DNA of 55,841 bases from Clostridia bacterium (GTDB taxonomy: Bacteria > Bacillota > Clostridia > Oscillospirales > Acutalibacteraceae), in the NCBI GenBank assembly GCA_017441385.1, contig JAFRXY010000062.1, positions 1 to 55,841 of the forward strand, written 5' to 3'. The notes under the pieces are model-generated. The model was not told the origin of the DNA and did no database searches. It saw nothing but the letters and a program-made list of their open reading frames with translations. Each line of letters opens with the position of its first letter. Positions within the stretch are counted from its first letter, which is position 1. Shown piece after piece: positions 1 through 55,841 of the stretch. The position numbers and the translations under genes were made by a program.

Positions 1-57
1 AAAAATGCCCAATGTCATCTACGGTACAACCCTTGTGTTTTTTGCCCCCTAAAATGC

Positions 58-86
58 CGTGAAGCCCCTACTGTAGGGGCTTCACG
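58..86 (-). terminator. Hairpin at the 3' side of tmRNA
   Basis: A perfect 13-bp stem (CGTGAAGCCCCTA and its complement around a 3-nt loop) lies about 30 nt beyond the mature 3' end of the tmRNA. Read on the minus strand it is followed by GGCATTTTAGG, a weak U tract. It is best read as the tmRNA terminator. On the plus strand TCTTTTTTA follows about 10 nt later, so it may also stop an upstream plus-strand gene outside the window. Confidence 0.6.
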
Positions 87-115
87 GGGGTGGCATCTTT
101 TTTATGCAACCTTTC

Positions 116-466
116 TGGTGGAGGCGAGGAGAATCGAACTCCTGTCCAAAAACCGCTTACCATCGCTTTCTACGGGTGTATTCTGTCTATGACATTCCCC
201 CGGGAAGGAGCCGGCAGACAGGCTGAATCCCGAAGTATCCTCTGATGCGTGATGAATTACGAGGAGGCTCATCCATGCACGTTCACCGCTGATCGACGCC
301 CACATGCGGTCGCGGTACTCCGCAATAGGACGCGCCGCGTTTAATTACGCAGCGAGAGCAACTGTATTGTTGTCAGTTAATTTTAAGGTTTTCAGTTTTG
401 AAGTGAGCCTGAGATCACTACCCGCTTACGGTGACTCGCAATCCCTGTCGAAACCATTGCGCCCCC
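116..466 (-). ncRNA. ssrA: tmRNA (transfer-messenger RNA)
   Basis: The 5' end reads GGGGGCGCAATGGTTTCGAC and the 3' end is a T-arm/acceptor ending in CCTCGCCTCCACCA, which together form the tRNA-like domain of tmRNA. It rescues stalled ribosomes with SmpB and tags the nascent chain for proteolysis. The tag frame lies at 374-345 on the minus strand and reads DNNTVALAA followed by TAA; with the charged alanine the tag would be A-DNNTVALAA. The resume codon appears to be GAC, preceded by TAACT, comparable to the TAGTC before the E. coli resume codon. The CCA is encoded. The length of about 351 nt is normal. The resume position is inferred by analogy. Confidence 0.95.
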
Positions 467-508
467 GTGTATGACTCGCAGATTTTTCATTCTTCCTGTG
501 AGTATTAT

Positions 509-537
509 ATATTATCATAGCTTTCAGAAAATGTCAA
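509..537 (-). promoter_or_regulatory. tmRNA promoter
   Basis: On the minus strand there is TTGACA (537-532), a 17-nt spacer and TAATAT (514-509). Transcription would begin about 35 nt upstream of the mature tmRNA 5' end, leaving a leader for RNase P to remove. It diverges from the ABC exporter promoter at 590. Confidence 0.75.
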
Positions 538-589
538 TACATCATTTTGATAAATTTTCAGGCAGTTTTCAAAAACATTTATATTCATA

Positions 590-618
590 TTGACTTTATG
601 GTAAAATTGTACTACAAT
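590..618 (+). promoter_or_regulatory. Promoter of the ABC exporter pair
   Basis: TTGACT (590-595), a 17-nt spacer and TACAAT (613-618). An in-frame ATG at 617 overlaps the -10 box and cannot be in the transcript. This fixes the ATPase start at 656. Confidence 0.8.
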
Positions 619-655
619 GAAAATAACCAATCAACCAACAGAAAGGCGGCATACT

Positions 656-1396
656 ATGGGGACAGTTTTGTCTGTAAAAAATCTAAGGAAGGAATATCCA
701 AAATTCACACTGGAGAACATTTCCTTCGAGATCGAGGAAGGAATGATCATGGGGCTGATCGGACGGAACGGCGCGGGGAAAACCACCACCATCAAGTCCA
801 TTCTCAATCTCATTCACAATTCCGGAGGCGAAATCGAGTATTTCGGCAAGAATCTCGCCGAGCACGAGGCGGAGATCAAGCAACAGATCGGTTATGCCGG
901 CGGCGCGGTGGATTATTACAAGAAAAAGAAGATCAAACAAATCATCGCGGTCACCAAGACATTTTATTCCGGGTGGGATGATGACGAATATCGGAAATAC
1001 ATGGAACTTTTCGAGCTGGACGAGGACAAGTCCCCTTCCGAGTTGTCGGAAGGTATGAAAGTGAAACTCAATCTCACCATGGCGCTCTCTCACGGTGCCA
1101 GGCTGCTGATTCTCGATGAGCCTACCAGCGGCCTTGACCCGGTTTCCCGTGACGAGCTTCTGGAAATATTCAAGCTGCTGGCACAGAAGGGCGTTGCCAT
1201 TCTCTTTTCCACTCACATTACATCTGACCTTGACAAGTGTGCCGACAGCATTACCTACATCAAAAAGGGACAGCTTCAGTTCAGCGGCTCTATGTCCGAT
1301 TACATCAAGAAGTGCAAAGCCGAGGGAATAGGGGAAACGCTGGAAGAAATTATGATACACTTTGAAAAGGAGAATCTGCATGAAAAATTCGCGTAA
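656..1396 (+). CDS. ABC transporter ATP-binding protein (YtrB/BcrA-like exporter type)
   Basis: A cytoplasmic ATPase of 246 aa that would power the membrane protein encoded next. Visible motifs are Walker A (GRNGAGKTT, about residue 40), an ABC signature of the form LSEGMKVKL, Walker B LLILDEP and the switch histidine in FSTHI. The closest family look is the ABC-2 exporter group that includes YtrB and BcrA. The start at 656 follows the RBS GAAAGGCGG and lies 38 bp downstream of the promoter -10 box. The gene overlaps the permease gene by 17 bp, so the two are translationally coupled. The substrate cannot be read from the sequence; no GntR regulator, which often accompanies ytr-type operons, is visible beside it. 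Confidence 0.9.
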   Translation: MGTVLSVKNLRKEYPKFTLENISFEIEEGMIMGLIGRNGAGKTTTIKSILNLIHNSGGEIEYFGKNLAEHEAEIKQQIGYAGGAVDYYKKKKIKQIIAVTKTFYSGWDDDEYRKYMELFELDEDKSPSELSEGMKVKLNLTMALSHGARLLILDEPTSGLDPVSRDELLEIFKLLAQKGVAILFSTHITSDLDKCADSITYIKKGQLQFSGSMSDYIKKCKAEGIGETLEEIMIHFEKENLHEKFA

Positions 1397-2042
1397 ATTG
1401 CTCGGCAAGGAGATTAAACTCGCTGCTTCGCCGCTTGCATGGCTGTTTATTTCCTTTGCGCTGATGGCGTTCATTCCAGGATATCCTATATTGGTCGGCG
1501 CGTTCTTTATCTGCTTCGGCATCTTTCAGTGCTTTCAGAGCGGCCGGGAGAACAATGACATTCTCTACACGGTGCTGCTGCCCGTCAGCAAAACCGACGC
1601 TGTGAAGGCAAAATACCGCTTTGCCGTGATGATTCAGATGATTGCTTTCGGCATCACCTCTGTTATTACAATGCTCCGCATGACCCTCATGACAAAGGCA
1701 GCGCCATACGTCACCAATCCCATGATGAATGCCAATCAGGCATTTCTTGCCTACATTCTGCTTGTTTTCGCACTGTTCAACTGGCTGTTTATCTGCGGCT
1801 TCTTCAAGACGGCATACAAATTCGGCGCTCCTTTCGTTCGTTTTATTGTTTTCTCATTCCTATTGATTACCGTTGCTGAAGTACTCCACCACATTCCGGG
1901 ACTGGAATTCCTCAATGAGACTGACACCCTTTGCAACACGTCTATGTGGATGATTCTCGTGGCGGCATTCGTTATTTACGGAATCGTCACCGCAATTTCC
2001 TGCAAGGTGGCAATGAATCGGTTTGAGCGCGTCGATATGTAA
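1380..2042 (+). CDS. ABC-2 type permease
   Basis: A hydrophobic protein of 220 aa with about six predicted membrane segments, starting right after AAAAGGAG within the 3' end of the ATPase gene. Residues 13-50 form the first two segments; others lie near 80-100, 115-140, 150-170 and 185-210. Size and pairing match the small ABC2_membrane_5 class of export permeases. It presumably forms the membrane half of a homodimeric exporter with the ATPase. The terminator at 2058 ends the operon, so this is a self-contained two-gene unit. Confidence 0.8.
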   Translation: MKNSRKLLGKEIKLAASPLAWLFISFALMAFIPGYPILVGAFFICFGIFQCFQSGRENNDILYTVLLPVSKTDAVKAKYRFAVMIQMIAFGITSVITMLRMTLMTKAAPYVTNPMMNANQAFLAYILLVFALFNWLFICGFFKTAYKFGAPFVRFIVFSFLLITVAEVLHHIPGLEFLNETDTLCNTSMWMILVAAFVIYGIVTAISCKVAMNRFERVDM

Positions 2043-2057
2043 TTTTTTTATCTGAAA

Positions 2058-2104
2058 AAAATACCAACCGGATTCACTCATAATGAATTCAGTTGGTATT
2101 TTGT
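2058..2104. terminator. Bidirectional terminator between convergent genes
   Basis: AATACCAAC pairs with GTTGGTATT around a 23-nt interior that can also pair in part (TTCA/TGAA). A runs on the left and T runs on the right make it usable from both strands. It separates the ABC permease from the convergent cell-wall peptidase gene. Confidence 0.8.
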
Positions 2105-2121
2105 TTGTATGAGAAAGGTAC

Positions 2122-3675
2122 TTACGCAAGTGTAAATGTCGCTGTTTCGGAAGAAACGCTTTCGCCCTTGCCGTTGGTAATCTTGCAGTAAACCTGCATT
2201 TCATTCCATGTGCCGTTGACGGTGCCGGTTGTGGAAGCGGTGTTGTGACCTTCCCAGAGAACCCAGTCGGCATTGTCGGTTTTTTTGTAGTACCACTGAT
2301 AAGAAAGATCAAGGCCGGAAGCCTTCACGCTGAATGTCGCCTTGCTGCCTGAACTGGCCTTTGCGTTGGCAGGCTGTGCGGTCAAGGCGAGCTTCTGTTC
2401 AGCCCATACCGCATAGAGCGTTGTGTCTGTCTTTACGGTGATATTGGCGCCAGCTTTGTAATCCGCCTTGGTCGCTGTTTTGGACTTTGCCCAGCCGAGG
2501 AAATCATAACCGCTGCGTGCGGGCTGATTCTTTGTCAGAGCGGTCGCTTTGCCGGCCGTAACGCTCTGATTGGCAGGAGCATTGCTGCCGCCGTTGGCGT
2601 TGAATTTGACAGTGACTTTCTTGACGTTTTTCTTGGCAGCAACAGCCTTTTCAATGGCAGCCCATGTGACCTTGCCGATTTTTCCGTTAACCGTGATGTT
2701 CTTGCTTTTCTGGAATTTCTTGACTACGGCAGCTGTGCTGCTGTCATATTTTGCGTTGGTGCTGACGGAATAACCGAGATATTTCAGGCTTGTCTGCATG
2801 TAAAGCACGTCGTTGCCGCTGAGAACCTTCTTGCTCTTGGCGTAGGAAAGAGTTCTGCTGAAATTAACCTTAATTTTAGCGGGGTCAACGGTTGTGCCGG
2901 ACTTAGCCGATGAAGAGGTGGACGTAGAATTGCTGGAAGAACCGGAAGAAGCAACCTTACCGCCATAAAGCGATTCATAATATTTGTCAGTGGGCTGCAC
3001 AACATGGCAGATATAACGTCCTCTGCCGGAAGTCTGCGCCTTGTTCAGTTGACTCCATGTGGACTTTGTCACTCTTACCAGACCTCTGCCGTCCGCATTG
3101 CCTTCGATATAGGTAACCATTTCCTCATTGTAGCCGAGGATAACAAAGGAATGAGCCACTCTGCTGCTGTAGGAACCGTTCTTGTTGCCGGTGGTGCGGA
3201 CATAAGCGCCGACCTTAACGCCTGCCTTGACGAACTGCTTGTAGGAGAATGTCTTGCCGCCCTTGATGACCACCTTGGAATTCTTGAGTGAACCGGCTCT
3301 GCCGACCCATTCGTTGTAAAGGGTGTTGTAAACGGCATTGGCATAGATGTAGCACTGCCAGCCGTTGTTGGTGGCGCCCGTGGATTTAGCCTTAATATAA
3401 TAATGATTTCTGCCGGTCAGCTTGGAACAGCCGAGTGGGGCCTTGACCTGCTTGCTGAAACTGCTGCTGGAATAAAGACCGATATTGCCTTCAAAAACCT
3501 GTGTCAGCTTCGCGGCCAGCGCCGGTGAAGAGGTGTAGTCGTAAGCGTTCATCTTCTTGGCTTCCTTGACAACAGACGAAGCGTAGACCTGCGTGAATTC
3601 ATAATAAGGCACGATAAGCGCAACCGTCGCTAAGATAAGTATAAGTGCTGTAACTTTCTTTTTGAAACTATTCAT
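2122..3675 (-). CDS. Secreted CHAP/NlpC-like cell-wall peptidase with peptidoglycan-binding, InlB-type and Ig-like domains
   Basis: A 517-aa exported protein. Residues 1-32 are a signal peptide (KKK, hydrophobic core, then YASS). Residues about 40-235 look like a papain-fold cell-wall amidase or peptidase: a cysteine in GWQCYIYA (C108) and a histidine in RVAHSFVIL (H175) are placed like a CHAP/NlpC Cys-His pair. Residues about 275-340 form a PG_binding_1 domain (LQTSLKYLGY-like, then DSSTAAVVKKFQ). Residues about 345-425 form an InlB B-repeat (VKFNANGG, GYDFLGWA, TLYAVW). The last 85 residues are an Ig-like domain with YQWYYKK. The protein lacks an anchor and is probably retained by wall binding. 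The catalytic assignment rests on motif placement, not on an alignment. Promoter at 3825-3853. Confidence 0.75.
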   Translation of the reverse strand: MNSFKKKVTALILILATVALIVPYYEFTQVYASSVVKEAKKMNAYDYTSSPALAAKLTQVFEGNIGLYSSSSFSKQVKAPLGCSKLTGRNHYYIKAKSTGATNNGWQCYIYANAVYNTLYNEWVGRAGSLKNSKVVIKGGKTFSYKQFVKAGVKVGAYVRTTGNKNGSYSSRVAHSFVILGYNEEMVTYIEGNADGRGLVRVTKSTWSQLNKAQTSGRGRYICHVVQPTDKYYESLYGGKVASSGSSSNSTSTSSSAKSGTTVDPAKIKVNFSRTLSYAKSKKVLSGNDVLYMQTSLKYLGYSVSTNAKYDSSTAAVVKKFQKSKNITVNGKIGKVTWAAIEKAVAAKKNVKKVTVKFNANGGSNAPANQSVTAGKATALTKNQPARSGYDFLGWAKSKTATKADYKAGANITVKTDTTLYAVWAEQKLALTAQPANAKASSGSKATFSVKASGLDLSYQWYYKKTDNADWVLWEGHNTASTTGTVNGTWNEMQVYCKITNGKGESVSSETATFTLA

Positions 3676-3824
3676 CTTAAATTCCCTCTCTTCCTGTCCG
3701 TTTCACAACGGTACGAACAGTCTATAAAGTGTTTACTGATTTGTTTTCGATTGGTAACAGTCGGTTACATTTTTGCGGGCGTTTAGTTTCAGCCAAGTAA
3801 CAAAGGTTACAAAAGATTAACATC

Positions 3825-3853
3825 ATTATAACCTAAGACTTCCAAATAATCAA
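3825..3853 (-). promoter_or_regulatory. Promoter of the cell-wall peptidase gene
   Basis: On the minus strand TTGATT (3853-3848), a 17-nt spacer and TATAAT (3830-3825). It gives a 5' UTR of roughly 140 nt. Within that UTR the pentamer GTAAC and its complement GTTAC recur between about 3750 and 3810, a possible regulatory or structured element. Confidence 0.7.
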
Positions 3854-4282
3854 CCCTTTCGAGCTACTTTCGGGCCTTTGCACATTTTTCGTCCTTATTC
3901 AGAAGCGGTTTTGTATAATACTTTCAAATCAGAGCGACGTAATTTCACTAAAAAATAGATAATTTTTATTTTTTGTAACAATTACACTCTCAAAACCATT
4001 CTCCGGCAAACAAAAAATCCGATTATATAAGCAAATAATCGGATGATTGATATATAATAAAATATTATTCAGTATATTAAGACTATAATGATTATTCTAT
4101 TACGTAAAAACGGCAATACTGCTATATTTTATCGATAGGGATTTGACTTTTATTACAAAACATCAAGTGATTGATTGTCAGATGTCACAAACAACGCATC
4201 TATCCATATGTTGTATATTATATTGAAAAAGCCGGGGGAATTTCCGTCAGGCATCCGCGGAAGAAAATTTATATTATTTCCC
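3854..4282. other. AT-rich gene-free stretch with one hairpin
   Basis: No credible gene is seen between the peptidase promoter and the promoter of the binding-protein gene. The one clear structure is an inverted repeat ATCCGATTAT / ATAATCGGAT at 4017-4044. Its T-rich flank (TTTTTTG) is on the minus strand, so it resembles a terminator for minus-strand transcription, although no minus-strand gene lies upstream of it. Confidence 0.5.
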
Positions 4283-4311
4283 TTGAAGTAAGCCGCCAAC
4301 TGTATTACAAT
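4283..4311 (+). promoter_or_regulatory. Promoter of the peptide-binding lipoprotein gene
   Basis: TTGAAG (4283-4288), a 17-nt spacer and TACAAT (4306-4311), 45 bp before the ATG at 4356. Confidence 0.65.
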
Positions 4312-4355
4312 ATCATTCTAAAGGAATTTTGGGGTACATTATCCGGAGGAATCAT

Positions 4356-5996
4356 ATGAAAACAATGAATGTTATCATAAAAATCACAGCTCTGATGCTG
4401 TCATTTGCCATGCTGACTTCCTTGCTCGCTTCATGCAGCCGGGATGACGGCACGGACAAGGCAATCAGCTATTCGCTCACCGATGAGCCGAAAAATCTCG
4501 ATCCGCAGATGGCGTCGGACAACAATTCCCTTCTCGTCATACGAAATATCTTTGAAGGTCTTACCCGCTATGACCAGAACGGCAGCATCATTCCCGGCGT
4601 GGCGGAAAACTGGAGCGCCAATGCCGACTACACCGAGTATACGTTTAATCTGCGCAAAAACGCCGTATGGTCTGACGAGGAAATGTCTCCCGTTACCGCA
4701 CACGACTTTGTCTTCGCATGGCGAAGAGCGCTCGACCCCGCCACCAAATCAACCACATGCTCCGCACTTTTCCCGATCAAGAATGCCCGCGCCGTGAATG
4801 CCGGAGAGATGAAGCCGGAATCGCTGGGGGTGACCGTCATAGACGACTATACCCTCAAGGTTTCTATGGATTATTCCTATGCCGAATTCGTACTGCAAAC
4901 GCCTAACGCTGTTTTCATGCCCTGCAATGAAGCCTTCTTCCTTACCACCAAAGGGCATTACGGACTGGACGACGACTACATCATCAGCAACGGTCCGTTC
5001 GTGCTTGCAAAGCGCGGCTGGAACCATGACAACTACGTGCGCACCCTTCGCAATCCTAATTATGCCGGTTACAACAGCGTTGCTCCCCGCGTGCTCTATT
5101 TCGGAATCCGAAGCTCCGACACGGACTATTTCCAGCTGCTGGAAAATGAAACGGTGGAATCCGCCGTCATTGAAACAAAGAATATCAGCAAGCTGGAGGA
5201 AACCGATTACAAGTACACCACGGTCACCGATACCACGTGGGGATTCCTCTTCAATGTGGAAAAACCCGCGCTGGAACTTCCCGCCATCCGACGCTCCCTC
5301 ATGGCGTGTGTCACCGATGAAGCCTGCACTGACGACGAGGGCAACAGCCTGATTCCCTACGGATTTGAAACGGCGAATGACATTATTCCTCCTTCGACCC
5401 ACATCAACGGTCAGCTCTACCGGGAACTTGCGGGAGGCGGCTTCAAGGAAACATTCAGCACAGAAACCGCACGATCCAATATGAATAAGGCTCTGGCGTC
5501 GGTGGAACTCCGGAGAATGCCCAATATCACCCTGATCTGCCCCGACGACGAACAGATCATTGCGCTGATGCACAGAATCATGCGTTCGTGGCAGCTTCAT
5601 CTGTATGTCTACGTGAACATCGAACCGCTCGATATGAATACATTGCAATACCGCATTAATCTCGGTTCTTATCAGATTGCGTTCTATCCGATAGCACCGT
5701 CAAAGGATGATCCGCTTAATACGCTCAACCGCTTCACTTCGGATTATCAGTCCAATCCCGCTTTTATGAAGCACCCCGCTTATGACCGACTGGTGGAAAT
5801 GGCTTCCACCCGCAGCAACACGGAGGACGTGCTGGCGGCTATGGCGGCGGCGGAGAAATATCTGAACACATATGTGATTTTTTATCCTGTGTATTATGAA
5901 GTCACTTATTTTGTAATGCGTCCCACTGTATCGGGAATTTATTTCTCTCCGTTTGACGGAGCGGCGGATTTTGTCAACTGTAAGTTTATTGAATGA
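4356..5996 (+). CDS. Peptide ABC transporter substrate-binding lipoprotein (family 5, OppA-like)
   Basis: A 546-aa extracytoplasmic binding protein. It begins with a lipoprotein signal (hydrophobic core then LLASC, cysteine near residue 28), giving a diacylglyceryl-anchored protein. The mature part has the SBP_bac_5 pattern: SYSLTDEPKNLDPQ near the start, IFEGLTRYD, VAENW, YTFNLRKNAVWSD, and HDFVFAWRRALDP, all typical of OppA. The ATG at 4356 follows CCGGAGGA. No oppBCDF-type permease or ATPase gene is nearby, so it either serves a transporter encoded elsewhere or works as a sensor or scavenger. The next gene follows after 30 bp and may be co-transcribed. Confidence 0.9.
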   Translation: MKTMNVIIKITALMLSFAMLTSLLASCSRDDGTDKAISYSLTDEPKNLDPQMASDNNSLLVIRNIFEGLTRYDQNGSIIPGVAENWSANADYTEYTFNLRKNAVWSDEEMSPVTAHDFVFAWRRALDPATKSTTCSALFPIKNARAVNAGEMKPESLGVTVIDDYTLKVSMDYSYAEFVLQTPNAVFMPCNEAFFLTTKGHYGLDDDYIISNGPFVLAKRGWNHDNYVRTLRNPNYAGYNSVAPRVLYFGIRSSDTDYFQLLENETVESAVIETKNISKLEETDYKYTTVTDTTWGFLFNVEKPALELPAIRRSLMACVTDEACTDDEGNSLIPYGFETANDIIPPSTHINGQLYRELAGGGFKETFSTETARSNMNKALASVELRRMPNITLICPDDEQIIALMHRIMRSWQLHLYVYVNIEPLDMNTLQYRINLGSYQIAFYPIAPSKDDPLNTLNRFTSDYQSNPAFMKHPAYDRLVEMASTRSNTEDVLAAMAAAEKYLNTYVIFYPVYYEVTYFVMRPTVSGIYFSPFDGAADFVNCKFIE

Positions 5997-6026
5997 TCTC
6001 TGATAACGCCCACTGGAGGAATGATT

Positions 6027-6785
6027 ATGACTGACAGCTTCGTGGAAAAACTTCGCGAAAGACTTCTTTTTGAAGGCCTGTGTGATGTGGGTTTCAGCCG
6101 GATAGAGGATACCGTTCCGCCCGACCTTGCGCAGTACAATTACGCTGTAACGCTGGTCTACCGCCTGTCTGACGCGGTGGTGGACGAAATGGAATCTTCT
6201 CCCACCTATGCCTATTTCCAGCATTACAGGGCAGCCAACGCCCTAATGGACAGGTGCGCGCTGATCACCTGTGAAATGCTCAGGAGGGAAGGGGCCGCGG
6301 CTTATCCCATTGCCGCTTCCCAGAGCGTTCACGACAGGGGCGATAAATACACCGGCATCTATCAGCACAAATCGGCAGCCGTTGCCGCCGGTCTTGGCTG
6401 GATAGGGAAGAGCGCCCTGTTCGTTTCTCCCCGCCACGGCCCCCGGGTGCGGCTTGCGACGGTGCTGACCGACGCGGAGCTTCCGTGCGATGCCGGGCCG
6501 ATGGAATCGAGATGCGGCGAATGCACGCTCTGCGTGAAGGCATGTCCGTCAGGGGCGATTCTCGGCAGGAATTATGTCCGGGGCATGGCGAGGGAAGAAA
6601 TATTCGACGCGGAAAAATGCTCGCGCCACATGAAGCAAGCCTTCGGACATATCGGGCGGGGCGCGGTCTGCGGTCTTTGCATGAAGGCATGTCCGGTCGG
6701 AAGCGCAGGTTTTTTCAATGCGAAAATACCTCCGAAGGACGCCGACTACATGAATGAGAGGATTGGTGACAAAGATGAAGAGTAA
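6027..6785 (+). CDS. QueG-like double 4Fe-4S protein
   Basis: A 252-aa cytoplasmic iron-sulfur protein. The central segment (YTGIYQHKSAAVAAGLGWIG) matches the conserved core of epoxyqueuosine reductase-type proteins. It is followed by a ferredoxin-like motif CGECTLCVKACPSG and a second CGLCMKACPVG, with an extra Cys in EKCSRH. It is shorter than QueG proper (about 350-380 aa) and lacks the C-terminal HEAT region, so the reaction is uncertain: epoxyqueuosine reduction or another corrinoid or Fe-S reductive step. ATG 6027 is preferred over 6021 because it has 6 nt between GGAGGA and the start. The 3' end overlaps the next gene. Confidence 0.75.
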   Translation: MTDSFVEKLRERLLFEGLCDVGFSRIEDTVPPDLAQYNYAVTLVYRLSDAVVDEMESSPTYAYFQHYRAANALMDRCALITCEMLRREGAAAYPIAASQSVHDRGDKYTGIYQHKSAAVAAGLGWIGKSALFVSPRHGPRVRLATVLTDAELPCDAGPMESRCGECTLCVKACPSGAILGRNYVRGMAREEIFDAEKCSRHMKQAFGHIGRGAVCGLCMKACPVGSAGFFNAKIPPKDADYMNERIGDKDEE

Positions 6786-7629
6786 CAAAAAAAATGAAGA
6801 AACACCGGGTATGAGCGCTGAGCAGATACGGCGGATGAGAGAACAGGAGCGCATAGATTCGGTCTTGCCTCCACAGCCCGTTTCGAAAAAGACGCTGTAC
6901 GCCTGTGTGAATTACATGGTTGCCTTTGGCGTGGGAGCTGTAATTCTGATTGCGTTCTATTATGCGAGAAGGCTTGTCAGCTATCTTTCTTCTGAATTAA
7001 ACGCTTACCTCAGCGGGGTTGACAATTCCTCCGGATTCTTATCCGATATGGAAACGGGGCTGCTGCATCTGATTCTCTTTGCCTTGGTGGCATTCCTTTT
7101 CGGATTTGCGCTCGATATCAATTATGCGGGACATGGCAGACCGCGAGAAGTCTGGGGAAGGGACATCAGATTCATCCTTCCGGCGGCTTTCGGCAGCGGT
7201 ATCATTTATCTGTTGATCAATCATTTCATCAGCGGATCCTCTTTCCGCGCAGGCGGAAGTATTCTGTCGCAGTGCCTTTACTACTTCACCATGATCGTCA
7301 TCGTCCCGGCGGGGAATGTGCTGCTGTTTCTCGTTCTTCCCTCATCGGTGATACGTATGCTGCTTACGGCGGTTTCGGAAACGAAAGAAAAAGCGGAGCT
7401 GCCGCTTACTTTATCAAGCGCCGTGGTAATGGCCATTGCCATGCTTGGGATAACCCCCAACCATATCGAGAATTACGGTTTTTTGGTAGTGTGTTTCACC
7501 CTGATTCAGTGCGTTTGCTGTAGTCTGCTCTATCATCGCACCAATGTCATCAAGTATACAATACTGCTGTATTCCGGTGTGAGCGCGATGTATCTTGCTC
7601 TTGCGGCCTTCATGTATTTTATCAAATAA
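6775..7629 (+). CDS. Polytopic membrane protein of unknown function
   Basis: A 284-aa protein not recognised as a known family. The first 45 residues are charged and cytoplasmic (KSNKKN..., RRMREQERID). About six to seven membrane segments follow, near residues 50-70, 100-120, 130-150, 168-195, 215-235, 238-258 and 262-282. It overlaps the QueG-like gene by 11 bp, suggesting coupled translation. The start at 6775 is chosen for its charged initiating peptide; an in-frame ATG at 6754 would add seven residues. No catalytic motif was seen. Confidence 0.7.
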   Translation: MKSNKKNEETPGMSAEQIRRMREQERIDSVLPPQPVSKKTLYACVNYMVAFGVGAVILIAFYYARRLVSYLSSELNAYLSGVDNSSGFLSDMETGLLHLILFALVAFLFGFALDINYAGHGRPREVWGRDIRFILPAAFGSGIIYLLINHFISGSSFRAGGSILSQCLYYFTMIVIVPAGNVLLFLVLPSSVIRMLLTAVSETKEKAELPLTLSSAVVMAIAMLGITPNHIENYGFLVVCFTLIQCVCCSLLYHRTNVIKYTILLYSGVSAMYLALAAFMYFIK

Positions 7630-7668
7630 AGCGCACTGGAAAAGAACAATAGACACTTTTCCGGAATT

Positions 7669-7734
7669 ATTGTAAACAAATTGTAAACTGATCAATTTCA
7701 CAAAGGGAATCATCCCTTTTGATTCGTATATAAT
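7669..7734 (+). promoter_or_regulatory. Control region of the dgt-dnaG-sigma operon
   Basis: Three elements are visible. The octamer TTGTAAAC occurs twice in ATTGTAAAC repeats starting at 7669 and 7680, 11 bp apart, about one helical turn. A perfect palindrome AAAGGGA-ATCA-TCCCTTT lies at 7702-7719. A -10 box TATAAT is at 7729-7734. No good -35 hexamer sits 16-18 bp upstream of that -10; the palindrome occupies that position. The palindrome could be an operator or a weak terminator for the upstream gene. Confidence 0.5.
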
Positions 7735-7760
7735 AGAAGGGAAAGGGGGAGACCGGTCTT

Positions 7761-8810
7761 ATGAATGAACCAATCAGACAGACGGTGCTTGATGACAGTC
7801 TGGGAATCAGGGAACAGACCGAGCAGATAGAGAAACTGATTCTTTCCCCGTATGCGACTCTTTCCTGTCAATCCCTCGGACGCGACCGCAAGGAACCTCC
7901 CTGCGAGATGCGGACGGTATTTCAGCGGGACAGGGACAGAATCATCCACTGCAAGGCCTTCAGAAGGTTGAAGCACAAAACGCAGGTCTACCTCGCTCCC
8001 GGCAACGACCATTATCGGACACGGCTGGTGCATACGCTGGAAGTTTCCCAGATTGCCCGGGGCATCGCCCGTTCGCTGCGTCTGAATGAAGATCTGACCG
8101 AAGCGATCTCTCTCGGTCATGATCTGGGGCATACTCCCTTCGGACATGCGGGTGAACGCGTGCTGGATATTGTGCTTGCCTCGTCAGGGGGATTCCGGCA
8201 TTATGAACAGGGCGTCCGTGTGGTGGAAAAGCTGGAAAACGACGGCAAGGGTCTCAACCTTACCAAGGAAGTCCGCGACGGCATTATGTGCCATACAAAA
8301 GGCCCGGAGGCATTTACGCCGGAAGGCAGGATCGTCAGAATCGCGGACAAGATAGCTTACATGAATCACGATATTGACGACAGCATCCGAGCCGGCATTC
8401 TCAGCGAGGAGGATATTCCCGCCCACCTCAGGGAAATTCTGGGGACAGGCTCTTCCAGACGCATCAACAACATGATTCTCAATGTCTACCGGAACAGCCA
8501 TGAAGGCAATATCGGCATGTCGGAGGAATTCTCAAAGGCGTTTTATGAACTTCACTCCTTCCTCTACCGCCATGTTTACAAGGGCAGCGCGGCCAAGGTT
8601 GAGGAAGGCAAGGCGGAAGAACTGATCGAGATTCTGTTCAATTATCTCTGCAACCACCCGAACAGGGTTCCGGGCGAATACCGACAGATCATGAGGGAAG
8701 AAGGAGTCAACCGGGCGGTGGCGGATTATATCGCGGGAATGAGCGACACCTATGTGATAGAGCTTTACAAGGAAATCTTCATACCGAGGGGCTGGGAAGT
8801 TCATTCCTGA
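7761..8810 (+). CDS. dgt: dGTPase-like deoxynucleoside triphosphate triphosphohydrolase
   Basis: A 349-aa HD-domain phosphohydrolase. The metal-binding signature is present: H in RTRLVHTLEVSQIARGIARS, HD in SLGHDLGHTPFGHAGE, and D in YMNHDIDD. Upstream the family motif FRRLKHKTQVY is clear. Members split dNTPs to nucleoside and triphosphate and so tune dNTP pools. The gene begins the operon with dnaG and the sigma genes; dgt next to dnaG-rpoD is a recurrent Clostridia arrangement. The start follows GGGGGAGA about 10 nt upstream. Substrate preference is not predictable from sequence. Confidence 0.92.
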   Translation: MNEPIRQTVLDDSLGIREQTEQIEKLILSPYATLSCQSLGRDRKEPPCEMRTVFQRDRDRIIHCKAFRRLKHKTQVYLAPGNDHYRTRLVHTLEVSQIARGIARSLRLNEDLTEAISLGHDLGHTPFGHAGERVLDIVLASSGGFRHYEQGVRVVEKLENDGKGLNLTKEVRDGIMCHTKGPEAFTPEGRIVRIADKIAYMNHDIDDSIRAGILSEEDIPAHLREILGTGSSRRINNMILNVYRNSHEGNIGMSEEFSKAFYELHSFLYRHVYKGSAAKVEEGKAEELIEILFNYLCNHPNRVPGEYRQIMREEGVNRAVADYIAGMSDTYVIELYKEIFIPRGWEVHS

Positions 8811-8831
8811 TTATTTTATACAGGGAGGGGA

Positions 8832-10592
8832 ATGCAGATCTTGCTGTCGCAGGAATTTATCAACGAAGTCAAGGACAGAAATGACATTACCGATGTAATA
8901 AGCGGGTATGTCACATTAAAAAGAAGCGGACGCAATTCCAAGGGACTGTGTCCTTTTCATTCGGAAAAAACGCCCTCCTTCACGGTGTTCGGCGACACGG
9001 CGTCATTCTACTGTTTCGGATGTCAGGCGGGAGGGGACGTCATCGGATTTATCAGAAGAATTGAGAATCTTGATTATGTCGAGGCGGTGAAGTTCCTAGC
9101 CAACCGCGCCGGACTGGCGGTTCCCGAAGAAGGCCGGAATGACGGCCTTTCACACATGCGCAACCGGATCCGTGAACAGAACCGCGAAGCAGGAAGGTTC
9201 TTTTACCGGTCGCTCTATTCTCCCGCGGGAAGGCATGCGCTGGACTATTTTCATTCCCGCGGCCTGACCGATGAAACCATCCGGCATTTCGGGCTGGGGT
9301 GGTCTCCCGATGGCTGGGATCAGCTGGCGCGTCATCTGGAGGAACTGGGGTTCAGACGTGACGAAATTCTGGCGGCGGATCTGGGTTATACATCGCGGAA
9401 GGGCGGAATCATCGACAGGTTCCGCAACAGGGTGATGTTCCCGATCATAGACTTGCAGGGCAATGTTCTGGCGTTCGGCGGAAGGAGATTTACCGACGAC
9501 GCGGTGGGGGGAAAGTATGTCAATACCAGTGATACGCTGATCTACAAGAAGACAAATCATCTCTTTGCCATGAATCTTGCCAAAAACAGCAAGTCGCGGG
9601 AGCTTATCCTTTGCGAAGGGTATATGGACGTGATCGCCCTGCATCAGGCGGGATTCACCAATGCCGTCGCGGCGCTGGGCACCGCCGTCACCCCTCAGCA
9701 GGCGCGTGTCCTTCACAAGTACGCCGACAGAGTGGTGCTCTCACAGGACGGCGATGAAGCCGGACAGAAATCAATTGCCCGTTCCATACCCATCATGAAG
9801 GAGGAAGGGCTTGATGTGCGGGTGCTCCAGATTGCCGGCGCAAAGGATCCCGATGAATTCATCAGGAAATACGGCCCCGAACGCTTCAAGTCACTTCTGG
9901 AAGGATGCTCGAACGATATAGAATACAGCATTTTGCGCATTGAATCCAAATACGACATTTCGACCGATGACGGCAGGCTGCATTATTTACAGGAAGTCTG
10001 CGGCTATCTCAGTGAACTGGGGTCTCTGGAACGCGAGGTGTATGCCTCAAGAATCGCGGACAAGCTGCACATAGAAAAATCCGCCGTCATCAGCCAGTCG
10101 GAAGCCTCCGCCCGCCGCAGAGCCAAAATGGAGAAGGAAAAGGAATTTCGCGAAATGGCAAAAAATACCGCGGGCATAGGAAGCAGAATCAATCCGGATC
10201 GCAGTCTGCATCTGCGGGCTTCCAATGCCGAATACTCGCTGCTTTCCATACTTTTTCTGCATCAGGATCTGATAGCAAAAGCGATGACCCGCCTTCCTCC
10301 CGAGGAATTTGTCACAGAATTCGGAAGGAGGATTTATCAGCAGTTCATCGAGATTCATTCTTCCGGTCAGGAAGTCAGCATGTCACTGCTGAGCACGCAG
10401 TTCAGCGAGGAGGAATCCGCCGAGATTGTCCGCGTCATCAATTCCTACGACACTGTGGGAACCAATGATTTTGACACTCTCATCGGAATTATCAAGAGCG
10501 AGCATTTCACGCCTAAACCGCAGGACGCGGCCAAGCTGTCGGCGGACGAGCTTCTTGAGCAGATGAACCGGCTCAAGAAAAAGAAAAACTGA
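8832..10592 (+). CDS. dnaG: DNA primase
   Basis: Synthesises RNA primers for the replisome. 586 aa, normal for a bacterial DnaG. The N-terminal CHC2 zinc finger is present (CPFH at 40-43 with CFGC at 61-64). The Toprim catalytic core follows around residues 255-340: ELILCEGYMDVIAL with the catalytic Glu, then LSQDGDEAG. The C-terminal 130 residues form the helicase-binding domain (EYSLLSILFLHQ). ATG 8832 sits only 3 nt after GGGAGG, a short spacing, but the N-terminus aligns with the family; a TTG at 8841 is the alternative. It lies 21 bp after dgt and 87 bp before the first sigma gene. Confidence 0.97.
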   Translation: MQILLSQEFINEVKDRNDITDVISGYVTLKRSGRNSKGLCPFHSEKTPSFTVFGDTASFYCFGCQAGGDVIGFIRRIENLDYVEAVKFLANRAGLAVPEEGRNDGLSHMRNRIREQNREAGRFFYRSLYSPAGRHALDYFHSRGLTDETIRHFGLGWSPDGWDQLARHLEELGFRRDEILAADLGYTSRKGGIIDRFRNRVMFPIIDLQGNVLAFGGRRFTDDAVGGKYVNTSDTLIYKKTNHLFAMNLAKNSKSRELILCEGYMDVIALHQAGFTNAVAALGTAVTPQQARVLHKYADRVVLSQDGDEAGQKSIARSIPIMKEEGLDVRVLQIAGAKDPDEFIRKYGPERFKSLLEGCSNDIEYSILRIESKYDISTDDGRLHYLQEVCGYLSELGSLEREVYASRIADKLHIEKSAVISQSEASARRRAKMEKEKEFREMAKNTAGIGSRINPDRSLHLRASNAEYSLLSILFLHQDLIAKAMTRLPPEEFVTEFGRRIYQQFIEIHSSGQEVSMSLLSTQFSEEESAEIVRVINSYDTVGTNDFDTLIGIIKSEHFTPKPQDAAKLSADELLEQMNRLKKKKN

Positions 10593-10679
10593 TGGTTCAG
10601 GCTGAAGAATTCCATCATTATATCAATAACGGAAGTTAAATATGCAAATTCCCAAAGCAACGAAAGGTTGATTAAACAC

Positions 10680-11783
10680 ATGGCAGCAACAAACGCAAAG
10701 TCTATTCTAAAGGAACTTGCCGAAAAAGCCAAGGCTAACGGCAGCATTTCTCATCAGGAGATTATGGACGCTCTGGCGGACGTCGACGTTAATCCCGAAA
10801 CCATCGAGAGCTTTTATTTGAAGCTGGAAAGCATGGAAATCGAGATTATTGAAAACGACGAGGAAAGTCTTTCCATTGAATCGCTTGAAATCAACGAAGA
10901 TGAAGACGATGAAGAAAGAGGAAGCAGTTACTATAATGATGCCGAAGCAATGGGCGTTTATGTTGAGGATCCCGTCAAGGCTTATTTACGGGATATCGGA
11001 AAAATCAGGCTTCTCTCCAACGATGAAGAAAAGGAGCTTGCCGCAAAAATCATGGCGGGCGACAAGGAGGCAAAGAAAAGGCTCAGCGAGGCAAATCTCA
11101 GGCTGGTGGTAAGCATTGCCAAGAAATATATGAACCGCGGTCTGCAATTTCTTGATCTGATACAGGAGGGAAATCTGGGACTCATCAAGGCGGTGGAGAA
11201 ATTTGACCCCAGCAAAGGGTTTAAATTTTCCACATATGCCACGTGGTGGATACGTCAGGCCATTACAAGGGCCATCGCTGATCAGGCAAGGACAATACGC
11301 ATACCTGTTCACATGGTGGAAACAATAAATAAAGTGAAACGCGCCAAGGCACAGCTCACCGCTGAGAATGAGAAAGAGCCGCGTCCTGAGGAAATTGCAC
11401 GGCTGCTTGGCATGGATCCCGAAAAGGTGCGTGAAATCATCCGCATTTCACAGGAACCCGTTTCGCTCGAAACTCCTATCGGCGAAGAGGAGGACAGCCA
11501 TCTCGGTGACTTTATCAAGGACGAGGATCAGGCGGCGCCGGAAGACGCTGTGGGCAATATGATTCTGCACGACCTGATTTCAGAGGTGCTCGACACCCTT
11601 ACCGAGCGGGAAGCGGAGGTGATCCGTCTGAGATACGGTCTGGAAGACGGCAGATGTCATACACTTGAGGAAGTCGGAAAACAGTTCGATGTGACCAGAG
11701 AGAGAATCAGACAGATAGAGGTAAAGGCAATTCGCAAGCTGAGACATGTTACACGCAGCAGCAAGCTCAAAGGCTTTACATAA
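10680..11783 (+). CDS. Primary-type sigma-70 factor, copy 1 of 3
   Basis: A 367-aa RpoD/SigA-family sigma factor. It has a region 1.1-like N-terminus ([20 protein letters not shown]), an acidic linker (about 55-80), then region 1.2 [11 protein letters not shown], region 2 ([37 protein letters not shown]), region 2.4 ([18 protein letters not shown]), region 3, and the region 4.2 helix-turn-helix ([19 protein letters not shown]). The C-terminus ends KLKGFT, unlike the canonical KLKDFL. ATG at 10680 follows GAAAGG with 12-nt spacing; an in-frame TTG at 10668 abuts the RBS and is rejected. Its region 3-4 half is nearly the same as that of copy 2, while its N-terminus differs from both others. Confidence 0.95.
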
Positions 11784-11817
11784 TATCTTTTTGTGTTATT
11801 GAGGGAGGGATCGTATT

Positions 11818-12873
11818 TTGAGTACGTCAGAAAAAAAAGAAACACTTCGTAAGCTCGTTGAATCGGGAAAAGCCAAAGGAAGTCTCAGCAACAGAGAAAT
11901 TATCGACACCCTTGCCGACGTCAATATCAGTGCCGAGCAGCTCGAAAAGCTCTATGACAAGCTGGAGGCAAACGGCATTGAAATCGTTGAGGATTCACTG
12001 GAAGACGTAATGGACGATATTTCCGCCGACCCCGGAAGTGATGAAGTGCTGGTCGATGATTCGGTCAAAATGTATCTCAGGGAAATAGGCAGCATTGAAA
12101 TGCTTACCCCCGAAGAAGAAAAGGACATTGCCCGCAGAATAACAGAAGGGGATGACAGCGCCAAGAAGCGCCTGAGCGACGCCAATCTGAGACTTGTCGT
12201 CAGCATAGCGAAAAGGTATATGAATCGCGGACTTCCGTTCCTTGATCTGATACAGGAAGGCAATCTCGGTCTGATCAAAGCCGTGGAAAAATTCGACCCG
12301 ACAAAGGGATTCCGCTTTTCCACCTACGCGACATGGTGGATCAGGCAGTCGATTACCCGCGCTATCGCGGATCAGTCGAGAACCATACGTATTCCCGTTC
12401 ACATGGTGGAAAATATAAACAAGGTCAAGCGTGCCAAGGCTCAGCTTCTCGCCGAAAATGAGAAAGAGCCGCGCCCTGAGGACATTGCCGACCTGCTTGG
12501 AATGGACGAGGCAAAGGTGCGGGAGATTATTCGCATTTCTCAGGAGCCGGTTTCTCTTGAAACCCCCATCGGCGAGGAAGAAGACAGCCATCTCGGTGAT
12601 TTTATCAAGGACGATGAACAGAAAGCGCCGGAGGATGTGGTAAGCAACATGATGCTGCACGACCTGATTTCCGAGGTGCTGGAAACCCTGAGCGACAGGG
12701 AGGCGGAGGTAATCCGCCTGCGATACGGCCTGGTTGACGGCAGGTGCCATACGCTGGAAGAAGTCGGTCTGAGATTTGATGTGACACGTGAACGCATCCG
12801 GCAGATAGAAGCAAAGGCGCTGAGAAAGCTCAGGCAGTTTACAAGAAGAAACAAGCTGAACGGATATACATAA
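11818..12873 (+). CDS. Primary-type sigma-70 factor, copy 2 of 3
   Basis: 351 aa with a TTG start 10 nt after GGGAGGG. All sigma regions 1.2-4.2 are present. The protein looks mosaic by eye. Its first ~105 residues track copy 3 ([53 protein letters not shown]). From region 2.2 on it tracks copy 1 ([58 protein letters not shown]). This suggests recombination or gene conversion between tandem copies. Odd points are [10 protein letters not shown] in region 2.4 and the C-terminus RRNKLNGYT. It lies 34 bp after copy 1 with no promoter or terminator seen between them. Confidence 0.94.
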
Positions 12874-12921
12874 TCGGAATGTATCTTTTCGCGACGATAC
12901 ACGGTATAGGAGGGAGTAGCT

Positions 12922-13992
12922 TTGCATCCGACAGATAAAAAGGGAACGCTGCGAAAACTTGTCGAAACGGGCAGGGAAAAGGGCAGCCTGAGCAATCAGG
13001 AAATTCTCGACGCTCTTTCCGAAATCAATTTCAGTCCCGAGCAGCTGGAAAAGCTCTATGAAAAGCTGGAGGCAAACGGAATCGAAATAGTAGAAGACAG
13101 CTTAGAAGATGAAAATATGGAAGAACTGGCGTCAGAGGAGGAGGCTTACTCTTATGACAACAGTATCATTGACGATCCCGTAAAGATGTATCTGAGAGAA
13201 ATCGGCAGTATTCCGATGCTTACTGCCGAGGAGGAACATGATATTGCCCGCCGGATCGCGGAAGGGGACGAGAGTGCCAAAAAACGGCTCAGTGAAGCTA
13301 ATCTCCGGCTGGTTGTGAGTATTGCCAAGAGATATATCGGCAGAGGAATGCCATTGCTTGATTTGATTCAGGAGGGAAATCTCGGCCTGATCAAGGCTGT
13401 GGACAAGTTCGACCCTTCCAAGGGATTTAAATTTTCCACTTATGCAACATGGTGGATACGTCAGGCGGTTTCACGGGCTATCGCAGATCAGGCCAGGACG
13501 ATCAGAATTCCGGTGCATATGGTGGAGAATATCAATCGGGTGAAGAAGGCGCAGGCGCATCTGCTGAATGAATACGGAAAGGATCCCACCAACGCGGAGG
13601 TTGCTCAGTACGCCGGTATTCCGGAAGAAAAGGTTGTGGAAATCCTGCGTGTTTCGCAGGATATCGTTTCTCTTGAAGCCCCGATCGGAGATGAAGGGGA
13701 GAGTCACTTCGGAGATACCATAAAAGACGATACCCAAGAGGATCCGGAAGATGCCGCTTCCAGCAGCATGCTCAAGGAGCAGCTGAACAAAGCTCTCTAC
13801 ACGCTTACGCCACGCGAGATGGCTGTTCTTAAACTGCGTTACGGTCTTGAAGACGGGAAGAATCACACTCTTGAACAGGTAGGCGCGGAATTCAACGTCA
13901 CCCGTGAACGTATCCGTCAGATCGAGACAAAGGCACTCCGCAAACTGAGACACCCCAGCCGCAGTAAGAAACTGAAGGATTTTCTTCCGTGA
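12922..13992 (+). CDS. rpoD: Primary-type sigma-70 factor, copy 3 of 3 (most canonical C-terminus)
   Basis: 356 aa, TTG start after GGAGGGAG. Region 1.1 ([17 protein letters not shown]) resembles copy 2. Region 2 reads [20 protein letters not shown] and region 2.4 [18 protein letters not shown]. Region 4 ([35 protein letters not shown]) ends in [11 protein letters not shown], the usual end of Firmicute SigA. By that C-terminus this copy is the best candidate for the ancestral housekeeping sigma, with copies 1 and 2 as derived duplicates. The -35 and -10 reading segments of all three are so alike that they probably bind overlapping promoter sets. A new promoter starts at 14033 directly after it. 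Confidence 0.95.
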
Positions 13993-14032
13993 TGGTATTG
14001 CTGATGAAGAACAAAAATGTTCCGCTTTTATA

Positions 14033-14061
14033 TTGACAATTCAATAAATTTATTTTATTAT
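14033..14061 (+). promoter_or_regulatory. Promoter of the repeat-rich membrane protein gene
   Basis: TTGACA (14033-14038), 17-nt spacer, TATTAT (14056-14061), about 65 nt before the RBS GAAGGGA. It starts 40 bp after the third sigma gene. Confidence 0.8.
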
Positions 14062-14135
14062 AGTATTATGTACACAATGAATCAACATTTGTACACGGAA
14101 GTCATCTAATAATTTTTGAAGGGAAGTATTCTATT

Positions 14136-15104
14136 ATGGAAAACAATCCGAAGCCAGAAAATAACCAAATACCTTCGCTCAACACCATTCCTGATCTTCC
14201 TACGGTTGATCTGCCGAATCTGAACAACATCCAGCCTGCCCAGCCGGCACAGGCCGCTCAGCCGGCACAGGCCGCTCAGCCGATTCAGCCCGCTCAGGCA
14301 ATTCCGCAGACGCAGACTTACGGTTATCCTGTGAATAATGTTCCTTATATGCAGGCTGCCGTCCCTCAGGCTCTGACCGTTAAAAAGCGTTCCGCAGGCC
14401 GTATTGTGGCGCTTGTTTTCGGTATTATACTTATTGTCATCAATGTCCTGCTGGAATTGTTGCTTTTCATCGGAGATGCCGCCAACGGTTTTTCGGATCC
14501 TTCCACTATGGCCGTAGGATATATTTTCTTTGGCTTCTTCCTGCTGATCGGCATATTGCTGACCGTTTTCGGATCACGGAAAAGTACCCAGACGGTTTAT
14601 GCCGGTATTCAGCAGCCCTATTATGGAACTCCCGTACAGACAGCACAGCCCTATACCACAACGCCGGTACAGACCGCCGCTCCGGTACAGACCGCTGCTC
14701 CGGTACAGACCGCTGCTCCGGTACAGACCGCTGCTCCGGTACAGACTGCAAATCCTGCACAGCCTCAGGCGACCCCTGCCACAAATACAGCGGCTTTCAA
14801 TTATACGCCTACTTCTACAGTGATAGGGGAAGACTTGGAAACACTAGGAAGAAAGTCTGCCAATAAAACCGCCATGGCAGCCATCGGCATTGTCATACTT
14901 ATGTGGGTGATTTTCTTATTTGTCATATTCTTCTTGAATCGATTGGTATTGATGGCATGGTGGTTCTATATCGTTCCCATCTTCTTCTCCGGAGCGGCCA
15001 TCAAAACCTGCTCTAAATCCAAGCTGGCGTGGGTTTCTTTGATCATTTCAATCGTATCAATTGTCTTGTACTTTGCTGTTACGATCTTTTTAGCCACCTT
15101 GTAA
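14136..15104 (+). CDS. Membrane protein with two Pro/Gln/Ala repeat tracts
   Basis: A 322-aa protein of unknown function. Residues 30-60 carry QPAQAAQPAQ-type repeats. Two membrane segments follow (about 87-112 and 125-147). A second low-complexity tract holds about five copies of PVQTAA (about 175-210). Three or four further membrane segments lie near 245-267, 268-288 and 298-320. The overall shape is a soluble repeat arm, a membrane pair, a second arm and a C-terminal membrane cluster. The Pro-rich arms could be binding platforms or spacers, but no domain is recognised. It has its own strong promoter and RBS, separate from the sigma operon. Confidence 0.75.
   Translation: MENNPKPENNQIPSLNTIPDLPTVDLPNLNNIQPAQPAQAAQPAQAAQPIQPAQAIPQTQTYGYPVNNVPYMQAAVPQALTVKKRSAGRIVALVFGIILIVINVLLELLLFIGDAANGFSDPSTMAVGYIFFGFFLLIGILLTVFGSRKSTQTVYAGIQQPYYGTPVQTAQPYTTTPVQTAAPVQTAAPVQTAAPVQTAAPVQTANPAQPQATPATNTAAFNYTPTSTVIGEDLETLGRKSANKTAMAAIGIVILMWVIFLFVIFFLNRLVLMAWWFYIVPIFFSGAAIKTCSKSKLAWVSLIISIVSIVLYFAVTIFLATL
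14231..14300 (+). repeat. Coding tandem repeat (first Pro/Ala/Gln tract)
   Basis: Copies of an 18-bp unit built on CAGCCGGCACAGGCCGCT, two near-perfect plus degenerate flanks, encode QPAQAA. It is in frame, so slippage would change arm length without breaking the gene. Confidence 0.7.
14664..14750 (+). repeat. Coding tandem repeat, 18 bp x about 5
   Basis: The unit CCGGTACAGACCGCTGCT is repeated almost perfectly (one early copy has GCCGCT; the last is partial) and encodes PVQTAA. The near-identity at DNA level suggests recent expansion. Confidence 0.9.
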
Positions 15105-15170
15105 TATAATCTTATACAAAAAATCGAATCCTTCTTTGTGCATTTTATATGTTCAGAGAGGGATTTTTGA

Positions 15171-15199
15171 TTGACAAAACAAGTGATTGATGATATAAT
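15171..15199 (+). promoter_or_regulatory. Consensus promoter of the ThrH-like phosphatase gene
   Basis: A perfect TTGACA (15171-15176), a 17-nt spacer and a perfect TATAAT (15194-15199). The in-frame TTG at 15171 is therefore the -35 box, not a start codon, which decides the ATG at 15237. Confidence 0.9.
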
Positions 15200-15236
15200 A
15201 GCACATGAAAAACAAACTCCGAAAGGAAGAGCATTT

Positions 15237-15839
15237 ATGTATATCACCTGTCTTGATCTTGAGGGCGTTCTGGTGCCCGAAATATGGATTGCTTTTGCGG
15301 AGGCTACCGGTATTCCCGAACTGAAAAAGACCACCCGCGATGAACCGGATTATGATAAGCTCATGGCGTACCGCATTGCCATCCTGAAAGAGCACGGGCT
15401 TGGCCTGAAGGAAATACAGGACGTCATCGCCACCATCGAACCGATGGAAGGCGCGAAGGAATTTCTGGATGAGCTACGTTCCATCACACAGGTTATCATT
15501 ATCAGCGACACCTTCAAGGAGTTCGCCACTCCGCTCATGAAAAAGCTGGACTGGCCGACCATTTTCTGCAATTCGCTGGTTGTGTCCGATTCCGGAGAAG
15601 TCACCGGCTTCAAAATGCGGGTGGAGAATTCCAAATATTCCACCGTCCGCGCTTTGCAGTCCATCGGATATGATACCATCGCAAGCGGCGACAGCTACAA
15701 CGACCTTGGCATGATCAAGGCCAGCAAGGCTGGCTTTCTATTCCGCAGCACCGAAAAGATCATTGCAGACAATCCTGATGTTCCGGCGTATGACACCTAC
15801 GATGAATTGCTTGACGCCATCAGACAGTCCATGGTATAA
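15237..15839 (+). CDS. thrH: ThrH-like HAD phosphatase (phosphoserine/homoserine phosphotransferase type)
   Basis: A 200-aa HAD-superfamily enzyme. The N-terminus MYITCLDLEGVLVPEIW is the ThrH signature (the nucleophile is D in LDLEG). Motif II is the serine or threonine in IIISDTF. Motif III is a Lys in the 130-150 region. Motif IV is GDSYNDLGMI. ThrH proteins dephosphorylate phosphoserine and can transfer phosphate to homoserine. RBS GAAAGGAAG lies 7 nt before the ATG. It is monocistronic: its own consensus promoter is just upstream, and a new regulated unit starts at 16019. Confidence 0.85.
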   Translation: MYITCLDLEGVLVPEIWIAFAEATGIPELKKTTRDEPDYDKLMAYRIAILKEHGLGLKEIQDVIATIEPMEGAKEFLDELRSITQVIIISDTFKEFATPLMKKLDWPTIFCNSLVVSDSGEVTGFKMRVENSKYSTVRALQSIGYDTIASGDSYNDLGMIKASKAGFLFRSTEKIIADNPDVPAYDTYDELLDAIRQSMV

Positions 15840-15883
15840 TACATATCTTTGAATCTAAAAGCATAGTAGTATCAAACAGAATT

Positions 15884-15924
15884 CCCGCTTTCGGAAAAAG
15901 GCAAATGCCCTGACCGCAAGCGGG
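15884..15924 (+). terminator. Possible weak terminator after the phosphatase gene
   Basis: CCCGCTT pairs with AAGCGGG across a 27-nt interior that also contains a GCAA..TTGC-poor loop. The downstream U tract is poor (GATGTTTGT). Only moderately convincing. Confidence 0.35.
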
Positions 15925-16018
15925 GATGTTTGTAGATTGGAAAGACAATCGCGGAAAAGCCCGAATCATTTATCATCTTTCAATCGACAAATAGTCTTTC
16001 TATCGCCTGTTTCCGATA

Positions 16019-16032
16019 TGACAAAAATGTCA
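16019..16032 (+). promoter_or_regulatory. Candidate BceR-type operator
   Basis: A perfect inverted repeat TGACA-AAAA-TGTCA. The known BceR consensus in Bacillus is an inverted repeat of the form TnACA-N4-TGTAA, and this site has the same geometry. A second ATGTCAC half-site follows at about 16038-16044. The operator lies about 45 bp upstream of the -10 box, a position suited to activation by the response regulator encoded at 18933. Confidence 0.7.
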
Positions 16033-16073
16033 CATGAATGTCACTTCAATCGATGTCGGAAAGGGTTTCGGTC

Positions 16074-16082
16074 TGGTATAAT
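16074..16082 (+). promoter_or_regulatory. Extended -10 promoter of the Bce-type operon
   Basis: TGGTATAAT is a TGn-extended -10 with no good -35 at 17 bp. Weak -35 contact with an upstream operator is what an activator-dependent promoter looks like. Confidence 0.7.
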
Positions 16083-16115
16083 GATACCGTCAAATGAAAC
16101 AGGAGGGCGAAAGCA

Positions 16116-16880
16116 ATGACCATTCTCGAAGTAAAAGATCTGAAGAAAACTTACACCACACGTCTGGGCGGCAATCAGGTACAGGCGCTCAAAGGCGTGA
16201 CCTTCTCGGCGGAGGAGGGCGAATATGTGGCGATCATGGGCGAATCCGGCTCAGGAAAGACCACACTGCTCAATATCCTTGCCGCGCTCGACAAGCCGAC
16301 GGGCGGCAGCGTGACGCTGGACGGGAAGCATCTCTCTGAGGTGAAGGACGCCGCACTGGCTTCCTTCCGCCGTGAAAATCTCGGCTTCGTCTTTCAGGAA
16401 TTCAACCTGCTGGACACCTTCTCGCTGAAGGACAATATTCTTCTACCGCTTGTGCTGAGCGGCAAGAGCGTTTCCGAAATGAAGACAAGGCTTCTTCCCG
16501 TCGCGGAATCTCTGGGAATCGGCGACATCCTGAACAAATACCCCTACGAAGTTTCCGGCGGACAGAAACAGCGGGCCGCGGCGGCAAGAGCCCTGATCAC
16601 CCATCCCAAGATCATTCTCGCGGACGAGCCGACCGGGGCGCTGGATTCACAGTCCGCGTCCGACCTGCTCCGTGTTTTTGAAAAAATCAACCGCGAGGGA
16701 CAAACCATTCTCATGGTGACCCATTCTACCGACGCGGCGTCCCATGCCGGCCGTGTGCTTTTCATAAGGGACGGCGTGGTGTTTCACCAAATTTACAAAG
16801 GGAACTGCTCCAATGAGCAGTTCTATCAAAAAATCTCCGACACGCTTACCATGCTGAAAAAAGGCGGTGAGGTAAAATGA
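16116..16880 (+). CDS. BceA-like ABC transporter ATPase
   Basis: 254 aa, MacB/LolD-type ATPase: Walker A GESGSGKTT, Q-loop FVFQEFNLLDTFS, signature VSGGQKQRAAAARAL, Walker B IILADEPTGALD. The C-terminal tail of about 30 residues (NEQFYQKISDTLTML) is typical for ATPases of Bce-type peptide detoxification modules. It pairs with the large permease whose ATG overlaps its stop (ATGA). RBS is AGGAGGGC. Together with the operator upstream and the RR/HK downstream it completes a self-regulated module responding to cell-wall-active peptides; the actual peptide is unknown. Confidence 0.93.
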   Translation: MTILEVKDLKKTYTTRLGGNQVQALKGVTFSAEEGEYVAIMGESGSGKTTLLNILAALDKPTGGSVTLDGKHLSEVKDAALASFRRENLGFVFQEFNLLDTFSLKDNILLPLVLSGKSVSEMKTRLLPVAESLGIGDILNKYPYEVSGGQKQRAAAARALITHPKIILADEPTGALDSQSASDLLRVFEKINREGQTILMVTHSTDAASHAGRVLFIRDGVVFHQIYKGNCSNEQFYQKISDTLTMLKKGGEVK

Positions 16881-18910
16881 GTCTGTATTCCAGAATGGCG
16901 GCACAGAACATCCGGAAAAACGCCCGCTTCTTTTTACCCAGAATCGGCACGGAGGCCGGACTGGTTACCTGCTTTTACATCATGCTCACGCTGGCACTGG
17001 ATGACAGAATCAGCCGCGTGAAAGGCGGCAATTACATTCCCACTTTCATGTGGATGGGAACGGCAATCCTCGCCCTGCTGTCGGTCGTGCTGATGCTATA
17101 CATCAACCGCTTCCTAATGAAGCAGCGCAAGCGTGAATTCGGTGTGTATAACGTGCTGGGCATGGAAAAGCGCCATGTGGGAAGAGTGCTTTTCTTTGAA
17201 AACACATTCAGCAGTCTGTTGTCGGTTGCCGGAGGGCTTCTGGTTGGAATGATCTTCTATAAGCTGTGTTCGCTGCTGATCTGCCGGCTGCTGCAAACCG
17301 GTATTGTGGCGGGATTCTATTATGTCTCGCCGACGACAGTCCTTCCCACCGCGGCGTTTTTTCTGCTGGTGGACGCGTTGGTCTTTCTGATCAACCGCGT
17401 CGGCATTGCGCTGATGAAGCCGGTGGAACTTCTGCAAGGCGGCAGCGTCGGCGAGAAGGAGCCGAAGGTGCGGTGGATTTTGCTGCTGCTCGGCGTGATG
17501 ATGCTCGGAGCCGGCTACTTCATAGCCCTGACAACCAAGTCGCCGCTCGAAGCGCTGGAATTCTTTTTCCTTTCTGTAATGCTGATTATCATCGGCACCT
17601 ATTTCCTCTTTGTGTCGGGCAGCATCTTTGTGCTGAAAGCGCTCAAGAGAAACGAGAAATTCTATTACCGTCCGCAGAATATGCCGGCTGTCGCGGGTCT
17701 TCTTTACCGCATGAAACAGAATGCCGTGGGGCTTGCCTCCATCGCGATTCTCTCCACCGGCGTGCTGGTCATGATCTCCACCACCATCACGCTTTACGCG
17801 GGAATGGAAGGCGTGCTTGACAAGAACTATCCGCATGAATTATACTTTGAAGCGGGTATTTCCAATGACGAGAACCAAACAACCTTTTTTCCTCCCGACG
17901 AGCTGGAAAGCATGCTGCGCTCAGCCGCCGAAAAAAACGGAGTAACAATAAAAACCGTCGAACAGAACGAATATCTCTACGCCGCCTATCTTCTCAAGGA
18001 CAACAGGCTGTATGTGTCAGGCGAAACGGACGATTACGACCTGACGGATGTGGGCAATTACTTCTTTATCACCCAGGAAGCCTACCGCAGGCTTTCGGGG
18101 GAGAATATCGACCTCAGAGGAAATCAGATCGCCGTCTGCTCCATCTATAATCCTTCGGGAATCAAAGAACTTACCGGAACGCTCGTTATTCACGGCGAGG
18201 AATATGAGATCAGGCAGAATCTGTATCATTATCCTATTTCCGCCAGCTACCTTGCGTCTTCCTTTGCCTGCTACGGCGTGGTGGTTTCCGATGAAGAAGC
18301 GCTGAACGGCATTTATCTTAAGCAGAAGGAAGCCAACGGACAGTATGCCTCCGAAATGACAAAGCGGATTGCCGTGACCTTTGCCGACCGCGAAAAGGCT
18401 GCCGCAGCGGGCGATTCTCTGGATGCTGACCTGCGCTCGGCTCTGCGAAAGAAGGCGGGTGACGACGCGGTTATCTCGTACAGCCTCGACACACGCTGGA
18501 AAGCCAAGGAAGCCATGCTGGGAATGTTCGGAACGCTGCTCTTTCTCGGCGTTCTGCTGGGAACCGTCTGTCTGTTCGCCACGGCGCTGATCATCTACTT
18601 CAAGCAGATTTCGGAAGGGTACGAGGACAGAAGCCGCTTTCAGATCATGGAGAAAATCGGCATGAGCCGGCAGGAGGTCATGCGCACGATACGCAGGCAG
18701 GTGCTGCTGGTATTCTTCCTGCCGCTGGCGGTCGCGGGACTTCACATGGCGGTGGTATTTCCGATGCTGACGGGAATACTGAGAGTGCTGATGCTGTTCA
18801 GCGTGAAGCTGTTTGTTTTCTGTTCGCTCGGCACCTTCGCGGTCTTTGCGCTGGTCTACACCCTGATTTACCTCGGAACGTCAAGAACCTACTACCGGAT
18901 CGTTCACTGA
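16877..18910 (+). CDS. BceB-like ABC permease with large extracellular domain
   Basis: 677 aa, FtsX-fold permease. One N-terminal membrane segment (about 20-40) and pairs near 50-75, 108-135, 150-175, 195-215 and 228-250 are visible. An FtsX-like repeat near 285-310 is followed by a soluble extracellular domain of about 220 residues (about 320-545; starts after MEGVLDKNY). Three C-terminal membrane segments lie at about 555-585, 610-640 and 645-670. The ten-segment layout with the large domain between segments 7 and 8 is the hallmark of BceB, which both senses the peptide and signals flux to the kinase. Confidence 0.93.
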   Translation: MSLYSRMAAQNIRKNARFFLPRIGTEAGLVTCFYIMLTLALDDRISRVKGGNYIPTFMWMGTAILALLSVVLMLYINRFLMKQRKREFGVYNVLGMEKRHVGRVLFFENTFSSLLSVAGGLLVGMIFYKLCSLLICRLLQTGIVAGFYYVSPTTVLPTAAFFLLVDALVFLINRVGIALMKPVELLQGGSVGEKEPKVRWILLLLGVMMLGAGYFIALTTKSPLEALEFFFLSVMLIIIGTYFLFVSGSIFVLKALKRNEKFYYRPQNMPAVAGLLYRMKQNAVGLASIAILSTGVLVMISTTITLYAGMEGVLDKNYPHELYFEAGISNDENQTTFFPPDELESMLRSAAEKNGVTIKTVEQNEYLYAAYLLKDNRLYVSGETDDYDLTDVGNYFFITQEAYRRLSGENIDLRGNQIAVCSIYNPSGIKELTGTLVIHGEEYEIRQNLYHYPISASYLASSFACYGVVVSDEEALNGIYLKQKEANGQYASEMTKRIAVTFADREKAAAAGDSLDADLRSALRKKAGDDAVISYSLDTRWKAKEAMLGMFGTLLFLGVLLGTVCLFATALIIYFKQISEGYEDRSRFQIMEKIGMSRQEVMRTIRRQVLLVFFLPLAVAGLHMAVVFPMLTGILRVLMLFSVKLFVFCSLGTFAVFALVYTLIYLGTSRTYYRIVH

Positions 18911-18932
18911 TTCATTGAAAAAAGGAGAAAAT

Positions 18933-19604
18933 ATGTACCGTATCTTACTTGTGGAAGACGACTTTGCCCTTTCCGCGGCAATTGAAAAAACCCTGACCGA
19001 TTACGGGAACGAGGTCAGAACCATAACGGATTTCCGCAATGTGACAGGGGAATTCAGCTCATACAAGCCCCATCTGGTGCTGCTGGACATCATGCTGCCC
19101 TATTACAACGGCTACCACTGGTGCGGTGAGATCCGGAAAATATCCAATGTGCCGATTGTTTTCATTTCCTCCGCGTCGGACAACATGAATATCGTCACCG
19201 CCATCGGTCTTGGCGGCGACGATTTCATATCCAAGCCGGTGGACCCGACCGTGCTCAACGCAAAGGTGCAGGCTGTGCTTCGCCGTGCATACGAAATCAG
19301 CGAAGCCGGCGGCATGCCGGAATTCCACGGCGCGTTTCTGAATGTTCATGACGCATCGGTGATTTTCGGCGGGAAGCACATCGAGCTCACCAAAAACGAA
19401 CTCCGTATTCTACAGATACTGCTGGAGCACAAGGGCAGGATTGTCAGCCGGGACGATCTGATGAATGCCCTCTGGCAAAGCGATCTGTATGTGGAGGAAA
19501 ATACACTTACCGTCAATGTCGCCCGTCTTCGCAAAAAGCTGAGCGAAAACGGGCTGAGCGACGTTATTGTGACAAAGCCGGGAAGCGGGTATATGATCGT
19601 ATGA
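18933..19604 (+). CDS. BceR-like response regulator
   Basis: 223 aa, OmpR/PhoB class. The receiver domain starts RILLVEDDFALS; the phospho-accepting Asp is in LVLLDIMLPYYNGY and the conserved Lys in ISKPVDP. The winged-helix output domain has LTKNELRILQILLEHKG and NTLTVNVARLRKKL. ATG 18933 follows AAAGGAG; an upstream in-frame ATG at 18915 is rejected because the family begins MYRILLVEDD. It likely activates the operon through the TGACA-N4-TGTCA site at 16019. Its stop overlaps the kinase ATG (ATGA). Confidence 0.93.
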   Translation: MYRILLVEDDFALSAAIEKTLTDYGNEVRTITDFRNVTGEFSSYKPHLVLLDIMLPYYNGYHWCGEIRKISNVPIVFISSASDNMNIVTAIGLGGDDFISKPVDPTVLNAKVQAVLRRAYEISEAGGMPEFHGAFLNVHDASVIFGGKHIELTKNELRILQILLEHKGRIVSRDDLMNALWQSDLYVEENTLTVNVARLRKKLSENGLSDVIVTKPGSGYMIV

Positions 19605-20632
19605 AACACATACACACACAGAACAGAAAAACCGAAATACTTCTTGACTGCCTGCGGCGATATAAAATCCCCGCAGGCTTCTTCCTGCTTGACAATGCTC
19701 TGAATTACGCCATTTTCCGGCTGTACGGACTGGATATGGAGCCTTTCGGATATGCCTTCGCGGTATCGTTTTTTGTCCTTATCGTGGCTTTTGCAGCCTT
19801 CCTTTTCAGGGAGAAACGGAAAGCCGATCGTCGTTTTTATCAATGTGAAAGTATTCTCACCGATTGGAATATGCTGCCGGAGGGAGAATCCCTTGCGGAG
19901 CGCGACTGCCGGAAGATGGTACAGTCCCTTGGCGCGGAAAACGAAAGGCTTGCCGCTTCCTTTGCCGAGGAACGCAAGAAAACGGAGGATTTTTACACCG
20001 CGTGGGTGCATCAGATCAAAACGCCCATCTCCGTGATGAAGCTCCGGCTGGGCGCGTCCGATCATCCCGACAGACAGGCGCTTCGGGAGGAGCTTTTCCG
20101 CATCGAACAGTACACGGCGATGGTGCTTGCATACCAGCGATTGGGGAGTCAGTCAAACGACCTGATGATTCAGGAGTATCCGCTCGACGGGCTGATCCGG
20201 GAGGTCATCAGGAAATACGCTTCCGGTTTCATCAGCAAAAAGCTCCGGCTGGAATATGCCGGGACGGATTTGATTATTGTGACCGATAAGAAATGGTTTG
20301 TCTGCATTCTGGAGCAGCTCATTTCCAATGCCCTGAAATACACGCCGTCGGGAACAGTATCCATTACCGTCTCGGAAGGGGTGCTTTCGGTCGCGGACAC
20401 CGGCATCGGCATCGCGCCGGAAGACCTGCCGCGTATTTTTGAAAAAGGCTATACCGGCGCAAACGGCCGACTGAATGACAAATCCAGCGGTCTCGGGCTG
20501 TATCTCTGCGGGGAAGCCGCCGCTCTGCTGGAAATTCCCATCGCCGCAAGAAGCCGCCCCGGCGAGGGAAGCTGCTTTTCTCTGCAATTGAGTGACAAAA
20601 CCGTCACCAAAAACACCTGTGGAAAGGTTTAG
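19601..20632 (+). CDS. BceS-like intramembrane-sensing histidine kinase
   Basis: 343 aa. Two membrane helices (about 22-42 and 49-70) joined by a very short loop, so there is no extracellular sensor domain; this is the family's diagnostic design and implies that the permease does the sensing. DHp motif HQIKTPISVMKLRLG carries the phospho-histidine. HATPase boxes are LISNALKYTPSG (N), VADTGIGI (G1) and SSGLGLYL (G2). In this operon the order is ATPase, permease, regulator, kinase. The gene ends at 20632 and a separate promoter begins at 20707. Confidence 0.93.
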   Translation: MKHIHTQNRKTEILLDCLRRYKIPAGFFLLDNALNYAIFRLYGLDMEPFGYAFAVSFFVLIVAFAAFLFREKRKADRRFYQCESILTDWNMLPEGESLAERDCRKMVQSLGAENERLAASFAEERKKTEDFYTAWVHQIKTPISVMKLRLGASDHPDRQALREELFRIEQYTAMVLAYQRLGSQSNDLMIQEYPLDGLIREVIRKYASGFISKKLRLEYAGTDLIIVTDKKWFVCILEQLISNALKYTPSGTVSITVSEGVLSVADTGIGIAPEDLPRIFEKGYTGANGRLNDKSSGLGLYLCGEAAALLEIPIAARSRPGEGSCFSLQLSDKTVTKNTCGKV

Positions 20633-20706
20633 GATCATTACCACCCGGGTAGTAAGGCACAGAAAAATGTCTCCGGGTAAATTTCTTAATATTTTCCCTC
20701 TTTCTC

Positions 20707-20735
20707 TTGCAATTGTATCTGACGTTTGCTATAAT
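20707..20735 (+). promoter_or_regulatory. Promoter of the oxidoreductase-glycosidase fusion gene
   Basis: TTGCAA (20707-20712), 17-nt spacer, TATAAT (20730-20735) with an upstream TGC giving a TGn extension. It is 72 bp before the ATG and independent of the Bce operon. Confidence 0.8.
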
Positions 20736-20806
20736 AGTACTCGCGTCACTACGGCAGGAAAATGTGATGTCTTTTTTATGGTCATAATTATGAGGTGGTT
20801 TTTGTA

Positions 20807-23284
20807 ATGATGTGTTTGAAGAACACAAAAATCGGCAAAGAAGTAAAGAAATACCGCTGGGGAATCGTCGGCACCGGCCGAATGGCAAATACATTCTGCA
20901 AGGCGCTGACACAGTCGGGAATTGCCGAAATAACGGCGGTCTGCTCCCGCACGCTGAAAAACGCGAAGAAGTTCGCCGTCAAATACGGCATTCCCGCGTC
21001 GTATGACAATGTGATGGAACTTGCATCGGATGATAATGTGGACATTGTCTATATTTGTACGCCCCATACCGATCACGCCGACAGCTCGCTGGCAGCCATT
21101 GCCTGCGGCAAGGCGGTGCTGTGTGAAAAGCCTATGGCGCTCAATTCCCGTCAGGCAAAAGCCGTTATCGAAGCGGCGAAGGAAAACAATGTGTTCTTCA
21201 TGGAGGCAATGTGGACGAGGTTTCTGCCGGCGATTATCAAGGCAGGCGAGTGGATCGACGAGGGTCTGATCGGCGAGGTGAAGGAAGTCAACGCTTCCTT
21301 CTTCGGCAAGACCAAATACGACACTTCCGACCGCGTGATCTCCTTTGAATTGGGCGGCGGAGCGTTGCTTGATATCGGCGTGTATAACATTTTTCTGGCT
21401 CAGTGGCTTCTGGGGGGACGTCCGGGCGACATCAAGTCCACCGTGGTGCACTGTGAGAACGGAATTGACTGGCAGTCAGCGGCGGTCATGAAATTCTACA
21501 AGGGCGGTACGGCTTCGGTTTCCTGCGGATTGGAGTACAGCGCCAACCACGCGGAGATTACAGGCACAAAAGGTGTGATTGTGCTGCCGGATTTTGTAAG
21601 GGCAAGCACGGCCTATGCGATCCGTGACAGCAAGATCATCCGTGAATACAGCGATTCCGACAGCACTGAAAAGAAATACGGCTACGAGATACGCCACGTC
21701 GCTGAATGCCTTGACAAGGGACTCACCGAGTCCCCGATGTACCCCACATGGATGTCGTTTGACATTCTGGATTCATGCGACAGACTCCGCGCCGACTGGC
21801 ATCAGGTCTATCCGGGGGACAATCACGTTCCCACCGTTCCGGAAAGGGTTCAGAAACCGGCGGAACCTGCCGCGCCATCCACCCCGGAGGTGCAGATACC
21901 GGTTATCGCAGATATTCCGGAAGAACTTCCCAAGGCGGTTCGAATGAGCAATGCGACGGACTGGTACCGCGACGCGGCGTTTTATCATATTTATCCGCTG
22001 GGATTCTGCGGTGAAAACCGGTACAATGATTTTTCCTCTCAGCCTACCGGCAAAATCAGAAGGGTCATTCCCTATGTAAAGCATATCCGAAAGCTCGGAG
22101 CGAACGCGGTGTATTTCGGCCCCGTGTTTGAATCCACCAAGCACGGATACGACACCGCCGACTACAGAATTATTGATCGCCGGCTCGGCACCAATAAGGA
22201 TTTTGCCGACGTCTGCGCGGAGCTGCACAAAAACGGCATCCGCGTCGTGCTCGACGGCGTATTCAATCATGTCGGAAGGGATTTCTGGGCGTTTCAGGAC
22301 GTCAAGCAGCACAAATGGGACTCGGCTTTCAAGGACTGGTTCAATGTCAAGTTCGACGGCAATTCCAATTACAATGACGGATTCTGGTACGAAGGCTGGG
22401 AAGGACATTATGATCTTGTCAAGCTGAATCTCAGAAATCCCGACGTCATGCGCCATATTTTCAGCTGCATTGAAGGCTGGGTCAATGAATTCGGCATCGA
22501 CGGTCTGCGCCTTGACGTTGCCTACTGCCTTGACCGGGATTTTTTGAAGGAATTGCACAGTTTCTGTAAAGGAAAATGGAACGGCTTCTTCCTGCTGGGA
22601 GAATGCCTGCACGGAGATTACAATATCTGGTGCAACGACGATATGCTGGATTCCGTCACTAATTACGAGTGCTACAAGGGACTCTATTCCTCCTTCAACT
22701 GTGCCAACATGCATGAGATAGGCTATTCCCTCAACCGGCAGTTTGCCGACGAGCAGTGGACCATTTACAAGGGCAAGAATCTCTACTGCTTTGCCGATAA
22801 TCACGACGTGACACGCATTGCCTCTATTCTCACTGACAAAAGCAATCTCCCGCTTGCTTACTCCCTTCTCTTTGCCATGCCGGGTATTCCCGCGGTCTAT
22901 TACGGCAGCGAATTCGGTTTGGAAGCCCAGAAGAGCCAGGGCGACGACGCGCTGCGTCCGGAATTCTCGGCAGAATTGGCGAAAGGCAGCAGCAACGCGC
23001 TTTCCGCGTATGTCAGTCGGCTGTATGCCGTGAGGGTCGCGACGCCCGCGCTCTGCCGCGGCGGCTACAAGCAGCTTCACATCAATTCCAAGCAGCTTGT
23101 CTTTCTCCGTCAGTTTGAAGGGGAGAGGGTGGTCTTCGCTGTGAATATGGATGAGGCGCCCTACACCGCTCATTTCGACGCCGGCGCAGGCAGCGGAACC
23201 GATCTCATCACAGGTCAGAAGGTCAGTCTCGGCGGTTCCTTGCAAATTCCCGCCAAGACAGCCTATATTATCAAGCTGAACTGA
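20807..23284 (+). CDS. Fusion protein: Gfo/Idh/MocA oxidoreductase + GH13 alpha-amylase family glycosidase
   Basis: 825 aa, one uninterrupted frame. Residues 15-335 are a Gfo/Idh/MocA dehydrogenase: Rossmann motif GIVGTGRMA (19-27), CEKP with the conserved Lys (K108), and GGGALLDIGVYNI, the form seen in dihydrodiol/sugar dehydrogenase members. Residues 340-380 are a Pro/Glu-rich linker. Residues 385-825 are a GH13 barrel: DAAFYHIYPLGF, VVLDGVFNHVG (region I), GLRLDVA (nucleophile D570), FLLGECLHG (acid E599), FADNHDVTR (D667), then a C-terminal beta domain. All catalytic residues for both halves appear intact. ATG 20807 follows AGGTGG; a GTG at 20795 overlaps the RBS. One possibility is coupled cleavage and oxidation or epimerisation of a glycoside product, but that is inference. 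No signal peptide, so it is cytoplasmic. Confidence 0.9.
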   Translation: MMCLKNTKIGKEVKKYRWGIVGTGRMANTFCKALTQSGIAEITAVCSRTLKNAKKFAVKYGIPASYDNVMELASDDNVDIVYICTPHTDHADSSLAAIACGKAVLCEKPMALNSRQAKAVIEAAKENNVFFMEAMWTRFLPAIIKAGEWIDEGLIGEVKEVNASFFGKTKYDTSDRVISFELGGGALLDIGVYNIFLAQWLLGGRPGDIKSTVVHCENGIDWQSAAVMKFYKGGTASVSCGLEYSANHAEITGTKGVIVLPDFVRASTAYAIRDSKIIREYSDSDSTEKKYGYEIRHVAECLDKGLTESPMYPTWMSFDILDSCDRLRADWHQVYPGDNHVPTVPERVQKPAEPAAPSTPEVQIPVIADIPEELPKAVRMSNATDWYRDAAFYHIYPLGFCGENRYNDFSSQPTGKIRRVIPYVKHIRKLGANAVYFGPVFESTKHGYDTADYRIIDRRLGTNKDFADVCAELHKNGIRVVLDGVFNHVGRDFWAFQDVKQHKWDSAFKDWFNVKFDGNSNYNDGFWYEGWEGHYDLVKLNLRNPDVMRHIFSCIEGWVNEFGIDGLRLDVAYCLDRDFLKELHSFCKGKWNGFFLLGECLHGDYNIWCNDDMLDSVTNYECYKGLYSSFNCANMHEIGYSLNRQFADEQWTIYKGKNLYCFADNHDVTRIASILTDKSNLPLAYSLLFAMPGIPAVYYGSEFGLEAQKSQGDDALRPEFSAELAKGSSNALSAYVSRLYAVRVATPALCRGGYKQLHINSKQLVFLRQFEGERVVFAVNMDEAPYTAHFDAGAGSGTDLITGQKVSLGGSLQIPAKTAYIIKLN

Positions 23285-23304
23285 TGGCTTATTTATCAAT
23301 AACG

Positions 23305-23345
23305 AAAAAAGCCGGACGGGGCACAATGTCCTGTCCGGCTTTTTA
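23305..23345. terminator. Bidirectional terminator between convergent genes
   Basis: AAAAAGCCGGAC pairs with GTCCGGCTTTTT, a 12-bp stem (apart from the loop side) flanked by A and T runs. It serves the fusion gene and the convergent fprA. Confidence 0.9.
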
Positions 23346-23369
23346 AATGCAGTTTGAATCAATCGGAAG

Positions 23370-24530
23370 TTACTTGAGCAGCTCGTCGGCGAGCTTGACC
23401 ATGGAATCGGGGATTTCACCCTTGAGGGACGACTTGATGGAAACGACGGTGTCCAGCACTTTGATGTTCTTCATGCCTTCCAACTGCGTTTTCATCAGTC
23501 TGGCGGCCGCCGGTGCCCATGTGCCGTTCTCCATGAGGGCGACCGTACGCTTCTGGTAGTCCTTGGATTTGAGAAGGTTGAGGAAACGCTCCATCGGAGT
23601 GAAGAGTCCCATGTTGTAGGTCGAGCAGGCCAGCACCATTCTGTCGTAACGGAAGGCGTCTTCAACGGCCTCGGCGATGTCCTCGCGGGAAAGATCGGCG
23701 ATGGAAACTTTTTCCGCGCCCTTGCTTTCCAGCAGTTCTTTCAGCTGCATGGCGGCGGCGGCAGTATTGCCGTGAATGGAAGCGTAGGCGATGAATATGC
23801 CCTTGTCTTCCGGCTCATAGCTGCTCCAGACACGGTATTTGTCAATGTAGTAGCTGATATTCTCTGTGAGAACGGGGCCATGCAGCGGACAGATAATCTG
23901 AATGTCGAGCGTGTCCGCCTTTTTGATGACAGACTGCACCTGTGCGCCGTACTTGCCTACAATATTGAAGTAATAGCGGCGTGCCTCACATGCCCAGTCC
24001 TCGTCAGTGTCGAGCGTGCCGAACTTGCCGAACGCGTCGGCGGTGAAGAAAATCTTGTCCTTGCTGTCATAGGTCATCATGACTTCCGGCCAGTGTACCA
24101 TGGGCGTCATGGTGAAAGTCAGGGTGCGGGAGCCAAGATTGAGAGTCTCGCCTTCCTTGACAACGATCTTCCGGTCGGAGATATCATAGGAATAGAACTG
24201 GTCGTAAAAAGCGAAGGTCTTGGCATTGCCCACGATCTTCATCTCAGGGAACATCTCTGCAATGGCCTGAACGGTGCCGGTATGGTCAGGTTCCATGTGG
24301 GAGATAACCAGATAATCCGGTTTCCTGTCGCCGAGAGCCTCTTTGACATTGGACAGCCAGTCCGCTGATTTGCGATTGTCCGCTGTTTCGAAAATACAGA
24401 TCTTCTCGTCCATGATGGCATAGGAATTGTATGCCATACCGTTGGGGACTTCAAACTGACTTTCAAAGAGATCGAGGTCGGCGTCGTCGCAGCCGATGTA
24501 GATAACGGAATCGGTAATATTCTTAACCAA
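23370..24530 (-). CDS. fprA: FprA-type flavodiiron protein (A-type flavoprotein)
   Basis: 386 aa. The N-terminal metallo-beta-lactamase-like diiron domain has HMEPDHTG (H-x-E-x-D-H core), a further ligand in MVHWPEVMM, and CPLHGPV. The C-terminal flavodoxin domain begins around residue 248 (IFIAYASIHGNTAAAAMQL, FMN phosphate loop). Such proteins reduce O2 to water, and sometimes NO, with electrons from rubredoxin or a similar donor, protecting anaerobes. No rubredoxin gene is adjacent. The TTG at 24530 is preferred over a TTG at 24539 because GAGGA (24544-24540) abuts the latter and is 9 nt from the former; the resulting MVKNITDSVIYIG fits the family. Confidence 0.93.
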   Translation of the reverse strand: MVKNITDSVIYIGCDDADLDLFESQFEVPNGMAYNSYAIMDEKICIFETADNRKSADWLSNVKEALGDRKPDYLVISHMEPDHTGTVQAIAEMFPEMKIVGNAKTFAFYDQFYSYDISDRKIVVKEGETLNLGSRTLTFTMTPMVHWPEVMMTYDSKDKIFFTADAFGKFGTLDTDEDWACEARRYYFNIVGKYGAQVQSVIKKADTLDIQIICPLHGPVLTENISYYIDKYRVWSSYEPEDKGIFIAYASIHGNTAAAAMQLKELLESKGAEKVSIADLSREDIAEAVEDAFRYDRMVLACSTYNMGLFTPMERFLNLLKSKDYQKRTVALMENGTWAPAAARLMKTQLEGMKNIKVLDTVVSIKSSLKGEIPDSMVKLADELLK

Positions 24531-24580
24531 AATAATCAATCCTCACTGTCTGTTTTTTGTAGTATAAGACTACTGCTTAC

Positions 24581-24609
24581 ATTATATCAGTTGTTTATAA
24601 AAAAGTCAA
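24581..24609 (-). promoter_or_regulatory. fprA promoter
   Basis: On the minus strand TTGACT (24609-24604), 17-nt spacer, TATAAT (24586-24581), about 50 nt upstream of the TTG start. Confidence 0.85.
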
Positions 24610-24652
24610 TGTTAATAATGAGAGTTTCAGCGGTGCAAATCTGACCATGTGA

Positions 24653-25738
24653 TTATGGAGTAAGCTTCACCGTGAAAACGGTGCCCTTGCCGGGTTCGCT
24701 CTTGACGGTAATTCCGGCGTCGGCCAGTTCGGCAATACGCTTGACGATGGCCAATCCGAGTCCGTTGCCTTCGGATTTGTGTGAAGTGTCGCACTGGTAG
24801 AATTTGTCGAATATCCTGTGCAGCGCTTCCCCGTTCATTCCGTCACCCGTGTCGGCGATGTCGACACGGATATACCCCTGCTTCTGTCTGAGTCTGACAG
24901 TTACTCTGCCGCCGGGAGGGGAAAATTTGATGGCGTTCCCAATGAGATTCAGCCACATCTGCGCCAGCATTTCCTCGTTGAAGTTGTATTTGATTTCGCT
25001 CAGATCAAGCTCCATTCCGATGTTTCGCGCCGTCCATTCCTTTTCGAGCAGCAGGACGGTGCGTCTGATCTGCTCGTCAAGGTAGAATTCCGTCCGGTCG
25101 GTGACGATCTGCTGATTCTCAAATTTCGTTAGAATGAGAATATTCGAGGAAAGCCGCGCCAGCCGGTCGGATTCATAGGCAATGATGTCGGTGTATTCCT
25201 TCCGCTGTTCGTCAGAAAGGGTGTGCTGGTCATTGTCCCTTTGCAGCTGCCTTGCAAAACCGCGAATCGACACGATCGGCGTCTTGAATTCGTGCGAAAA
25301 GCTGTTGATAAAATCATTCCGGAAAAGCTCGGTAGCTTCCAGCTCATCCGCCATGCCGTTGAAGCTGTTCATGAGGTTGTTCAGCTCTCCGATGGCGGAA
25401 TGCTCCCGCAGCCGCACCTTGAAATTCCCCTGCCGTATCGCTTCATTGGCCTCGATGATCCTTCTGAGGGGGTTGATGAACAGCTTGCCCACAAAGACCG
25501 CCATGATCGTGCCGATGATCATACAGGAAAAGATAACGATGACCGGCAGAATCAGCGGCGTCAGCGCGGCGGAGGGAATGAAATCCAGCGAGTACAGAAT
25601 AAGATAGATGCCAGCGGTGATGAAGCCCGCCGATACCAGAATGAGCAGTACCAGCAGGGTATAAGCGGTTCTGAGCGAACGCAGGGAATGAATGCGCTTT
25701 TTGGTTTCCTTCGCTTTTTCCACAAATCGGTCGCTCAT
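24653..25738 (-). CDS. Sensor histidine kinase with HAMP domain
   Basis: 361 aa. Two membrane helices (about 26-50 and 60-85) with only about ten residues between them, so no sizeable sensor domain. HAMP (about 85-140), DHp box FSHEFKTPIVSIRGFARQL, then HATPase motifs LIGNAIKFSPPGG (N), IADTGDGM (G1) and GNGLGLAIV (G2). The ATG overlaps the response regulator stop (25738/25735). Last gene of the DUF815-mrnC-RR-HK operon. The signal is unknown. Confidence 0.93.
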   Translation of the reverse strand: MSDRFVEKAKETKKRIHSLRSLRTAYTLLVLLILVSAGFITAGIYLILYSLDFIPSAALTPLILPVIVIFSCMIIGTIMAVFVGKLFINPLRRIIEANEAIRQGNFKVRLREHSAIGELNNLMNSFNGMADELEATELFRNDFINSFSHEFKTPIVSIRGFARQLQRDNDQHTLSDEQRKEYTDIIAYESDRLARLSSNILILTKFENQQIVTDRTEFYLDEQIRRTVLLLEKEWTARNIGMELDLSEIKYNFNEEMLAQMWLNLIGNAIKFSPPGGRVTVRLRQKQGYIRVDIADTGDGMNGEALHRIFDKFYQCDTSHKSEGNGLGLAIVKRIAELADAGITVKSEPGKGTVFTVKLTP

Positions 25739-26409
25739 GAACGCGCCACCGCCTTGTAGCCCAGTCCCCGCACTGTAACGATCTCAAAATCCCGGTTGTT
25801 TCTGAATCGCTCTCTCAGCCGGTTGATATGCACGTCCACCGTTCTCTCGTCGGTGTCGCTGTCCATATCCCACAGCTCGTCCATGAGCTGTCGACGGGTA
25901 AACACCTTGTTCTGATAGGAAAGCAGCTTGAATATCAGCAGGAATTCTTTCTGCGGCAGCTCGGAGGATTCCCCGTTCTGCTCCACCGTCATGGAATCGT
26001 AGCTGAGCTTGGTGCTTCCCACCACGATACAGCGCTCGCTGGCGATCTTGGCGCGGCGGAGAAGGGCGTTGATCCGCAGCAGCATTTCCTCTTCATCCAC
26101 CGGCTTCACCATATAGTCGTCGGTTCCGGCGAGGAATCCCTCCCGTTTGTCGGCGGGGGTTTCGCGGGCGGTAACCATCAGTATGGGAATATAGCAGTTT
26201 CCTTCCCGCAGAAGCCGCGTGAACTGAAAGCCGTCCATCCCCGGCATCATCACGTCCAGCACAATGAGATCGACCTGTTTTTTATCCATCATCGCAAGCG
26301 CTTGCTCCCCGTCGCAGGCGGAAATGGCATTGTAGCCGTTCTGGATCAGTACTGTTTCCATCAGTCGCCTTGTGTTTTTGTCGTCCTCGACCACCATAAT
26401 GTTAAACAT
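25735..26409 (-). CDS. OmpR/PhoB-type response regulator
   Basis: 224 aa. Receiver: IMVVEDDKNTRRL, phospho-Asp in LIVLDVMMPGMDGF, Lys in MVKPVDEEEM. Winged helix: LPQKEFLLIFKLL, DERTVDVHINRLRERF. ATG at 26409 follows GAGGTGA; the upstream in-frame extension lies inside mrnC and is rejected. Coupled to its kinase by 4-bp overlap and separated from mrnC by 10 bp. Targets are not evident in the window. Confidence 0.93.
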   Translation of the reverse strand: MFNIMVVEDDKNTRRLMETVLIQNGYNAISACDGEQALAMMDKKQVDLIVLDVMMPGMDGFQFTRLLREGNCYIPILMVTARETPADKREGFLAGTDDYMVKPVDEEEMLLRINALLRRAKIASERCIVVGSTKLSYDSMTVEQNGESSELPQKEFLLIFKLLSYQNKVFTRRQLMDELWDMDSDTDERTVDVHINRLRERFRNNRDFEIVTVRGLGYKAVARS

Positions 26410-26419
26410 ATCCGTCACC

Positions 26420-26839
26420 TCACTCTTCCGGAACGGTTTCGTCCTTGCAGTATTCAAACAGCTCACGGATTCTTTCTGTGCTGCCGCTGAGATAGAGATA
26501 TCCGAAAAGCGCTTCCAGTCCGGTGGCGGAATGGTAGGCCGCCGTTGACTTTCTCGGTGAATGTGATGTGTGGTAGTTTCTTCCCCTGCGGAAGACCCCT
26601 TCTTCTTCCTCCGTGAGATGGGGAAGAAGACGCTTCATGTATTCCGCCTGCGCTTCACACCGCACCATCGCCACGGCACGGCTGTGCTGCTGGGCTGCGT
26701 GGGCATTGCTCTGAGAAGCAAGGTATTCCCTCACCAGCAGCCCGAAAACGCCGTCTCCCACAAAGGCCAGAACATCGCTGCCGCATTGCTTAGGATCACA
26801 GCCTGAGCCGAGAAGAAGCGTGGAATTGTCGTTACCCAT
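26420..26839 (-). CDS. mrnC: Mini-ribonuclease III
   Basis: 139 aa, an RNase III catalytic domain without the double-stranded RNA-binding domain. Recognisable are VLAFVGDGVFGLLVREYL near the start, the internal stretch FRRGRNYHTSHSPRKS, and the conserved YHSATGLEALFGYLYL. In Bacillus this enzyme matures the ends of 23S rRNA. There it sits next to cysS; here it overlaps the DUF815 ATPase gene (shared TAATG) and precedes a two-component system. ATG 26839 gives the family-length protein. Confidence 0.9.
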   Translation of the reverse strand: MGNDNSTLLLGSGCDPKQCGSDVLAFVGDGVFGLLVREYLASQSNAHAAQQHSRAVAMVRCEAQAEYMKRLLPHLTEEEEGVFRRGRNYHTSHSPRKSTAAYHSATGLEALFGYLYLSGSTERIRELFEYCKDETVPEE

Positions 26840-28077
26840 TACAGTTCCATTCCTTTCGATAGCCGAGCGGCGGCATGATTGATAAACTGAACGGCGGTTC
26901 TCGGGGAACGTCCGCCCTTTCTGATAGCCCACTGTTCGGCTGCCAGTTCCAGTTCCTTGTGATCTATTTCAAACCCGCGTTCCTCCGCAAGCGCGTGAAT
27001 GATACGGTAGTAATTCTTTCTGTCGGGGGCGAGGAAGGAAACCTGAATGCCGAATCGGTCAGAGAGCGACAGCGATTCCTGAATGGTATCGGCGAGATGC
27101 ACTTCGTCGCCCTTGCGTGCCGACATGGTTTCGCTCAGGAAATGCCTGCGGTTGGTGGTCGCGTAGATCAAGGCATTGCCCGGGCGGGAGGCGATGCCGC
27201 CTTCCAGAATGCCTTTGAGGGCGGCGTAATTTTCATCGTCGGCGCGGAAGGAAAGGTCGTCGATAAAGATAATGAATTTCAGCGGAAGTCCGGCGATTTC
27301 CTGCACGATGTCGGGGTATTCGTTGAGATACATCTTGGGCAGTTCTATGAGACGAAGTCCTCTGTCGCAGTATTCATTCAGAAGCGCCTTGACGGTGGAG
27401 GACTTTCCGGTTCCCCTGTCGCCGTAAAGCAGGCAGTTGTTGGCGGGCAGGCCATCGAGGAACGCAACAGTGTTTTCCACTACCGGCAGCCGTATTTCCT
27501 CGTAGCCCTTCAGCGAATCAAGCGCGACAAGATCAGGATTGGGTATAGGAACACATCTGCCTCCCCGCCTGACAAAGGCGATGTATCTGGCGAATTCCCC
27601 GCAACCGTTCGCCCTGTGGAACCGCACGATGTCCTCGGCGGTAATGGCAGTCGAGCCGCATTCCCACGCCGGCAGGAGGTCAAGGGGATTCTCACCGAAT
27701 TCGGCTCTGCGGGGGTAAGCGCCGATAATGTCCTCCGGTTTCAGCATGGAAAGCTCACGCAGGGTGTCAAGATCTTTCCTGACCGCTTCCATGGTCTTGT
27801 CGGAGGAATCGGCGGTTGCACCGCCCGCCGCGGCACGGGTGAACACATTGTCGTCATAGACGACCTTGTTGTAGACAGCGTCGCTGAGTGACTCGGCGCG
27901 GCTTTCCTCACGGCTCAGAGCGGAAAAGAATTTTCCCCATCTCATGGCGAACACATCGGGCGGACTGTCCGTCGAGCCGATGAGGTCATAAAGGCAGGAG
28001 ATAAGCTCGGTTTCCAGCAATCCGTGATAGACGGACAGGGTTGAGAGCTTTATTCTTAGCATAAAAAGCGAATTCAT
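26839..28077 (-). CDS. DUF815-family AAA ATPase
   Basis: 413 aa. An N-terminal helical part (about 1-170) of unknown role is followed by an AAA+ domain: VENTVAFLDGLPANN, Walker A GDRGTGKSS, Walker B FIIFIDDLSF, sensor-1 IYATTNRRH, and an arginine-rich sensor-2-like helix near the C-terminus (GGRSPRTAVQF). This matches the DUF815 (PF05673) group, which lacks an established function. ATG 28077 follows AAAGGATG; an in-frame start at 28155 is not supported by an RBS. First gene of a four-gene minus-strand operon with mrnC and the two-component genes. Confidence 0.85.
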   Translation of the reverse strand: MNSLFMLRIKLSTLSVYHGLLETELISCLYDLIGSTDSPPDVFAMRWGKFFSALSREESRAESLSDAVYNKVVYDDNVFTRAAAGGATADSSDKTMEAVRKDLDTLRELSMLKPEDIIGAYPRRAEFGENPLDLLPAWECGSTAITAEDIVRFHRANGCGEFARYIAFVRRGGRCVPIPNPDLVALDSLKGYEEIRLPVVENTVAFLDGLPANNCLLYGDRGTGKSSTVKALLNEYCDRGLRLIELPKMYLNEYPDIVQEIAGLPLKFIIFIDDLSFRADDENYAALKGILEGGIASRPGNALIYATTNRRHFLSETMSARKGDEVHLADTIQESLSLSDRFGIQVSFLAPDRKNYYRIIHALAEERGFEIDHKELELAAEQWAIRKGGRSPRTAVQFINHAAARLSKGMEL

Positions 28078-28164
28078 TGAAAGCACATCCTTTTTTTGGC
28101 AAGCGTAAGTGCTGCTGTGATCACGAAATTTCACATTTAGCACTACACATTTCACGCTGATATG

Positions 28165-28193
28165 ATTTTACACTTTTCAGGAGGCAAAGTCAA
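28165..28193 (-). promoter_or_regulatory. Promoter of the DUF815-mrnC-RR-HK operon
   Basis: On the minus strand TTGACT (28193-28188), 17-nt spacer, TAAAAT (28170-28165). Divergent from the L,D-transpeptidase promoter 60 bp away. Confidence 0.8.
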
Positions 28194-28253
28194 TGTATAG
28201 CGAAAAGATATCGGAATTTCAGTGTAAATTTTTATTAAATTTCTTTAAACCTA

Positions 28254-28282
28254 TTGGCATTCTGACAAGAATGTGATATAAT
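28254..28282 (+). promoter_or_regulatory. Promoter of the L,D-transpeptidase gene
   Basis: TTGGCA (28254-28259), 17-nt spacer, TATAAT (28277-28282), 49 bp before the ATG at 28331. Confidence 0.8.
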
Positions 28283-28330
28283 AATTTCCATTGTATTTGA
28301 ATGATGGTTGAAAGACAGGTGGGAAAAGCG

Positions 28331-29929
28331 ATGAAACAATCTGACAGGATCATTTCTTCCTTGATAACTTTTGCAATGGCAGCCGTATTTGTTTTCGCCG
28401 CGGCTTATTTTGCATTACATTACAATCGCTGGTTTGTACGTGAAGAATCGCAGGCCGAGTCGATCGTCAGCTTTTCAGACGTGCATGGCAGCAAAGTGGT
28501 TCTGAAAATGGATCAGTCCAGTGTAAGCAAAGGCATCTCAAACGAAGCGCTGGAAGAATTAAATATTTACGGATTCCCTGTAGGCGAATCTCCCTATTTC
28601 ATTTATGTTGAAAAGGGTGCGCATACTCTTTCGGTCTTTGAGAAAGACGGCTACGGCTTATATACAAAAAGGGTCTATACGTGGATTACCGCAACCGGCA
28701 AGACCAATCTGCTTACACCTGTCGGCACATTCGCGGTGGGAGCCAAAGAGGAATGGCACAGATGGCCCGCGCACACGTATTCTCCTTATGCCACTAAATA
28801 TTATGAAAATAACAATATTTACAAGGGACTGTTTATTCACGGCCCTATCTACCAAAACCAGACGTTCAGTTCGCTGCTGAACGGTACCGCGTTGCAAATC
28901 GGGACAAACTGTTCGTCGGGCTGTCTCCGCACCGAAACGGAGGCTGCGTATTTTATCTACGAGCTGTGTCCTGAAGGGACAATGGTAAAGATTGTGGAAG
29001 GCTCTCCGCTGGGCTTTGCACCTGACAGACAGGTCTATATATACAATCAGTCGATCACACCTTCTCTTGACCGGTTTTTGTATCCTTCAAAGGAACTTGA
29101 AGATATCAGCTTCAGTGAAGAAAAGCATACAATGACTCTGGGAGAGCAGTATACTCCGGAGATCATATTCAACCCAGATGACGCAGGTTATATTGATCTG
29201 AACTGGACAACCAACAATCCTGCCATCGTAAAAATTTCAGGAGGAAGCATCTGGGCGGTCGGCACCGGCAGTGCAATCCTCACTGTCACGACAAAGGATA
29301 ACAATCTCTCCGCCTCCATGCTGATTAATGTGATTGTCCATAATGTTGATACATCCGAAGCGCCTCCGGATGTCGGCGGAAGGATGGAAGAGGATAACAG
29401 CAGAATCAACGACGATTACCAGCCTATCAGCGAAAGCCTGCTGTATCTTACAATCAACGGTGAAAAATTTGCAATTAACCAGAATGTCAGAACACTTCTC
29501 AAAAATTTAGGTTCCAATTATATTCAGATGAATCCTGCCCAAAGCTGTGCATACGACGGATATGACAGATTTTTTGTATATTACTACATGTATAACGGTT
29601 CATGCTCCATTTCAACGGTGCCTATGCTGGCCGACGGCGGCGACGCAATTTGCGAGATAGAATTCAAGAACTACACGGACGCAAAACTTGAATCATCCAA
29701 AGGAATCAAAATCGGAGACAGCTTTGAAGAAGTGGTCAAAGCCTACGGGAATTTTTACACCGAGGTAAGAGTGGATGATGAAAAGCATCCAAGCAAGTCA
29801 TTCATACGAATAACATACTGGGCAGGAAAAGCAAATGACCCGGGTGTTCCCAGTTTGTACTTTACATTGGATCCTGAAACGAAAAACGTAAAGGGAATGG
29901 GCATTTACAGCGCCAGAAATATGGGTTAA
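28331..29929 (+). CDS. L,D-transpeptidase (YkuD) with bacterial Ig-like domain
   Basis: 532 aa. N-terminal membrane anchor or signal (about 10-30). YkuD catalytic domain (about 88-220): the substrate loop GLFIHGPIY with H170 and the active-site motif SSGCLRT with C198. Residues about 255-345 form a BIG2-like Ig domain (WTTNNPAIVKISGG, AVGTGSAILTVTT). The C-terminal 180 residues (from about 375) are an uncharacterised domain with IGDSFEEVVKAYG, reminiscent of small outer-surface folds. Such enzymes make 3-3 peptidoglycan crosslinks or attach proteins to the wall. ATG 28331 follows AGGTGGG; earlier in-frame ATGs lie too close to the -10 box. The O-acetyltransferase pair downstream suggests a wall or surface-polymer modification unit. 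Confidence 0.88.
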   Translation: MKQSDRIISSLITFAMAAVFVFAAAYFALHYNRWFVREESQAESIVSFSDVHGSKVVLKMDQSSVSKGISNEALEELNIYGFPVGESPYFIYVEKGAHTLSVFEKDGYGLYTKRVYTWITATGKTNLLTPVGTFAVGAKEEWHRWPAHTYSPYATKYYENNNIYKGLFIHGPIYQNQTFSSLLNGTALQIGTNCSSGCLRTETEAAYFIYELCPEGTMVKIVEGSPLGFAPDRQVYIYNQSITPSLDRFLYPSKELEDISFSEEKHTMTLGEQYTPEIIFNPDDAGYIDLNWTTNNPAIVKISGGSIWAVGTGSAILTVTTKDNNLSASMLINVIVHNVDTSEAPPDVGGRMEEDNSRINDDYQPISESLLYLTINGEKFAINQNVRTLLKNLGSNYIQMNPAQSCAYDGYDRFFVYYYMYNGSCSISTVPMLADGGDAICEIEFKNYTDAKLESSKGIKIGDSFEEVVKAYGNFYTEVRVDDEKHPSKSFIRITYWAGKANDPGVPSLYFTLDPETKNVKGMGIYSARNMG

Positions 29930-29959
29930 ATTTATTTACATAAAGGATGGTAAGAAAAA

Positions 29960-31378
29960 ATGGTATTCAGTTCAACCGTATTTCTATTTGCCTTTTTCCC
30001 CGTTTATATTGCTGTCGTTTCATTGATAAGAAATATCAGGGCATGTAATGTTCTGCTTGTCATCATGAGTTTGTTTTTTTACGCATGGGGGGAACCTGTA
30101 TATGTTCTTCTGATGCTTCTGTCTATTTTTATCAACTACCTGATTGCACTTCCTGCCGAAAAAATACGTTATGGCGACAGTGTAAAAAAACAGGCGCTCC
30201 TGTCGCTTTCGATCGTGTTCAATCTCACTGCGCTGGGTCTGTTTAAATATGCGGGATTTTTGGTCACAACAATTAATTCCGTATCGGGAGCATCCATTCC
30301 TGTACCTCAGATCCCGTTGCCTGTGGGTATATCATTCTTTACATTTCAGACAATGAGCTATGTCATAGACGCATACCGCGGTACCTGTTCGGTTCAGAAA
30401 AACATAGGAAAATTCATGCTGTATGTTTCATTTTTTCCTCAGCTTATCGCCGGCCCGATCGTAAAATATCACGACATAGAAAAGCAGCTCGACAGCCGCA
30501 GCACCGATATAGAAAAAATCGCGGACGGCATCAGGAGATTTATTGTGGGTCTGTCGAAAAAAATGCTTATTGCCAATGCGGTCGGCAGCATTGTGGACGA
30601 TATCTATTCCCTCGACGGTTCTGACTTGAATATTCTTCTTGCGTGGGCTGCCGGCATTCTGTATACCTTGCAGATTTACTTTGATTTTTCCGGCTATTCC
30701 GATATGGCGATAGGGCTTGGCAAGATGGCCGGATTTAAATTCCTTGAAAACTTCAATTATCCGTATACATCCTTTTCGGTCAGAGAATTCTGGAAAAGGT
30801 GGCATATTTCACTCACCACATGGTTCAGGGAATATGTGTATTTCCCCTTGGGAGGCAATCGGAAGGGCGAACTTCGCACCGGAATCAACAGGATGAGCGT
30901 TTTTCTCCTGACCGGTATCTGGCATGGCGCTATGTGGACATTTGTGGTCTGGGGTGTGTTCCATGGCGTATTTCAGCTTCTTGAAACCTATCTCATTCAC
31001 CCTGACAGATGGAAAAGGCCGCTCGCTTATATTTACTCAATGGCGGTTGTAACCGTGGGATTTGCAATTTTCCGTGCGGACAGCATAGGGCAGGCATTGA
31101 TCATTATCAGAGAAATGATTGTGGGATTCGGATTTACGGATGTCGGCGTTATTACGCTACAGGGAATGATCACTCTTTACAACTGCCTTATTGTAGCAAT
31201 CGCATTTGTTGCTATGACGCCTGTTGTCAGAGATACAGCTGATGCTCTTGCTGCCAGATACAACATCCGACGGGCTGTAACATTTATGAAATTCAGCGCA
31301 AGCGTGTTCCTGATGGCGCTGTGCATGATGTCCATTGCATCCTCGTCCTACAATCCCTTTATTTATTTCAGATTCTGA
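29960..31378 (+). CDS. AlgI-like MBOAT O-acyltransferase
   Basis: 472 aa with about 11 membrane segments. MBOAT landmarks are present: FPQLIAGPIVKYHDIE, DFSGYSDMAIGLGKMAGF, FWKRWHISLTTWFREYVYFPLGG, and the catalytic histidine in LTGIWHGAMW (about residue 321). These enzymes move acetyl groups from the cytoplasm across the membrane to an extracellular acetyltransferase for alginate, teichoic acid, peptidoglycan or exopolysaccharide. RBS AAAGGATGG. The gene lies 30 bp after the L,D-transpeptidase and 19 bp before its AlgJ/X partner. Confidence 0.93.
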   Translation: MVFSSTVFLFAFFPVYIAVVSLIRNIRACNVLLVIMSLFFYAWGEPVYVLLMLLSIFINYLIALPAEKIRYGDSVKKQALLSLSIVFNLTALGLFKYAGFLVTTINSVSGASIPVPQIPLPVGISFFTFQTMSYVIDAYRGTCSVQKNIGKFMLYVSFFPQLIAGPIVKYHDIEKQLDSRSTDIEKIADGIRRFIVGLSKKMLIANAVGSIVDDIYSLDGSDLNILLAWAAGILYTLQIYFDFSGYSDMAIGLGKMAGFKFLENFNYPYTSFSVREFWKRWHISLTTWFREYVYFPLGGNRKGELRTGINRMSVFLLTGIWHGAMWTFVVWGVFHGVFQLLETYLIHPDRWKRPLAYIYSMAVVTVGFAIFRADSIGQALIIIREMIVGFGFTDVGVITLQGMITLYNCLIVAIAFVAMTPVVRDTADALAARYNIRRAVTFMKFSASVFLMALCMMSIASSSYNPFIYFRF

Positions 31379-31397
31379 ACAGTGGAGGTCTGCGCAG

Positions 31398-32852
31398 ATG
31401 AAATTATTTTATAAGATATGCGCTGGCGCATATGTTTTGCTGATTACAGCGGCATGCAGCCTTCCGTTTGTGGGAATGCTGCTGGGCTGGGGAGCAGAAT
31501 CCACTGAAAACCGCACCATGACAGCCATGCCCGACTTGTATACGGCGGAAGAAGACAGAATTGACCCTAATCTGAATTACACCTCCGAGCTTGGCGAATA
31601 TTATTCGGAAAATTTCGGATTCCGTCAGGAACTGGTGACAGCCAATTCATGGATGAATGAAAAGCTGTTCGGGCGTTCCTCGAATTCAAAAACCGTTGTG
31701 GGAAGGGACGGCTGGTATTTTCTGAGTGAAACGCTGGACGATTATACAGGCGTTTCCGCCCTGTCGGAGAGAGGCATTTACCGACTGAAAAGAACGCTCG
31801 ATCTGATAAACGAATATTCGATAGACAGCAATATTACCTTTGTCTTTTTTGTCGCTCCTAACAAAAACAGTATCTACCCGGAGTATATGCCGTGGAACAT
31901 CAGACAATCGTCCTATCCGAGCAATCTTGACAGGATCAGCAAGGAAATGAAAGAGGATGCGTATTATCTTGACGTAAAAACAGTGCTTCAAAAATCCGCA
32001 CAGGATCAATCAAGGTATATTTACCTGAAAAATGACAGCCATTGGAACAATATCGGAGCGCTTGCCGCTTATAATGCGCTTCAGGATAACCTCAACAGCA
32101 GAATCAAGAAATACGATTATATGCCTGTTGATGAGTCAAAGCTGTATATTTCTCAGACAGAGATCAGCGGAGATCTGACAACCATGCTGTATCCTTCTCT
32201 GACCAGGACGGATGTTCAGTATGAACTGGGGCTGATCAGGAGTTTTTCCTCCGACAAACCGCTGAACAATATGATGGATCCTGAGATTAACACGACATGT
32301 CAGGGAAGATATTACAATATCATCTGCTATCGCGATTCATTCTTCAACGCGTTTATTCCCATCAATTCCAACGCATTCGCAAAGGCAAGATATACGCGGA
32401 CATCAAAGACTTCCCCCTATGACATTAACGCCGCTAAGAGCGGAGATTACAATATAGCTGTCATTGAGATAGCGGAAAGAAATCTTCCGAATGTGCTTTA
32501 TTCTGCTCCGATTATGGATGCGGTCAGGGTGAAAAGTCCGAAGGTTTCCAGAAGAAGATACGTCGAGCAGAAGTGTTCCTTTATTGACGACGGGGAATCG
32601 TTTATCATTAACGGAGAAATAGGCGACTGGGCGGATCTAGACACCGAAAGCAACATTTATATCGAGCTTCGTGACAGCAAATACAGGTCGTATTATTATG
32701 AAGCGTTTCCGATTATGGAAGAAGATTCGTATGCCGACAACGGATTTTCTGCTCATATTAGCAAGTACAACCTGAAAAATGATGAGTACCAGATTTTTAT
32801 ACATGTCGGCAATCAGGAGCTTACACGCTACACTGAATTGACGCTGAATTAG
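31398..32852 (+). CDS. AlgJ/AlgX-like (DHHW) acetyltransferase partner of AlgI
   Basis: 484 aa. One N-terminal membrane segment (about 5-28) is followed by an extracytoplasmic SGNH/DHHW-like domain: ENRTMTAMPDL, YYSENFGFRQELVTANSW, VVGRDGWYFL, the catalytic-type LKNDSHWNNIG (D-x-HW), and a serine motif CYRDSFFNAF. The last 100 residues form an extra beta-rich module. It would perform the final O-acetyl transfer to the polymer. RBS TGGAGG 9 nt before the ATG; in-frame upstream codons fall inside algI. Acceptor polymer unknown; neighbours point to peptidoglycan or wall glycan. Confidence 0.85.
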   Translation: MKLFYKICAGAYVLLITAACSLPFVGMLLGWGAESTENRTMTAMPDLYTAEEDRIDPNLNYTSELGEYYSENFGFRQELVTANSWMNEKLFGRSSNSKTVVGRDGWYFLSETLDDYTGVSALSERGIYRLKRTLDLINEYSIDSNITFVFFVAPNKNSIYPEYMPWNIRQSSYPSNLDRISKEMKEDAYYLDVKTVLQKSAQDQSRYIYLKNDSHWNNIGALAAYNALQDNLNSRIKKYDYMPVDESKLYISQTEISGDLTTMLYPSLTRTDVQYELGLIRSFSSDKPLNNMMDPEINTTCQGRYYNIICYRDSFFNAFIPINSNAFAKARYTRTSKTSPYDINAAKSGDYNIAVIEIAERNLPNVLYSAPIMDAVRVKSPKVSRRRYVEQKCSFIDDGESFIINGEIGDWADLDTESNIYIELRDSKYRSYYYEAFPIMEEDSYADNGFSAHISKYNLKNDEYQIFIHVGNQELTRYTELTLN

Positions 32853-32894
32853 CTGCTGCGCATTCATTCTTTTCACAGAGAGGGAATTTATACT

Positions 32895-33926
32895 ATGGAA
32901 GATAACAAAATCACAAACAATCAGCCGGAAACGCAAGTGAGAAAGAAGCGGATTTTTTCCGCCATCCAGCCGAGCGGTCAGATGACGCTGGGCAATTACC
33001 TTGGCGCGATCCGCAACTGGGTGGAAATGCAGGATGAATTCGACTGCGTCTACGCCACCGCCAACCTGCACGCCATTACCGTGCGTCAGGATCCCAAAAA
33101 GCTGAAAGAAAACACCTACAACCTCTACGCCCTGCTCATCGCTTCAGGCGTTGACCCCGCCAAGAGCATCTTTTTCCACCAGAGTCAGGTTGCCGCGCAC
33201 GCCGAGCTGGCATGGGTGCTGGAAACCTATACCCAGTTCGGCGAACTTTCCAGAATGACCCAGTTCAAGGACAAATCCGCCCGTCACGCCGATAACATCA
33301 ATGCCGGGCTTTTCACCTATCCTTCGCTGATGGCGGCCGACATACTGCTCTATCAGGCGGACATGGTGCCGGTGGGCGAAGACCAGCGGCAGCACCTCGA
33401 ACTGACAAGGGACATCGCCGAGCGCTTCAACGGCATTTACGGCAAGACTTTCGTCGTTCCGGAGGCCTACATCAAGAAGAACGCCGCCCGAGTCCGCAAT
33501 CTTCTCGACCCGAGCAAGAAGATGAGCAAGTCCGACCCCAACACCAAGAGCTTCATTCTGATGACCGACGAACCGGCCGCCATCATGAAGAAATTCCGTT
33601 CCGCCGTCACCGACAGCGAAGCCTGTGTGCGCTACGCCGAGGGCAAGGACGGCATCAACAACCTGATGGAAATTTATTCCGCCTGCACCGGCAAGAATTA
33701 TGAGCAGATCGAGGACGAATTCCGGGGCAAGGGCTACGGCGATTTCAAAACCGCCGTGGGCGAAGCAGTGGTTGCGGTGCTCGAACCCATCCAGATTCGC
33801 TACAGGGAACTGACCGCGGACAGGAAATACCTCGACGAGCTGGCGCGCAGCGGCGCCGCTTCCGCCGAACGGATTGCCAGACGCACCATTGAGAAGGTCT
33901 ACAAGAAGGTCGGCCTTGTCAGGTAG
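32895..33926 (+). CDS. trpS: Tryptophanyl-tRNA synthetase
   Basis: 343 aa, class I synthetase. The HIGH-equivalent is PSGQMTLGNYLGA (about residues 30-42). DQRQHLELTRDIAERFN is the conserved Trp-binding/dimer segment, and KKMSKSDP the KMSKS loop (about 208-215). The first ~18 residues are a poorly conserved extension. It follows the AlgJ-like gene by 42 bp with no terminator or T-box seen, so it may be read from the upstream promoter. Confidence 0.96.
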   Translation: MEDNKITNNQPETQVRKKRIFSAIQPSGQMTLGNYLGAIRNWVEMQDEFDCVYATANLHAITVRQDPKKLKENTYNLYALLIASGVDPAKSIFFHQSQVAAHAELAWVLETYTQFGELSRMTQFKDKSARHADNINAGLFTYPSLMAADILLYQADMVPVGEDQRQHLELTRDIAERFNGIYGKTFVVPEAYIKKNAARVRNLLDPSKKMSKSDPNTKSFILMTDEPAAIMKKFRSAVTDSEACVRYAEGKDGINNLMEIYSACTGKNYEQIEDEFRGKGYGDFKTAVGEAVVAVLEPIQIRYRELTADRKYLDELARSGAASAERIARRTIEKVYKKVGLVR

Positions 33927-33939
33927 AAGCTTTTTTCAA

Positions 33940-33967
33940 GGTAGGAGGTAGAAGGTAGGAGGTTAAG
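33940..33967 (+). repeat. Heptanucleotide tandem repeat GGTAGGA
   Basis: Four 7-bp units: GGTAGGA, GGTAGAA, GGTAGGA, GGTTAAG, directly after trpS. Related AGGTAG words recur at about 34493-34513. Confidence 0.8.
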
Positions 33968-34115
33968 AAAAAGGGAAAACAGCCCGGGCGCAACCAATAC
34001 GGCGAAAGTATAAGAAAATACATTTGCCCCGACCGGAGAAAAAATTGCATTACCACATCTATTTCTGCCATTTTCCATCTCCAAAACCAATAATCCTTTT
34101 CTCAAACACAATATC

Positions 34116-34159
34116 AAAACCGCCGGACTGACGGAATTCCCGAAAGTCCGGCGGTTTTT
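34116..34159. terminator. Bidirectional terminator (trpS side)
   Basis: AAAACCGCCGGACT pairs with AGTCCGGCGGTTTT, a stem of about 14 bp with T run on the plus strand and A run at the other side. It is a strong intrinsic terminator for the trpS transcript and possibly for the minus-strand remnant. Confidence 0.85.
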
Positions 34160-34164
34160 CTATT

Positions 34165-34206
34165 CACTGACCACTGATCACTGAACACTGAACACTGACC
34201 ACTAAA
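34165..34206 (+). repeat. Heptanucleotide tandem repeat CACTGAN
   Basis: Six 7-bp units: CACTGAC, CACTGAT, CACTGAA, CACTGAA, CACTGAC, CACTAAA. The last overlaps the stop codon of the GH13 remnant. Confidence 0.85.
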
Positions 34207-34495
34207 GTGCCTTGAAGATAAGGGGCTTTCCGTCGGTTCTGATAGTCCCGTCCTTCACAGTGACGTGCTCGCCCGGAATCCGTCCACGATTTCCGCCCAC
34301 TGCACCAGTGTTTCGATCTGATACTTCCACAACTCCCTGTTGGAATAATCAAGGTCGAGCAGGTCCGTCCAGTCGCCGCAGCGGTTGCCGAAGCTGTCGT
34401 CCTCCTTGCGGTAGAAGAATTCCGGATGTTTTTTGAATAGCACCGAATCGTGGGAAGTATGGTTATACACAACATCGATGATACAGATCTTTCAG
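34202..34495 (-). pseudogene. Internally deleted GH13 alpha-amylase remnant
   Basis: The minus strand encodes a clear piece of a GH13 barrel: IDVVYNHTS (region I), HPEFFYRKEDDSFGNRCGDW, DLDYSNRELWKYQIETLVQW, and AEIVDGFR (start of region II, just before the nucleophile Asp). Directly after GFR the frame changes to a short tail, GEHVTVKDGTIRTDGKPL..KAL and stop, which looks like the C-terminal end of the same protein. About 60-70% of a normal enzyme is missing from both the start and the middle, including all catalytic acids. It is flanked by heptamer repeats at both ends. It is not functional. Confidence 0.7.
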
Positions 34496-34519
34496 GTAGA
34501 TGGTCAGGTAGGATGTTCC

Positions 34520-35707
34520 TTATTTGTACTCGTTTTTGACGAATTTTTCCAGCACATCGAGGCTGCGGATGACCTTTTCGGTGTCGATGCAGTAGGCCAT
34601 GCGGAAGAAGCCGGGGCAGCCGAAATTGTCGGCGGGGACGAGAATGAGATCGTACTGCTTGGCCTTCATACAGAAGGCGTTCGCGTCTTCCTCCAGCGCC
34701 TTGGGGAAGATGTAGAAGGTTCCGCCCGGTTTGACCACGGTGAAGCCCAGCTCCATCAGCTTGTTGTAAATGAGATTCATATTGGTTTCATAGACCGACA
34801 GATCGCTGGTTTCGCCCAGCACCCTTGACACGGCGAGCTGAATGATGGAAGGAGGGCAGTTGTGGCCGATACCTCGGCTGATCTGTCCGCAGATGACCGC
34901 GATGATGTCCGCGTCGTTAGCCTTGGGATTGACCGCGATGTACCCGATTCTTTCACCCGGCAGACTCAGGCTCTTGGAGAAGGAATAGCAGGTGAGCGTA
35001 TTGTCATAGAATTTCGCCACAAAGGGCGCGTCCACGCCTGCAAAGACAATCTCACGGTAAGGCTCGTCGCTGATGAGGAAGATGTCGTGCCCGTATTCTG
35101 CCTGCTTGCGCCGGAGAAGTTCCGCCAGCCGGTTGAGCGTTCCGGAGGTGTAGACCACGCCGGAAGGATTGTTGGGGGTATTGATAAGCACGGCGCCGAC
35201 CTTTTCGGTGAGCATTTCCTCAAACGCCTCAAAATTGATCTGGAATGTCCCGGTGTTGGCCGGAACGACTTTCAGGACGGCGCCGGTCTGGTTGACATAC
35301 TGGGTGTATTCCGGGAAGAAGGGGGCGAAGGTCAGCACCTCGTCGCCCGGAACGGTGACACATCGGACAGCATGTGCCACCGCGCCGGCAGCACCGCAAG
35401 TCATAAAAATGTGCTTGGTTTCATAGCATGTACCAAAACGTGTGTTAAGGCTTTCGGCAACCGCTTTCCTTACCGACGTAATGCCGAGGGAAGGACTGTA
35501 GCCATGCACGGAAACCGGATCGCTGTTCCGGAGCAGGTCGAGCATGGCGTCGGTGAAGGATTGGGTGCAGGGAACGCTGGGATTGCCGAGACTGTAGTCA
35601 AATACATTCTCATAGCCGATTTCTTTGCCGCGTTCAGTGGCGTATTCACTCAGCTCACGGATAATGGACTTGCCGCTGAGCAGGGCTTTGTATGATGGAT
35701 TTATCAT
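34520..35707 (-). CDS. PLP-dependent aminotransferase (class I/II)
   Basis: 395 aa. Typical fold-type I aminotransferase: YSLGNPSVP and GYSPSLGITSVRKAVAE in the N-terminal region, the cofactor-contacting TPNNPSG, ISDEPYREIVF (conserved Asp and Tyr), and the Schiff-base Lys in CYSFSKSLSLPGERIGY. The C-terminus ends YKLMEL..KPGGTFYIFPKAL. The subgroup is aspartate/aromatic-type; the exact amino acid is not predictable. ATG 35707 follows GGAGGTAA. It overlaps no neighbour and is controlled from the promoter/operator at 35760-35790. Confidence 0.93.
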   Translation of the reverse strand: MINPSYKALLSGKSIIRELSEYATERGKEIGYENVFDYSLGNPSVPCTQSFTDAMLDLLRNSDPVSVHGYSPSLGITSVRKAVAESLNTRFGTCYETKHIFMTCGAAGAVAHAVRCVTVPGDEVLTFAPFFPEYTQYVNQTGAVLKVVPANTGTFQINFEAFEEMLTEKVGAVLINTPNNPSGVVYTSGTLNRLAELLRRKQAEYGHDIFLISDEPYREIVFAGVDAPFVAKFYDNTLTCYSFSKSLSLPGERIGYIAVNPKANDADIIAVICGQISRGIGHNCPPSIIQLAVSRVLGETSDLSVYETNMNLIYNKLMELGFTVVKPGGTFYIFPKALEEDANAFCMKAKQYDLILVPADNFGCPGFFRMAYCIDTEKVIRSLDVLEKFVKNEYK

Positions 35708-35759
35708 GGGAATTACCTCCGATTTAGTCATTATATACCGATCTTTGCAGTACAGTACC

Positions 35760-35790
35760 ATTATAACAGAAGATTGTCAAATTAACAATC
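35760..35790 (-). promoter_or_regulatory. Aminotransferase promoter with overlapping inverted repeat
   Basis: On the minus strand TTGTTA (35788-35783), 17-nt spacer, TATAAT (35765-35760). An inverted repeat GATTGT-N7-ACAATC at 35772-35790 covers the -35 box, the position of a repressor operator. The regulator is not identified. Confidence 0.65.
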
Positions 35791-35830
35791 CTAAATGAAA
35801 AAAAATCGTCGGTAGAAAGGGGAGATGTGT

Positions 35831-36520
35831 ATGTTTATGCAATATTCCTTGGCAAAGGCGATGCTGTCGGCTTCATTTACCGCGTTGCTTTCTCCGTTTC
35901 TTTCCCGTACAGGACAAAGCGGGAGACTTTTTTCAGCGGCGGTGGGAATAATCCTTTACACGATTGTCAAAAGTATAATAGTGGAATGCGGCTGGGGCTT
36001 TGCCTCTGCTGCCGGAATTTTCGGGGGAATGGTCGCTGAAATTGTTCTGCTGGGCTGCGGAATTGCGTTTTTCAGTGAGGTGAAGGACATTCTTCGGGCA
36101 GGGCGCGGGAAGGCTTGCTTTCGGTTTGTCGGCGCGGCCCTGTTCCTTGCGGGAAAGGGACTGCTCACCGACTGGCGCGTCATTCCGGAGAGGGCGGTCT
36201 TCACGGTGGGGAGCGCGGCGGAGTTTGCGCTTTTGGCGGGTTCGGCGTATCTGGTTTCGTCCGACGGCGGTGAAGAAAGCGGGTGGCTGCTTCCGGCTGC
36301 CGGGGCGGTTTGCGGGCTGGCTGCGGCCATTCCGGAGACGCTGGCGGAAGGACTGCGCGAGGGCGGATTCCCGCTTCTGACGCCGCTGCTGATGCTGGCG
36401 GGCTGCTGTCAGTTGACGGTGCTTCTGGCGGACGGGCTGAATCGCGACAGGGATTTGTCCGCGGGAGGACTTGCGGCGGGCTTTATGCTGTCCTACGGAT
36501 TTGACTGTATGACCGTGTAG
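35831..36520 (+). CDS. Small polytopic membrane protein, unknown function
   Basis: 229 aa, strongly hydrophobic with about six or seven membrane segments and many Gly/Ala residues. No domain recognised. The start at 35831 is preferred because AAAGGGGAG ends just before an earlier ATG at 35825, leaving about 6-8 nt to this one; 35837 is also possible. GC-rich codons in the second half contrast with the AT-rich flanks. Divergent from the aminotransferase. Confidence 0.65.
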   Translation: MFMQYSLAKAMLSASFTALLSPFLSRTGQSGRLFSAAVGIILYTIVKSIIVECGWGFASAAGIFGGMVAEIVLLGCGIAFFSEVKDILRAGRGKACFRFVGAALFLAGKGLLTDWRVIPERAVFTVGSAAEFALLAGSAYLVSSDGGEESGWLLPAAGAVCGLAAAIPETLAEGLREGGFPLLTPLLMLAGCCQLTVLLADGLNRDRDLSAGGLAAGFMLSYGFDCMTV

Positions 36521-36590
36521 CAAGCGGAAAACTGGTTGCATTGCCCTAAGACTTTGCTCAATCGTTTAAAATATATTCAGATTTGTGGAG

Positions 36591-36619
36591 TTGACAAAAT
36601 TGCAATATTAATGTAATAT
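36591..36619 (+). promoter_or_regulatory. Promoter of the RNase J gene
   Basis: TTGACA (36591-36596), 17-nt spacer, TAATAT (36614-36619). A perfect TATAAT at 36622-36627 is too far from this -35. The leader to the GTG start is about 120 nt. Confidence 0.7.
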
Positions 36620-36746
36620 AGTATAATAACGTGTTCGGAAAAAATTCAATGCAGGTGAAACAATTGGCTTGTTTTCGTCACTTTACGAGACAGGCTCTTT
36701 TTTGGCATATCAAAGCACTATACATTTTATAAATGGAGGTTTATCT

Positions 36747-38696
36747 GTGCAAACAAACAACAAAAACAACAGAAAAAACGTCAGCCGTGACAGCTCGCGT
36801 TCTTCCGGCAAGCACGGCTATGTTGCTGGCGGGAAGTCCCCGGACTATTCCGAAACGTCGCGATACAAAAAGGAAGGCCACAATCATAAATATACCGGAA
36901 AGTCATTTCCGCGCCATCAGAACGAGGACAAGGAACCTTCTTCGGATGTACCTTTCAGACGTAATTATAACTACAATGGCATTAAAAAGAAGGGATTTGG
37001 AAGATCCCACTATCAGGCGGCGGCACCGGCTGCGCTGCCTGTCAGAATCTCCTTCATCGGGGGTCTCAATGAAATCGGCAAGAATATCACCATGTTTGAA
37101 TACGGCGACGAAGCCATTATCGTGGACTGCGGCATGGCGTTCCCCGACGACACCATGCTGGGCGTGGACTTGGTAATACCCGATTTTACCTATCTGGAGC
37201 AGAATGTCGACAAAATCAAGGGCATTTTCCTCACCCACGGCCACGAAGATCACATCGGTTCTCTGCCTTACCTGCTGCGGAGGATGAATCTGCCGATCTA
37301 CGGCACCCGTCTCACGCTGGGTCTGGTGGAAGGCAAGCTGCGAGAGCACCGTCTGCTGGATTCCGCCAAGCTGAATGTCGTCAAAGCGGGACAGACCATC
37401 CATGTGGGTTGCTTCGGAGTGGAATTCATCAACGTCAACCACTCCATTCCTGACGCAGTCGGCTTCGCCATTCACACACCCGGCGGCGTCATCGTGCACA
37501 CCGGCGACTTCAAGATCGATTCCACCCCCATTCACGGCGGAATGATCGACCTCGGTAGGTTTGCGCAGCTCGGAAATGAGGGCGTGCTCTGCATGATGGC
37601 GGATTCCACCAATGCGGAGCGTCCCGGCTTTACCATGAGCGAGCGCACGGTGGGCGAATCTTTCAACACGCTCTTCCAGAGCGAATCTGCCAAGAACAAG
37701 CGCATCATCATCGCCACATTTGCTTCCAACATCTACCGCATTCAGCAGATCATCGACTACGCCTACAAATTCGGCAGGAAGGTGGCCGTCAGCGGCCGGA
37801 GTATGATCAACGCGGTCAGCATTTCGCAGGAGCTGGGATACCTTAACGTGCCGGAGGGCGTGATGATCGATATCTCCATGCTGAACCGCTATCCCAATAA
37901 TAAAGTGGTGCTCATCACCACCGGCAGCCAGGGCGAGCCCATGAGCGCACTCACCCGTATGGCCTTTTCCGATCACCGTCAGGTCGAGATCGGCCCCGAC
38001 GACTTCATTATCATCTCCGCCAATCCCATTCCCGGCAACGAAAAGAATGTCGGCAATGTCGTCAACGAGCTTTTGAAGCACAAGTGCGACGTGGTCTACG
38101 AAAAAATGTACGATGTTCACGTTTCCGGACACGCCTGTCAGGAAGAGCTCAAGCTCATGCTGGGTTTGATCAGGCCCCGCTATTTCATCCCCGTTCACGG
38201 AGAACAGAAACACCTGCTCAAGCATGCGGGACTTGCCCGGGCGGTGGGAATTCCCTCCGACAATGTCTGCATTGCCGATCTCGGCGACTGCGTGGAAGTG
38301 TGCGAAGATCACATCAGGAAGATCGGCGTTGTCCCCAGCGGCAAGGTGCTGGTGGACGGACTCGGCGTGGGCGACGTCGGCAGCGTGGTGCTCCGCGACC
38401 GCAAGCACCTTGGTCAGGACGGCCTGATCATCGTGGTGATGGCGATCAGCTCCGACGCGGGACTGACGGTGGCGGGGCCGGATATCGTATCCAGAGGCTT
38501 TGTCTATGTACGAGACGCTGAACCGCTGCTCGACGAGGCTCGGAGAATCGCCTCCGACGCGCTGGAAGACTGCTTCGACGAAGGAATAAGAGAATGGACC
38601 ACTATCAAAAACAGAGTGCGCGACGATCTCTCCAAATTCATCTATGAGCGCACCAAGAGAAGCCCGATGATTCTTCCGATCATTATGGAAGTCTGA
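36747..38696 (+). CDS. rnj: Ribonuclease J with basic N-terminal extension
   Basis: 649 aa. Metallo-beta-lactamase/beta-CASP nuclease: the zinc motif FLTHGHEDHIG, NVNHSIPDAVGF, VHTGDFKID, the beta-CASP signatures IIATFASNIYRI, GRSMI and TTGSQGEP, and VSGHACQEEL with FIPVHGE. It degrades and matures RNA from 5' ends and internally. The first ~100 residues are an unusual basic, Asn/Arg/Ser-rich, probably unstructured extension before LPVRISFIGGLNEIG, where most RNase J proteins begin. GTG 36747 follows TGGAGG with 7-nt spacing; the longer upstream frame lacks an RBS. A 90-bp gap leads to gdpP. Confidence 0.95.
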   Translation: MQTNNKNNRKNVSRDSSRSSGKHGYVAGGKSPDYSETSRYKKEGHNHKYTGKSFPRHQNEDKEPSSDVPFRRNYNYNGIKKKGFGRSHYQAAAPAALPVRISFIGGLNEIGKNITMFEYGDEAIIVDCGMAFPDDTMLGVDLVIPDFTYLEQNVDKIKGIFLTHGHEDHIGSLPYLLRRMNLPIYGTRLTLGLVEGKLREHRLLDSAKLNVVKAGQTIHVGCFGVEFINVNHSIPDAVGFAIHTPGGVIVHTGDFKIDSTPIHGGMIDLGRFAQLGNEGVLCMMADSTNAERPGFTMSERTVGESFNTLFQSESAKNKRIIIATFASNIYRIQQIIDYAYKFGRKVAVSGRSMINAVSISQELGYLNVPEGVMIDISMLNRYPNNKVVLITTGSQGEPMSALTRMAFSDHRQVEIGPDDFIIISANPIPGNEKNVGNVVNELLKHKCDVVYEKMYDVHVSGHACQEELKLMLGLIRPRYFIPVHGEQKHLLKHAGLARAVGIPSDNVCIADLGDCVEVCEDHIRKIGVVPSGKVLVDGLGVGDVGSVVLRDRKHLGQDGLIIVVMAISSDAGLTVAGPDIVSRGFVYVRDAEPLLDEARRIASDALEDCFDEGIREWTTIKNRVRDDLSKFIYERTKRSPMILPIIMEV

Positions 38697-38786
38697 TAAT
38701 TTCCGGGCGGAAACTGTTTTTGATTTATCGCGCGGCATTTCCGAAATGGCAGCTGTTTGCCGCGTTTATAAAATCAGGGTGGTGGT

Positions 38787-40799
38787 ATGATGAAAAACAA
38801 TAAATACTGGCTGCTTACGCCCTACTCCTACATCCAGTTGGGTATTCTCCTGCTGATGGTGATGCTGATCTACTTCATGGAGCCGGGCTGGGGACTGAAA
38901 ATTATCGCCGTTTCCATCTGCGCTGTCGCGGTGGGACTTTCGGTGATGTTCTCGGGAGCCATCCGGCAGAGCGTTTACAAATACGTTTTGCAGGTGGCGA
39001 AGGCGCTGGACACGTCCAATAAGGACGCGCTCAACAATATCCCCGTTCCGGCGGTGACGGTGACTATTCAGGGCGAGATCATATGGTACAATGAGATGTT
39101 CCGCGAGGTCATTCTTCTGGGCGCGGACGCGCAGGGCGTGAAGCTCCCGCGTGTCTTCAAGGGCTTTGATGAGAATTGGCTCACGGCGGGCAATAAATTT
39201 GAAATCAAAAAAGAAAAAAAGGTTTACTCTGTTTCGGTCGGAATGCATATGATCGAGGACACCGAGCAATATGTGCTGTATTTCAACGACATTACCGATC
39301 TGAAACGGATCGAAGGGCTATACACCGTGAGCCGTCCGGCCGTGATTCTGGTTGTTTTCGACAACGAGGAGGAACTGCTGAAGGTGCGTGAGAACGAGCG
39401 CGTCAGGGTGATTTCCACCGTGGAGTCGCTGCTGACCAAGTGGGTGGACGGCTGCAACAGCATATGCCGCATCAACGCGCGCGACCGCAGCTTTATTCTG
39501 CTGGAGGAACAGTATCTGCAAAAGATCATTTCCTCCCGCTTTTCAGTGCTCAACGACGCACGCAAGATTGTTATTGAAGGGGGCAACCCCGTCACGCTCT
39601 CCATCGGCGTGGGACACGGCGGCGCCAATTTCAGCGAGTGCGAATTCTGGGCGAATCAGGCGCTCGAAATGGCGCTGGGACGCGGCGGTGATCAGGCTTC
39701 CGTCAAGGACGCGGACGGCTACGCCTTCTTTGGAGGGGTTTCCAAATCCGTGGAGAAACAGAGCAAGGTGCGCACCCGCATGATTGCGCAGGCGCTGGTG
39801 GATCTCATCAATGCCGCCGACAAGTGCTTTATCATGGGGCACCGGTTTTCCGATCTCGACGCGATCGGTGCGGCGGTCGGACTGGCGGCCATTGTTTCGG
39901 CTCTGCAAAAGCAGAAGGATTCCGAGCGCACCGTCCAGATTGTCGTGGACGAAACGGCGACCCTCGCCCAGCCGCTGATCGATTCCTACCGTGAGACGCG
40001 CGAAGTGAATTGGTTCATCAATCCCGACGCGGCGCTGGACGCGATGACCGACAATTCGTTGCTGATCATCGTGGACACCCATTCGCCCGACGTAATCGAG
40101 AGCAAGGCGGTCTACAATGCCGCATCCACCGTGGTCACCATCGATCACCACCGGCTGTCAGTCAAAAGAATTCAGAATTCCGTTATCTTCTTCCATGAGC
40201 CTTACGCTTCGTCTACCTGCGAAATGGTAACGGAACTGGCGCCCTACATGCATGAAACGGCCATCGCGCGGCCAGAGGCGGAGGCGCTGCTGTCCGGCAT
40301 CATGCTGGATACCAAGAGCTTTGTGCTCAAAACCGGCGCGAGAACCTTCGAAGCGGCTGCCTATCTCCGACGCAGGGGAGCCGATACCATCGAAGTCAAG
40401 CGGTTCTTTTCCGGCTCGCTCCAGACCTACATCGAAAAATCACAGCTTGTTTCATCTGCCAGACTCTACGGCGACTGCGCCGTTTCCATTGCTTCGGAGG
40501 AAGTGGAAGGCATACGGGTGATCGCCTCGCAGGCGGCGGACGAACTGCTGAATATCAACGGCGTGACGGCTTCCTTTGTCGTGTATGTCATGGGAAGTCA
40601 AGTCAATATTTCCGCCCGTTCGCTGGGCAAATTCAATGTCCAGCTGGTCATGGAAAAGCTGGGAGGCGGCGGTCATATGACGATGGCGGCCGCACAGCTG
40701 TATGACACCACGGTGGACAGTGCGGTGGAAAAGCTGAAAGCCGCCATAGACGAATTCCGCACGGAACAGGCAAGAGACCAGTCGACGGTCAACGCCTAA
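38787..40799 (+). CDS. gdpP: c-di-AMP phosphodiesterase GdpP
   Basis: 670 aa, GdpP/YybT layout: two N-terminal membrane helices (about 13-32 and 36-55), a degenerate PAS domain (about 75-165), a degenerate GGDEF domain (about 170-305), then the DHH domain ([25 protein letters not shown]) and the DHHA1 domain with [10 protein letters not shown]. It cleaves c-di-AMP to pApA and so affects wall and osmotic homeostasis. The gdpP-rplI-dnaB order is typical of Firmicutes. The start may be ATG 38787 or the adjacent ATG 38790; the RBS AGGGTGGTGG suits either. Confidence 0.95.
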
Positions 40800-40843
40800 A
40801 GAAAAACAATGTACCTATTTTTTTGAGAAGGGAAAGAATTCAT

Positions 40844-41290
40844 ATGAAGGTCATACTTAATCAGGACGTGAAGGGCACCGGTAAGAAGGGAGATCTGGTG
40901 AATGTTTCCGACGGCTACGCCAGAAACTTCCTCTTTCCGCGCAAGCTGGCGGTAGAAGCCAATGCGCAGGCCATGAGCGAGAAGAACAACAGAGAAAGTT
41001 CCGCTGCCTACAGGCTTGCGGAGGAAAAGGCAGCCGCCGAAGCCAAAAAAGCCAAGATTCACGGCAAGAGCGTCCGGATCGTCGGCAAGGCGGGACAGAG
41101 TGGCAGGCTCTTCGGCTCCATCACACCGAAGGAAATTGCGGAAGTGCTCAATTCACAGTACGGTCTGGACATCGACAAGAAGAAGGTCACGCTCAAGTCC
41201 GACATCAAGACCTTCGGCACATTCGAGTGCGAAGTCAAGCTTTACACCGGAATAACCGCGAACATCAACATCGAGGTAGTAAAGGAATAG
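40844..41290 (+). CDS. rplI: 50S ribosomal protein L9
   Basis: 148 aa. N-terminal domain [32 protein letters not shown] is unmistakable L9 (split here: [15 protein letters not shown]). A long connecting helix (about 45-80) leads to the C-terminal RNA-binding domain ([27 protein letters not shown]). RBS GAGAAGGGA. Between gdpP and dnaB. Confidence 0.97.
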
Positions 41291-41372
41291 CATATTTCAT
41301 GTAAAGCCGAATGGCATTACATGATGTGATGGAATCATTCATTCAACAAGACAGAACGGGGCGAGCATCATC

Positions 41373-42740
41373 ATGGAAAATATAACCGGCGTGGATTTTG
41401 AAAAAACGACGGTTCTTCCGGCAAACAACGAAGCGGAACAGTCGGTGCTGGGTGCTGTCCTGCTTGAACCGGAATGTCTGAACCGCATTCTGGACATTGT
41501 TCGCCCCGAATATTTCTACAATGAAAATCACCGCGAGATTTTCTCGGCCATGCACAGGCTCTTCCGGGCAGGGTCGCCGGTGGATATTATCACGGTGCTC
41601 AATGAGCTGGTGGGCATCGGTGTCTTCACCGAAGAAGCCGGCAAGCAATATCTCTTTACATTGGCCAATCTCGTTCCGTCGGTTTCGAACGTCGAAGCCT
41701 ACGCTGAAATTATCCGCGAAAAGTTCGAAATGCGCGCGCTGATTCTTGCCGCCAAGGAGATTATCAATGACGCGTCCGACGAAACCAACGATGCGCGGAT
41801 GGTACTCGACCGCTCGGAACAGCGGATCTACGAAATTGCCAATTCCAGAGGAAGTCAGGGCCTAAAGCCGATAGGAGAAGTCCTCATCGCAGCCTACGAT
41901 CACCTCATGCTCATGAATTCCGACCGGCGTGATGAATTCGTGGGTACTCCCACCGGCATCAAGTCGCTGGACGACACGATTTCCGGTCTGAACAAGTCCG
42001 ACCTGATTCTGCTGGCGGCCCGTCCGGGCATGGGCAAGACCAGCTTTGCGTTGAATATCACCCGCAATGTCGCGCTCATTCATAAAAAGAAGGTTGCCTT
42101 CTTTTCACTGGAAATGACCCGCGAACAGCTCGCACTCAGAATGCTCTCCACCGAATCGGGAGTGGAAGGGTACAAGCTGCGCGACGGACGGCTCAGCCCA
42201 GAGGAATGGGCGAGGCTTTCGCAGGCGGCTTCGGAACTGCACGGCGCGCCCATCTTTATTGACGAAGCGGGCAATATTTCCGTTACCGAGATGAAGGCCA
42301 AGCTGCGCCGGCTTGGCGATGTGGGACTTGTAGTGATCGACTACCTCCAGCTCATGGGCAACGGCAAGATTGCCAACCGCGTGCAGGAGGTTTCCGAGAT
42401 CACCCGAAGCCTGAAGATTCTCGCGAAGGAACTGCTGGTTCCGGTGATGTGCCTTTCACAGCTGAACCGTGCCACCGAATCCCGCACGGGACACAAGCCA
42501 ATGCTTTCGGATTTGCGCGATTCCGGTTCCATTGAGCAGGACGCGGATATCATTCTCTTCCTTTACCGCGAGGGATACTATCAGCAGTCCGACCCCAAGC
42601 AGAATGAAGAAATCGACCAGAGCCGCGCTATCTGTATGGTTGCCAAGAACCGCCACGGCTCTACCTGTGAAATTCCGCTTCACTGGTCGGGCGCCACTAC
42701 CAGATTTACGGCGGCGGAGGAATCATACAGTGGAGAATAA
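41373..42740 (+). CDS. dnaB: Replicative DNA helicase
   Basis: 455 aa. The N-terminal domain begins NNEAEQSVLGAVLLEPECL and contacts the primase. The RecA-like domain has Walker A ARPGMGKTSFAL, FFSLEMTREQLALRML, Walker B LVVIDYLQLM, and the arginine-finger segment near LPVMCLSQLNRATE and DLRDSGSIEQDADII. It unwinds DNA at the fork as a hexamer. RBS is weak. The 3' end overlaps the tilS start by 11 bp. No intein is seen. Confidence 0.97.
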   Translation: MENITGVDFEKTTVLPANNEAEQSVLGAVLLEPECLNRILDIVRPEYFYNENHREIFSAMHRLFRAGSPVDIITVLNELVGIGVFTEEAGKQYLFTLANLVPSVSNVEAYAEIIREKFEMRALILAAKEIINDASDETNDARMVLDRSEQRIYEIANSRGSQGLKPIGEVLIAAYDHLMLMNSDRRDEFVGTPTGIKSLDDTISGLNKSDLILLAARPGMGKTSFALNITRNVALIHKKKVAFFSLEMTREQLALRMLSTESGVEGYKLRDGRLSPEEWARLSQAASELHGAPIFIDEAGNISVTEMKAKLRRLGDVGLVVIDYLQLMGNGKIANRVQEVSEITRSLKILAKELLVPVMCLSQLNRATESRTGHKPMLSDLRDSGSIEQDADIILFLYREGYYQQSDPKQNEEIDQSRAICMVAKNRHGSTCEIPLHWSGATTRFTAAEESYSGE

Positions 42741-44130
42741 ATGTCGACAAGCTATTGAACTTTACAATATGCTTTCCCACGGAGACAGGGTAATTGTCGG
42801 GCTGTCCGGCGGTGCCGATTCCTGCGCCCTGCTGCATTTCCTCTGCTCCATCCGTGAGGAATATGCGCTCAGTATTACCGCCGTGCATGTCAACCATAGG
42901 ATCCGGGGGGAGGAAGCCGAGCGCGACGCGACTTTTGCGGAGGAATTCAGCAAGCATCTATGTGTAGCATTCCGGCTTTACACAAAAAATATTCCGGAAA
43001 TTGCCGCGGAGCAGGGAAGAGGGCTGGAAGAATGCGGCCGGGAGGTGCGCTACAGGTTATTTCAGGAGGATGCGGAGAAACAGGGCGGCAAAATTGCGAC
43101 AGCGCACACTCTTTCCGATTCGGTGGAAACGGTGTTATTTCACATTATCCGTGGCTGCGCGGTCAACGGGCTGAAAGGGATTCCACCTGTCAGGGGCAAT
43201 ATCATCCGTCCCTTGATTCTTTGCGAAAGGCATGAGATTGAAGCCTACTGCCGGAAACATTCCATCCCCTATATGACCGACTCTACCAACCTGAACGCCG
43301 ATTACGCCCGCAACAAAATCCGGCTGCAAATTCTTCCCCTCATGCGTGCCATCAACCCGTCGGTTGATGAATCGATCAGCCGGCTATCCGCATCGGCGCG
43401 TGAGGACGACGCGTTTCTCGACAGGCTTGCGGCGGAAATCTCGGAGGAATATCTTTTGACAGGCAGTGCGGACAGACTGTTTACGGAAGCCCCTGCGGTC
43501 GTCAGTCGTGCGCTGATGCATATCTGTCGTGAAAAATGCCGCATTACACCGGAGCAGAAGCATATTTCCACCATGATGGACTCCCTTAGCAGGGGAGCAG
43601 GCAGCGTCAATCTTCCGGGTAATCATTTTTTCAGAGTGCGGGGTAAGCAGTTGATTTTTTCAAATATTTCAAAAAATTGCTTTCCTACGTCAAACTCATA
43701 CGAAAAATGGGTTATTAAAAATATCTTGGGGGAAATAATTACCCCGTTCGGTCAGAAAATAAAAACGACGATCATTGATAAAACTATATACAATGAGCTT
43801 ATTGATAAAAACAATGTAAATTATGATGAAAAGGTATTTAAAAATTGTCTGGATTATGATAAAATAAGCCATGCGGTATTCCGCTTTCGCCGGGAAGGAG
43901 ACTGCTTTTCTCCCGCAGGCAGACATTGCACCAAGAGCCTGAAAAAACTCTTCAACGAGGAAAAAATTCCTCCCGGCATCCGGGGAGAACTTCCCTTGCT
44001 GGAATCAGGCGGAAAGATCGCGTGGATCAGCCTCATCGGCGTGTCAGAGCTTTTTAAAGTGACGGAAACAACAGCGCATGTGCTGTATATAGAAGATTTT
44101 TCATTCAAGGAGGAATTCCGAAATGATTAA
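42730..44130 (+). CDS. tilS: tRNA(Ile)-lysidine synthase
   Basis: 466 aa from a GTG start 7 nt after GAGGAA, inside the 3' end of dnaB. PP-loop motif VGLSGGADSCALL, then HVNHRIRGEEAERD, and AHTLSDSVETVLFHIIRG (conserved family box). The C-terminal domain appears from about 380 (FRFRREGDCFSP, CTKSLKKLFNEEKIP). The enzyme makes lysidine at C34 of tRNA-Ile(CAU) so that it reads AUA. A segment encoding about residues 310-375 (43660-43865) is much more AT-rich and Asn/Lys/Ile-rich than the rest, lying in the linker before the C-terminal domain; it may be a poorly constrained or inserted linker. Confidence 0.93.
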   Translation: MENKCRQAIELYNMLSHGDRVIVGLSGGADSCALLHFLCSIREEYALSITAVHVNHRIRGEEAERDATFAEEFSKHLCVAFRLYTKNIPEIAAEQGRGLEECGREVRYRLFQEDAEKQGGKIATAHTLSDSVETVLFHIIRGCAVNGLKGIPPVRGNIIRPLILCERHEIEAYCRKHSIPYMTDSTNLNADYARNKIRLQILPLMRAINPSVDESISRLSASAREDDAFLDRLAAEISEEYLLTGSADRLFTEAPAVVSRALMHICREKCRITPEQKHISTMMDSLSRGAGSVNLPGNHFFRVRGKQLIFSNISKNCFPTSNSYEKWVIKNILGEIITPFGQKIKTTIIDKTIYNELIDKNNVNYDEKVFKNCLDYDKISHAVFRFRREGDCFSPAGRHCTKSLKKLFNEEKIPPGIRGELPLLESGGKIAWISLIGVSELFKVTETTAHVLYIEDFSFKEEFRND

Positions 44131-44659
44131 CGAACTGGAAAAGGATATTGACAGGATTCTGTTCTCCGAGGACGACATCAGGGGCATGGTGAAAGAGGTG
44201 GCGGATCGCATCAACTTGGATTACGCGGGCAAAAAGCCCCTTCTTGTGGTGCTGCTGAAAGGCTCGGTGCTTTTTGCCGCCGACCTCATGCGTTCGCTGG
44301 TGATCGACTGCGAGGTCGATTTTATGAAGGTTTCCAGCTATTCCGGCACCCAGTCCACCGGCGTGATCAACGTCGTCAGTGACCTTAACACCGATATTGC
44401 CGGCCGTCATGTCATAATTGTGGAGGACATCATTGACACCGGTTCCACGCTCCACAAACTGAAAGGCCTTCTGGCCGGCCGCCACCCTGCCAGCCTGAAA
44501 ATCTGCACCCTGCTGGACAAGCCTTCCGGCCGCAAGGCGGAAGTGTATGGCGATTACATCGGCGGCACGGTGGGAAATGAATTCATCGTGGGTTACGGTC
44601 TGGATCTTGACGAAAAATACCGCAATCTCCCTTATATCGGAGTTATGAGAAATTCATGA
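44123..44659 (+). CDS. hpt: Hypoxanthine phosphoribosyltransferase
   Basis: 178 aa purine salvage enzyme converting hypoxanthine (and guanine) with PRPP to nucleotide. The PRPP-binding signature VIIVEDIIDTGSTLHKL is clear. Upstream are VVLLKGSVLFAADL and DFMKVSSYSGTQSTG. RBS GGAGGAATT; overlaps tilS by 8 bp. tilS-hpt-ftsH is a conserved Firmicute cluster. Confidence 0.96.
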   Translation: MINELEKDIDRILFSEDDIRGMVKEVADRINLDYAGKKPLLVVLLKGSVLFAADLMRSLVIDCEVDFMKVSSYSGTQSTGVINVVSDLNTDIAGRHVIIVEDIIDTGSTLHKLKGLLAGRHPASLKICTLLDKPSGRKAEVYGDYIGGTVGNEFIVGYGLDLDEKYRNLPYIGVMRNS

Positions 44660-44771
44660 ATTGTGCGGTTTATTAACACAAATGTAATAATTATACATTA
44701 TAATATTATGGCTTTCATGGAAATGCGGATACGATTCAGCATATCCCTTTAACAAGTTAGGAGTGGCTTAT

Positions 44772-46685
44772 TTGGAAAACAAAAAGAGAAGAGTAGGCGG
44801 GTATCTGATCTGGCTCGGCATACCGATACTGATTATCGCTGCGCTCTACTATATCTCCGGCAACAAGAAGCCGGATGAACACAAGTATTCCGAGATTCTC
44901 GAATACTTCACCCCCGGGAGCAGCGCTGTCAGCCCCAGCGACTGGAAGGCTGCGGAAGTTTCCGACTTCACCCTTTCGCTCAACAGCGGCGTACTGACCA
45001 TCAACATGAAGAAAGATGCCAAGGGCGAACAGCCTGATTCCGTGACCTATAAGGTGCCGAGCATTGAACTTTTCGTCAATGATGCCAAGCGAGGACTTCA
45101 GGAACTGCGTGAGAACAACATTATTATCGGCGAAGATTACGAGCCGAAACAGGATAACAGCCTGCTGGCAAGTCTGCTGCCTACCATCATCATGATAGGA
45201 GGACTGGTGCTTCTCTATTACTTCATGTTCAAAAGAGTTAACGGCGTGATGGGGGAGAGCAACCGTCAATTGAGCTTCGGCAAGGCCAAGGTCAAGAACG
45301 TCAACGACGAAAAGCGCAAGACAACCTTTGCCGACGTTGCCGGCGCGGATGAGGAAAAGGAAGAACTACAGGAGATCGTCGACTTCCTGAAAAATCCCAA
45401 GAAATACGACGAACTCGGTGCGCATGTGCCCAAGGGCGTGCTGCTTGTCGGCCCTCCCGGCACCGGTAAGACGCTGCTGGCCAGAGCCGTCGCGGGCGAA
45501 GCGGGCGTAGCCTTCTTCTCCATTTCCGGTTCGGACTTCGTCGAAATGTTCGTCGGCGTGGGCGCCTCCCGCGTGCGTGACCTTTTCGATCAGGCAAAGA
45601 AGAACAACCCCTGCATTATCTTTATCGATGAAATCGACGCGGTCGGGCGTCACAGAGGCGCGGGTCTCGGCGGCGGACACGACGAACGCGAGCAGACACT
45701 CAATCAGATGCTGGTTGAAATGGACGGCTTCGGAGCGAATGAAGGCGTGATCATCATCGCCGCCACCAACCGTCCCGACATTCTCGACCCGGCGCTCACA
45801 CGTCCCGGACGTTTCGACCGTCAGGTCATGGTGGGATATCCCGATATCAAGGGTAGAGAGGAAATTCTCAAGGTTCATTCCAAGAAAAAGCCGCTCGGCC
45901 CCGACGTTGATCTTTCCACCATTGCCAAATCCACAGCCGGCTTTACCGGAGCGGATCTTGAAAACCTGCTCAACGAAGCGGCGCTTCTTGCCGCCAGAAG
46001 GAACCTCAAGGCTATCACCATGAAGGAGATCGAGGAAGCCACAATCAAGGTGGTCGCCGGTACCGAGAAGAAGTCCAAGAAGATTTCCGACAAGGAAAAG
46101 AAGCTCACGGCCTATCACGAGGCGGGTCACGCGGTAGTCACCTATTACTGTCCGACGCAGGATCCGGTGCATGAAATATCCATCATTCCCAGAGGCATGG
46201 CGGGCGGCTACACCATGAGCCTGCCGCAGGAGGATCGCTCCTACAAGCTCAAGGGTCAGATGAAGGAGGATATCGTTGTTCTGCTGGGCGGCAGAGCTTC
46301 CGAAGCGCTGATTCTCGACGATATTTCCACCGGCGCTTCCAACGACATCGAGCGTGCCACCAAGATCGCCAAGTCGATGGTCACCAAGTACGGCATGAGC
46401 GACAAGCTCGGCCCCATTCAGTACGGTTCAACTGGCAATGACGAAGTCTTCCTCGGACGAGACTTCGGTCACACCGTCAATTATTCCAATGAGATTGCTA
46501 AGGAAATCGACAATGAAGTCCGCGCACTCATCGCCGAGGGATACAAGAGGGCAGGGGCCATCCTCACGCAGCACATTGACAAGCTGCATGAGGTTGCCAA
46601 GTATCTCATTGAAAATGAAAAAATGAGCGGCGACAAATTCGACAAGATCATGAAAGCCGATAATTCCGACTTTTTTGAATCATAA
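44772..46685 (+). CDS. ftsH: ATP-dependent zinc metalloprotease FtsH
   Basis: 637 aa membrane-bound AAA+ protease. Membrane helix 11-28, periplasmic-side domain to about 132, second helix 133-153, then AAA domain: Walker A GPPGTGKT (227-234), Walker [16 protein letters not shown] region [18 protein letters not shown]. Zinc site HEAGH (449-453) with the third ligand further downstream. It degrades membrane and regulatory proteins. The TTG at 44772 lies 8 nt after AGGAG and is preferred; a GTG at 44763 overlaps the RBS. A TATAAT at 44699-44704 without a clear -35 may give its own promoter in the 112-bp gap after hpt. Confidence 0.96.
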
Positions 46686-46690
46686 ATTGC

Positions 46691-46731
46691 CAATCCTTCC
46701 GAATCCTGCATAGAATTCGGAAGGATTTTTT
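46691..46731 (+). terminator. ftsH terminator
   Basis: AATCCTTCCGAAT pairs with ATTCGGAAGGATT, followed by a T run, 6 bp after the ftsH stop. The following 150 bp to the next hairpin are AT-rich and hold no gene. Confidence 0.92.
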
Positions 46732-46885
46732 ATATATTTTTGTAATTGTTATCAATTTGGTAAAAATTATTTAACATATTACCGTCAATTATGATATATT
46801 ATATAAATGCAATCATGAAGTGATAAGCGCCGGTTGCATTTGAAAATGATTACATCTCTCCTCCTCAAAAATAAATAGCAAAACA

Positions 46886-46920
46886 AAAGTCTCCGTTGAT
46901 AATTTCCAACGGAGGCTTTT
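46886..46920. terminator. Bidirectional terminator ahead of the acetyltransferase 3' end
   Basis: AAAAGTCTCCGTTG pairs with CAACGGAGGCTTTT (one bulge/mismatch) with A and T runs at either side. It closes the minus-strand acetyltransferase transcript and backs up the ftsH terminator. Confidence 0.85.
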
Positions 46921-46953
46921 GTTTTTGACAATCTCCATGCTCGTACCTATATT

Positions 46954-47736
46954 TTAATGTCTGTTTTGATGAATCCAGTCAACCGCAAAGTCAACAAGCC
47001 GTCTCTGGTTCATCAGGCGGAGCTCCGCGTTTCCGAGCGTTGTCCTGTTGACTGTGCGGCTTTGTTCAAAGGCTGCGCCGATTTCGGTAAAATCTTCTCC
47101 GTCAACAAAGAGCGTTTCGTATTCTTTCCAGATACGCTTTCCATCTTCAAAAATCGCGCTGTATTCCGTGCAATTTCGCTTTCCGGGATAATCGGCGCGC
47201 ACATCGGCAAGATGGAGGGATGTGTTTTTATCATACCCTACTCCGATCAGCAGCACATCGCCGTTCAGCTCGTACAGCTTTCCGATGGGAGAACCGTCAC
47301 CGAAGATATTGCACAGATCATGTCCGGAAGTGAGGTATTCCGCGTGTTTTCCCCATGCGGCGACGGATCGCGAGGGATGATCGCTGCGCATCGTTCCCGG
47401 CCATAAGCGGAACATTTCAGCCACCGCTCCCATCGTATTGGTTGGCGTGAGGCGCTTGTCATACGCAGGCCAGTGATCGCGGATGATCTGCCGGTATTCT
47501 TCCTCGACCTCCCAATGAACGCCGTCATCCGGGTCGAGATTTTTCCATGACTGCGCGGGCATCATGACGGTTCCTCCTGTACCGACTGTTTCCATGAGCG
47601 CTTCAATGACCGTCTGAGCGCCTCCGCACACATAGCCGATTTTTGATAAGGATGTGTGAACCATCACGGTGCTCCCTTTTTCCAGTCCCAGAGTACGAAA
47701 CGCCGTTCGTATGTCTTCTTTTATGATTGGTTTCAT
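46954..47736 (-). CDS. AAC(3)-family N-acetyltransferase
   Basis: 260 aa member of the aminoglycoside N3-acetyltransferase (Antibiotic_NAT, YokD-like) fold. Landmarks are VMVHTSLSKIGYVCGGAQTVIEAL at the N-terminus (split: MVHTSLSKIG, GGAQTVIEAL), GTVMMPAQSW, YDKRLTPTNTMGAVAE, and the conserved RSDHPSRSVAAWG. It transfers acetyl from acetyl-CoA to an amine; chromosomal members need not confer resistance and the natural substrate is unknown. ATG 47736 follows a weak AAAGAGA. It is separated from pheT by a strong terminator and no mobile-element or resistance-cassette context is seen. Confidence 0.88.
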   Translation of the reverse strand: MKPIIKEDIRTAFRTLGLEKGSTVMVHTSLSKIGYVCGGAQTVIEALMETVGTGGTVMMPAQSWKNLDPDDGVHWEVEEEYRQIIRDHWPAYDKRLTPTNTMGAVAEMFRLWPGTMRSDHPSRSVAAWGKHAEYLTSGHDLCNIFGDGSPIGKLYELNGDVLLIGVGYDKNTSLHLADVRADYPGKRNCTEYSAIFEDGKRIWKEYETLFVDGEDFTEIGAAFEQSRTVNRTTLGNAELRLMNQRRLVDFAVDWIHQNRH

Positions 47737-47772
47737 TGTGTCGTTCTCTTTCGTTTTACTTGTCTGATATCG

Positions 47773-47831
47773 AAAAATACAGCCCGCAGTGGAGCCTTCC
47801 GGATGACCTTTGCCTTCCACTGGGGGCTGTA
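47773..47831 (-). terminator. pheST terminator
   Basis: On the minus strand ACAGCCCCCAGTGGA pairs with TCCACTGCGGGCTGT (one mismatch) followed by ATTTTT. The 29-nt interior has a further small stem. It isolates the acetyltransferase from pheST. Confidence 0.85.
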
Positions 47832-47844
47832 ACATGGCAACCCA

Positions 47845-50211
47845 TTATTTCTTGAGCAGAATGCCTTCCTTTTCCAGCTCCGGCACTATGCCGCCGAATA
47901 CGACGTCTTGAATTTCCGTCATGGAGAGGGTCTTATCAGGCGAGGAGAAACCCAGACGCAGGGTGATACTGCTGATGATACCGTCGTAAATGTCGGTGAC
48001 GCTGATGGTGTAAAGGTATTCTCCGCCGTTCTCCCGGATGATTTCCTCCACCTTGCTGTAGGTCACGTCGGGATTATTCAGGATGGTAAGGTCAATGTCA
48101 ATGCCGGGGAACTTGGAGGGTTCCACAAAGTCAAGCTCGTCCTTGCCGATGGCGGCAAAGGCGTCCATGTCGATCTCGGCCGTGACAATCGCCGCCTTCT
48201 TGTCAATCTTCATGGCAGTCAGCGGGTGAAGGGTGGCAATGAAGCCCAGCTTCTCGCCGTCGATGGAAATCTCAGCTGTGTTGACCGGGTGCTGCCAGTT
48301 ATGGGTGGACTGGGTATGCTCAAAACGGACAGCCTTGTGTCTGAGATTGGCGGCAAAGAGCGAGAGAATGTCGCGCAGGCGGAAGAAGAGGGTCTTCTCA
48401 TTGCACTTGCGGCTGTAGAGAACGATGCCCAGCTTCCGGCGCTCGTTGCAGGTGCCGTCTTCGCGGGTGCCGTCGATGACACGGGCAATTTCGAAGACGC
48501 CGTATTCCGAGCCAAAGGACTTGTTTTCATTCACCACGGTGAGCAGGGTGGGAACCATGCAGTTGCGCAGCACCACGTGATCGGGATTGATGGAATTGAT
48601 GAGCTTGACGTTGTCCTCCACGTCCATATTCAGCTCGCCGAACTTCTTGGAGTCCGCCCAGATGTAGGAATGAATCTCGTGCAGCTTGAATTTTTCCACC
48701 AACAAATCTTTTGCGTAATATTCGTCGCTCTTGATGACGCTTCTGCGGACAGGACGGAGCGGACTGAGGGTGGTGGTGATCTTGAAATTGTCGTAGCCGT
48801 AAATTCTGGTGATTTCCTCGATGATATCCGCCTTGATGGTGACGTCCTTGGTGGCTCTCCATGAGGGAACGGAAACGTCGAAGGTTGTACCGTCCTGTTT
48901 CGCGTCAAAACCAAGCGCGGTGAGGGTGCTGATAATCTGCTCATCGCTGATTTCAATGCCGGTATAGCGGTCGACATAAGCCTTGTCAAAGGTCAGCTCG
49001 ATCTTGTCGTAATGATGGACGTAGCTGTCGGATAGGGAGGAGGCCACCTGCACATCGGGGTCGATGTCAAAGAGTAATTTCAGGAAACGCTCAATCGCGA
49101 CGTTGGTGATTTCGGGGTCAAGCATTTTTTCATAGCGCATGCTTGCGTCGGTTCTGAGTCCCAGACGCTGCGAGGACTTGCGGATGCAAACGCCGTCGAA
49201 GTTGGCGGATTCCAGCAGGAGGGTTGTGGTGTCGTCTTCGATCTCGGAGTCCAGACCGCCCATAATACCCGCGATGGCGACGGGTTCGCCCTTGGAGCAT
49301 ATCATAAGCGTATTCTCGTCAATATTGCGCTTGTTTCCGTCGAGGGTCTGGAATTTAAATGGCTCATCAAAGCGCTTGATTTCCACGCAGTCCACCTTGC
49401 GGCGATCGAAGGCGTGCATGGGCTGCCCCAGTTCCATCATGAGGTAGTTGGTGAGGTCGGCCAGAAGATTGATGGCCCTGCTGCCGCAGTAGAACAGACG
49501 GATGCGCATATTCACGGGGCTGGTGTGGACAGTGACATTATCCACCTTCATGCCGGAATAGCGGTAGCAGTGTTCGGAATCCTGAATGTCAATTTCCACC
49601 GGAGGCAGTTGGCTGTAGACCGAAGTGTCCACACGGTTGACCGGCTTGAGTTCTCTGCCGGTGAGGGCGGCGAATTCCCGCGCGATGCCGTAATGCCCCC
49701 AGAGGTCGGGGCGGTTGGTGAGGGACTTGTTGTCCACTTCAAAGATGGTGTCCTCAATGGCGTAGACCGATTTTAGGTCGGTGCCGAGAGGATAGTCGTC
49801 AGTGATCTCCATAATGCCGGAATTGTCTGCGCTGATGCCTAGTTCGGCTTCGGAGCAGCACATGCCGTAGGAATCGTAGCCCGCGACGGTGGCCTTGCTG
49901 ATGGCAAAGCCGTTGACGCAGCCGCCTTCTTTGGCAAAGGCGACCTTCATTCCTTCCCGGACGTTGGGAGCGCCGCAGACGCAGTCGTACACCTGATCAC
50001 CCGCGTCCACCTTCAGGAGATGGAGCTTCTTGGAATTGGGGTGGTTTTCAATAGAAACAATCTGCGCAATGACAACATTGCTTGTTTCCCTGCCATAATG
50101 GAACACTTCCTCGACCTCGGCGGTGGAAAGTGTGAATCTGTGTATAAGCTCGTCGATGTCGATACCGTCAAGGTCAACGAAATCGCGGATCCAATTCATT
50201 GATACCAGCAC
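47845..50211 (-). CDS. pheT: Phenylalanyl-tRNA synthetase beta subunit
   Basis: 788 aa, full length. The N-terminus MLVSMNWIRDFVDLDG is the usual PheT start. Residues about 40-155 form the tRNA-binding (OB) domain, then B3/B4 (about 210-385, editing site), B5 (about 405-475, IEEITRIYGYDN), the catalytic-like core and a C-terminal FDX-ACB anticodon-binding domain (FPGIDIDLTILNNPDVTYSK start). GTG start 9 nt after AGGAGG. It lies 22 bp after pheS under T-box control. Confidence 0.97.
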   Translation of the reverse strand: MLVSMNWIRDFVDLDGIDIDELIHRFTLSTAEVEEVFHYGRETSNVVIAQIVSIENHPNSKKLHLLKVDAGDQVYDCVCGAPNVREGMKVAFAKEGGCVNGFAISKATVAGYDSYGMCCSEAELGISADNSGIMEITDDYPLGTDLKSVYAIEDTIFEVDNKSLTNRPDLWGHYGIAREFAALTGRELKPVNRVDTSVYSQLPPVEIDIQDSEHCYRYSGMKVDNVTVHTSPVNMRIRLFYCGSRAINLLADLTNYLMMELGQPMHAFDRRKVDCVEIKRFDEPFKFQTLDGNKRNIDENTLMICSKGEPVAIAGIMGGLDSEIEDDTTTLLLESANFDGVCIRKSSQRLGLRTDASMRYEKMLDPEITNVAIERFLKLLFDIDPDVQVASSLSDSYVHHYDKIELTFDKAYVDRYTGIEISDEQIISTLTALGFDAKQDGTTFDVSVPSWRATKDVTIKADIIEEITRIYGYDNFKITTTLSPLRPVRRSVIKSDEYYAKDLLVEKFKLHEIHSYIWADSKKFGELNMDVEDNVKLINSINPDHVVLRNCMVPTLLTVVNENKSFGSEYGVFEIARVIDGTREDGTCNERRKLGIVLYSRKCNEKTLFFRLRDILSLFAANLRHKAVRFEHTQSTHNWQHPVNTAEISIDGEKLGFIATLHPLTAMKIDKKAAIVTAEIDMDAFAAIGKDELDFVEPSKFPGIDIDLTILNNPDVTYSKVEEIIRENGGEYLYTISVTDIYDGIISSITLRLGFSSPDKTLSMTEIQDVVFGGIVPELEKEGILLKK

Positions 50212-50233
50212 GTTATAGTACCTCCTTTATACA

Positions 50234-51262
50234 TTAAAGACTCTCAAACTGCGAGAGGGCTTTGAGATTGCCGCTGTTGAAAGTGCGGATATCCTTCACA
50301 CCGTACTTCATCATGGCAAGGCGTGTCAGACCCAGACCGAAGGCAAAGCCGGTGTATTCCTCCGGGTCAATGCCGCCGGCAATCAGCACGTTGGGATGAA
50401 TCATGCCGCAGGGACACAGTTCCAGCCAGCCGGAATTCTTGCAGGAGGGGCAGCCTGTGCCGCCGCAGACCTGACAGCTGATATCCAGCTCAAAGCCGGG
50501 TTCCACAAAGGGGAAGAAGCCGGGGCGCAGGCGCACCTGCACATCCCGCTGGAAGACCTCGGAAAGCATGGTCTTCATGAAATAGATCAGGTTGGAGATG
50601 GAGATATTCCTGTCGATCATAATGCCTTCCATCTGGAAGAAGGTGTTTTCATGGCAGGCGTCAATCGCCTCGTTGCGGAAGCAGCGACCGGGGAAGATCG
50701 CGCGGAGCGGTGCGCCGTACTTGCGCATGATGGCGTTCTGGGCGGCCGAAGTATGGGTTTTGAGAAGCTGCCCGTTGTCGAGATAGTAGGTGTCCTGCAT
50801 ATCCCGCGCCGGGTGATGCTTGGGGATATTCAACGCCTCAAAGCAGTGGTAATCGTCCACAATCTCATCATAATCCTCGACGGTGAAGCCCATGGAGGCA
50901 AATATTTCCTCCAGCTCCCGCTGCACGAGCGTGATGGGATGGTAGGAGCCAGTTTCCACGCCGGAAGGCATTGTAACGTCGTAGCATTCCGCGCTGTTGA
51001 TGAGCGCTTCCAGTTCCTTCTGCTCGATAGCGGCGGTCAGGTCGGCCAGCCGGTTCTCTACATCCTTTTTGAGAAGGTTGATCTTCTGACCGAATTCCTT
51101 CTTCTGCTCGGCGGGAGCCGCTTTCAGATCTTTCATCAGTTCGGCAATCTCGCCCTTTTTGCCCAGGAAGGCGACTCTCAGCTTTTCAACGGCGGCGGAA
51201 TCCGACGCTTCTTTGGCGGAGTCGGTGAATTTCTGGATAATGTCTGCAATCTTTTTTTCCAT
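50234..51262 (-). CDS. pheS: Phenylalanyl-tRNA synthetase alpha subunit
   Basis: 342 aa class II synthetase subunit. N-terminal coiled coil (about 1-85), then catalytic motifs: HPITLVQRELEEIFASMGF, HHPARDMQDTYYL, LLKTHTSAAQ, GRCFRNEAIDACHENTFFQ (motif 2), FFPFVEPGFELDISC, and the glycine-rich FGLGLTRLAMMKYGV (motif 3). An internal CQVCGGTGCPSCKNSGW adds extra cysteines that could bind a metal, as in some family members. ATG 51262 follows AAGGAGG; the upstream in-frame ATG lies in the leader. Confidence 0.97.
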   Translation of the reverse strand: MEKKIADIIQKFTDSAKEASDSAAVEKLRVAFLGKKGEIAELMKDLKAAPAEQKKEFGQKINLLKKDVENRLADLTAAIEQKELEALINSAECYDVTMPSGVETGSYHPITLVQRELEEIFASMGFTVEDYDEIVDDYHCFEALNIPKHHPARDMQDTYYLDNGQLLKTHTSAAQNAIMRKYGAPLRAIFPGRCFRNEAIDACHENTFFQMEGIMIDRNISISNLIYFMKTMLSEVFQRDVQVRLRPGFFPFVEPGFELDISCQVCGGTGCPSCKNSGWLELCPCGMIHPNVLIAGGIDPEEYTGFAFGLGLTRLAMMKYGVKDIRTFNSGNLKALSQFESL

Positions 51263-51307
51263 TGCATTTTCCTCCTTCAAAAATTTCGCATGGTTTGTCA
51301 TTCAGCG

Positions 51308-51604
51308 AAAAAAGAAAAAGAGATTCCGTCCCATGGGACGAAATCTCGCGGTACCACCCAAATTCGGAATCTTTCATAATGATTAATCAAAAATTCCCTC
51401 ATGATTATTCCCGTAACGTGGAAAAAACGGACGGCCCTTGCTGTTGTAATAAAAAACAGGTCGAACAGTCGGCTCCGGCACCGAAATTCACGGCGGAATA
51501 TCCTGAAAACGCTCGCAGCCAAGGCGCTTTCTCTCTGAAAGGACAATCAATCCGCTGCTACTGAATTGCTTTCATCGCTGTTTAAACAGATATTCAATTT
51601 CTTA
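51308..51604 (-). promoter_or_regulatory. T-box leader (tRNA-Phe responsive) of pheST
   Basis: The T-box core GGGTGGTACCGCG lies at 51362-51350 on the minus strand. It is followed by a terminator stem GAGATTTCGTCCC / GGGACGGAATCTC (51347-51320) and TTTTTCTTTTTT. The antiterminator would pair the T-box with the left arm of this stem. Stem I carries AGAGA (about 51535) and a GATGAAAG start; the specifier region reads GTGAAT-UUC-GG (UUC at 51485-51483), a Phe codon. Uncharged tRNA-Phe would permit read-through. Confidence 0.93.
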
Positions 51605-51610
51605 ATGGTT

Positions 51611-51639
51611 ATAGTATCATATTCTGAAGAAAAAATCAA
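51611..51639 (-). promoter_or_regulatory. pheST promoter
   Basis: On the minus strand TTGATT (51639-51634), 17-nt spacer, TACTAT (51616-51611), just ahead of the T-box leader. Confidence 0.75.
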
Positions 51640-51704
51640 GTGTTTTTTTGTTATATAATGACTAAATCAACTATTTTTTCCATTATGCAATGAAGGGCAT
51701 GCAT

Positions 51705-52397
51705 TTATTGGGGTTCGAACAGCTTGTTGACAAAATAATTCTGTTCATAATGCTTCAAGTTTTTCAGCATAACATCAAAATCAGGTCTTCTGCTTTGCGG
51801 ATTGTGACAGTCGGTACCGAACACTAAAGGATAGTCGTCTTTGATGGCTGTCTTTAAGAGTTTTTTATCTTTTCTTCTTGTAAAAGCGGACGTATTGAAC
51901 TGAAAAATGACGTCAGGAATTGAAAAAATATCGTTGTAATCCTCCTGCGTGTAAATATCGGTATATCGGTCGAGATGCGCGATAATGATCTGCATTTTGG
52001 TGGTGTAGGCGATTTCCTCTATTTCCTCGCACATCCATTTGCGGTAGCCGTCGTATGGCAATTCAAGAAGTAACGTGTTCATTTTGCTGTTCCCGAGTCT
52101 TTCAATGCCGTCCAGCTCACAGAGGTTGCGCTCCAAGGCAATCTCTGCTGCAAGCAAAACTCTGGATACTTTTTTAAAAGCTCCCGCACTGATCAGGGTT
52201 TTATATGCCTGATTACGGCGTTCCAGAAACGTGTTAATGCTCATCTGATGCTTTCTGAAATGAGGAGTCGCTACGATATTGCGGACGCCCTGAGACAATT
52301 GCATATTAATTAATTTTATGCTTTCATCAACATTAGCCGCGCCGTCATCAATTCCCGGAAGAATATGACAGTGAAAATCCGTGTCAAAAATATTCAT
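51705..52397 (-). CDS. CpsB/CapC-type tyrosine-protein phosphatase (PHP family)
   Basis: 230 aa PHP-fold metal phosphatase. Metal motifs: FHCHILPGIDDGA at the N-terminus, ATPHFRKHQ, AHLDRY, and GTDCHNPQSRRPD at the C-terminus. In capsule or exopolysaccharide operons this enzyme dephosphorylates the CpsD-type tyrosine kinase. No kinase gene lies in the window; the gene follows an LCP gene by 19 bp and is the last of the unit, so the rest of the system must be elsewhere. The ATG is preceded by a weak AAAGG. Confidence 0.9.
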   Translation of the reverse strand: MNIFDTDFHCHILPGIDDGAANVDESIKLINMQLSQGVRNIVATPHFRKHQMSINTFLERRNQAYKTLISAGAFKKVSRVLLAAEIALERNLCELDGIERLGNSKMNTLLLELPYDGYRKWMCEEIEEIAYTTKMQIIIAHLDRYTDIYTQEDYNDIFSIPDVIFQFNTSAFTRRKDKKLLKTAIKDDYPLVFGTDCHNPQSRRPDFDVMLKNLKHYEQNYFVNKLFEPQ

Positions 52398-52416
52398 ATT
52401 ATTTACACCTTTCCGA

Positions 52417-53691
52417 TTATTTGTATAAAAACTTGTTTAGTATTTCTGCATTCTTTTTATAATCAACATGCCCCAGCGTTTTGTATGTTCCCTTTTGAGG
52501 AATTGTCAATTGCTCAACATCCTTTTCAAAATATCCCGGTAAATTCATCAGAATGCCGGCAATTTCGAATGCGCTGAGATTGGTTTGAATATATGGCAGA
52601 CAATCTTCTGATACGTCTTTAAGATCGTTTACCGAGAGGTCTTTCATGTTTTCGGTGATAGCTATGAGAACCTTCCGCTGTCTTTTGATCCGTTCCAAAT
52701 CACTGTCAATCCATCTTAGTCGGGAATATTGCAGGGCTTCATATCCATTGAAGTGATTGATTCCTTCGTGAACTTTACGGTCCAGCTTGGCAGTATTGTT
52801 ATTCGGCCATTTGTTGAGACCGTATGCCTCCTTTTTTGTCAGCTCCACATCAACGCCTCCCGCTTCGTCCACCAGCTTCTGAAACATTTCGAAATTGACT
52901 CTTACATATTTGTCAACGTCAACATTAAGATGGGTACGTACCGTTTCCATAAGCAGATTGGCGCCGCCGTATCGGAATGTGTGTGTGAGAATATCATTTT
53001 TTCTGCCTGGAATGCTTACCAGCATTCCGCGCTCCAGAGAAACCAGCCGGATAGTTTTCGTATTATTATCCAGTGACATGATCATCACGGAATCTGCCCT
53101 AGCGTTTTTGCTGAAATTTTTGCTTCGCTCGTCCGTTCCGATCAGCAAGATATTGACTACAGCTTTATCCCTGAAAATATCATTTTTTTCAATAGTAACT
53201 TCTCCGTCAGGTATTTCAGATAATTCAATATCAGAAAAAGTGACGCTGTCGTCGATCACAATGTCAGTGCTGTATTCAATATCCATCAGGTGATAAAAGT
53301 GCAGGAAGGAAACCGTAAGAGTGGTCATCAAAGCAAGAAAAAGAATAAACACAGTGCTGCATGAAATACAGCCGACCTTTTTGCCGGTACTGAGATGATT
53401 CCATTTTTCATATAAAAAATGACTGTGTGACGCAGAAGAGTCTTCATCAGAATCTTCTATGAATGCATCGTAAGCATCTTCTGATGAATCATAGCTGATT
53501 TCATCGCGGTTTTGAATTTCCTCTGAGGAATTTTCGGTGAGTTCAATGTCAGGTAATTCTTCCAGAGAAGAATATTCTTCCTCAGAATCGCCGGATACCG
53601 GAGGCCTTCGGTACTTCACTGATACAACTATGCTGTTTTGGGGCTGTTCTATGATACTTCCCTCAGTTGCATTCGAATTGTTGTTATCCAT
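52417..53691 (-). CDS. LytR-CpsA-Psr (LCP) family transferase
   Basis: 424 aa. The first ~120 residues are acidic, Ser/Glu-rich and cytoplasmic, longer than usual. One membrane segment (about 127-150) is followed by the extracellular LCP domain: VNILLIGTDERS, RADSVMIMSLDN, IRLVSLERGMLV, then FRYGGANLLMETV and the conserved LQYSRLRWIDSDLERIKRQR. LCP proteins attach teichoic acids or capsule to peptidoglycan. ATG 53691 is used because GTGGTGAG is close upstream. Operon with the CpsB-like phosphatase. Confidence 0.92.
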   Translation of the reverse strand: MDNNNSNATEGSIIEQPQNSIVVSVKYRRPPVSGDSEEEYSSLEELPDIELTENSSEEIQNRDEISYDSSEDAYDAFIEDSDEDSSASHSHFLYEKWNHLSTGKKVGCISCSTVFILFLALMTTLTVSFLHFYHLMDIEYSTDIVIDDSVTFSDIELSEIPDGEVTIEKNDIFRDKAVVNILLIGTDERSKNFSKNARADSVMIMSLDNNTKTIRLVSLERGMLVSIPGRKNDILTHTFRYGGANLLMETVRTHLNVDVDKYVRVNFEMFQKLVDEAGGVDVELTKKEAYGLNKWPNNNTAKLDRKVHEGINHFNGYEALQYSRLRWIDSDLERIKRQRKVLIAITENMKDLSVNDLKDVSEDCLPYIQTNLSAFEIAGILMNLPGYFEKDVEQLTIPQKGTYKTLGHVDYKKNAEILNKFLYK

Positions 53692-53739
53692 AACACTCAC
53701 CACTTAACTTGTCTTTATATTCGAATAACCACTTTTATG

Positions 53740-53768
53740 ATTTTACCATAGAACACAGATAAATTCAA
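53740..53768 (-). promoter_or_regulatory. Promoter of the LCP-phosphatase operon
   Basis: On the minus strand TTGAAT (53768-53763), 17-nt spacer, TAAAAT (53745-53740), about 50 bp before the LCP start. Confidence 0.75.
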
Positions 53769-53881
53769 CTGATTTTCTAATCTTTTTATTCTTTGTCTAC
53801 TGATAATCGCGGCATTAACGTGAAATTTATTTTCTAAAATAGAGTTGATAATGACAGGAACATCCTTCATCAAAACAAGTG

Positions 53882-53931
53882 AAAAAAGACTGCTATCATA
53901 CAAGAATTCAATCTCTTGCAAGACAGCAGTC
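53882..53931 (-). terminator. Terminator of the sigma/serpin chimera gene
   Basis: On the minus strand GACTGCT pairs with AGCAGTC, with an inner CTTGCAAGA/TTCTTG stem, followed by TTTTTTC. It lies 36 bp after the chimera's stop. Confidence 0.8.
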
Positions 53932-53966
53932 GTATTATGTGTAGGGAGCAGTGAACTCCGATTGTA

Positions 53967-54782
53967 TCAGGCGGGGTTGTTGACAATGCCCACAAACAGC
54001 GGAAGTCCTGTTTCGCTCATGATCTCAAAGATAAACGGCCTGTCGAGGGTGAAATTCTCATATTCAAGGGAGGCGCCCTTCCCCTCAAACATCATCACTG
54101 TCACCGAAGCCGCCTTGCAGCCTTCCTCGTCGATCAGCACTCTCGTATTCTGTTCCGCTTTGCTGAGATAAATAGAATCCGTGCTGTCGGTCAGGGGAGT
54201 GAAGTCCGATTTTTTTTCGTCACATATATCTGTGATACCAAGCGCTTTCAGTCCGTCGCACAGGTCAATTGTCGAGGATACGTCAAATTTGGGAATAGAC
54301 AGCGTAACCATCGCTGACTTGCTATTCGGATAGTCTCCGTAGCTGACCAATAACTTCCTCACCTGCTTGTCATTCAGCAGATCTGCGGGAGAATAGCCTT
54401 TGTTGGGAAGTATCAGTTTCATATGACCGTTGTTTTGGAGCGGTAAGCTGACGGAGGTAAAATGATCGCCCCAATAATAGAACGTATCTTTCATATCGTT
54501 CATGAAATCGCACTTCACATCACCAGAAGCGGCGTGGAAGGTGGATCGCTTTGTGTCATGGGAAATAAACGGACTCGCCCACTTGCCGCTGTAATTGACC
54601 GTAGAGGCAAGCGTAAGCACCATTCTCGGATCCATTTCGATACCGGATTCCTCCGTATCCTCCGCCGAATGCAGAATATTGTAGGCAATCGTACTGCAAT
54701 AACCGCCGTATTTCATCTGACTTTCTTTGATCGCCTGTTCCTCTCTGTGCCAGTAAAGCTCGATGATTTGAGAATCTTCCAT
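53967..54782 (-). pseudogene. Chimeric remnant: sigma-70 region 2 fragment fused to the C-terminal part of a serpin
   Basis: 271 codons open. Residues 1-46 (EDSQIIELYWHREEQAIKE, YGGYCSTIAYNILHSAED) match the start of ECF-like sigma-70 factors, up to region 2.2. At residue ~47 the sequence switches to a serpin from about its middle: MVLTLASTVNYSGKWASPF, VSLPLQNNGHMKLILPNKG, the hinge EEGCKAASVTV, and the end DRPFIFEIM..GLPLFVGIVNNP. About 150 serpin residues and most of the sigma factor are missing. The RBS AGGAGGTGA and the terminator are intact, so it may still be translated. A truncated serpin could not undergo the normal inhibitory fold change. A deletion joining two neighbouring genes is the simplest explanation. 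Confidence 0.75.
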
Positions 54783-54887
54783 AGTACCACAACTCACCTC
54801 CTGTTTGTTTTTTTTTGCCCCTTCACCATTATAGACGTAATTTGGAAGGCACAGGTAACGGTGGAATAAATATTTTTTCTTCAGATA

Positions 54888-54936
54888 AATAAATCGCCGG
54901 ACATTGCCGCTAGACAGTGTCCGACGATTTTTTGAC
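54888..54936. terminator. Terminator of the surface-protein gene
   Basis: AAATCGCCGGACATTG pairs imperfectly with CAGTGTCCGACGATTTTTT. Read on the minus strand it follows the surface-protein stop by about 40 bp and ends in GATTTATTTAT. It separates that gene from the chimera. Confidence 0.75.
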
Positions 54937-54976
54937 TAGTTATGAATAAATTATTTCCGGGAAGAAATACTTGTGT

Positions 54977-55841
54977 TTACCTGTGGTAGTATCTTTCCTT
55001 TTTCTTCTGGAAGAGCAGCATGACGATAATACCGACGGAAGCAATAAAGAGCCAGACCGCCAAGAATAGCATGATATTGTTGTCTGCTGTTTCCGGTGAA
55101 TCGCCCTTGCCCGGATCACTGCTATTATTCGTGTTGTTATTGTCCGTATTATTGCTGCCGGATTCCGCGATTGTGAAGGTATGTTCGAGCTCGCCGTCAG
55201 TCAGTTCGACTTTAAGCGTGTGTTCTCCTTTGCTGAGGGTTTTCAGGTAATCTGGATGGAACATGAAATTAATGCTGCCGGGAGTTGCCGTGAACTTACC
55301 GTCTGCGGAGATGACTTCTTTTTCGTAGATTACAGTTCCGTCTACAGACACCTTTTGCAGTTTTCCAAATGTTTTGGTGTCGTCTCCAACAGTGTTTTTG
55401 AGGGTGACAGGCATATCGGAAGTAGACCCCTTTGTCCAGTTCCATACGCTTTGGGCAGTAAATTCGTAGTCTTTTGAATGGTCGCCGGTATCATCGCCGC
55501 CAAGTGCGGGAATGACCTCTTCCTCATAGTAATCACACCCGTTACGATGGCAACTTCGTCTTTTCTTTCCTGTTTCGGTTTGAGTGGGTTGCTCTGTGAT
55601 AACCCAGTCATCTCTCAAATCGTGACCGAGCGCGGCTAGCTCCTCATTCTCGACTTCGTGGCAGCGGCCGCAGGTCCGTTGCCTGTTTCCTTTTTCGGTG
55701 CAGGTCGGTTCTTTTGTCACACCCCATTCGCTCCAATCGTGACCGAGCGCGGCTAGCTCCTCATTCTCGACTTCGTGGCAGCGGCCGCAGGTCCGTTGCC
55801 TGTTTCCTTTTTCGGTGCAGGTCGGTTCTTTTGTCACACCC
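54977..55841 (-). CDS. Repeat-bearing surface protein, C-terminal part (5' end outside window)
   Basis: The last 288 residues of a larger exported protein. It enters the window inside a tandem array of 39-residue repeats (TKEPTCTEKGNRQRTCGRCH, then ENEELAALGHDWSEWG), with CxxC-like pairs, followed by one diverged copy with HRNGCDYYEEEVIPALGG. Next is an Ig-like/X2-type module (YEFTAQSVWNWTKGST, MFHPDYLKTLSKGEHTLKVE). Then comes an Asn/Ser/Thr-rich spacer, GDSPETADNN, a membrane segment and KKKERYYHR. That end has the shape of a sortase sorting signal, but with SPETA where LPxTG/SPxTG is usual. Function is likely adhesion or carbohydrate contact; that is inference. Confidence 0.8.
   Translation of the reverse strand, partial: GVTKEPTCTEKGNRQRTCGRCHEVENEELAALGHDWSEWGVTKEPTCTEKGNRQRTCGRCHEVENEELAALGHDLRDDWVITEQPTQTETGKKRRSCHRNGCDYYEEEVIPALGGDDTGDHSKDYEFTAQSVWNWTKGSTSDMPVTLKNTVGDDTKTFGKLQKVSVDGTVIYEKEVISADGKFTATPGSINFMFHPDYLKTLSKGEHTLKVELTDGELEHTFTIAESGSNNTDNNNTNNSSDPGKGDSPETADNNIMLFLAVWLFIASVGIIVMLLFQKKKERYYHR
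55621..55841 (-). repeat. 117-bp coding tandem repeat
   Basis: A unit starting CGTGACCGAG at 55621 recurs at 55738, so the period is 117 bp (39 codons). The two copies look almost identical over the visible length and the array runs past the window edge. Confidence 0.9.

Follow-up and report, generated by a model that had tools for sequence, protein, structure and literature searches.

Three tandem primary-type sigma factor genes behind dnaG in a gut Clostridia bacterium, with an apparently mosaic middle copy

The genome of a gut Clostridia bacterium carries three intact RpoD/SigA-type sigma factor genes, arranged head to tail 3' of dnaG within the 55,841-nucleotide stretch of DNA that we analyzed (hereafter, the window). 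Our data show that this array is real and conserved and is not an artefact, that all three copies are under strong purifying selection, and, with good support from sequence comparison, that the middle copy appears to be a mosaic of its two neighbors. Textbook accounts give bacteria a single housekeeping sigma factor; in the genus to which the window belongs, by contrast, two or three primary-type sigmas are retained under strong selection. An initial annotation of the window had described three complete tandem primary-type genes behind dnaG, with gaps of 34 bp (copies 1 and 2) and 48 bp (copies 2 and 3), and the coordinates and ORFs were confirmed; the mosaic structure goes beyond what it had observed. 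The features of the array are as follows.

8832..10592, forward strand: dnaG, DNA primase, directly upstream of the array (TIGR01391, 408 bits against a cut-off of 283.6)
10661..10672, forward strand: leader of copy 1, CGAAAGGTTGAT, a weak Shine-Dalgarno sequence that differs from the leaders of copies 2 and 3
10680..11783, forward strand: copy 1 (c1), RpoD/SigA-type sigma factor with a KLKGFT tail, ATG start, 367 amino acids
11801..11810, forward strand: leader of copy 2, GAGGGAGGGA, a strong Shine-Dalgarno sequence resembling that of copy 3
11818..12873, forward strand: copy 2 (c2), apparently mosaic RpoD-type sigma factor with a KLNGYT tail, TTG start, 351 amino acids
11818..12216, forward strand: c2 residues 1-133 (regions 1.1 and 1.2 and the start of region 2), grouping with copy 3 by tree and maximum chi-square
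12220..12870, forward strand: c2 residues 135-351 (the rest of region 2 and regions 3 and 4), grouping with copy 1 in the careful tree
12908..12916, forward strand: leader of copy 3, AGGAGGGAG, a strong Shine-Dalgarno sequence
12922..13992, forward strand: copy 3 (c3), RpoD-type sigma factor with the canonical KLKDFL tail, TTG start, 356 amino acids
13471..13473, forward strand: c3 codon 184, encoding Ser where E. coli has Thr440 (region 2.4), by alignment
13669..13731, forward strand: c3 sigma finger (region 3.2), 21 residues, altered relative to c1, by alignment
14033..14061, forward strand: promoter-like TTGACA-17-TATTAT 3' of the array, a consensus match only; the next ORF begins at 14136

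Each copy passed the Pfam cut-offs for sigma-70 regions 1.1, 1.2, 2, 3, and 4, in agreement with the initial statement that regions 1.2, 2, 3, and 4 are kept in all of them, and each exceeded the cut-off of 354 bits of the NCBIfam model RpoD_Cterm (TIGR02393), with 385.4, 370.5, and 369.5 bits for c1, c2, and c3, respectively. The full-length RpoD model PRK09210, which was scored on the window's three copies only, was missed at 524.8, 493.3, and 511.8 bits (cut-off, 572). Region 1.1 (PF03979) scored 52.6, 51.2, and 56.0 bits against 22.5, which places the copies outside Group 2. The Group 2 sigmas (RpoS, the cyanobacterial SigB-E, and the Streptomyces Hrd factors) are likewise non-housekeeping paralogues near the primary sigma, whereas they lack region 1.1 according to an excerpt of PMC4598750; the origin of RpoS is, to judge from part of that article, the topic of PMC7527412. 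Collectively, these comparisons support a designation of the three genes as full-length, primary-type (Group 1-like) sigma genes, none of which looks inactive. The source genome (2.66 Mb in 110 contigs) has 17 matches to sigma-70 region 2, which presumably include SigE/F/G/K-like proteins, and three Spo0A_C matches. A second core enzyme was ruled out, since the genome has one rpoC match only. It also has one 6S RNA (G000:C42:38918-39120; 64.6 bits), whose presence alongside three primary-type sigmas raises the question of which holoenzyme it binds. Codon bias was tried as a proxy for expression and was dropped, as it did not separate the three copies when referenced to a 339-codon tuf fragment with or without rpoB and rpoC.

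Related genomes were searched for adjacent rpoD-like genes at dnaG, a check that the initial annotation had proposed. Two or three copies were found in 17 of the 18 genomes of the genus (E<=1e-60), in every one of the 17 located 3' of dnaG, and the one genome with none (G008) is 78% complete. The middle gene occurs in ten of them (G000, G004, G005, G006, G007, G009, G010, G012, G015, and G016), while seven have the outer two genes only (G001, G002, G003, G011, G013, G014, and G017). Given that 17 of 18 genomes hold two or three copies, the array is not the assembly duplication that the annotation had named as a possible refutation. Indeed, such a duplication was also ruled out by the presence of the array in named records of different projects (L048-L054, three with three copies and four with two), which are the same contigs as G010, G007, G015, G011, G014, G001, and G002.

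Outside the genus, the counts are lower bounds, since scoring was limited to 7 to 10 candidates per genome. At least 14 of 200 genomes sampled from the family had two or more matches (E<=1e-90), 12 of them in tandem, comprising three of the window's genus together with G053, G061, G103, G106, G116, G123, G179, G210, and G211; in two others (G136 and G213), the copies lie on separate contigs. Among 293 genomes sampled from the class, at least 12 had two or more matches, the window included. Of the 11 others, seven, from three other families, have two rpoD genes side by side (G292, G314, and G337; G327, G382, and G491; G336), and four have copies that are distant or on separate contigs (G419, G453, G464, and G487). 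In the phylum sample of 249 genomes (E<=1e-90), for which the best eight candidates at most were scored per genome, so that extra copies are perhaps undercounted, and matches were counted irrespective of their adjacency, 235 had exactly one match, 6 had none, at least 7 had two, and three were found only in the window's genome, in keeping with the initial claim that one primary sigma gene is usual in the phylum. dnaG was present at 40 of the 41 loci examined, single-copy and duplicated, and at the exception (L055) the contig begins 32 bases before the first sigma frame.

The annotation had also allowed that two of the copies might be inactive and under relaxed selection in close relatives, with dN/dS per copy as a check. 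Where computable (14 genus pairs shown), dN/dS was 0.004-0.042 for c1, 0.007-0.025 for c2, and 0.019-0.060 for c3; dS was high, ranging from 0.66 to more than 2 in the pairs for which it could be computed. Of eight pairs of single-copy rpoD, five gave 0.007-0.029, one was without amino-acid change, and two had a dS that was not computable. The low values and the intact frames rule out pseudogenes. It is also very improbable that the extra copies are degenerating duplicates on their way to being lost, without a lasting role. Such a course could be read from G003, which has no middle gene though it is nested among three-gene genomes, and from the truncated middle gene of G012, but the dN/dS of c2 and c3 is far below 1 and close to that of single-copy rpoD, there are no internal stops among the 44 genus matches listed, and c1 and c3 are retained in all 17 array genomes.

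Constraint is not equal among the copies. The dN of c3 exceeded that of c1 in 119 of 136 genome pairs (being at or below it in 17) and that of c2 in 34 of 36, where the pairs share genomes and hence are not independent; the median dN ratio was 1.44 for c3/c1 (136 pairs) and 2.27 for c3/c2 (36 pairs). Relative to dnaG, the median dN was 0.38, 0.30, and 0.51 for c1, c2, and c3, respectively, and between the window and G016 the dN itself was 0.018, 0.015, and 0.097.

Several lines of evidence support a mosaic origin of c2, with its N-terminal ~130 residues grouping with c3 and the rest with c1. Informative sites in the window are 9 c1-like and 40 c3-like before residue ~134 and 56 and 8, respectively, after it (maximum chi-square, 54.3; 0 of 2,000 permutations as high), and the same switch was found in the six other genomes tested, with breaks between residues 110 and 135. 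These alignments omit the middle genes of G012, L055, and L090, which are too divergent. In careful half-gene trees (8 of 15 c1, 8 of 15 c3, 7 c2, 9 of 22 single-copy, and 7 of 8 sister-lineage rows, with long-branched single copies and the L174 back copy dropped beforehand), the C-terminal part unites c1 and c2 (support 100/100, starred) and rejects c2 with c3 (p-AU 0.0046), which, together with polarized sites, makes the C-terminal kinship with c1 firm: against single-copy RpoDs, residues 205-351 hold 20 sites shared by c1 and c2 and 1 shared by c2 and c3. The N-terminal part unites c2 and c3 (100/98, starred), and the c1+c2 alternative is not formally rejected (p-AU 0.073). In quick half-gene trees, none of the alternatives tested was rejected for either part, and the N-terminal tree constrained to c1+c2 had a higher likelihood (p-AU 0.556). 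The N-terminal kinship with c3 thus draws on raw sequence similarity together with the careful tree and the leader. Polarized sites in residues 1-204 are 7 for c2/c3 and 4 for c1/c2 (5 to 4 and 4 to 3 under other settings), and 1 to 2 in residues 1-80 alone. Since they are mixed up to residue 204, the true boundary may lie anywhere in residues ~115-205, or there may be several conversion tracts.

The leaders add to this picture. The 12-base c1 leader is identical in 14 of the 16 genus genomes with a leader shown and differs by a single base in G002 and G012 (G014, where another start was picked, is not counted), while GGAGGGA occurs in 8 of 9 c2 leaders, 16 of 17 c3 leaders, and 0 of 16 c1 leaders of the genus. 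The order 1-(3N/1C)-3 and the c3-like leader of c2 are as unequal crossing-over predicts; duplication followed by gene conversion would leave the same pattern. A scan of the gaps and flanks for sigma-70 consensus promoters and terminators found nothing conserved between copies, and the three genes probably form one transcript, as the annotation had assumed.

With regard to the age of the array, the dnaG tree places the ten middle-gene genomes and G003 in one clade (98, starred), which is most simply explained by the middle gene having been gained once and then lost in G003. The sister lineage (L056, L057, L172, and L174; 99, starred) has dnaG and two rpoD genes, whose tails are KLKGYS in four of four front copies, like the c1 KLKGFT, and -DFL in four of four back copies, like c3. 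Shared derived sites number 6 for c1 and front, 4 for c3 and back, 3 for c1 and back, and 1 for c3 and front; 7 more are common to c1 and c3 only, which suggests that conversion took place within the genus or that a duplication occurred later. A careful tree (8 c1, 8 c3, 10 of 22 single-copy, and 7 of 8 sister-lineage rows, with the same rows dropped beforehand) groups c1 with the front copy (96/97, starred) and, weakly, c3 with the back copy (77/46); constraining c1+c3 costs 14.9 log units (p-AU 0.0503) and front+back 15.3 (p-AU 0.0462). From this tree, the c1/c3 pair seems older than the genus, but a quick tree with more rows does not bear this out, as both constraints scored a higher likelihood there than the free search. 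Among other members of the family, eight sets of duplicates (L077; L176; L173; L126; L055/L090; L092/L097/L114; L104/L175; L070/L083) each cluster with starred support in a quick tree, a pattern suggestive of duplication on several separate occasions, the number being rough since that tree has long branches and conversion could mimic the grouping.

The annotation had called the region 2.4 and 4.2 helices nearly the same. In region 4.2, a 10-residue stretch is identical in c1, c2, and c3; in region 2.4, any two window copies differ at two to four residues. The single-copy dnaG-rpoD locus of Clostridia has the same place behind dnaG and the same domain layout, yet one gene. Among 106 distinct RpoDs from loci that showed one copy (on contigs of which some are short, so that a second copy may escape), all have Thr at position 440 and 102 carry the TIHL finger pattern. 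In the genus, c1 (15 of 15) and c2 (7 of 7) have Thr at this position, and c3 has Ser (15 of 15). The region 2.4 and finger of c1 are canonical, and the c3 finger is altered in this species and G016. According to the part of PMC2613000 that deals with these residues, Thr440 and Gln437 face position -12, and T440I suppresses a -12 mutation; Ser440 in c3 may therefore alter -12 reading, with Thr to Ser being a mild change. The annotation's suggestion of specialization through partner binding rather than promoter sequence thus fits the shared region 4.2 and does not fit c3, whose region 2.4 is changed at a -12-contacting residue. That the three genes are interchangeable and only raise the sigma level or buffer dnaG-operon expression is unlikely: the identical region 4.2 stretch, the operon-like layout, and the constraint on all copies agree with a dosage role, but the copies are just 58-69% identical (c1-c2, 68-69%; c2-c3, 66%; c1-c3, 58%) and copy-specific residues are fixed genus-wide, a divergence that counts against dosage because dosage would favor homogenization.

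Taken as a whole, we favor, with moderate confidence, an old c1/c3 duplication followed by a hybrid c2, with c1 as the housekeeping factor and c3 as a specialized one; here we infer the order of events, the division of labor, co-transcription, the promoter effects, and the functions of the copies by comparing sequences. The primary sigma gene behind dnaG would first have been duplicated in tandem, yielding a front c1 and a back c3. Within one branch of the genus, c1/c3 recombination would subsequently have inserted a hybrid c2 with the c3 N-terminus and the c1 C-terminal half, most simply through unequal crossing-over between c3 and the c1 of a sister chromosome. All three would be working primary-type sigmas with the core polymerase and -35 recognition in common. 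The changed -12 contact and sigma finger would make c3 a specialized paralogue with different opening and escape at the same promoters, and c2 would join the gating N-terminal regions of c3 (1.1 and 1.2) to the promoter-reading and initiation regions of c1. This apparent domain swap, if made by recombination, would let the contributions of regions 1.1/1.2 and 3/4 be asked about in the cell.

The assignment of c1 as the most likely housekeeping sigma departs from the initial annotation, which had proposed c3. We consider it a minority possibility, though one with substance, that c3 is the housekeeping factor and that c1 and c2 are specialized, having changed in a burst and then been frozen by selection. 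The observation behind the proposal stands, in that c3 has the canonical KLKDFL end and keeps 192 of the 222 residues fixed in single-copy RpoDs, compared with 183 for c1 and 180 for c2; the altered tail and fewer family-fixed residues of c1 argue for c3 as the ancestral-type factor, and the c1 stem branch is the longer one (0.83 versus 0.56). However, c3 is the fastest evolving copy in the genus, has an altered finger in this species and G016, and carries a Ser440 that occurs in 0 of the 106 single-copy RpoDs, which makes c1 the better candidate.

The changes in c3 recur elsewhere in the family. Among 47 distinct copies from duplicated family loci outside the genus, 42 have Thr and 5 have Ser, all 5 being back copies from three lineages (L057 and L152; L097 and L114; L190), and the A-P-V finger changes are found in most genus c3 rows, L092/L097/L114, and L190, a pattern noticed post hoc. 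An S-P-V finger form was seen in three f16 genomes. The 42 copies with Thr, together with 23 distinct copies that come from duplicated loci of the class outside the family (22 Thr, 1 Gly, and 0 Ser), speak against a general rule of Ser in back copies. Tandem duplication in other genera, in some with the same -12 and finger changes, points to a repeated functional need in gut Clostridia. More speculatively, and rather doubtfully, the arrays might act as recombination workshops in which halves are exchanged and hybrids fixed, with back copies converging on a Ser440/A-P-V form; if so, this would amount to a second, parallel primary holoenzyme with the same -35 recognition and altered -12 reading and promoter escape.

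Clostridioides difficile already provides a known example of a second primary-type sigma among the Clostridia; according to Table 1 of PMC7438776, its sigA1 acts in exponential growth and its sigA2 in stationary phase. As described in that part of the article, SigA1 and SigA2 are also two primary-type (Group 1) sigmas in one Clostridia genome, with separate gene numbers (CD1455 and CD1498) and a SigH promoter for sigA2; by description, the tandem two or three genes behind dnaG with a mosaic middle set the window's genus apart. Among the titles and abstract openings listed in a literature search, there was no report of tandem rpoD in Clostridia; as far as our searches show, what is new is the triple in tandem, its mosaic middle gene, and the recurrence of such arrays.

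Some further observations concern other middle genes and the flank of the array. The middle gene of G012 (L165:6298-7086; ~262 residues) is copy-3-like by eye and spans regions 1.1 to 2/3.0, but it lacks region 4 and its region 2.4 is changed; it might be either a decaying duplicate or a decoy. Outside the genus, L055 and L090 also have three tandem sigma genes, with a very divergent middle one (L055:1208-2260 and L090:4712-5947) that has lost the region 2.3 tryptophans. In L104, L175, L055, L090, and L187, the C-terminal tail of the first copy is shortened and that of the last copy is the usual one. 3' of the array, the window encodes at 14136-15101 a Pro/Ala/Gln-repeat protein with hydrophobic stretches by eye, which has tblastn matches in the fetched stretches of 5 of the 16 other genus genomes, and a perfect TTGACA-17-TATAAT lies downstream of it at 15171-15199.
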